Origin: Planctomycetaceae bacterium
GTDB lineage: Bacteria > Planctomycetota > Planctomycetia > Pirellulales > UBA1268
Assembly (NCBI GenBank): GCA_947449135.1
Contig: CANFQO010000032.1
Span: 1-33,904 of the forward strand
Direction: 5' to 3'
Length of the DNA stretch: 33,904 nucleotides
Part shown: one piece after another, positions 1-33,904 of the stretch
How positions within the stretch are numbered: position 1 is the first letter of the stretch
Layout of the letters: each line of letters opens with the position of its first letter
The notes under the pieces: model-generated
Database searches by the model: none
What the model saw: the letters and a program-made list of their open reading frames with translations, nothing else
Told to the model about the DNA's origin: nothing
Made by a program: the position numbers and the translations under genes

Positions 1-279
1 CGGCCCCACGCCCTGATACGGCACGGACTGCGGCGTCCAGCCTGCAGGAATGGGGCCACCCTGAATCACAGCCGTGGGCAGCGGCGGTGCCTGCCAGTAG
101 GGAAGGGGCCCCGAACCGGGGGCCGCCGTGCCCGAAACGCCGCCGGTGGCCCAGGCATTCGCCGCGGGATTGGCTACCGGTACTTGCGCGGAGCCAGCGC
201 GGCCGGCCATGCAGAGGATGCCCACTGCACTGAACCGGACCAACAGTGAACCCCAGCGTTGTCGGCGTCCCTGCCGCAC
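1..279 (-). CDS. Secreted Pro/Gly-rich protein, N-terminal part only
   Basis: This is the first 93 codons of a minus-strand gene that runs off the left edge of the window. The start is a GTG at 279, chosen because a strong Shine-Dalgarno AGGAGGG (288-294) lies 8 nt upstream. The N-terminus has several Arg residues, then a hydrophobic stretch (about residues 13-27) and a likely signal-peptidase site after Gly-Ser-Ala (about residue 32), so the product should be exported. The visible mature part is rich in Pro, Gly, Ala and Gln with no recognisable domain. It diverges from the metallopeptidase gene starting at 537. Between them, 280-536 shows only possible promoter sequence. Function unknown; the reading frame, signal peptide and ribosome site together make the gene itself credible. 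Confidence 0.7.
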   Translation of the reverse strand, partial: MRQGRRQRWGSLLVRFSAVGILCMAGRAGSAQVPVANPAANAWATGGVSGTAAPGSGPLPYWQAPPLPTAVIQGGPIPAGWTPQSVPYQGVGP

Positions 280-523
280 GTTGTTCGCCCTCCTGGCGAC
301 CTCCGGGTTGTACCGCCAACGGCCTCATTTCCCGAGAGGACTTTCAGGTCTTCTTGGGCAGCGAGTTGGGCAGCGCGGTTGCTGGATGGGAGATCGGGTT
401 TTCCGCTGATTCCCGTGGAATGGACCGTCTTCTCACCGCACGGATTGCCGCGCCGGCATCACCTGGGGGCTTCCGGCAGGTTGCGGAAGCTGGACGGGTT
501 GGAAATCCGCCGCCGGAGCCGCG

Positions 524-529
524 TACACT
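524..529 (+). promoter_or_regulatory. Possible -10 box directly before the metallopeptidase start
   Basis: TACACT lies 7 nt before the ATG at 537, and no Shine-Dalgarno sequence is seen there. If this is the -10 hexamer, transcription would begin at about the ATG and the message would be leaderless. The upstream TTGGAA (499-504) is 19 nt away and a poor -35 partner. Inference only. Confidence 0.3.
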
Positions 530-536
530 CGCCGCC

Positions 537-1877
537 ATGCGTCTGTGGTCGCTCATCGTCGTCGCAGTCATTGCTACCATCGTCGCCGGCTCGACCAGCG
601 CAGCCGATCCGGAAATCGTCGCGGCAGGGCCCTCCATCGGTGCGTTGGTGGCGTCGGCGCGGCGGGCCGGGCTGCGGGTGTTGGAAAGCGATCACCTCGT
701 GCTCATCACCGATCGGCCGGCCCGCGTTGGCGATGGCGTCGAGGATCTGCCACGTCTCTTCGACGAGGCGTGGGCGACATGGTGCGACCATTTTGAGCTC
801 GACTCGGCGCAGCATCGCCAGTGGCGGGCCTGCGGCTGTCTCATCGTGGATCGCGAACGATTTCGCGCCGCCGGGCTCCTACCGGACGGGGCCTCGGAAT
901 TTGCCAACGGCTTTTGCAATCGCGAGCGATTCTGGATGGCCGACCAGTCCAATCCTGCCTACCGGCGGCACCTGCTGCTCCACGAGGGCGTGCATGCTTT
1001 CACGCTCACGCTCCGCGGGCTCGACACGCCATCGTGGTACATGGAGGGGATCGCCGAGTATCTGGCCACGCACCGGCTCAATGACGATGGCCGTTTCGTG
1101 CCGACGCCACTGCCGCTGCAGGCGGGCGACGTCGAGCAGTTGGGCCGCATCGAGAAGCTCCGCACCTTGCGGGCCGCTGGCACGTGCCCAGGCCTTGAGG
1201 ATGTCTTCGCCACGCCGGCCGTGAATCACCGCGATCTCTCCGCCTATGCCGCGAGTTGGGCGGCGGTGGCGTTGCTCTCTCGGCATCCCGAGCATGCCCG
1301 CAGCTTTGCCGCAGCCGAGCGAGGTCCGCTCGATGGGGCGTTCACGGAGCGGCTCAGGTCATCTCCTGGATGGGATGCGGAACGGACCGCACGCAATTTC
1401 GACGCGCTCACCGACGAAATCGACTACGGCTACGACTTCTCTCGGTCTCGCGTTGACTGGGCTCCGGGCCAGCCGCTCGACACGCGTCAGGCGATCACCG
1501 TTGCGAGCGGCCGCGGCTGGCAGAACTCAGGCTGGTCGCTCCGCAAGGGGGAGCGTCATGGGATCAACGTGACGGGACGGTGCACGATCGGTTTGCTGGA
1601 GAGCACCTCCGCAGAGCCATCGGTGCGGCTGGAAACTGAGGCCGATGGTATCTCGCTTCGGTGGTATCGGGGCCGACCGCTCGGCAGGCTGCTCGTGGCG
1701 CAGTGGGTCGAACAGCCGGGCGACGGTGGTCGCCCCCGGTTCGTCGTGCTCGCCGAGGGTGGTCACGGCGAGTTCACGGCGGCCGCCGACGGCGTGGCCT
1801 ACTTCAAACTCAACGAACCACCGGGCGAACTGGCCGACAACGACGGTCACCTCACGGTCGAGGTCGGCCCCAAATAA
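537..1877 (+). CDS. Exported HExxH metallopeptidase-like protein (gluzincin type)
   Basis: Predicted 446-residue protein. The ATG at 537 is chosen because it begins a clean signal peptide (hydrophobic residues 5-17, cleavage near Ser-Ala-Ala, about residue 22); the open frame reaches back to 246 but without signal-peptide character. At residues 149-153 there is HEGVH, a zinc-binding HExxH motif, followed 17-21 residues later by [11 protein letters not shown] (Glu170 and Glu174). This matches the downstream Glu ligand of peptidase-MA-like gluzincins, including DUF1570-type proteins common in planctomycetes. It would therefore act as a zinc peptidase in the periplasm or at the cell surface. The C-terminal 200 residues are probably beta-rich and not recognised. 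No Shine-Dalgarno is visible. Substrate unknown; the peptidase assignment rests on the motif alone. Confidence 0.7.
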
Positions 1878-1905
1878 AAGGCAGCTGTCCCGTCGCTTCC
1901 GCTCC

Positions 1906-1983
1906 GGGCTTTTATTCGAGGGGTGCGCGACCGTTGATGGCTGCGGCACCCTTGCGATAAAAGCCCCGGGTGGAAACCCGGGG
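1906..1983. repeat. Composite inverted repeat between convergent genes
   Basis: Two stacked structures fill most of the gap between the metallopeptidase and gltD. Arms at 1906-1926 and 1946-1966 match in 17 of 21 positions when folded (shared ends GGGCTTTTAT and GGGTGC). They are followed by a perfect 8-bp hairpin at 1964-1983 (CCCCGGGT, loop GGAA, ACCCGGGG). The layout is like REP/BIME intergenic elements. No second copy was found in this window, so membership of a repeat family is inference. Confidence 0.5.
1956..1983 (-). terminator. Likely intrinsic terminator of lysR-gltB-gltD
   Basis: Read on the minus strand, the perfect 8-bp GC hairpin (1964-1983) is followed by CTTTTATCG, a short T-run. 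It begins 14 nt after the gltD stop codon, the right place and direction to end the glutamate synthase transcript. Confidence 0.5.
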
Positions 1984-1997
1984 ACTCCCGCTCCGGC

Positions 1998-3491
1998 TCA
2001 CGCGTGCACTGCGAACTCGCCCGCCGACAGGCTCGGCAGGTTCGTCTGGCCCATCAGCCAGAGGTCGACCGAGCGGGCCGCCTCGCGGCCCTCCTGGATC
2101 GCCCACACGACCAGCGACTGGCCACGACGCATGTCGCCGGCGGCAAACACGCCGTCCCGGCTCGTCTTGTAGTCGCCGCCGGTCTTGATGTTGCCTCGGG
2201 GATCGAGTTCGAGCCCCAGGTCCGCGATCGGCCCATGCTTCTCCGGTCCCATGAAGCCCATGGCCAAGAGTGCCAACTGGCACGGCCACTCCTGCTCGCT
2301 CCCTGGCACCTCACGAAACTTCTGCTGACCCGATGCAGCGTCGGTGTACCACTCGATCCGCACCGTCTTCACCGCCCGCACGTGCCCCTTGTCGTCTCCC
2401 AGGAATTCCTTCGAGAGGATGCCCCATTCGCGGCGGCAGCCCTCTTCGTGGGAGGAACTCGTTCGCAGGATCACCGGCCATAGCGGCCATGGCGTGTTTC
2501 CCGGTCGCTGGTCGCGCCGCGGATACTTCCCGAGGTCCGGCGGCTGCGGTAGCAGTTCGAACTGCGTCAGGCTCTTCGCACCCTGCCGGTTGCTCGTACC
2601 ATCGCAGTCCGAGCCCGTGTCGCCGCCACCGATCACGACGACGTCTTTTCCAGCGGCAAGGATCTGCTCCTGAACCTCGTCGCCGGCGTTGCGCTTGTTC
2701 TGTTGCGGCAGGAACTCCATTGCGTAGTGCACGCCCTTGAGTTCACGGCCCGGGATCGGCAGGTCGCGGCCGAGCGTCGCTCCGCCGGTGAGCAGCAGGG
2801 CGTCGTACTCGTCGCAGATGGACTGCGTGCTGACGTCGGTCCCCACGTTCACGCCACAACGGAACTCGACGCCTTCCTCACGAAGTTGTTCGACCCGCCG
2901 CCAGACACGCCACTTTTCCAGCTTAAAATCGGGGATGCCATACATCAGCAAGCCGCCCGGACGGTCGGCCCGCTCGAACACCGTGACCAGATGCCCCGCC
3001 CGGTTCAGCTGCTGCGCCGCCGCCAGGCCCGCCGGTCCGCTGCCGACGACCGCCACCCGCTTGCCGGTGCGCACTGCGGGCGGTTCGGGCACGACCCAGC
3101 CCTCGTCGAAGGCGCGGTCTGCGATCGTCATTTCGATCTGCTTGATCGCCACGGGGTCTTCGTTGATGCCGAGCACGCAGGCGGCCTCGCAGGGCGCGGG
3201 GCAGACGCGACCTGTGAACTCGGGGAAATTGTTGGTGGCGTGCAGCCGCTGGCTGGCTTCGTGCCACTGCTGGCGATACACGAGGTCGTTGAAGTCGGGA
3301 ATGATGTTCCCGAGTGGACAGCCCGTATGGCAGAAGGGAACACCACAGTCCATGCACCGGGCGCCCTGCTTCGAGAGTTCCTCCTGCGGGAGGATCGTCA
3401 GGAACTCGTTGTAGTGCTTGAGACGATCGGTGACCGGCGCGTAGCCACTCACCTTCCGCTCGTACTTCATGAATCCGCGCGGCTCACCCAT
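1998..3491 (-). CDS. gltD: Glutamate synthase (NADPH) small subunit
   Basis: A 497-residue beta subunit of glutamate synthase. It passes electrons from NADPH through FAD and iron-sulfur clusters to GltB, which makes two glutamates from glutamine and 2-oxoglutarate. Visible are N-terminal cluster cysteines (Cys46, 49, 54, 58 and Cys97, 101, 105), an FAD-binding GSGPAG fingerprint near residues 150-155 ([14 protein letters not shown]), and a second dinucleotide site [13 protein letters not shown] near residue 290 for NADPH. Length is normal for GltD. The ATG at 3491 overlaps the gltB stop by 8 nt (ATGGGTGA) and has AGGAG about 10 nt upstream inside gltB, so the two are translationally coupled. 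A Met at residue 8 is an alternative start. The hairpin at 1964-1983 probably ends the transcript. Confidence 0.95.
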
Positions 3492-6400
3492 GGATCTTTT
3501 GCTCCTGCTGACGTGCTTCTTGCTGTTCCTGTTCGGCGAGTTTGCGGAGTTCCGCGAGCGCCCGCTTGTAATCGACCGGCATCACCTTGACGAAGCGTGA
3601 CTGCTCCGTATTCCAGCCATCGAGGATCGCCCGGCCGCGACTGGAGTCGGTGTATTCGACATGCTTCTCGATCCGCCCCTTCAGATACTCCAGGTCACCG
3701 GCGTCGAGCGGATCGAGTTCGACCATCTCCTTGTTGACCTTCTGTCGGAACGTGCCGTTTGCATCCCAGACGTAGGCGATGCCGCCGCTCATGCCGGCGG
3801 CGAAGTTTCGTCCCGTTTCGCCGAGGATCACAGCCCGGCCGCCGGTCATGTATTCGCAGCCGTGGTCGCCCGTGCCCTCGACAACCGCCTCCGCACCGCT
3901 GTTTCGCACGCAGAAGCGTTCGCCGACGATGCCCCGGATGTAGATCTCGCCGCTGGTCGCCCCGTAGGCCACGACGTTGCCTGCGATCACGTTGTCCTCC
4001 GCCTTGAAGGAGGCATTGCGGGCGGGCCGCACGATCACGCGGCCACCCGACAGGCCCTTGCCACAGTAGTCGTTGACGTCGCCCTCGACCGTCACCGTCA
4101 CCCCGGGCACGCCGAAGGCCATCAGGCTCTGACCCGCCGTTCCGGTGAAATTGATCTGGATCGTGCCGTCGGGTAGGCCGCCTGCGCCGTGTCGACGGGT
4201 TACCTCGCTGGAGAGGATCGTGACAGCCGTGCGATTGATGTTGCGGATTGGCAGATCGATTTTTACCGGGGTGCGGTTCTCGAGTGCTGGCTTGCAGAGG
4301 TCGAGCAGGGTGGTCATATCGAGCGACTGCTCGATTCCGTGGTCCTGCGACGACTCGTGGTGCGTCTTCACATGCTGCGGCACCTCGGGCTTGTGCAGGA
4401 TCGTAGAGAAATCGAGCCCCTTCGCCTTCCAGTGGGCGATCGCGGCCCGAGTGTCGAGCCGGTCGACCCGGCCCACCATCTCGTCGATCGTGCGGAATCC
4501 GAGTTTGGCCATCAGTTCCCGGATTTCCTCGGCCAGCATGAAGAAGAAATTGACCAGGTGCTCGGGCTGACCGGTGAACTTCTTCCGCAACTCTGGATCC
4601 TGAGTGGCGACCCCCACCGGGCAGGTGTTCAAATGACACTTCCGCATCATGATGCAGCCGATCACCACCAGCGACGCCGTGGCGATGCCGTATTCTTCGG
4701 CACCGAGCATGGTGGCGATCACCACGTCCTTCGCCGTGCGGATCATGCCGTCCGTCTGCACCACGATCCGTCCGCGGAGGTCGTTCATCACCAGCACCTG
4801 ATGGGCCTCGGCGAGGCCGAGTTCCCACGGCAGGCCGCAGTGCATGATCGAGGTCTGGGGGCTGGCGCCGGTGCCGCCGTCGTGGCCGGAGATGAGGACC
4901 ACGTCCGCCTTCCCCTTTGACACGCCCGCGGCGACCGTGCCCACGCCCACCTCCGCCACCAATTTCACGCTCACGCGTGCGTGGTGGTTGGCATTCTTGA
5001 GATCATGGATCAGCTGTGCGAGATCCTCGATCGAGTAGATGTCGTGGTGAGGCGGAGGCGAGATGAGGCCGACGCCCGGTGTGCTGTGGCGAATGCGGGC
5101 GATCTCGCGGTCGACCTTGTGGCCGGGAAGCTGGCCACCTTCGCCCGGCTTCGCCCCCTGCGCCATCTTGATCTGCAGTTCCTTGGCGTTGACGAGATAG
5201 AGGCTCGTGACGCCGAATCGACCGCTGGCAACCTGCTTGATGGAGGAGTTCTTGCTGTCGCCCGACGGTTCCAGCTGATACCGCACCGGGTCCTCGCCGC
5301 CCTCGCCGGTGTTACTGCGGCCGCCGAGCCTGTTCATGGCGACGGCGAGCGTCTCGTGGGCCTCCTTCGAGATCGATCCATACGACATCGCGCCGGTGGC
5401 AAAACGCTTCACGATCTCCTTCGCCGGCTCCACCTCGTCGAGCGGGATGGCGGTGTCGCCCCACTGGAAGTCGAGCAGGCCGCGGAGCGTGAGCAGCTTC
5501 GTCTGCTGTTCGTCGATCAGCCGCTGATACTTCTTGAATTCCTCGCGGCTGTTGATCTGCGTGGACCGCTGGAGCGTCGATACGACATCGGGTGAGAGCA
5601 TGTGTGCCTCTCCCTTCCGCCGCCACTGGTAGCGGCCGCCGACGTCGAGTTCCAGCGTCTGCGGGACGTTGGTCTTCGGCCAGGCATGCTCATGCCGCTT
5701 GAACGTCTCTTCGGCCACGCCCTCGAGTCCGATGCCGCCGATCCGGCTGGGCGTGCGGGTGAAGAATTCATTGACGAGCCCCTGCTCCAAGCCCACCGCC
5801 TCGAAGATCTGAGCGCCGCGATAGCTCTGCTGCGTCGAGATGCCCATCTTGCTCATCACCTTGAGCAAGCCCTTCGAGGCCGCCTTGGCGAAGTTCTTGT
5901 GCAGCTTCTCGCGGGGATGATCCGCCGCGATCATCCGCTCTGCCTGCATCTGGTCGATCGTGGCGAAGGCGAGGTAGGGATTGACGGCACCTGCGCCGTA
6001 GCCGGTGAGCAGGGCAAAGTGCTGCACCTCGCGGGCCTCGCCCGTCTCGACCACGATGCCGCACCGCGTCCGCGAACCTTCCTTCACCAAGTGGTGGTGC
6101 ACGCCCCCGGTGGCCAGCAGCACCGGCACCGCGGCCTTGTCACGGCAGACGCCGCGATCGGAGAGCAGGATGATCGTCGCGCCGTCACGCACGGCACGGG
6201 AGGATTCGTCGCGGATGGCGTCGAGCCGCTTCCGCATGCCCGCCACCCCGTCTGCGGCCGGAAAGAGCAGCGAGATGATCACCGACTTGAAGCCCGGCAT
6301 CTGCGGGCCGCCGGCCGTGCCGAGCGACTTGATCCGGGCGCATTCAGCGTTGGTAATGACCGGCGTTTCCAGACGGAGGAGACGGCACTGCTCCGGCTTC

Positions 6401-8181
6401 GAGTCGAGGAGGTTTCCCTCGCTGCCGATCGTCGTGATCATCGACGTGATGATCTCCTCGCGGATGGCGTCGAGCGGAGGATTCGTGACCTGCGCGAAGA
6501 GTTGCTTGAAATAGTTGGCGAGCAGTTGCGGTCGGTCGGAGAGCACGGCCAGCGGCGTATCGTTGCCCATCGAACCGATCGGTTCGGCACCGTCGGTGGC
6601 CATCGGGGCGAGGATCACCTTCAGGTCTTCGAGGGTGTAGCCGTGGGCCCGCTGCAGTTCGAGCAGGCTTGACGGTTCGCCCGCCACGCCGGCCGCCCGC
6701 CAGGGATCGATCGCATGGGCCGCGCCGATCGCGTCGGCTCCTGTGCCGGCTTGGAGCAGTTCTTCCGGCAGAACGGCCCGCGACTTCGTCACATCGATCA
6801 CATTTGCCGGATCGGCAATCTGATCGAGCCGCACCTGCTGTGTCGTGATCCATTCACGCCACGGCTTCGCGGTCGCGAGCTTCTGCTTGATCTCGTCGTC
6901 CTCGATGATGCGACCTTCCTTGGTGTCGACGAGGAACATTCGGCCCGGACGGAGTCGGCCCTTGCGGACCACTTCGCCCGCCGGCAGCTGCAACACCCCG
7001 GCTTCGCTCGCCATCACCACGAGCCCATCTTTCATCTGCCACCAGCGGCCGGGCCGCAGTCCGTTGCGGTCGAGCGTGGCGCCGATTCGGACGCCATCAG
7101 TGAACGCCAGCGCCGCCGGGCCGTCCCATGGCTCCATGAGACAGGCCTGGAATTCATAGTAGGCCTTGAGGTCGTCCGCCATGCTCTCGTGGCCGCTCCA
7201 CGGTTCGGGGATCAGCATGCTGACCGCCTCCTCGATCGGGCGGCCAGCGAGCACGAGGAGTTCCAGCACGTTGTCGAAGGTGGCGGAGTCGCTGCCCCCC
7301 TCACGCACGACAGGCTTGATCTTGTCGAGGTCGGGGCCGAATACCGGATGCGCGAGCATGCTCTCGCGGGCGTGCATCCAATTGATGTTGCCGCGGACGG
7401 TGTTGATCTCGCCGTTGTGCGCGATGAAGCGGAAGGGATGGGCGAGATCCCAGGTCGGGAAGGTGTTGGTGCTGTACCGCTGGTGCACGAGCGCGAGGGC
7501 ACTCGTCATCTTCGGGTCGGAGAGATCGGGGTAATACTTGTCGACCTGGTCGGCCAGCAACAGGCCCTTGTAGACGATCGTTCGCGATGAGAGCGAGCAG
7601 ACGTAGACGAAGGTCTGTTCGGTGAGGCCGAGTTTGCCAAGTTCGATCCCAAATCGCTTTCGCAGCACGAACAGCTTCCACTCGAAGTGGTCGCGGGCCG
7701 TCTTCTTGCCCCGGCCCACGAATGCCTGACGCACGACCGGCTCCACTTCGCGGGCGGTGCCGCCGATGAAGCGGTTGTCGGTGGGCACGGTCCGCCAGCC
7801 GAGAAAGTCCATCCCCTCTTCGCGACAGAGTCGTTCAAAGAACTGTTCCGCGCTCTCTCGCTCTTCCTCGGAGGGCGGCAGGAAGACGTTGCCAACGGCC
7901 CAGTCGCCCGGGGCTGGCAGGCTGATGCCAGCCTGCGGAGTCACCGCCGTGAAAAATTCCTGCGGCATCTGCAACAGGATGCCGGCGCCGTCACCGGTGA
8001 GCGGATCGCAACCGCAGGCGCCGCGGTGGGTGAGGTTTTCCAGCACTTCGAGTCCCTGCCGGACGATCTGGTGGCTCCTTCGCCCGTGCAAGTTGACGAC
8101 GAATCCGACACCGCAGGCGTCGTGCTCGTTGGCGGGATCATAGAGGCCTTGGGCGGGGGGAAGTCCGGGAAAACGCGTCAT
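3484..8181 (-). CDS. gltB: Glutamate synthase large subunit
   Basis: A 1565-residue alpha subunit of glutamate synthase, cytosolic, full length for the family. Cys23 in EHDACGVGF is the nucleophile of the class-II glutamine amidotransferase domain, so a 22-residue propeptide is expected to be removed. Domain order fits the family: amidotransferase (about 23-430), central domain, FMN-binding synthase domain (about 830-1200), then the GXGXG beta-helix (about 1290-1480). The 3Fe-4S ligands are Cys1176, Cys1182 and Cys1187 in [16 protein letters not shown]. The gene lies 101 nt downstream of a LysR gene on the same strand and overlaps gltD by 8 nt. No Shine-Dalgarno is visible before the ATG at 8181. 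Together with GltD and glutamine synthetase (not in the window) it would provide the GOGAT route of ammonium assimilation. Confidence 0.97.
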
Positions 8182-8282
8182 TGCGATACTCGAGTGAAGG
8201 AAAGCTTGAGAGAGCCAGATTGCGGGATGCAGAGAGATCGGAGGGAACGGGAATCAGAAACCGGAAGACGTGGACGGAACGA

Positions 8283-9230
8283 TCAGGCGTGGGCGGCGGC
8301 ATGCTCCGTAGCCACGTCCACTGAGTCTGCCAACCCAGCGTCGATGTCGTGGGCATGGCCGCGGAGCAGTTCGATGAATCGCCGCACGGTGGGAGCGAGT
8401 GGTTTGCCGCGGGCATGAATGATGCCGAGCGGTCGCACGAGTTCCTCGTCGCTAATTCGCACACTTGCCAGCGTGCCTGCCGCCACCTCGCGGACCACGG
8501 TCGGCTCCGGCAGGAGTGCCACTCCCGTGTCGATTTCGATCGCCCGCTTGATGGTCTCAATGTTGTCGAACTCCATCACGACGTTGGGCTCGACGCCATG
8601 GGCCGCCAGAACGCGATCGATCTCGTGCCGAATGACCAGGTCTGGGTCGAAGCTCACCATCGCCTGGCCGTCGAGATCGGAGAGCGGGATGTCGTGGCGG
8701 CCCGCGAACGGATGCGCCGGGGCGCAGGCGAGTACCATCGGTTCTTCCCGCCAGGGCTCGGCGTGGATCGTCCGCGTGCTCCTCGGATAGCTGACGACGC
8801 CAATATCAGCCTCGCCGTTTTCCACCGCCTCCAGCACCCGCTCCGGATGGAGGTATTCAAGTCGGACGTTCGCCTTCGGGTGGAGGCTCATGAACTCCTG
8901 CAGGTAGCGGCTCATGTGGTGCAGGCCGACAGAGTAGATCGCAGCCACCCGCACACGGCCGGCCACCTGTTCATGCAGCGACCGCACCTCGTCTTCAAGG
9001 GCGTCGTAGCGGGCGATGATTTTTCGGCAGCCATCGTAGAATACCTGCCCCTCGCGAGTGGGGATAAGCGGCCGCTTCGACCGCTCGATGAGCTGCACGC
9101 CCAGTCTGTGTTCCAGTTGTCCCACCACCTGGCTGGCACCGGATTGCGAGATGCCGTTGTCCTCCGCTGCCCGCGAAAAACTGCGGCGTGACACGATGTC
9201 GCAGAAGATTTTCAGGGATTTGAGGTTCAT
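8283..9230 (-). CDS. LysR-family transcriptional regulator
   Basis: A 315-residue LysR-type regulator. Residues 1-60 form the winged helix-turn-helix (FCDIVSRRSFSRAAEDNGIS, then SQVVGQLEHRLGVQL and IPTREG), followed by a linker helix and the two-lobed effector-binding domain (about 88-300). Length is typical. It lies just upstream of gltB on the same strand and diverges from the porin gene at 9496, so either could be its target. GltC, the LysR activator of gltAB in Bacillus subtilis, is a precedent for LysR control of glutamate synthase, but orthology is not claimed. A perfect palindrome (9311-9336), 81 nt before the start codon, is a candidate operator. No Shine-Dalgarno is seen at the ATG at 9230. 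Family call certain, target inferred. Confidence 0.92.
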   Translation of the reverse strand: MNLKSLKIFCDIVSRRSFSRAAEDNGISQSGASQVVGQLEHRLGVQLIERSKRPLIPTREGQVFYDGCRKIIARYDALEDEVRSLHEQVAGRVRVAAIYSVGLHHMSRYLQEFMSLHPKANVRLEYLHPERVLEAVENGEADIGVVSYPRSTRTIHAEPWREEPMVLACAPAHPFAGRHDIPLSDLDGQAMVSFDPDLVIRHEIDRVLAAHGVEPNVVMEFDNIETIKRAIEIDTGVALLPEPTVVREVAAGTLASVRISDEELVRPLGIIHARGKPLAPTVRRFIELLRGHAHDIDAGLADSVDVATEHAAAHA

Positions 9231-9310
9231 CGATGTGCGACCGAAAAGCGGTGTAAATCAGCCAAAAATCGATACTGCGGCCCTCCTTGGTCACTGCCAA
9301 ATCACGAAAA

Positions 9311-9336
9311 CAAATGATGCCGCCTTGCATCATTTG
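9311..9336. promoter_or_regulatory. Perfect 10-bp palindrome, candidate operator
   Basis: CAAATGATGC (9311-9320), spacer CGCCTT, GCATCATTTG (9327-9336). The site is AT-richer than its surroundings and lies in the 265-nt divergent gap between lysR (minus) and the porin gene (plus), where a LysR protein would be expected to bind and control itself and its neighbour. The even-length symmetry is not the textbook T-N11-A core. It could also form an RNA hairpin, but no gene ends here, which argues against a terminator. Confidence 0.5.
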
Positions 9337-9495
9337 GAAAACAGATACAGCGTAGCGGGGTAGGGGCGTTCGTCAAGCGGCCATGCGGCAGTCGACCCAT
9401 CTTGCCTAGGTCGGAAAACCTGCAGGATCGGTGCATCCGGACCCGATTCTGATGGTGGTGAAATCCGCCACCTCAGTCTTGAGTCCGGCCCCTCC

Positions 9496-11028
9496 ATGCC
9501 CCAGCAGCCACGAACCGACGCATGGTCTCGCGGCCGCCACCTGTGGCTGTGGTGGCCGGTATGCGTCTGGGCCTTGGTCTGGCATGGGGGTGCCGCCTTC
9601 GGTGAGCCGCTGACCATCGAGACCGGCGGAGACGAGCAGCCGTCCGCCTTGGATGTCATCGGGGATGAGGCCGCTGACGCGCTGGAACTGCCGGAGCAAG
9701 TCGTCGAGGAAGTTCCGGCCCCCCAAACCTTGCTCAGCGACGAAACAACGCTCGACCCAGAGGCAATCCGGGAAGAGATCGACCGGGCGGTCGAGGCCAG
9801 GCTCGAGGGCATTCCCAGGCCGCGGTACATCCCCGCGACCGACATCGCGCCGCCGAAGGGCCTGCTGCTCTATACGGAAAATTCCCGCCGCGGCGACTTC
9901 CCGTTTGCGTTGGCGCTTGGCGGCTACATGCAGCTCCGTTGGCTCGAGTTCGCCCGGTCAGCCACCACCTGGACCGACTCCGCCGGCAATGTGCGGCCGA
10001 TCAACAACATCGACACGTTCAACTTGAACCGCTTCTTGATCTCCTTCTCAGGCCACGTGGTCGATGAGCGGCTCGTCTACAACTTCGCCTTCTTCGGCAC
10101 CTCCGACAACGGCCTACGATCGGGCGTCGTGCCGATCGGCATGGCGGGCTGGAAGTTCAGCGATGCGGCCACGGTCGGTGCCGGCGTGACGCCGGTGCCG
10201 GGGTCGCGGGAGTGGCTCGATCAGTCCCCCTGGAATCTTGGCGTCGATCGCAGCATGGCCAACACCTTCTTCCGCCCCGGCTTCAGTCCGGGCGCGGCGG
10301 CCACGGGCTCGCTCTTCGATAAGACCGTTCACTATCAGGCGGGTGTGTGGAACGCGATCGACGGCGGCACGTCTGGTGTCTTGCGTCGCGGTACCTCGAT
10401 GGCATGGGCGGGCAATACCTGGTGGGAACCGTTTGCTCCCTTCGGGCTTGGCTATGGCGACATGGAGCAGCACGACGACGCCGCCATTCGATTGGGCACG
10501 AGCGGTGTCTACGCCCGCACCTACGCGCTCGGCGCACTGGGGCTCAATCCTGAGAACACGATCGTGCGGCTCTCTGACGGTACGGCTCTGGCATTGCCAG
10601 ACGCTCTTGGCCCCGACTCCCGCGTCGACCAGTTCCGATACCAACTCGCCACGGTGGATGCCGGTTGGAAATACCGCGGCTGGGCCGCCAGCCTCGAATA
10701 CTATTTTCGCACCCTCAACGGCTTCCAAGGCACTGGCACCTTCGAACGCTCAAACATCTTCGACCACGGCGGCCTCGGCTATCTGTCGTGGTGCTTCGTT
10801 CCGCGGAAGTACGAGGTCTATGCTCGCTCGAGCGTCGTCACTGGCCCGTATGGCACGGGGCAGGAATACGGCGGCGGTTTCAACTGGTATGTCAACCAGT
10901 CGCGTCAGGGCCGCTTCACGCTGGAGGCACTCCACATGAACCGCAACCCCGCGCAGAACATTCTGTATCCCTACCGCGCCGGCTACACGGGCACCGCCAT
11001 CCAGACGCAGTTCATGGTTTCATTTTAG
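9496..11028 (+). CDS. Outer-membrane porin, phosphate-selective porin O/P-like
   Basis: A 510-residue beta-barrel protein. A signal peptide is present (Arg-rich start, Trp/Val-rich hydrophobic core about residues 16-35, cleavage near AAFGEP). After it comes an acidic segment with a short possible helix (about 90-105), then alternating aromatic and polar strands from about 135 to the end, such as GGYMQLRWLEF, RFLISFSGHVV and YRGWAASLEYYF. The protein ends in Gln-Phe-Met-Val-Ser-Phe; a terminal Phe is the usual outer-membrane assembly signal. This resembles the Porin_O_P family of anion or phosphate porins. It diverges from lysR across the palindrome 9311-9336. No Shine-Dalgarno stands before the ATG. 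Porin nature is likely; substrate unknown. Confidence 0.75.
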   Translation: MPQQPRTDAWSRGRHLWLWWPVCVWALVWHGGAAFGEPLTIETGGDEQPSALDVIGDEAADALELPEQVVEEVPAPQTLLSDETTLDPEAIREEIDRAVEARLEGIPRPRYIPATDIAPPKGLLLYTENSRRGDFPFALALGGYMQLRWLEFARSATTWTDSAGNVRPINNIDTFNLNRFLISFSGHVVDERLVYNFAFFGTSDNGLRSGVVPIGMAGWKFSDAATVGAGVTPVPGSREWLDQSPWNLGVDRSMANTFFRPGFSPGAAATGSLFDKTVHYQAGVWNAIDGGTSGVLRRGTSMAWAGNTWWEPFAPFGLGYGDMEQHDDAAIRLGTSGVYARTYALGALGLNPENTIVRLSDGTALALPDALGPDSRVDQFRYQLATVDAGWKYRGWAASLEYYFRTLNGFQGTGTFERSNIFDHGGLGYLSWCFVPRKYEVYARSSVVTGPYGTGQEYGGGFNWYVNQSRQGRFTLEALHMNRNPAQNILYPYRAGYTGTAIQTQFMVSF

Positions 11029-11059
11029 GGCATTCGAAATATGTCGAACGGTCCAAGCC

Positions 11060-11097
11060 GCCGGGGGCGGTGACACGACTGCGTCCGCCGCCCCGGC
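11060..11097 (+). terminator. GC-rich hairpin after the porin gene
   Basis: GCCGGGGGCGG (11060-11070) can pair with CCGCCGCCCCGGC (11085-11097), giving an 11-bp stem with a 2-nt bulge, 31 nt after the porin stop codon. No T-run follows, so an intrinsic terminator is possible but weak. The rest of 11029-11327 shows nothing recognisable. Confidence 0.3.
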
Positions 11098-11327
11098 AGC
11101 GGGGTGGCTCCGACTCGAGGGCAGGATAGCCCGACTCGCTCCGGCTTCCACCGACCCCCGGCTCCTTTCATAGTCAGATCACGCCGGTGCAACCAGCCAG
11201 GGCGTGTTCTTGGGGCGAGCGAAACACCGGCATTCTGCCGCTCTTTCTCCTGGCGCACGAAGTTGCTAGCCTCCTCGCCCCTGCGGCCTCCTGCAACAAG
11301 TGCCTCCTGTCAAGGAACCCCCGTCCG

Positions 11328-12152
11328 ATGAACGGTGTCTTGCAAAGCATGACGTGCGGCCTGTGTGGTTGGCGGTTGGCCCGGCTCGCCGCGCTGCCGA
11401 TGCTCCTTATGCTCACGGGCTGCGGCACGACGAGGATGAGCGATTCGAAACGCACCGCCACTGAGCAGCTGCTCGTATCCCAGGCGATCGATAGGGCCGT
11501 CATGCGGATCGACGTCCGCCCGCTGGCGGGGAGGCGAGTGTTTCTCGACGCGGCATTCATGGACGACGTCGAGGACGGCAAATACCTCACAAGCGCCCTT
11601 CGGCATCAGTTGATGGCCTCCGGCTGTCTGCTAGCCAAAGATCTCGATTCGGCCGATGTGGTGGTCGAAGCCCGGGCCGGAGCGGTCGGCACTGACCGGA
11701 GTTCGGTCCTGCTCGGGATTCCGGCGACCAACGTTACCGTGCAAGGCAACGAAACCTCCACGCCCGAACTGGTGTTCGCCAAGCGTTCGGAGCAACGCGG
11801 GGTGGCGAAGCTCAGCGTCTATGCCTACGAACGGGAATCAGGGCAGCCGATCTGGCAGAGCGGCGAGGAGCATGTCGCCAGCCATGCCCGTGACCGTTGG
11901 CTCTTCGGGGCCGGGCCCTACCAGGACGGCGAGATTCACGACGAGCCCGCATTCGCGGGCCGTGCCATTCACAAACGCGGCGAGAAAGCCGCTGCTGATG
12001 CCGTGCCACAGGATCCTGCGGCGCTCGCAGGCATGGTCGATCTCTCAAAACCCAAGGTCTTCGCCAGCCAGCCTCCAGGGGTCGACACGACCCCCAGCCT
12101 TCCCGCCGTCATGGCTGAGCAGCGGATCGCCGACCTGCCGATCGTGCGGTGA
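11328..12152 (+). CDS. Lipoprotein of unknown function (DUF6655-like)
   Basis: A 274-residue lipoprotein. The ATG at 11328 is preferred because it is followed by a lipoprotein signal peptide (LARLAALPMLLMLTGCGTT, lipobox Cys near residue 32), and AAGGAA lies about 12 nt upstream; the open frame extends to 11187 without such character. The mature part reads like a periplasmic domain with alternating strands and helices (RVFLDAAFMDDVEDGKYLTS, VVVEARAGAVGTD) and a low-complexity C-terminus. Features match the planctomycete lipoprotein family DUF6655 as far as it can be recalled, which has no known function. It converges on ligA with only 8 nt between the stop codons. Confidence 0.7.
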   Translation: MNGVLQSMTCGLCGWRLARLAALPMLLMLTGCGTTRMSDSKRTATEQLLVSQAIDRAVMRIDVRPLAGRRVFLDAAFMDDVEDGKYLTSALRHQLMASGCLLAKDLDSADVVVEARAGAVGTDRSSVLLGIPATNVTVQGNETSTPELVFAKRSEQRGVAKLSVYAYERESGQPIWQSGEEHVASHARDRWLFGAGPYQDGEIHDEPAFAGRAIHKRGEKAAADAVPQDPAALAGMVDLSKPKVFASQPPGVDTTPSLPAVMAEQRIADLPIVR

Positions 12153-12160
12153 GGAAGTCG

Positions 12161-14499
<2,339 letters not shown>

Positions 14500-14533
14500 C
14501 GAGCGTGGTGATCCTGTGTGGGCGAAAGGCTAG

Positions 14534-14539
14534 ATTATA
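14534..14539 (-). promoter_or_regulatory. Consensus -10 box for the small membrane protein-ligA transcript
   Basis: On the minus strand the sequence is TATAAT, 35 nt before the ATG at 14499, which would give a 5' leader of about 28 nt. No good -35 hexamer lies 16-18 nt upstream. It sits in the 97-nt gap to the divergent deaminase gene. Confidence 0.45.
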
Positions 14540-14596
14540 GCCGCCCGCGGCACCGCCACCGGTTTCTTTTCGGTTCGCACGCGCAGGGATCGCTCG

Positions 14597-15649
14597 ATGC
14601 CCCCCGACTTTTCACACATCCAGCCCAAACGGCTTCCCGCCCTGATCGCGGCCGCTCCCAAGGCGGAGCTTCATGTGCACATCGAGGGCACGCTTGAGCC
14701 GGAGTTGGCTTTCGAGATCGGCCGCCGCAATGGCGTCGCGCTGCCCTACGAATCGCCAGAGTCGCTGCGAAAGGCGTTTGCCTTTACCGGCCTGCAGAGC
14801 TTTTTGGACGTCTACTATGCCGCCGCGTCGGTGCTCCGCACGGAAGACGATTTTGATGACCTGACATGGGCGTATCTCCAGCGGGCTCATGCCGACAACG
14901 TGGTGCGTGCGGAGATCTTCTTCGATCCGCAGACCCATACCGCGAGGGGCGTGCCCTTCGAGACCGTGCTCTGCGGCATGTCGCGGGCGATCACGCGGGC
15001 ACGGCACGAACTGGGCATCTCGGCAGCGCTGATCATGTGCTTCCTGCGGCATCTCACGGAGCGTGAGGCCTTCGAGACGCTCGAGCGGGCAGAGCCATTC
15101 CGCGAGCATCTGCTCGGCGTGGGTCTTGATTCCGGCGAACGGGGCAACCCGCCCGAAAAATTTGCGAACGTGTTCGACCGTTGCCGCAGGCTCGGCCTGC
15201 ATGCCGTCGCCCACGCGGGCGAGGAGGGGCCTCCCGTTTCGATCACCGCGGCGATCGACGTCCTCGGCGCGGAGCGGATCGATCATGGCGTGCGGTGCCT
15301 CGAGGACGAGGCCGTGGTCGCCCGGCTCGTGCGCGAGCGGATTCCACTGACGGTCTGCCCGCTCTCCAACGTGACGCTGCGGGTTTTCGACACGCTCGCC
15401 CACCACAATCTGCCGAAACTACTCGCCGCGGGCCTGCGGGCGAGCGTGCATTCCGATGATCCCGCCTACTTCGGCGGTTTTGTGAACGAGAACTACCGGC
15501 AGGCGTTCGCGAGCCTGCCGCTGACCGCGGCCGATGCCTACACGCTCCTGCGGAACAGTCTCGAATCGAGCTTTCAGAATGCGGCCGAACAGGCCCGCCA
15601 TGTCGATCGGCTCGACGCGCTCTTTTCCGAAAAATGGGGACGGGACTGA
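14597..15649 (+). CDS. Adenine deaminase (adenosine deaminase family)
   Basis: A 350-residue zinc amidohydrolase of purine salvage. Metal and catalytic residues are in place: His26 and His28 (HVHIEG), His206 and Glu209 (HAGEE), His230 (IDHGVR), Asp287 and Asp288 (HSDDPA). The segment GVGLDSGERGNPPEKF (175-189) and the ending SLESSFQNA resemble the bacterial adenine deaminase subgroup (GLDSSE-GHPP-KF), whereas true adenosine deaminases carry a GIDLAGDE-like motif. Deamination of adenine to hypoxanthine is thus the better guess, adenosine the alternative. AGGGA lies about 9 nt before the ATG at 14597. The last five residues (KWGRD) and the stop are encoded by the left arm of the inverted repeat at 15632-15690, so the original C-terminus may have been replaced. 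Confidence 0.85.
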   Translation: MPPDFSHIQPKRLPALIAAAPKAELHVHIEGTLEPELAFEIGRRNGVALPYESPESLRKAFAFTGLQSFLDVYYAAASVLRTEDDFDDLTWAYLQRAHADNVVRAEIFFDPQTHTARGVPFETVLCGMSRAITRARHELGISAALIMCFLRHLTEREAFETLERAEPFREHLLGVGLDSGERGNPPEKFANVFDRCRRLGLHAVAHAGEEGPPVSITAAIDVLGAERIDHGVRCLEDEAVVARLVRERIPLTVCPLSNVTLRVFDTLAHHNLPKLLAAGLRASVHSDDPAYFGGFVNENYRQAFASLPLTAADAYTLLRNSLESSFQNAAEQARHVDRLDALFSEKWGRD

Positions 15650-15690
15650 TTTTTCTAAAGCACCCCCGAAAATCAGTCCCGTCCCCATTT
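15632..15690. repeat. Perfect 22-bp inverted repeat forming the intergenic region
   Basis: Arms 15632-15653 and 15669-15690 are perfect reverse complements (core GGGGACGGGACTGATTTT) around a 15-nt loop. The left arm codes the last five residues and stop of the deaminase; the right arm ends one base before the heptosyltransferase stop codon (15692-15694). A stem this strong would make a bidirectional terminator for the two convergent genes. The sequence style is that of REP-like intergenic repeats, which would mean copies elsewhere; none other is in this window. Confidence 0.8.
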
Positions 15691-15691
15691 A

Positions 15692-16723
15692 TTAGGCGGT
15701 GATCCTGTGGCCGTGGAATGCCAGGCGTTCGCAGGCCGCCACCACGCGGTCGACATCGATTCCCGCCATCGCGAGCGTATCGGTCTTGCGATCTTCCCAC
15801 TTCGGCCGCAGCGCAGCTGGCGGTTCGACGGTGGTGTGAATGCTGCCGTAAGGACCATTGCGATCGGCGGGCACGGGGCCAAAGAGGCCGACGCAGGGCG
15901 TGCCCACCGCAGCCGCGAGATGCAGCGGACCAGTGTCGCCCGAGACGAATAGCCGTGCGAGTCGGCAGAGGCTGCCGAGATCCTGAAGCGTGGTCTGCGG
16001 TGCGACCACCGTCGCGTGCGGGGCGGCCGCGGCGATGCGATTGGCACTGTCCCGCTCCCGGTCGCCTCCCCAGACGATGATCGATGTCAGCCCATGGCGG
16101 TCGTGGAGGATCTGAGCCACCTCCGCGAACCGTTCCTCCGGCCAGATCTTCGACGGCCAGCCGGCGCCGGGATTGATCACGACCGGCGTGGACATGAGCC
16201 GCAGCGTTGTCAGCCACTCCTCCATGCGGTGGCGGCTCACAGGCCAGTCGGGCATGTTGAAGTCGGGCGTCACTACCCGCACCCCCAGCGGCTCGAGTAG
16301 CCCACAGTTGCGGTCAACCACATGCGTGGCCGTCGATGGGACTGCACAGTTGTAGGCCAGCCACGCCGCCTCACGCGACTCAGGTCGCGCGTGGCCGATC
16401 CGCAGGGAAGCGCCGGAGAGCCAGGTGGGGACGGCGCTCTTGAGCAGCCCCTGCATGTCGATCGCGACATCGGCGTGGAAGTCGATGAGCTGGCGGCGGA
16501 GCGCTCGCACCGCCTGCCATGATTTCATCCAGCCACGGGGCAGACGGAAGAGATGGTCGATGGCGGGATGGCCGGCAAGCACATCGGCGGCGCGGCCCTC
16601 GACCACCCAGCCAATCCGTGCGGTGGGAAACGCCCGCTTGATGGCGACGGCGGTGGGCACGCCATGGAGCACGTCGCCGATGGCGGAGAGCTTGACGAGA
16701 ACGATCGCACGTGGGGCTTCCAT
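15692..16723 (-). CDS. Glycosyltransferase family 9 (heptosyltransferase-like)
   Basis: A 343-residue GT-B fold glycosyltransferase of the ADP-heptose:LPS heptosyltransferase family, expected at the inner face of the cytoplasmic membrane in lipopolysaccharide core or related glycan synthesis. N-terminal VLVKLSAIGDVLHGVP holds the conserved Asp17 (GDVLH). The C-terminal half has VVINPGAGWPSKIWPEERFA and SGDTGPLHLAAAVGTPCVGL, typical of the nucleotide-sugar site. The ATG at 16723 is chosen because AGGGAG lies 8 nt upstream; the frame extends 23 codons further, to 16792, without support. Its stop abuts the inverted repeat at 15632-15690. No other LPS gene is nearby, so the exact sugar and acceptor stay open. 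Confidence 0.88.
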   Translation of the reverse strand: MEAPRAIVLVKLSAIGDVLHGVPTAVAIKRAFPTARIGWVVEGRAADVLAGHPAIDHLFRLPRGWMKSWQAVRALRRQLIDFHADVAIDMQGLLKSAVPTWLSGASLRIGHARPESREAAWLAYNCAVPSTATHVVDRNCGLLEPLGVRVVTPDFNMPDWPVSRHRMEEWLTTLRLMSTPVVINPGAGWPSKIWPEERFAEVAQILHDRHGLTSIIVWGGDRERDSANRIAAAAPHATVVAPQTTLQDLGSLCRLARLFVSGDTGPLHLAAAVGTPCVGLFGPVPADRNGPYGSIHTTVEPPAALRPKWEDRKTDTLAMAGIDVDRVVAACERLAFHGHRITA

Positions 16724-17013
16724 GCCGCGCACTCCCTGAACGAAAACTGTTGACAGCCCGGAAAGTTCATCGCAGCGGCGGATTTCCGACAAGTCCAGTT
16801 TGGCTGTCGGCTCCCGCCCGCGGGCCGCATCCAGCCCGACCAGCCTCGGTCGTTGCTTCTCGTGATCCGCTCCGCTCGGCCGACGCTTGCCGAAGTGCCG
16901 TTGGCGGACATACCTTTAGCAAAACGGCGGGACGGAGGAGAAACGAGAGGCGACGACTGTCAATGTCCCCTGGGCGGTCCATGGCTGTCGGTCGCATGCA
17001 ACGGGAACGACCT

Positions 17014-20000
17014 ATGCACCTCCGCCCGCTGCTTGTGATGCTTCTGGCCTTCGGAGCCGCGGCGGCGGCGCGGAACAACCCGGCCGCTGAACCATCTCCT
17101 CCGGCGTTCGACTTCGACCGGCAGATCGCGCCGCTGCTGATCTCGCGCTGTCTGGAATGCCACTCGGGAGCGAGCCCCGATGGCGGGCTGTCGCTCGTCG
17201 ACGTCGAAGGTGCGGCCAAGGGGGGAGAGAGCGGGCCGGCGCTCGAACCGGGGAACGCTCGAAGCCTCTTGCTTGCGCGGGTGGAGAGCAACGAGATGCC
17301 CCCCGAGCAACCACTTTCCGACGACGAGAAAGCGATCCTCCGCGCCTGGATCAAAAGAGGTGCTCCCTGGGGAACAGAGCCCCTCGATCCGCTCGCCGTC
17401 AGCACCGCGAAGCGTGCCGGACGGGATTGGTGGTCGCTCCAACCGCTCGCGGAATCCCCTCTCCCCGAGACGGCGCATGATCCGTGGGCACGCGGTCCGA
17501 TTGATGCCTGGGTGCTCGACAAGCTCCGACAGTCCAGCCTCGCTCCCTCGCTCCCAGCCGATCCTCGTCTCCTCATCCGTCGACTGTTCTTCGATCTCAT
17601 CGGCCTCCCGCCGAGCCCGCAGCAGGTCGAGGCGTTCATGGCCGATCCCTCGGAGGCCGCGTATGCCCGCCTCGTCGACGACCTCCTTGCCTCTCCCCAC
17701 TACGGCGAGCGTTGGGGGCGGCACTGGCTCGACATCGTCCGCTACACCGAGAGCGAGGGATTTGAATACGACCACCCGCGCGACCGCGCCTGGCACTACC
17801 GCGATTACGTGATCAAGAGCTTCAACAACGACAAGCCCTACGATCAATTCATGCGTGAGCAGCTGGCCGGCGATGTCCTCGAACCGGTGACGAGCGACGG
17901 CATCATCGCCACGAGCATGCTCGTCTGCGGTGCCTGGGACAGGGCCGGTAACGCCCAGGCCAATGCCACGCAGCGTGCCATCACGCGCGAGGAAGAGATG
18001 GAGGACATGATCAGCGTCGTAGGCCAGACGTTCCTCGGCCTGACGCTCAACTGCGCCCGCTGTCATGACCATAAATTCGATCCGGTGCCGCAGGAGGACT
18101 ATTTCCGCATCAAGGCCGTCTTCGATGGCATCAAGCACGGGGAACGATCGATCAGATCCCCTGCCGAGATCGAGGCACGAAAGCGGCAGGGGGCGGTGCG
18201 GGACGAACAGATGGCCGCCGAGCGGGTGACGATCGCCACCCTCCAACGGGAAGGGGCGCAGCGGGCTGCGGTACGCTCGCCGGATCGCAGCGGCCTGTCC
18301 CCGGGCCCGATGCCCCTCATCCGCTGGACATTTCGTGAAGGCACCGCACCGTCCGACGGCTTCCTCCACGGCGGCGCCGTGGTCGTCGGCGACCGGCTCC
18401 GGCTCGCCAAGGAGACGCAGTCCTTCTTCGAAAGCACTCCTATTCCCGAATCGATCCGGGAAAAGACGCTCGAGGCCTGGGTGGTGCTCACCGACCTCGC
18501 TCAGAGTGGCGGGGCGGCGATGTCGATCGAGAGCACCGCCGACCGCGACTTCGACGCGATCGTGTTTGGTGAGCGACAACCGCGGAAGTGGATCGCCGGC
18601 AGCGGTGGGTTTGCACGAACCCGCGATCTCGAAGCCGCCGAAGAAACCGCGACCACCGGTGAGCCGGTCCATATCGCGGCGGTCTATCGGGCCGACAACA
18701 GCATCACCCTCTACCGCAACGGCGAGCGCTATGCGGCTCCGTATGTCCCCTCGGCATCGCTTCGCACGTTTGAGAAGGGGACGGCGACGATCCTCATCGG
18801 TCTGCGGCACCATGGCGCCGGCAACGGCTTTTTCGACGGCGAGATCCTTCAGGCCGCCCTCCACGACCGGCCGCTCGGCGACGACGAGGTGGCTGCGGCA
18901 TTTCGGGCCGGGGGTTTCTCATTTTCGCAGGAGGAGATCCTCGCCTGCCTTGACGACGACGAGCGGAAGAGCCATGCCGAGGCAACCGCGCGAATTGACG
19001 CGCTCAAGAAGGAAGCGGAGGCTGCCGCAGCCGACACGGCTGTGTCGTATGTGGGCGTCCGTGTGGAGCCGGCGCCGACGGCCCTCCTGCAGCGCGGCAG
19101 CGTCACCTCCCCCGGCGAGATTGTCAGTCCATCCGGCCTCTCGGCGATCACCACCGTCGCCGCCGACCTCGGGCTCCCTTTCGATGCCCCCGAGGCCGAG
19201 CGACGCAAACGGTTCGCCGCCTGGATCGCTGATCGAGCCAATCCTCTCCCCGCCCGCGTGATCGCCAACCGGATCTGGCAGTACCACTTCGGCCGGGGGC
19301 TCGTGGCGACGCCGAGCGATTTCGGTCTCAATGGCGGCCGCCCGAGCCACCCCGAGCTGCTCGACTGGCTGGCAAGCGATCTCGTGCGGTCGGACTGGCG
19401 GCTCAAAAGCCTCCACCGCGCCATCGTCCTCTCCTCGACCTATCGGCAGGCCTCGACCCACGACGAAATGGCCGCCGCGATCGATGCCGACACGACGCTC
19501 CTGTGGCGCTATCCACCGCGGCGTCTCGAGGCCGAGGCGGTGCGGGATGCGATGCTCGCCGTGAGTGGCGAGCTCAATCCGGCCATGGGAGGCCCGAGCT
19601 TTCGCCCCTTCACGACGACGAGCTTCAACGCCACCTTCTACCACCCCATTGATCGCGACGATCCCGAGCTGAACCGGCGAACTGTCTACCGGATGAATGT
19701 CAACTCTGGGAAAGAGCCGCTCCTCGACGCATTCGACTGCCCGAGCCCGTCGGTGAAGACGCCGACGCGTGGTGAGACGATCACGCCGCTCCAATCGCTC
19801 TCGCTGATGAACAACAGCTTCGTCCAGCGGCAGGCCGATCGGCTCGCCGCCCGCGCCCTCGAAGCCGCCGCCGGCGACCTCCCCCTCGCGGTTGGCCGGG
19901 CCTACGAACGCGCCCTGGGGCGACAACCGACCGACGAGGAGCGGCAGCGCGCCGTAGCAGCGGCCGGGGATCGTGGGCTGCAAAGCGTCTGCTGGGCACT

Positions 20001-20034
20001 CCTCAATTCCAGTGAGTTTCTCTATGCCCGATGA
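17014..20034 (+). CDS. Planctomycete cytochrome-c/DUF1549/LamG/DUF1553 protein (PSD1 family)
   Basis: About 1006 residues, exported. The start at 17014 is chosen for the signal peptide (MHLRPLLVMLLAFGAAAAA) and GGGAA about 8 nt upstream; Met codons at 16996 and 16963 are alternatives. Domain order is: PSCyt1 cytochrome c with heme motif CLECH (Cys46, Cys49, His50) and MPPEQP (Met95, possible distal ligand); DUF1549 (about 155-365) ending in a second CxxCH (Cys347, Cys350, His351); an inserted LamG-like lectin fold (about 430-630); a helical linker; DUF1553 (about 740-1000). The gene overlaps the DUF1501 gene by 11 nt, the usual pairing. Family function is unproven; periplasmic electron transfer in polysaccharide breakdown has been suggested. 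16724-17013 holds no gene. Confidence 0.92.
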   Translation: MHLRPLLVMLLAFGAAAAARNNPAAEPSPPAFDFDRQIAPLLISRCLECHSGASPDGGLSLVDVEGAAKGGESGPALEPGNARSLLLARVESNEMPPEQPLSDDEKAILRAWIKRGAPWGTEPLDPLAVSTAKRAGRDWWSLQPLAESPLPETAHDPWARGPIDAWVLDKLRQSSLAPSLPADPRLLIRRLFFDLIGLPPSPQQVEAFMADPSEAAYARLVDDLLASPHYGERWGRHWLDIVRYTESEGFEYDHPRDRAWHYRDYVIKSFNNDKPYDQFMREQLAGDVLEPVTSDGIIATSMLVCGAWDRAGNAQANATQRAITREEEMEDMISVVGQTFLGLTLNCARCHDHKFDPVPQEDYFRIKAVFDGIKHGERSIRSPAEIEARKRQGAVRDEQMAAERVTIATLQREGAQRAAVRSPDRSGLSPGPMPLIRWTFREGTAPSDGFLHGGAVVVGDRLRLAKETQSFFESTPIPESIREKTLEAWVVLTDLAQSGGAAMSIESTADRDFDAIVFGERQPRKWIAGSGGFARTRDLEAAEETATTGEPVHIAAVYRADNSITLYRNGERYAAPYVPSASLRTFEKGTATILIGLRHHGAGNGFFDGEILQAALHDRPLGDDEVAAAFRAGGFSFSQEEILACLDDDERKSHAEATARIDALKKEAEAAAADTAVSYVGVRVEPAPTALLQRGSVTSPGEIVSPSGLSAITTVAADLGLPFDAPEAERRKRFAAWIADRANPLPARVIANRIWQYHFGRGLVATPSDFGLNGGRPSHPELLDWLASDLVRSDWRLKSLHRAIVLSSTYRQASTHDEMAAAIDADTTLLWRYPPRRLEAEAVRDAMLAVSGELNPAMGGPSFRPFTTTSFNATFYHPIDRDDPELNRRTVYRMNVNSGKEPLLDAFDCPSPSVKTPTRGETITPLQSLSLMNNSFVQRQADRLAARALEAAAGDLPLAVGRAYERALGRQPTDEERQRAVAAAGDRGLQSVCWALLNSSEFLYAR

Positions 20035-21496
20035 ATCGCTCCGGAAGACTGATCAGGCCCTCTCTCCGGCCGCGCTCCTCCCGCGCCGTCATTTTCTCTC
20101 CAATTCCAGCGGCAGCCTGGCGAGCGTCGCCTTCTCCTGGATGCTCGCCAACGAAGCCTCCGCGGCAACTCCCGGCCCGACGAACGCAGCCACCGGCTCC
20201 GGGCTCCACTTCCCCGCCAAGGCGAAGCGTGTCGTGCAGATCTTTTGCAGCGGCGGCGTCAGTCATCTCGAGACGTTCGATCCGAAGCCGGAGCTCGAGC
20301 GGTTGGACGGTAAGTCACTCGAAGGGAAGGGGGAGAACCTCGGTTTCTTCGGCCAGCCGGGGATGCTCATGAAGAGCGTCTACCCGTTCGCGAAGCATGG
20401 TGAGAGCGGGTCGTGGGTCAGCAGCCTCCTCCCGGGGCTTGCCAGCTGCGCTGACGATCTGTGCTTCATCCACTCGATGGTCGCCAAGAGCAACAACCAC
20501 ACGCCGGCAACGTTCCAGATGAACAGTGGCTTCACGCTCAACGGCTTCCCGTGCATGGGTGCCTGGTTGAGCTACGGCCTCGGGACGGTCAACGAGGATC
20601 TTCCTGCTTTCGTCGTTCTCCCCGATCCGCGCGGCCAGCCGGCTGGTGGATCGATCAACTGGACGAGCGGCTTCCTCCCTGCCAATCACCAGGGGGTGGC
20701 CTTTCGCACCGACGGTGGCGATCCGATCGCCGACCTCCGCACGCCCGCGGGGCTCTCTGCTATCGATCGCGTTGCCGACCTCCGGCTCCTCGAATCGATG
20801 AACGGCGATTTTGCTCGGCTCCATCCGGGTGACACCGACTTCGCCGCGAGGCTCCGCTCCTATGAGCTCGCCGCCCGGATGCAGGTGAGCATCCCCGAGG
20901 CGACCGATTTTGCCGACGAGCCGGAGACCATCCGTGAGCTCTACGGGATCGACGACCCGACGAATAAAGGCTTCTCGCGCAACTGCCTCATGGCCCGCCG
21001 GCTCCTCGAACGGGGCGTGCGGTTCGTGCAGCTTTTCAACGGCGGCTCATTCGGCAGCCCGCGGATCAACTGGGACGGCCACGAGAACATGAAGGAGAAC
21101 CACGACACCCAGGCCGCCACGATGGATCGCCCCGTCGCGGCGCTGATCAAGGATCTCAAGGACCGTGGCATGCTCGACGACACGCTCGTCGTCTGGTCGA
21201 CCGAGTTTGGCCGCAGCCCCGTCACTCAAGGGATCGGCGCTACCGGCCGCGACCATCACCCCAAGGCCTTCACGTGCTTCCTCGCCGGTGCCGGCGTCAA
21301 AGGGGGCCACCATCACGGCGCGACCGATGACGTCGGCTACAGCGTCGTCGAGGACGAGGTGACGATCCCCGATTTCCACGCCACGATCCTCCACCTTCTC
21401 GGCATCGACCACGAGAAGCTCACCTACTACCACAACGGCGTCAATCGGCGTCTCACCGACGTTCACGGAAAGTGCATTCGTGGCATCCTCTCCTGA
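20024..21496 (+). CDS. DUF1501 protein with Tat signal
   Basis: About 490 residues, alkaline phosphatase/sulfatase-like fold (DUF1501). The ATG at 20024 overlaps the upstream PSD1 gene by 11 nt and is preferred over 19973 because the Tat signal then sits near the N-terminus: LPRRHFLSNSSGSLASVAFSWML with the twin Arg at about residues 21-22. Family blocks follow: VVQIFCSGGVSHLETFDPKP, RFVQLFNGGSF, WSTEFGRSP, GRDHHPKAFTCFLAGAGVKGG and a C-terminal DFHATILHLLGIDHEKLTY. Length is typical. It is expected in the periplasm as partner of the cytochrome/DUF1553 protein; no enzymatic activity is established for the family. It converges on the DUF1254 gene; 21497-21612 contains nothing clear. Confidence 0.92.
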   Translation: MPDESLRKTDQALSPAALLPRRHFLSNSSGSLASVAFSWMLANEASAATPGPTNAATGSGLHFPAKAKRVVQIFCSGGVSHLETFDPKPELERLDGKSLEGKGENLGFFGQPGMLMKSVYPFAKHGESGSWVSSLLPGLASCADDLCFIHSMVAKSNNHTPATFQMNSGFTLNGFPCMGAWLSYGLGTVNEDLPAFVVLPDPRGQPAGGSINWTSGFLPANHQGVAFRTDGGDPIADLRTPAGLSAIDRVADLRLLESMNGDFARLHPGDTDFAARLRSYELAARMQVSIPEATDFADEPETIRELYGIDDPTNKGFSRNCLMARRLLERGVRFVQLFNGGSFGSPRINWDGHENMKENHDTQAATMDRPVAALIKDLKDRGMLDDTLVVWSTEFGRSPVTQGIGATGRDHHPKAFTCFLAGAGVKGGHHHGATDDVGYSVVEDEVTIPDFHATILHLLGIDHEKLTYYHNGVNRRLTDVHGKCIRGILS

Positions 21497-21612
21497 CCGG
21501 GGCCTCCCCTGGCCGGATTGATCGGCTCGAACCGCCACGCCGCCGCCCGTCTCTCCCGCCCGTGGCCGGCCGCCGAGGTGGCACCGCACGTTGTTTTCGT
21601 GCTCCGCATGAC

Positions 21613-23085
<1,473 letters not shown>

Positions 23086-23128
23086 GAGTGCCTCCCGGCG
23101 GATGTGTCTGAAAATCGTTGTTGCAAGG

Positions 23129-24661
23129 TCACGGCATCTTCTCGATGTCGCCCGGCTTCCAGCTCTTGGTGATGGCGGCTTCGGTCGGGCCGTAGAGACG
23201 AAGGACGGCGAAGTAGCCCTTGCCGGGCACCGTTGCGAGCCAGTTTCCCTCCTTGCCGGCGGGCGATGTGGGCCCGAGGAAGAGGTCCGTGCTGCCGTCG
23301 GCGTTCTGCGCCGGGGTGTCGCGTGACCCGAGCGACGGGAACGGCTGGCCGTTGGCGAGCCCCGATCCGTTTTCGGCCTCGTAGAGCGTCACCGACCAGA
23401 AGTTGGCGGCCGGGATGTCGCGAGGCAGACGAAGGCGGTAGCTGCTGCCACCCGACAGGTTCGCACCGCTGCTGTCGACGAAGGCGATCATGTACTTGGC
23501 GCCCCTGCCGGGAGACTGTGACAGCATTCCGGGGCTGACCGAGTAGTAGTTGGTGAAGAACCAGATCCGAGCATCGAGGTCGAGATACCCGCCTGCCACC
23601 CTGCGCCAGCCGAGATCGAAAGGCCCGCCGAGATTCTCTGGGGTCGCGTCGGCCATGGGATTGATCCACCGCCGATCGGGATAGATCCGCAGGGAACGGC
23701 CGGCGACCACATCTTCAAAGCCGATGACGCGGCTCATCTTGAAAGCCGTCCTCGCGGCGTGATCGAGGATCGCCCGTGTCTTTGCGTCGGGCTCGAAGGG
23801 CCGGCCCTTGGCAATGCCGATCGATGCCAGCATGCCGAGCGAATCGGAGTCGGCGAGACCGGCGCTCTCGCTCTCCACCAGTTTCTTGAGTTCGTCGAAG
23901 GCGGTGCCGTCGCTGATCGGCAGCATGTTGACCGGCACACCGGAGGCATCGGGAAACTGCATCGGCCTGGCGTTTTGTCTGCCGTTGAGCGGATAGATCT
24001 TCGACTGTTCGATGAGCGCGACGGCTGGCGTCAGGTTCTTCGGGTCTTGATAGAACGCTCGTAGGAAGACGAAGACGTTGTTGGTCGGCGAACGGTAGAC
24101 GAAAAAACCGTCCGGTACCGGCCCCTCGTAGCCGGGCGGCAGTAGCAGAAAGTTTCCACCCTTGCCGGCGTCGGGACCCGGCAGGCCAACGTCTCCAAAG
24201 AACCTGCCGCCATCGACCGGGATTGGCCGCTGCCAGGCATCGAGCAGAATGCCCTGGAGGTTGGGCGGAGCCTCGAACACCAGCGGACCGTCCTTGCCGA
24301 GGTCGACGTAGCCCATCGCGTAGATGACATCGGAGTTGGGGGTCGTGATCAGCGTCTTGGCGTCGAGCCGCTGCTTCCAGACCGGGAGCACGTCGTAGCC
24401 TGCGCCAAAGACTTTTTCCGAGCCGACCTTCATTCCGAGCGTGTTGATCAGCGGCAGGGCCCAGAGATAGGCCTGCGTCGCGCGTTGGAACAGCAGCTCG
24501 TCTCGTAGGGTGCGGGCGGTCTCCTCAGTCGGCCTGTTCTCCGCGAACGGCAGGCTGCTGAGTGCCTCGAAGCGGGTAGCCTGAGCCAACGCCGGCCCGG
24601 CGTGGATGAACGCGGCAGCGACCGCACTGACAAGGAGCAGGTGCATGCGTGGGGTGTTCAT
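23129..24661 (-). CDS. Exported DUF1254/DUF1214 protein, copy 1
   Basis: A 510-residue secreted protein with signal peptide (HLLLVSAVAAAFIHAGPALAQ, cleavage after ALA, about residue 26). DUF1254 signatures are at about 55-180 (QRATQAYLWALPLINTLG; TTPNSDVIYAMGYVDLGKDG) and the DUF1214 block at about 400-505 (IPAANFWSVTLYEAENGSG; NWLATVPGKGYFAVLRLYGPTEAAITKSW). It is a paralogue of the following gene (21613-23085), probably from tandem duplication, and lies 59 nt downstream of an acyl-CoA dehydrogenase-like gene on the same strand. Ribosome site weak. Function unknown; two diverged copies side by side suggest they form a hetero-oligomer or act on related substrates. Confidence 0.88.
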   Translation of the reverse strand: MNTPRMHLLLVSAVAAAFIHAGPALAQATRFEALSSLPFAENRPTEETARTLRDELLFQRATQAYLWALPLINTLGMKVGSEKVFGAGYDVLPVWKQRLDAKTLITTPNSDVIYAMGYVDLGKDGPLVFEAPPNLQGILLDAWQRPIPVDGGRFFGDVGLPGPDAGKGGNFLLLPPGYEGPVPDGFFVYRSPTNNVFVFLRAFYQDPKNLTPAVALIEQSKIYPLNGRQNARPMQFPDASGVPVNMLPISDGTAFDELKKLVESESAGLADSDSLGMLASIGIAKGRPFEPDAKTRAILDHAARTAFKMSRVIGFEDVVAGRSLRIYPDRRWINPMADATPENLGGPFDLGWRRVAGGYLDLDARIWFFTNYYSVSPGMLSQSPGRGAKYMIAFVDSSGANLSGGSSYRLRLPRDIPAANFWSVTLYEAENGSGLANGQPFPSLGSRDTPAQNADGSTDLFLGPTSPAGKEGNWLATVPGKGYFAVLRLYGPTEAAITKSWKPGDIEKMP

Positions 24662-24720
24662 GGCGCTGTCTCGTCCGTAAGTGCGAGCGAAAATGTCTCA
24701 CAAAACGAATAACGATCCTG

Positions 24721-25779
24721 CTACGGACTGCCAAGCCCGGCCAGTTCGCACATGACGGCGGTCGAGACCGACTGCGGGCAGCTCCAGACCATAAAAAACA
24801 GCGACTCGCGGACGAGCCGCTCCGCCGGGTGGCCGGCCACGAAGCCTGCCCCCTTCGAGGCGGTCAGCGCGGCCTGCGCGGCCCGAACCACCAGCCCGTT
24901 GGCATGGGCCCGGAGCTGGTCACGCTCGGCTGGTTCGATGCCGTGCTCGGCGGCCGTGTCGAGTCGCTGCGCAAGTTCATCCACCTCGGCCCGCAGGCCG
25001 GCGGCCACGGGGTGGAGTGCCGATCGTGCGTGGGCCTCGTCGTCGATGATCGCAATGGAAGCCCGGGTGGCACCCACCGCCAGCGCCGTGGTCGCCAGAC
25101 CGCCCGTCCTCACCCCCGCTTCGGCCGGTACGATCACGTCGGCCGGCTCGACATCACGGAAGGCCACGCTCGAGGTGCGGCTTCCGGAAAGGGCGAGCAG
25201 ATGCAGCGGCGGCGCGATGTCGAGGCCGGCCGCAGCGGTCGACACCACGAAGAAAAGCTGCTCGCCTGTCTCGGTCATGGCGCCGGTGACGAGCGTGTCG
25301 CTCGAGTCGGCGCCAGTCACCCAGGGGCAGAGTCCAGTGAGCCGCCAGGGGCCGTTGCTGCTGCGTGCTGCAACCAGCGCCGGTGAGCCGAGATGGCGGC
25401 GGCTCGTCGAGAGCTGCGAGATGCCGACCGTGGTCGGCATTTCGCCGCGGGCCAGGGCAGGCAGCCGACGCCTGCGGATGGACTGTTCGCCACCCGCAAT
25501 GATCCTGCAGCCGCTGGCCCACTGGGAGAGGACGAGCGCCGTGGTTAGGCAACGGGTTGCGATGGCGGTCAACAGCGTGAGAAGAGCCGGCTCGCCGGCC
25601 TCGGTCCCGCCGCAGTCTGCGGGGATGAATCCCGCCAACGCACCGGATCGCGCCAGGGTCGTGAAAGCGCCGCTTCTCCACGGGCCGACCTCGGCGGTCT
25701 GCGTCGCGAGCGCGGTTAACTCGTCGCAGAGGGCGGTCACCGCGACCGGATCGTGTTTTTGGAATCCTGGCTTGAACAT
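24721..25779 (-). CDS. Acyl-CoA dehydrogenase-like flavoprotein
   Basis: A 352-residue protein, somewhat short for acyl-CoA dehydrogenases (about 380). The N-terminal helical domain ends in the family block LAGFIPADCGGTEAGEPALL (48-67). A middle beta-domain contains GISQLSTSRRHLG and LLALSGSRTSSVAFRDVEPADVIVP. The C-terminal helical bundle ends with LVRESLFFMVWSCPQ. The usual C-terminal catalytic Glu motif (Tyr-Glu-Gly-Thr) is not seen, so the reaction may differ, as in flavin monooxygenase relatives of this fold. The ATG at 25779 is inferred; the frame runs upstream to 27213, but that part is only the antisense of glgP. CATAAT lies 6 nt before the ATG and no Shine-Dalgarno is present. It leads the DUF1254 genes. 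Confidence 0.75.
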   Translation of the reverse strand: MFKPGFQKHDPVAVTALCDELTALATQTAEVGPWRSGAFTTLARSGALAGFIPADCGGTEAGEPALLTLLTAIATRCLTTALVLSQWASGCRIIAGGEQSIRRRRLPALARGEMPTTVGISQLSTSRRHLGSPALVAARSSNGPWRLTGLCPWVTGADSSDTLVTGAMTETGEQLFFVVSTAAAGLDIAPPLHLLALSGSRTSSVAFRDVEPADVIVPAEAGVRTGGLATTALAVGATRASIAIIDDEAHARSALHPVAAGLRAEVDELAQRLDTAAEHGIEPAERDQLRAHANGLVVRAAQAALTASKGAGFVAGHPAERLVRESLFFMVWSCPQSVSTAVMCELAGLGSP

Positions 25780-25785
25780 GTCGCC

Positions 25786-25791
25786 ATTATG
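25786..25791 (-). promoter_or_regulatory. Possible -10 box directly before the acyl-CoA dehydrogenase-like start
   Basis: CATAAT on the minus strand lies 6 nt before the ATG at 25779, matching TATAAT in five of six positions. Transcription would then begin at about the start codon. No Shine-Dalgarno is visible. Confidence 0.3.
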
Positions 25792-25840
25792 CAGGGAGAA
25801 GGTCATGCCGGGCGGGGGTCGCCTGAAAATCGCCGGGCTG

Positions 25841-25846
25841 TATACT
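25841..25846 (+). promoter_or_regulatory. Possible -10 box for glgP
   Basis: TATACT, five of six matches to consensus and directly preceded by TG, lies 56 nt before the glgP ATG in the 123-nt divergent gap. No convincing -35 hexamer is seen at the usual distance. Confidence 0.4.
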
Positions 25847-25902
25847 CCGGGTCCTTCTGGCAGGTTCCCCCCACCTCTCCACATCACGTCCGGAGCCACA
25901 CC

Positions 25903-28146
25903 ATGAGCCAGGCTGAAGAAGTCGGCGCCACCAGTGCGTCCAGAAGTTCCGCTGCAGCGTCTGTCACAAGCCTCCCGCAGCACGCCCCGCCGCGGTTGGA
26001 CGAGCTGTCGCCCCAGAATCTCTACGACAAGTGCATGGCCTTGGCCCGCAATCTCTGGTGGAGCTGGCATCCGGAGGTGACCAACCTTTTCCGCGAGCTC
26101 GACCCGATCCGCTGGCGTCAGCTCGACCACAACCCGATCGCGCTGCTTGCCGAGTTCACCCCGGAACGGCTGGAGGCGCGGGCCGCCGAGTTGGTGCTCT
26201 ACAGCCGGATTAATCAGGCGTATCGCCGGCTCAAGGAATACATGGCAGGGGAATCGACCTGGAGCAACGTGCACGCCGGTGTGCTCGGCTCGAAGCCGGT
26301 GGTCTATTTTTCCGCTGAGTTCGGCATCCACGAATCGGTGCCGATTTATTCCGGCGGCTTGGGCGTGCTCTCGGGCGACCACATCAAGAGTGCCAGCGGC
26401 CTGGGCATTCCGCTGATCGCGGTGGGTTTGTTCTATGACCAGGGCTACTTCAAGCAGCAGCTCGACATCGACGGTTACCAGCACGAGGAATATCTGCAAT
26501 CGCGGACCGAGGCATTGCCGATCGAACCGGCACTCGGCGCCGACGGCAAGCCGATTACCGTGCAGATCGATACGCGTTCGGGACCGATTTTCGCCAAGGT
26601 CTGGAAGATGGCGGTGGGCCGCATCAACCTCTTCCTGCTCGACTCCGATGTCGAGGTGAACAATCCGGAAGACCGCGAACTGACAAGCCGTCTCTACGGA
26701 GGCGATTCGCGGCTGCGGATCCGGCAGGAACTCGTGCTGGGCGTCGGCGGCGTGCGGGCGATCCGGGCGATGGGGATCGTGCCCGGCGTCTACCATCTCA
26801 ACGAGGGGCATTCGGTATTCGCCACGCTGGAGGCCGTCCGCGGCCGGATGGAGCGGGATGGCTACTCGTTCGATGATGCGGTTCGCAGAGTGGCCCGGCA
26901 GACGGTGTTCACGACACACACGCCGGTGCCGGCCGGCCACGACCGGTTCGACGGCGGTCTGATCGAGGAATACCTCGGCCCGATGCGGGATGCGCTGGGC
27001 ATTTCCCACGACCAGCTCATGGGGCTGGGACGGGTCGAACCCCACAACAACAGCGAGCCGTTCTGCATGACGGTGCTGGGACTGAAGATGTCCCGGCGGG
27101 CGAATGCCGTCAGTGCATTGCACGGCCATGTAAGCCGCAAGATGTGGTCGGGCCTCTGGCCGTGGCGGGTGGAGGAGGAGGTGCCGATCGGCCACATCAC
27201 CAACGGCGTGCATGTGCCGAGTTGGCTCTCATGGCAGATGCTCCAGCTCTACGACCGCATCTTCCCCTCCAACTGGTTCCGCCGGATGGGCGAGCCCGAT
27301 ATCTGGCAGAAGATCCACGAGTGTGACCCGGGCGAACTCTGGGAGACGCACTACGCGCTCAAGAACCTACTCCTGCAGTTCGTGCGGCGGCGGCTGGCGC
27401 GGCAGTGCCGGCGGCGAGGTGAGTGCGACGAGGCCGTGGAGTCGGCACGTTCGGTGCTCGATCCGAACATTCTGACGATCGGCTTCGCGCGGCGGTTCGC
27501 CACCTACAAGCGGGCAGATCTCGTGCTCGCGGATCTTGATCGTCTCTACGGGCTGATCAGCAACGCCGAGCGGCCGATCCAGATCATCTATGCAGGCAAA
27601 TCGCATCCGGCCGACGAACCTGGCAAGGCGTTGATCCGCAAGATTGCAAACCTCCGGCATGACAACCGCTTCGCCGGCCGCGTCGTCTTCGTGGAAGACT
27701 ACGACATCAACGTCTGTCGGCACCTGATCCAGGGCGTGGACGTGTGGCTCAACAACCCGCGACGACCGCTCGAAGCCTCGGGAACGAGCGGCCAAAAGGT
27801 TGTCTACAACGGCGGCCTCAACTGCTCGATTCTCGACGGCTGGTGGGCGGAAGCCTTCGACGGTCGGAACGGCTTCGCCATCGGCCGAGGCGAGACCCAT
27901 GCCAATGACGAGATCACCGATCGTCGCGACGGTGAGGCGCTCTACAAGGTGCTCGAGCAGGAGGTGATCCCGCTTTTCTATGACCGCGACAGCGACGGCC
28001 TGCCGCGGGCATGGATCAGGATGATGATGAACTCGATCAGTTCACTCGCGTGGCGGTTCAGTGCGCACCGTATGGTGATGGACTACGCGCGGATGTGTTA
28101 CGTGCCGGCCGCCGGTGGCGTGTCGTCCGACATGCACAGCCGGTGA
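25903..28146 (+). CDS. glgP: Alpha-glucan (glycogen) phosphorylase
   Basis: A 747-residue cytosolic enzyme that releases glucose-1-phosphate from glycogen or maltodextrin. It belongs to the DUF3417-headed subgroup seen in Thermotoga and actinobacteria rather than the animal/E. coli type: the N-terminus has LARNLWWSWHPE (about 47-58), the mark of that group. Further landmarks are VYFSAEFGIHESVPIYSGGLGVLSGDH, VYHLNEGHS, TTHTPVPAGHDRF and GFARRFATYKRADL. EASGTSGQKVVYNGGLN contains Lys632, the pyridoxal-phosphate lysine. The ATG at 25903 begins a Ser/Ala-rich leader of about 30 residues before the conserved region. It diverges from the acyl-CoA dehydrogenase-like gene and converges on the gene at 28165 with an 18-nt gap. 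Confidence 0.95.
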   Translation: MSQAEEVGATSASRSSAAASVTSLPQHAPPRLDELSPQNLYDKCMALARNLWWSWHPEVTNLFRELDPIRWRQLDHNPIALLAEFTPERLEARAAELVLYSRINQAYRRLKEYMAGESTWSNVHAGVLGSKPVVYFSAEFGIHESVPIYSGGLGVLSGDHIKSASGLGIPLIAVGLFYDQGYFKQQLDIDGYQHEEYLQSRTEALPIEPALGADGKPITVQIDTRSGPIFAKVWKMAVGRINLFLLDSDVEVNNPEDRELTSRLYGGDSRLRIRQELVLGVGGVRAIRAMGIVPGVYHLNEGHSVFATLEAVRGRMERDGYSFDDAVRRVARQTVFTTHTPVPAGHDRFDGGLIEEYLGPMRDALGISHDQLMGLGRVEPHNNSEPFCMTVLGLKMSRRANAVSALHGHVSRKMWSGLWPWRVEEEVPIGHITNGVHVPSWLSWQMLQLYDRIFPSNWFRRMGEPDIWQKIHECDPGELWETHYALKNLLLQFVRRRLARQCRRRGECDEAVESARSVLDPNILTIGFARRFATYKRADLVLADLDRLYGLISNAERPIQIIYAGKSHPADEPGKALIRKIANLRHDNRFAGRVVFVEDYDINVCRHLIQGVDVWLNNPRRPLEASGTSGQKVVYNGGLNCSILDGWWAEAFDGRNGFAIGRGETHANDEITDRRDGEALYKVLEQEVIPLFYDRDSDGLPRAWIRMMMNSISSLAWRFSAHRMVMDYARMCYVPAAGGVSSDMHSR

Positions 28147-28164
28147 CCCAGAGCGAGGGCCAAG

Positions 28165-29115
28165 TCAGCGTTCCGCTGAGCGGAGCGTGCGGAGGCTGGC
28201 GATCGCGGCGTCGAGTTCGGTGGTGAGACGATCGAGGACTTCCTTCGAATAGGTGGGCACGTCGGCGGCGGTCCGCAGGGAAGTGGACCAGTCGACGCGT
28301 TGGCCGGGAGGCAGGTCCTCCACGGCAAACGCCCGCTTCGTGGGAAGTCCGAAGGCGAATCGTCCGCCATCGACATGGATGGGCCGCTCTTCACGGGTGC
28401 CGCCGTCGATCAGCCGCAGCGGTTCCTCGACTGGAACAATGCCACCGTCGTCGGTGATGGCCATCAGCCATGCGCATGTCGAACAGGCGCCCGATTGTGG
28501 GTCAATTCGCACCAGGTGCCGGACGACGAGGTCTTCGTGCTCGTCGCCCCGAAGCATGAGCGTGGGCACGTCGAACACGACTGCTGTTTCGTGTTTGCCG
28601 ACACAGGTGATCTCTCCGAGGTTCTTATGCTTGGCGTTCAGCACCTGTCTCCCGAGGAAGTCGAGCGAAAGGCCCTCGGTCGTGGCATCGGGCGCGACCA
28701 CGGTCAGTCGGTCGTTCACCGACACGCAGTTGCCGACACCGACCTCGACGAGTTCGTGCCGAGGAGCTTCCCCGCCGTCGGACTGCGGCTCGACCGGTCG
28801 CACGGTGGCGAGAATTGCGAACGTGAATCCGGTGACGGTTTCCTTGATGGATTCGGAGACATCGTCGGTATCGCCGCTGGCGAACCGCGTCGTGGCGAGG
28901 AGCACGATCCGGTTCCAGCGGTCACGCTCGGAATCGTCCACCGACGTGCCGGCCTCAATGACCGCGATGGGCACGGGTGTGGGCGACGAATCCTTCGCGA
29001 ATGCGGACATGAACGGGCAGAGGCAGGCCAGTGTCATGATCACCATGCCGACACAGGCAGTTGGCCGGTTGCCTGCTGACTGTCGGTGCGACGGATGATT
29101 TCCAGTTCGAACCAC
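28165..29115 (-). CDS. Exported protein of unknown function
   Basis: A 316-residue protein, not recognised. The start is a GTG at 29115, supported by AGAGGAG 7 nt upstream; an internal ATG at 29046 would give a shorter signal peptide but has no ribosome site. With the GTG start there is a 23-residue positively charged lead, then a hydrophobic segment MVIMTLACLCPFMSAFA and probable cleavage before Lys-Asp. The mature part looks beta-rich (IAVIEAGTSVDDSE, FTFAILATVRPVE, HLVRIDPQSG). It has scattered cysteines, including a CSTC pair near residue 220, which could form disulfides or bind a metal. It lies downstream of uvrC on the same strand after a 211-nt gap. Function cannot be inferred from its neighbours. 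Confidence 0.65.
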   Translation of the reverse strand: MVRTGNHPSHRQSAGNRPTACVGMVIMTLACLCPFMSAFAKDSSPTPVPIAVIEAGTSVDDSERDRWNRIVLLATTRFASGDTDDVSESIKETVTGFTFAILATVRPVEPQSDGGEAPRHELVEVGVGNCVSVNDRLTVVAPDATTEGLSLDFLGRQVLNAKHKNLGEITCVGKHETAVVFDVPTLMLRGDEHEDLVVRHLVRIDPQSGACSTCAWLMAITDDGGIVPVEEPLRLIDGGTREERPIHVDGGRFAFGLPTKRAFAVEDLPPGQRVDWSTSLRTAADVPTYSKEVLDRLTTELDAAIASLRTLRSAER

Positions 29116-29230
29116 GGCACCGCTCCTCTTTCCAACGAGCCGCGACGGTTTTCGCGCGGGGCGGAATCATGGGGAGGTGGCCCCTTCGAATCAAGAGAAA
29201 ATGGAGAAAGTCTCCCGGAGTGGCCTCCGT

Positions 29231-29244
29231 CGCGAAAATTCGCG
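29231..29244. repeat. Short palindrome in the uvrC downstream gap
   Basis: CGCGAA, AA, TTCGCG: perfect 6-bp arms around two bases, in the 211-nt gap between the uvrC stop and the next start on the minus strand. It may be a protein-binding site or a weak hairpin; no T-run follows it in the uvrC direction. Confidence 0.25.
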
Positions 29245-29326
29245 TTTGGCCCGTCAGCGGCCACACAGACGACATACGCAATCCGCCTGTCCCAGGATGT
29301 CGCGGCCGGTCTTCAGAACGGTCGGC

Positions 29327-30709
29327 TCAGCGATCCTCGTCGAACGACCGTTTGCTACGGAGCAGGTGGTGGTAGTGCTGCGCGAAGCGGTGGGCCTCAT
29401 CCCGCACGTATTCCAGCAGTCGCAGTGAATAGGAATCCCGCGACAGCCGCAGCGGCTCGCTCCGGCCAGGCAGGAAGACCTCCTCCTCCCGCTTGGCCAG
29501 CGAGATCACGCAGGGAGCCTCGATCCCCAGCGACTCGAGTGCATCCATGGCCGCCGAGAGTTGCCCCTTGCCGCCGTCCACCAAGAAGATGTCCGGAAGC
29601 GGGGCCCCTTCGCGGACGAGCCGGGCAAACCGCCGTGACACCACCTCGTGAATGCTCTTGAAGTCGTCGATGCCTGCCACCGTCTTGATGCGATAGCGTT
29701 TGTAACCCGGCTTGAACGGCAGCCCGTCGATGAACTGCACAAGACTCGCGACCGTCTCGTTGCCGGCCAGATGGGCGATGTCGACCCCTTCGATCACACG
29801 CGGTGGCCGCGGCAGCCCGAGCACCTTCTCGAGGCCCGCCAGTCCCTTCTTCGGATCGACGAGAAATACCTCCGGCTGCACGTGCTCCTCCAGATCACCC
29901 CGCTGATCGAGCGTTTCCAGCAGCTGGATCTCATCGCGGAGCCGTGCGGCCTGTTCGAACTCGAGCCGGCCCGAGGCGGCGAGCATCTCCTGCTTCATCT
30001 CCTCGAGCAGGCGTTTCTTACCACCGTCGAGAAATGTCTTCAGACGGTTGATATCGCGACGGTACTCGTCTTTTGAGATCCGCAGATTGCAGGGTGCGGT
30101 GCACTGGTCGATCGAGGCGAGCAGGCATGGGCGGAACCACCGCCATTGCTCGTCGTTGGCATCGATGTCGAGCGAGCAAGTGCGGAATTTGAAGATCCGC
30201 TGCAGCACAACGATCGCGCCGCGGAGGCTGCCGGCGCTCGTGAACGGGCCGTAGAGCTTCACGCCCTTCTGCCGCGGAGTGCGAGTGAACTCGACCCGCG
30301 GAAAATCCTCGTGGGTCGTGATCTGCAGATAGGGGAATGTTTTGTCGTCCTTGAGGTCGGAGTTGAACCGCGGCTGCACATCCTTGACGAGCCGGCTTTC
30401 CAGCAGCAGGGCATCCACCTCGCTGTCGGCCTCCAGATAGTCGATGTCGCGGATCTCCTGCACGAGATCGGCGGTCCGGCGGTCCTGCTCGGCGGCCTTC
30501 AGAAAATAGCTTCCGGCCCGGGCCCGCAGGTTCTTCGCCTTGCCGACGTAGATCACGCGGCCGGCGGCATCTTTCATCAGATAGACGCCCGGCGTCTGCG
30601 GAAACGATTTCACTTTCTTCGCCGCTGCGGCCCGATCGCCAGTGGTCACCGTCTGATCGGTGTCGGCGGGGGTGGATTCGGCGGCGTCGGATGGGTCGTG
30701 GTCACTCAC
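29327..30709 (-). CDS. uvrC: UvrABC system protein C, short form
   Basis: A 460-residue excinuclease subunit that makes both incisions around DNA lesions in nucleotide excision repair. Present are the GIY-YIG nuclease (40-115: PGVYLMKD, VIYVGKAKNLRAR), the four cysteines expected to hold an iron-sulfur cluster (Cys178, 195, 203, 207), a UVR domain that contacts UvrB (about 223-260), and the RNase H-like nuclease with Asp310, Asp348/349, Asp378 (VDGGKGQL) and His440 (RDEAHRF). Compared with the usual ~600 residues, two parts are missing: about 100 residues between the UVR and RNase H domains, and the C-terminal helix-hairpin-helix DNA-binding domain after residue 460. The next frames downstream do not supply it. 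The start is a GTG at 30709 after TAGAAT plus 6 nt; a low-complexity acidic leader precedes the nuclease. Confidence 0.9.
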   Translation of the reverse strand: MSDHDPSDAAESTPADTDQTVTTGDRAAAAKKVKSFPQTPGVYLMKDAAGRVIYVGKAKNLRARAGSYFLKAAEQDRRTADLVQEIRDIDYLEADSEVDALLLESRLVKDVQPRFNSDLKDDKTFPYLQITTHEDFPRVEFTRTPRQKGVKLYGPFTSAGSLRGAIVVLQRIFKFRTCSLDIDANDEQWRWFRPCLLASIDQCTAPCNLRISKDEYRRDINRLKTFLDGGKKRLLEEMKQEMLAASGRLEFEQAARLRDEIQLLETLDQRGDLEEHVQPEVFLVDPKKGLAGLEKVLGLPRPPRVIEGVDIAHLAGNETVASLVQFIDGLPFKPGYKRYRIKTVAGIDDFKSIHEVVSRRFARLVREGAPLPDIFLVDGGKGQLSAAMDALESLGIEAPCVISLAKREEEVFLPGRSEPLRLSRDSYSLRLLEYVRDEAHRFAQHYHHLLRSKRSFDEDR

Positions 30710-30715
30710 ACCCTC

Positions 30716-30721
30716 ATTCTA
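30716..30721 (-). promoter_or_regulatory. Possible -10 box directly before the uvrC start
   Basis: TAGAAT on the minus strand ends 6 nt before the GTG at 30709 (spacer GAGGGT). If used, transcription would start at about the start codon. GAGGG in the spacer is too close to the GTG to serve as a normal ribosome site. Confidence 0.35.
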
Positions 30722-30745
30722 GCCGCTGGGTCGCCGCTTGCTGGC

Positions 30746-30959
30746 AACGGTTCGGGGCTGCCCACGCCCCGTCGCCGGACGTTCGCTACGTCGACCAATC
30801 CGCCTCCGGCGGATCGGTGCCCGCTGGCCGTCGCTCACTCGATGCTGACTGCGCTCCGGCTGGCGGCTTTCGCGCCGTCGCCGCCGTCCCGGCGTCGGCT
30901 CCGGCTTACAGGAGCCGTGCAGAGCACGGCTCCCAATCTCTTGCCTGCGCTTGTCAGCA
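30746..30959. repeat. Long direct repeat, copy A
   Basis: This copy is matched in the same orientation by copy B at 33720-33904. The head (30746-30787, 42 nt) differs by one base, the tail (30831-30959, 129 nt) is identical, and the centre differs (43 nt here, 14 nt in B). The tail holds nested hairpins: GGAGCCGTGC, loop AGA, GCACGGCTCC (30911-30933), and an overlapping alternative CGGCTCC/GGAGCCG. The centre holds ATCCGCC, TCC, GGCGGAT. No protein is supported on either strand. It occupies most of the 468-nt gap between uvrC and the oxygenase gene; the remaining 30960-31177 shows no clear feature beyond a weak promoter-like TTGTAC/TAGGCT near 31096. Confidence 0.85.
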
Positions 30960-31177
30960 ACGCCGGCCCTCGGGACATGGGCAGACCCTCCCGGATGCGT
31001 CTGTGCGGCCTGAAGAAGGCGAGATGCCGAGGAATCTGTTGCGGTCGTCGTGACGTCGGACGTCGCCAGGCGAACCCGTTTTGCTACCCCAGGCTTGTAC
31101 AGGCAACGGGACGGACTAGGCTGCACCTGAGCGAATCCACTGTCTGCCCGATCCGTTCCTCCCGGTGATGTGAATCC

Positions 31178-31987
31178 ATGGCTGTGGCCAAGTCCCCCGA
31201 GGCTGAAGCAGTTTCCCGCCGCGGGCTACTGGTGGGCGGGGTTGCGGCATTGGCCACGGGTGTCGTCGGTGCTGCCGGCGGCTATCAGGCGAGGCGGTTT
31301 CGCGAACGCATGATCACACCCGCCGCCGACTCGGCGACCTCCGAGTTCCGCCGGCACGCGGCCGCGATCCGTGCCACCCAGTCGCGACAGACCGTGGAAG
31401 ACGTCGTCGCACTGCGTAGGAAGTATCAGGATCCGATCTTTGGCAAGGCCCGCGTGTGGGACATGATCGAAAAGCTGGGAATGTGCGTGGACGCCAGCGA
31501 TGACTCGCTGATGTGCACGAGTCAACTCTTGCACGTGCAACAGGTGCTCGAGGCGATGGAACGAGATGGCGTGCAGGACCGTGACCTGTTCCTCGTCGCG
31601 CTGCTGCACGACATAGGCAAGGTCATGCTGCTGACCAATGCGGCCCCCGAGCACGTGGTCGGCTACATCAGCCCGTTGGGTGAGCCGTCTCATGGCATCG
31701 GTCTCGAGAACGTGATCTTCCAGTTCGGTCACGACGAGTTCATCTACTCGAGGATCAAGGACCTCGTCCCGGAGCGTGTCGCGTGGACCGTCCGCTATCA
31801 CAGTGCCATGGTCGACACGCTGCGGCCCTACTGCAATGAGCAGGATCTCGCACACCTGGACGGGTGCCTCGCAGTGTTCCAGCCATTCGATCTGTGTCAC
31901 AAGTCGTACCGTCATCTGCCGCACGTCGACATGGCAAAGTATCGTGCACTGATCGAGGACACGTTCCCGCAGCCCATCCTGTTTTGA
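31178..31987 (+). CDS. Myo-inositol oxygenase-like HD-domain diiron protein with Tat/anchor N-terminus
   Basis: A 269-residue protein. Residues 70-269 follow the myo-inositol oxygenase (MIOX) family throughout: QTVEDVVALRRKY, VDASDD, LLHDIGKVM, GLENVIFQFGHDEFIY, VRYHSAM, CNEQDLAHLDG, FDLCHKSYRHLPHVD. All six diiron ligands are present: His119, His144, Asp145, His185, His208, Asp238. MIOX cleaves myo-inositol with O2 to glucuronate. Pocket residues equivalent to mouse Asp85, Lys127, Ser221 and Lys257 are kept (Asp105, Lys148, Ser209, Lys242), but mouse Asp142 is Tyr163 and about 30 residues of the following loop are missing. The N-terminus SRRGLLVGGVAALATGVVG is a twin-Arg signal or membrane anchor, unusual for a cytosolic family. 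Fold and metal site confident; substrate unknown. Confidence 0.85.
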   Translation: MAVAKSPEAEAVSRRGLLVGGVAALATGVVGAAGGYQARRFRERMITPAADSATSEFRRHAAAIRATQSRQTVEDVVALRRKYQDPIFGKARVWDMIEKLGMCVDASDDSLMCTSQLLHVQQVLEAMERDGVQDRDLFLVALLHDIGKVMLLTNAAPEHVVGYISPLGEPSHGIGLENVIFQFGHDEFIYSRIKDLVPERVAWTVRYHSAMVDTLRPYCNEQDLAHLDGCLAVFQPFDLCHKSYRHLPHVDMAKYRALIEDTFPQPILF

Positions 31988-32073
31988 GACAGCGCCGTGG
32001 GCGATCCAGGGGCGTATAGGCCTCCCTCGCCTGTCTGGCGGGCGGGCACGGTGCCCGGACGAACAACCACACC

Positions 32074-33711
32074 ATGATCTCCTTGCTGCCGGGACGATTT
32101 GCCATCACATGGCTTGGCGCGATCATGGCGCTGACCGTGTTCGCGGTCGCATGGCCACGAGGATCGCGAGCATTCAACCGGTTCGTGGCGGCCGGTTTGG
32201 TCACCGTGGCTCGCCGTCCCTGGCTGATCGCGTTTCCAGTCATCGCCATGGGAGTGGTCGTGCTGTGGGCCCACCATGGGTTTCCCCAGCCACGAATCCA
32301 CGACGAGTTCAGCTATCTGCTGGCTTCCGACACGTTTGCGCATGGTCGGCTGGCGAATGCGCCGCATCCGCTGTGGCAGTTCTTCGAGACTTTTCATGTC
32401 AACCAGCAGCCGTTCTATGTATCGATGTACCAGCCCGGCTTTGGACTGGCCTTGGCCGCGGGCCAACGGTTCCTCGGGCATCCATGGTTCGCCGTATGGA
32501 TTTCCGCTATCGCTCTGGCATTGGCCGTCCACTGGGCTGCACGCGCGTGGGTTTCACAGCTGTGGGCTGCCGCGGCCGGACTCGTCACCGCCTGCATCGT
32601 GTCCCGTGGCTACTGGCTCGACAGTTACTGGGGGGGGACACTGCCTGCCATCGCCGGCGCCCTCGTGGTAGGGGCGTGGCCTCGCGTCATCCGTGCGGCG
32701 AATCGAGATGCAGCGTCGGTAATTGCCGCGGCTGTCCCCTTGGCAGCGGGTGGGGTGCTCTTGCTCTTCACGCGGCCCTATGAGGGACTCGCCTTGGTGC
32801 TGCCACTCGCAGTCGGCCTCGCGATGTCGCCCATGCCTTCACGGTCGCACGCGGCGTGGATCGTCACCTGCACGATCGCCTTGGGGATCGGGTTGGCCGG
32901 GCTGGCCTCCTACAATTGGCACACGACGGGGACCATGTTGACCACGCCCTACGGGCTGAACCTGTTGTCTTATCATCACCGCAAACTCTTCGTGTTTGGT
33001 GCCGATCGTGATCCCCCTCCCGTCTACCGGCATGAAGTCATGCGGCGGATGTACTCCGAGGAGTTCCAGCTTCGGCCATTTTCCGCCGAGGCGATTCGAC
33101 AACACATCGTGCCGACCATGTCGTTTTACGGCGCACCGCTGCAACTGATCACGGTTGCCGCGATGCCGTGGCTCTTCCGCAACCGCCGCAGCCGTCCACT
33201 CCTCCTTGCGACCGGCTGTGTGTGCATCGCGGCGCTGCTGACCGTCTTCATCCGGCCCCACTATCTGGCACCAGCGGCCGCGGGCATCGTCATTCTCACC
33301 ACGCAAGGGTTTCGGGTGGTGTCGACGCTGCGCTGGCGAAGGCATCGATTCGGCCGCACAGTCGCCTACGGTTTTCTGGTGTGTTGGCTGGTGGTGGCCT
33401 ATGGCTACGGCGTGGTGCAGCAAATACGAACGGAGAATCCTCCGACGTGGGTTCGGGAACGCACGCGGATCACCGAGGAACTCACTCGGGCGGGCGGACA
33501 GCATCTCGTGCTCGTTCGATACTCGGCAGAACACCGTCCTCACGACGAATGGGTCTACAACGGAGCCAGCCTGGGATCTGACGCCCAGATTCTTTGGGCA
33601 CGCGCTATGGATGAACAGTCGGATGGCAGACTCATGCGGCATGAGGCCGACCGCACGATCTGGATGGTCGAGCCCGACTCAGACGGCAGGCTGCAACGCC
33701 TTACGCCCTGA
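32074..33711 (+). CDS. GT-C type membrane glycosyltransferase-like protein
   Basis: A 545-residue integral membrane protein with about 10-11 hydrophobic segments up to residue ~460 and a soluble C-terminal tail of about 90 residues. After the second helix comes a periplasmic loop with RIHDEFSYLLASDTFAHGRL (Asp77-Glu78), the acidic motif expected in PMT/ArnT-like GT-C enzymes, which move sugars from lipid carriers to acceptors on the outer face of the membrane; NAPHPLWQFFETFHV and SMYQPGFGLALA follow. It lies 86 nt downstream of the MIOX-like gene on the same strand, probably in one transcript. Its stop lies 8 nt before direct repeat copy B. Donor and acceptor unknown. No Shine-Dalgarno is clear at the ATG. 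Confidence 0.75.
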   Translation: MISLLPGRFAITWLGAIMALTVFAVAWPRGSRAFNRFVAAGLVTVARRPWLIAFPVIAMGVVVLWAHHGFPQPRIHDEFSYLLASDTFAHGRLANAPHPLWQFFETFHVNQQPFYVSMYQPGFGLALAAGQRFLGHPWFAVWISAIALALAVHWAARAWVSQLWAAAAGLVTACIVSRGYWLDSYWGGTLPAIAGALVVGAWPRVIRAANRDAASVIAAAVPLAAGGVLLLFTRPYEGLALVLPLAVGLAMSPMPSRSHAAWIVTCTIALGIGLAGLASYNWHTTGTMLTTPYGLNLLSYHHRKLFVFGADRDPPPVYRHEVMRRMYSEEFQLRPFSAEAIRQHIVPTMSFYGAPLQLITVAAMPWLFRNRRSRPLLLATGCVCIAALLTVFIRPHYLAPAAAGIVILTTQGFRVVSTLRWRRHRFGRTVAYGFLVCWLVVAYGYGVVQQIRTENPPTWVRERTRITEELTRAGGQHLVLVRYSAEHRPHDEWVYNGASLGSDAQILWARAMDEQSDGRLMRHEADRTIWMVEPDSDGRLQRLTP

Positions 33712-33719
33712 GCAGGTCG

Positions 33720-33904
33720 AACGGTTCGGGGCTGCCCATGCCCCGTCGCCGGACGTTCGCTCCTGCCAGTGCCCTTCGCTCACTCGATGCTGACTGCGCT
33801 CCGGCTGGCGGCTTTCGCGCCGTCGCCGCCGTCCCGGCGTCGGCTCCGGCTTACAGGAGCCGTGCAGAGCACGGCTCCCAATCTCTTGCCTGCGCTTGTC
33901 AGCA
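33720..33904. repeat. Long direct repeat, copy B, cut by window end
   Basis: Same orientation as copy A (30746-30959). Head 33720-33761 differs from A by one base, the short centre 33762-33775 is unlike A, and tail 33776-33904 is identical to A over 129 nt to the last base of the window, so the true right end is not seen. It carries the same GGAGCCGTGC/GCACGGCTCC hairpin (33856-33878). With copy A it brackets the MIOX-like and GT-C-like genes. Confidence 0.85.

Follow-up and report, generated by a model that had tools for sequence, protein, structure and literature searches.

A two-gene cassette between copies of a family-specific hairpin repeat in a Planctomycetaceae genome

In a draft genome of a Planctomycetaceae bacterium (3.69 Mb, 169 contigs, 96% complete), two genes at a contig end lie between near-identical repeats, which raises the question of how the genes arrived there and whether the repeats had a part in it. 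The window analysed is the entire contig, C32, with a length of 33,904 nt. A sequence-only reading had described a MIOX-like and a GT-C-like gene bracketed, with nothing else between, by near-identical direct repeats that share a 42-nt head (one mismatch) and a perfect 129-nt tail about 2.97 kb apart; our coordinates and gene calls agree with this bracketing, and the repeat dimensions were reproduced. The heads (30746-30787 and 33720-33761) are 98% identical, and the 135-nt tails (30825-30959 and 33770-33904) are 99% identical, with an exact match of 129 nt inside them (30831-30959 and 33776-33904). The two copies, A and B, belong to an interspersed repeat that we call R1; they point the same way, with their heads spaced 2974 nt apart, and copy B is truncated at the final base of the contig. 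The features referred to below are as follows.

16711-20034, window: PSCyt1/PSCyt2/PSD1 protein, planctomycete-type
29327..30709, minus strand: uvrC-type gene (TIGR00194), the conserved gene to the left of the insertion site
30749..30996, plus strand: R1 copy A, complete, with the long variant of both apical modules and a slightly degenerate right end
30831..30959, plus strand: 129 nt within A that recur exactly as the last 129 nt of C32, probably an assembler k-mer junction
31178..31987, plus strand: MIOX-like gene, 269 aa (Pfam PF05153, E 4.4e-24; PDB 2huo/2ibn, inositol oxygenase)
32074..33711, plus strand: membrane-protein gene, 545 aa, multi-helix, putative GT-C glycosyltransferase
33723..33904, plus strand: R1 copy B, starting 11 nt past the membrane-protein stop codon (last base 33711) and cut short where the contig stops
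Contig C148, locus positions 1195-1878: REP-associated tyrosine transposase-like (Y1_Tnp) gene, the one in the genome, near a contig end

Judged by its sequence, R1 is a non-coding interspersed hairpin repeat that is family-specific in the searches made. The source genome has 46 R1 heads (28 nt, up to 3 mismatches; none in a reversed control) and the tail hairpin in seven places. With up to 2 mismatches, the head counts are 38 in the source and 34, 51, 26, and 46 in the other four genomes of its genus. R1 is present in 52 of the 72 family genomes and 9 of the 12 genera (up to 3 mismatches), and in an order sample of 196 genomes (30-nt head, up to 2 mismatches) it occurs in 21 of 36 family members and in none of the 160 others. 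Searches of plasmid and phage collections found no R1, Rfam returned sub-threshold hits and none at the gathering score, and a literature search yielded no paper that we recognised as describing it. The R1 family appears to be undescribed, while its kind (REP/MITE-like) is already known.

The short-form consensus of R1 is 145 nt long, compared with 248 nt for copy A, starts with GGTTCGGG, and finishes with CACGGAT. Its predicted fold (-84.4 kcal/mol) is a hairpin over the full length, topped by two apical hairpins, and it has imperfect terminal inverted repeats. Among 75 copies, 13 of the 40 consensus pairs are changed on both sides, including a pair (columns 16 and 126) that connects both ends of the repeat; this count scores an RNAalifold structure on the very alignment from which it was derived, with no phylogenetic control. 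The apical modules are exchangeable between copies, and both A and B have the long second module. All 50 R1 hits lie outside called genes: 14 are in convergent, 17 in tandem, and 4 in divergent spacers and 15 are at contig edges, whereas all gene pairs comprise 40 convergent, 175 tandem, and 43 divergent ones (genes from our own caller; some long copies are split and counted twice). Convergent spacers are over-represented among R1 sites and divergent ones are avoided; with the cassette in place, copy A stands in a divergent spacer, a context otherwise rare for R1. A second repeat of about 100 nt, containing GGCCCGGAGGGCCGGG, often follows R1 directly (for example at C9 140-250 and at two further loci), the two together making a composite repeat some 250 nt long. 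Small hairpins with a CATCCTG loop and varying but complementary stems recur in R1 and in neighbouring repeats, in this genome's own loci and in related ones.

The genes of the cassette have few relatives. The MIOX-like protein scores 85.9 bits against PF05153 (curated cut-off 25), and its N-terminus carries what we take to be a twin-arginine-like motif (predicted). No Pfam, NCBIfam, or PDB match was found for the 545-aa membrane protein, and its AlphaFold (AF2) model, with a mean pLDDT of 39.5, is too poor for a fold search; the GT-C label, which comes from the sequence-only reading, is putative. A search of the 71 other family genomes, which span 12 genera, detected neither gene (E 1e-10). 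The cassette is therefore variable, being present in the source alone among 72 family genomes. MIOX occurs in 3 of 392 phylum genomes, the source included. Relatives of the membrane protein occur in 35 of 396 order genomes, again including the source, with at most 39% identity in other families; around 14 of these relatives, no MIOX gene lies within 3.0-4.6 kb.

A single scan of GTDB contigs recovered two MIOX relatives, both acidobacterial, with 69% (Bryobacterales, PNAJ01000075.1) and 58% (CAIXXM010000159.1) identity. In PNAJ01000075.1, from an Acidobacteriota MAG, a relative of the membrane protein (49% identity by tblastn) begins at the end of the MIOX gene, in the same strand and order as in the cassette; CAIXXM010000159.1 has no membrane-protein relative within 16.8 kb, and R1 is absent from both loci. 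The Bryobacterales pair is at locus positions 515-3027, and further glycan-type genes, as read from translations, adjoin it. Viral contigs contained no MIOX relative, and plasmids contained no membrane-protein relative and two distant MIOX relatives (28%). The absence of the cassette from the family and the adjacent pair in the acidobacterial MAG strongly support the horizontal gain of the cassette as a two-gene unit. From few sequences, we infer that the donor phylum was Acidobacteriota. The GC content of the cassette genes is 0.62-0.63, compared with 0.62-0.67 in 14 other genes of the window, and on codon score the membrane-protein gene ranks last of the 16. The contig end is unlikely to be a foreign contaminant, since both ends of the cassette abut R1, which was found in this family alone, and neither GC content nor codon use clearly sets the genes apart.

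Of 30 family genomes sampled, 27 have the uvrC gene that lies to the left of the cassette, and we compared 12 uvrC loci from relatives and the start of contig C9 of the source genome. A phosphoglucomutase gene is directly upstream of uvrC, about 32-458 nt away, in 7 of the 12 loci. It is about 1.7 and 7.9 kb off in G056 and G014, respectively, with other genes between; G007 and G012 have other genes and no phosphoglucomutase in the stretch examined, and in G009 the contig finishes 378 nt on, leaving the right neighbour beyond view. In the source genome, phosphoglucomutase is encoded at 256-2151 of C9, and C9 starts inside an R1. Cassette-free relatives with a single R1, which the sequence-only reading had proposed looking for, do exist: G011 and G009 have one complete copy upstream of uvrC, oriented as in the source, and G008 retains a remnant (the last 29 positions). 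In the nine other loci, the 1.2 kb next to uvrC are free of R1. Because the full copies and the remnant occur without the cassette, this comparison of sequences shows that R1 is the older occupant of the site and the cassette came later. Copy B and the R1 at the start of C9 differ in 3 of 103 overlapping bases and their junction is unassembled, so they may be distinct copies, strain variants, or the flanks of an unresolved stretch.

Different genes fill the spacer upstream of uvrC in G007, G056, G012, and G014 (sulfatase-like by eye in G007 and G056). Because R1 is absent over 1.2 kb from uvrC in these loci, the spacer takes insertions without R1, and it gives the impression of a general site for insertions.

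The explanation that we favour, and that holds about half of our confidence, is that the two-gene unit was gained at a pre-existing R1, most likely by recombination between R1 copies; R1 may have been the landing point of the cassette. One R1 sat between uvrC and the phosphoglucomutase gene before the genus diversified, as the full copies in G009 and G011 and the remnant in G008 show. The MIOX-like and membrane-protein unit, whose nearest known relative is the acidobacterial MAG pair, would then have entered the lineage on DNA that already had R1, for instance from a different R1 carrier within the family. Integration would have followed by RecA-type recombination between this R1 and the resident one, so that an R1 now flanks the unit on either side. 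Such direct copies would permit loss or duplication of the cassette. This explanation draws on the empty sites with a single R1, the start of C9 inside R1 beside phosphoglucomutase, the missing cassette in 71 family genomes, and the Bryobacterales pair without R1. There is a precedent in O157-antigen clusters, where REP sequences are reported at the recombination points that surround the transferred genes (PMC3158064). In 54 gaps from stretches chosen around R1, however, indels of at least 500 nt are found in 4 of 16 gaps with R1 and 8 of 38 others. The lack of indel enrichment at R1, the near-chance number of R1 pairs described below, and the R1-free insertions count against R1-mediated integration, as do the unassembled junction between B and C9, with its 3 differences, and the passage of the A-cassette join through the 129-mer that B also has. 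A role for R1 as a general hotspot of gain and loss was rejected, as these 54 gaps show no enrichment. A P-type metal ATPase gene (as read from its translation) adjoins R1 in G008 and G009 and is missing between the same flanks in the source (C30, about position 23673); one R1 alone is beside this difference.

The most serious competitor, clearly less probable than the favoured explanation in our estimation but holding a substantial minority of our confidence, is that independent events are responsible: the gene pair would have been inserted by another route in a tolerant spacer, and the right-hand R1 would reflect separate spread or chance. R1 is numerous, with 46 heads in 3.69 Mb, a density at which 0.84 same-orientation pairs 0.5-3.5 kb apart are expected by chance and one is seen (full heads only; a partial-head R1 at C70:6733 would give a second pair). 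By count alone the A/B pair is therefore not beyond chance. The sequence-only reading had set its cassette against the picture of hundreds of scattered repeat copies and a conserved cassette; the approximately 46 heads and the non-conserved cassette depart from that picture, while its concern about chance placement of an abundant repeat stands. In addition, only 12 of 44 R1 clusters of the source had a counterpart R1 in a relative with agreement on both sides (among loci around R1, with contig breaks reducing the count), and relatives without R1 have other genes in this spacer. Set against these points, independent events require two coincidences in a class of spacer that makes up roughly 1.4% of all spacers (a rough estimate), and A and B share the same orientation.

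The exact match between A and B has a bearing on the assembly itself. In a comparison of 27 contig ends of the source genome, the end of C76 and the start of C137 have exactly 129 terminal nt in common, both reaching the contig end. Several other ends match elsewhere over 39-125 nt (109 nt twice) with a partner that is not also an end, and most have no match within the stretches compared. The recurrence of exactly 129 nt in the C76/C137 pair suggests that this length is probably the assembler k-mer (k = 129), in which case C32 would stop where two paths enter one k-mer, and the length of the perfect identity gives no date. Other copies with the long module differ from A in 2-5 of 129 positions and among themselves in 3-7 of 129 (where the whole stretch is comparable), and the identity of A and B over the k-mer is slightly closer than usual but not exceptional. 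The earlier suggestion that perfect identity points to recent spread or gene conversion is weakened accordingly, as 129 nt is probably fixed by the k-mer and other long copies are only 2-7 positions apart.

The join between A and the cassette runs through the 129-mer common to B, and the cassette could have been beside an R1 elsewhere in the genome and misjoined to uvrC through this 129-mer. We regard such an artefact as improbable, though worth keeping in mind. Consistent with it, B terminates at the exact 129-mer also present in A, and the C76/C137 pair shares exactly 129 nt; C9 is no exact continuation of B; and the last 109 nt of C108 equal part of C2, indicating that contig ends in this genome do run into other R1 copies. 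However, the head of A and the bases past the 129-mer are unique to C32 among the seven tail-hairpin places, and the exact 129-mer is in no other binned contig of the genome.

A broader version of the favoured explanation, in which R1 copies serve across the family as structured landing pads where foreign cargo genes are taken up and given up again, with the process ongoing at this locus in the sampled population through duplicated or circular cassettes, is doubtful. Such cassettes would explain why B runs into the exact sequence of A and why the 129-mer is in no other binned contig. Even less probable is an ancestral cassette lost in relatives by recombination between R1 copies that left one behind: the single R1 in G009 and G011 is as expected of such loss, but the cassette is absent from 71 of 72 family genomes across 12 genera, 9 of 12 syntenic loci have no R1 at the site, and MIOX is missing in 389 of 392 phylum genomes. 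The least credible is a transposable unit with R1 ends (a composite transposon or MITE-bounded cassette mobilised by a transposase in trans), since the imperfect terminal inverted repeats of R1, the two copies bracketing the genes, and the one REP-associated tyrosine transposase-like gene are outweighed by that gene's lack of a nearby R1 and its score of 60.1 (NCBIfam cut-off 80), and by the lack of a second full-head R1 pair of such spacing among the 46 heads.

R1 is absent from the 1.9-kb locus of the Y1_Tnp gene, where the contig end restricts the view, and RAYT-driven mobility of R1 was rejected because the genome has a single RAYT-like gene with no R1 alongside. A different short repeat-like sequence is found beside this gene.

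The locus is a worked case in which a dispersed palindromic repeat coincides with both borders of two horizontally acquired genes, and near relatives still show the site as it was before insertion. What appears to be new is the R1 family; REP-type repeats are already known, as is the fact that they can coincide with points of recombination (PMC3733652, PMC3158064). R1 adds a structured repeat family that matched no described one and was limited to one planctomycete family in our searches. In metagenome assemblies, repeats such as R1 also determine where contigs stop and can give the appearance of "perfect repeats".

Among known systems, a composite transposon differs from the cassette, which has only two cargo genes between its copies, a non-coding R1, and no transposase in the flanks. 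ERIC sequences and MITEs are large, palindromic, non-coding interspersed repeats with terminal inverted repeats; R1 resembles them in size, terminal inverted repeats, and lack of coding capacity and differs in having swappable long apical modules and no identified cognate transposase. REP and BIME sequences (GTAG and CGTC superfamilies) are associated with RAYTs and are reported in the planctomycete R. baltica (PMC3733652). R1 is like them in being intergenic, palindromic, and multi-copy, with compensatory stem changes and mainly convergent or unidirectional spacers, and unlike them in its length (at least 145 nt, compared with the 20-40 nt stem-loop of REP), in having no GTAG or CGTC end tag, and in not flanking the RAYT-like gene of the genome (PMC3733652). 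The nearest parallel to the junctions is the exchange of O157-antigen clusters, in which extragenic palindromes are reported to coincide with the junctions of transferred genes, there glycan clusters; that case is a replacement among strains of one species, whereas here an insertion has no equivalent in congeners (PMC3158064). With mobile insertion cassettes or MITE-bounded units, as these are described, the locus shares cargo between repeated ends and no transposase, whereas it differs from both in that its R1 copies are direct, whole, and members of an old dispersed family.

Follow-up and report, generated by a model that had tools for sequence, protein, structure and literature searches.

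The described systems closest to the protein treated here are the myo-inositol oxygenases (MIOX; PF05153, with structures 2HUO from mouse and 2IBN from human), the HD-domain oxygenases PhnZ and TmpB (TIGR03276), and the dinuclear HD-domain hydrolases such as YqeK and HD-GYP. Known MIOX, PhnZ and TmpB oxygenases are regarded as enzymes that break down small molecules in the cytoplasm, and the ligand pattern H...HD...H...H...D is also found in dinuclear HD hydrolases, so that oxygenase chemistry is not settled by the ligands alone. The HD superfamily has been reviewed (PMC8177086), and in MIOX, PhnZ and TmpB the diiron site is mixed-valent and needs no external reductant after turnover (PMC8177086). 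In mouse MIOX the pairs Asp85/Lys127 and Asp88/Lys257 form lid salt bridges over the substrate, and Gln136 makes a stabilising contact (PMC2584100). The window, by which we mean the whole analysed stretch of 33,904 nucleotides, contains a gene for a MIOX-like protein with an export-type N-terminus (Table 1). We infer, with a probability of about 0.6, that the product is a diiron oxygenase exported by Tat and probably tethered, with a polyhydroxy compound other than inositol as its substrate. The family, the ligand set, the conserved export-type N-terminus, the deletion, the loss of the inositol motif and the linked neighbour can be read from the sequence itself, and metal content, oxygenase chemistry, Tat dependence, location, substrate and the part played by the neighbour all belong to the inferred side.

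Table 1. Features of the MIOX-like locus and its surroundings in the window.
Feature	Position	Strand	Remarks
Dispersed repeat copy	30746..30959	+	Precedes the two-gene cassette
Tat-type-signal, short-loop MIOX-like diiron protein	31178..31987 (stop included)	+	269 aa, ATG start
Twin-Arg motif SRRGLL (residues 13–18) and hydrophobic Ala/Gly-rich segment (residues 16–36, 21 residues)	31214..31285	+	Signal peptide or uncleaved anchor; from sequence, conserved in 6/7 members
MIOX/HD diiron domain, about residues 66–269	31373..31984	+	Ligands H119, H144, D145, H185, H208, D238
Shortened loop, residues about 160–176	31655..31705	+	Canonical VVGDTFPVGC replaced by VVGYISPLG; 29 residues missing relative to canonical MIOX
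Multi-TM membrane protein	32074..33711	+	545 aa with nine hydrophobic segments, the first loop containing HDEFSYLL; an equivalent gene is adjacent in L003 too
Dispersed repeat, second copy	33720..33904	+	Downstream of the cassette, to the contig end

The protein scores 85.9 bits against the Pfam MIOX profile (E 4e-24, cut-off 25), and the other members of its subfamily score 55–83 bits. The match is split into two stretches, residues 65–166 and 163–261, because a piece that is present in MIOX is absent between them. With phmmer against the PDB the mouse and human MIOX structures were found at 3e-14 and 4e-13, and in this and a further PDB search MIOX structures were the only significant matches, while hhalign of the subfamily with canonical MIOX gave a probability of 99.8% (E 2e-30). 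AlphaFold2 models had low confidence (pLDDT 48 from the single sequence and 37 from three sequences) and were too poor for superposition or a fold search. The subfamily resembles PhnZ and TmpB in its ligand pattern, that of the mixed-valent diiron oxygenase group, but its members reach only 18–33 bits against TIGR03276 (19.6 for the window protein) with a cut-off of 214.6, PhnZ itself was not significant (E 1.4), and no PhnY/TmpA-type neighbour was seen beside the subfamily genes. No Rfam match was found near the gene.

Six relatives were found in genome searches. A genome-contig scan with the window protein gave L003 from a Bryobacterales MAG (69% identity) and L004 from an Acidobacteriia MAG (58%), and whole-genome searches gave L099, L100 and L101, all in the order of L003, together with L006 (genome G135), which is from the same phylum as the window and 38% identical. 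The subfamily, represented by seven proteins, is rare. It is present in 2 of 392 genomes sampled from the phylum of the window and, for the acidobacterial order, in 5 of 257, and among 396 genomes of the order of the window it is found in the window's own genome only. Two other matches in that order are partial, C-terminal and of about 60 bits, and the gene matched in one of these genomes (G433) is a canonical MIOX. No match to the window protein was found in four genomes of the same genus. The tree places all seven members in a single clade separate from canonical MIOX (support 100/100), with the window protein grouping with L003 and L004 (96/95), and L006 is a long branch whose exact placement is unsure. 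The profile match over the full length, the gap of 29 residues and the tree topology rule out that a canonical MIOX was misread as a member of the subfamily. Viral contigs contained relatives of neither the subfamily nor canonical MIOX, and a plasmid collection contained only two distant MIOX with 28% identity. Within the HD-domain diiron proteins, the seven are a small subfamily of the MIOX branch that has apparently spread horizontally.

The twin-Arg, Ala/Gly-rich hydrophobic N-terminus that was claimed in the first-pass annotation is present, reading ...VSRRGLLVGGVAALATGVVGAAGGYQARR in the window protein, and a pair of arginines followed by a charge-free Ala/Gly-rich hydrophobic segment recurs in six of the seven members, being absent only from L006, the most distant one. 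The contexts are SRRGLLVGG in the window, TRRQLLTAG in L003, PRRLFLAGI in L004, RRRDFLIGS in L099, RRRDFLIGG in L100 and KRRDLFRLG in L101, where the charge-free stretch begins after FR. The residues around the segment differ among the members and the linker to the domain is not conserved, but the segment itself recurs. An identical scan of 68 other MIOX/HD frames gave one weak, marginal match, and all 55 full-length canonical MIOX frames lack such a segment; its recurrence in six of seven members is therefore more than chance. In L003 the distal ATG, preceded by GAGGAGAAGGA with a strong Shine-Dalgarno sequence, is the sole ATG, GTG or TTG before the domain, and in L004 the one alternative start is a TTG within the hydrophobic segment, so the segment is translated as well as conserved. 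A downstream start at Met45 was rejected for the window protein on account of the conserved RR segment and of L003, in which there is no alternative start. Homologues that start near residue 45 and have no signal are limited to the distant L006 and to the canonical MIOX, and the latter stand cleanly apart from the subfamily. Export or membrane anchoring, as proposed earlier for this protein, is therefore well supported at the level of sequence by a Tat-type N-terminus conserved across the subfamily. The window also encodes a second Tat-type protein, a DUF1501 protein at 19973–21496 (+) with its own RR motif LPRRHFLSNSSGSLA.

The N-terminus might instead anchor the protein in the membrane with the diiron domain still on the cytoplasmic side, or be inserted by Sec/YidC, with the enzyme tethered beside the multi-TM partner encoded by the adjacent gene. 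This would agree with the N-terminus of the window protein, where positive charges (QARRFRERM) directly follow a hydrophobic segment of about 21 residues and no AxA site is evident; L003 is similar. However, each of the six signal-bearing members has its arginines immediately ahead of the hydrophobic segment, in Tat-like contexts, and like Tat signals these segments are of weak hydrophobicity and rich in Gly, which makes this explanation unlikely.

The six residues His119, His144, Asp145, His185, His208 and Asp238 align with the mouse MIOX ligands His98, His123, Asp124, His194, His220 and Asp253, so the whole diiron ligand set claimed from the sequence stands, and it is invariant in the alignment of all seven subfamily members and all 55 canonical MIOX. 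The equivalents of mouse Asp85, Asp88, Lys127 and Lys257 are likewise invariant in the seven members. A ligand set H/HD/H/H/D can be common to dinuclear HD hydrolases, and weak HD/HDOD similarities are seen in the subfamily, so that the protein could be thought of as an extracytoplasmic HD-domain metallo-hydrolase, a phosphatase or phosphodiesterase, built on a MIOX scaffold. Against this, the significant structure matches are to MIOX only, no significant sequence match to dinuclear hydrolases such as YqeK and HD-GYP was obtained, and the invariant MIOX-specific Asp/Lys lid pairs are absent from those enzymes, which have the pattern only partly in common. In HD phosphatases, furthermore, the first metal His is preceded by an Arg that is strictly conserved (PMC8177086), and the corresponding stretch of the window protein, TSQLLH, has none. 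A hydrolase is accordingly held to be improbable, and a diiron oxygenase is the preferred reading of the site.

What sets the putative oxygenase apart from MIOX is the region that accommodates inositol. HDxGK and the third His are separated by 36 residues in all seven members and by 65 in 54 of 54 canonical MIOX, a deletion of exactly 29 residues. Neither this deletion nor the loss of the inositol-specific motif was mentioned in the first-pass annotation. The motif GDT[FY]P, present in 54 of 55 canonical MIOX, and PVGC, present in 51 of 55, are found in none of the seven. Asp142, which is reported to contact inositol in mouse MIOX, is invariant in the 55 canonical proteins and replaced by Tyr, Ala, Phe or Met in the subfamily, Gln136 is Pro in all seven members, and the position of mouse Ser221 is Gly in L099 and L100. 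The C-terminal end P-x-x-[IL]-x-[WFL] of MIOX is kept, in the form FPQPILF in six of the seven. Judged from the alignment, the subfamily retains the metal site and some of the lid but has a remodelled inositol-fitting region. The earlier identification as a MIOX homologue thus holds, and that as an inositol-type oxygenase holds only in part: ligands and lid pairs are retained, Asp142, Gln136, GDTFPVGC and 29 residues are gone. The label MIOX is to be limited to family membership, because the inositol-site residues and the full segment from the HD motif to the third His are both lacking. Shortening of the loop beside the active site probably leaves this site more open than in MIOX, as would be fitting for a substrate such as a glycan, glycoside or lipid-linked sugar. 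One genome (G448) encodes a member of the subfamily and in addition a canonical MIOX with 361 bits, and two separate genes probably have separate functions there. That the protein is a true myo-inositol oxygenase simply exported to the periplasm, converting free myo-inositol to glucuronate there, would be consistent with the Pfam match, the ligand set and the conserved Asp and Lys pairs, but is very unlikely in view of the replacements of Asp142 and Gln136 in all seven proteins, the absence of the GDTFPVGC motif and of 29 residues, and the separate canonical MIOX of G448.

For a Tat-exported diiron oxygenase with a substrate other than inositol, the following course would be expected. The protein would fold and load two irons in the cytoplasm and be exported in the folded state by the Tat pathway through its RR signal; since Tat moves folded proteins, it could carry the metal-loaded site out. 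The exported protein would then be tethered by its hydrophobic N-terminus, or cut after it. Outside the cytoplasmic membrane the mixed-valent Fe(II)/Fe(III) site would react with O2, and as no external reductant should be needed the enzyme would be suited to work there, oxidising or cleaving at a vicinal-diol carbon of a polyhydroxy substrate other than myo-inositol. The multi-TM protein encoded beside it and inherited with it may synthesise, transport or alter this substrate. Tentatively, and with a good deal less confidence, the protein might be taken as founding a subfamily of extracytoplasmic, Tat-exported and tethered mixed-valent diiron oxygenases, which oxidatively open or trim sugar residues of a surface glycan or a lipid-linked saccharide that the co-inherited multi-TM protein helps to make. 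No exported MIOX was found in a search of the open-licence literature. Among the MIOX, PhnZ and TmpB oxygenases, a branch that is exported by Tat and has its active site remodelled would to our knowledge be the first extracytoplasmic member. If this is true, O2-driven C–C cleavage without an external reductant is extended to the cell surface. Clear handles for finding the substrate are the deletion of a constant 29 residues, the loss of the inositol motif and the membrane gene linked to the enzyme gene.

The gene following the MIOX-like gene encodes the multi-TM protein, and an equivalent gene is located downstream of the MIOX-like gene in L003, with an overlap of 1 nt. These two adjacent multi-TM proteins are 49–52% identical, while other copies of the family in the enzyme-bearing genomes are at most 38% identical and located elsewhere. 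The family (L115–L121 and the window copy at 32074–33711) is common, with a shared sequence motif and 1–4 copies in each of six genomes searched, and has a conserved DE in the first loop. Searches of Pfam, NCBIfam and the PDB with the multi-TM protein, profile searches included, gave no match. The DE in the first loop and the many TM segments recall GT-C glycosyltransferases, which might serve as a lead only. The multi-TM gene, too, is missing from the four same-genus genomes, and as the two genes are linked in the window and in L003 the pair was probably acquired together, by transfer as a unit. The cassette is bracketed by two copies of a dispersed repeat that has 57 matching places across the contigs of the window genome, several of them at contig ends, and the repeat therefore probably breaks the assembly. 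That the cassette stems from a contaminated assembly was judged unlikely, because both flanks carry this repeat and the contig should thus belong to the genome.

Other members have different surroundings. In G1084 (L105, 8018–9881) a gene for a xylose-isomerase-like TIM barrel is located about 20 bp upstream of the MIOX-like gene on the same strand, a gene order that suggests a sugar pathway operon. The MIOX-like gene of G1036 (L104, 7490–9228) is divergent from a gene for a secreted 3-keto-disaccharide hydrolase (PF06439), 26 bp apart, and the two genes are arranged in the same way in G1038. In L004 an alpha/beta hydrolase gene is found downstream. These neighbours are compatible with sugar chemistry without fixing the substrate; the surroundings differ in L004, L099/L100, L101 and L006, and there is therefore no consistent pathway context. 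Elsewhere in the window, two adjacent genes on the minus strand (21613–23085 and 23129–24661) encode DUF1254/DUF1214 proteins whose N-termini are of the Sec type; the pair apparently arose by tandem duplication.
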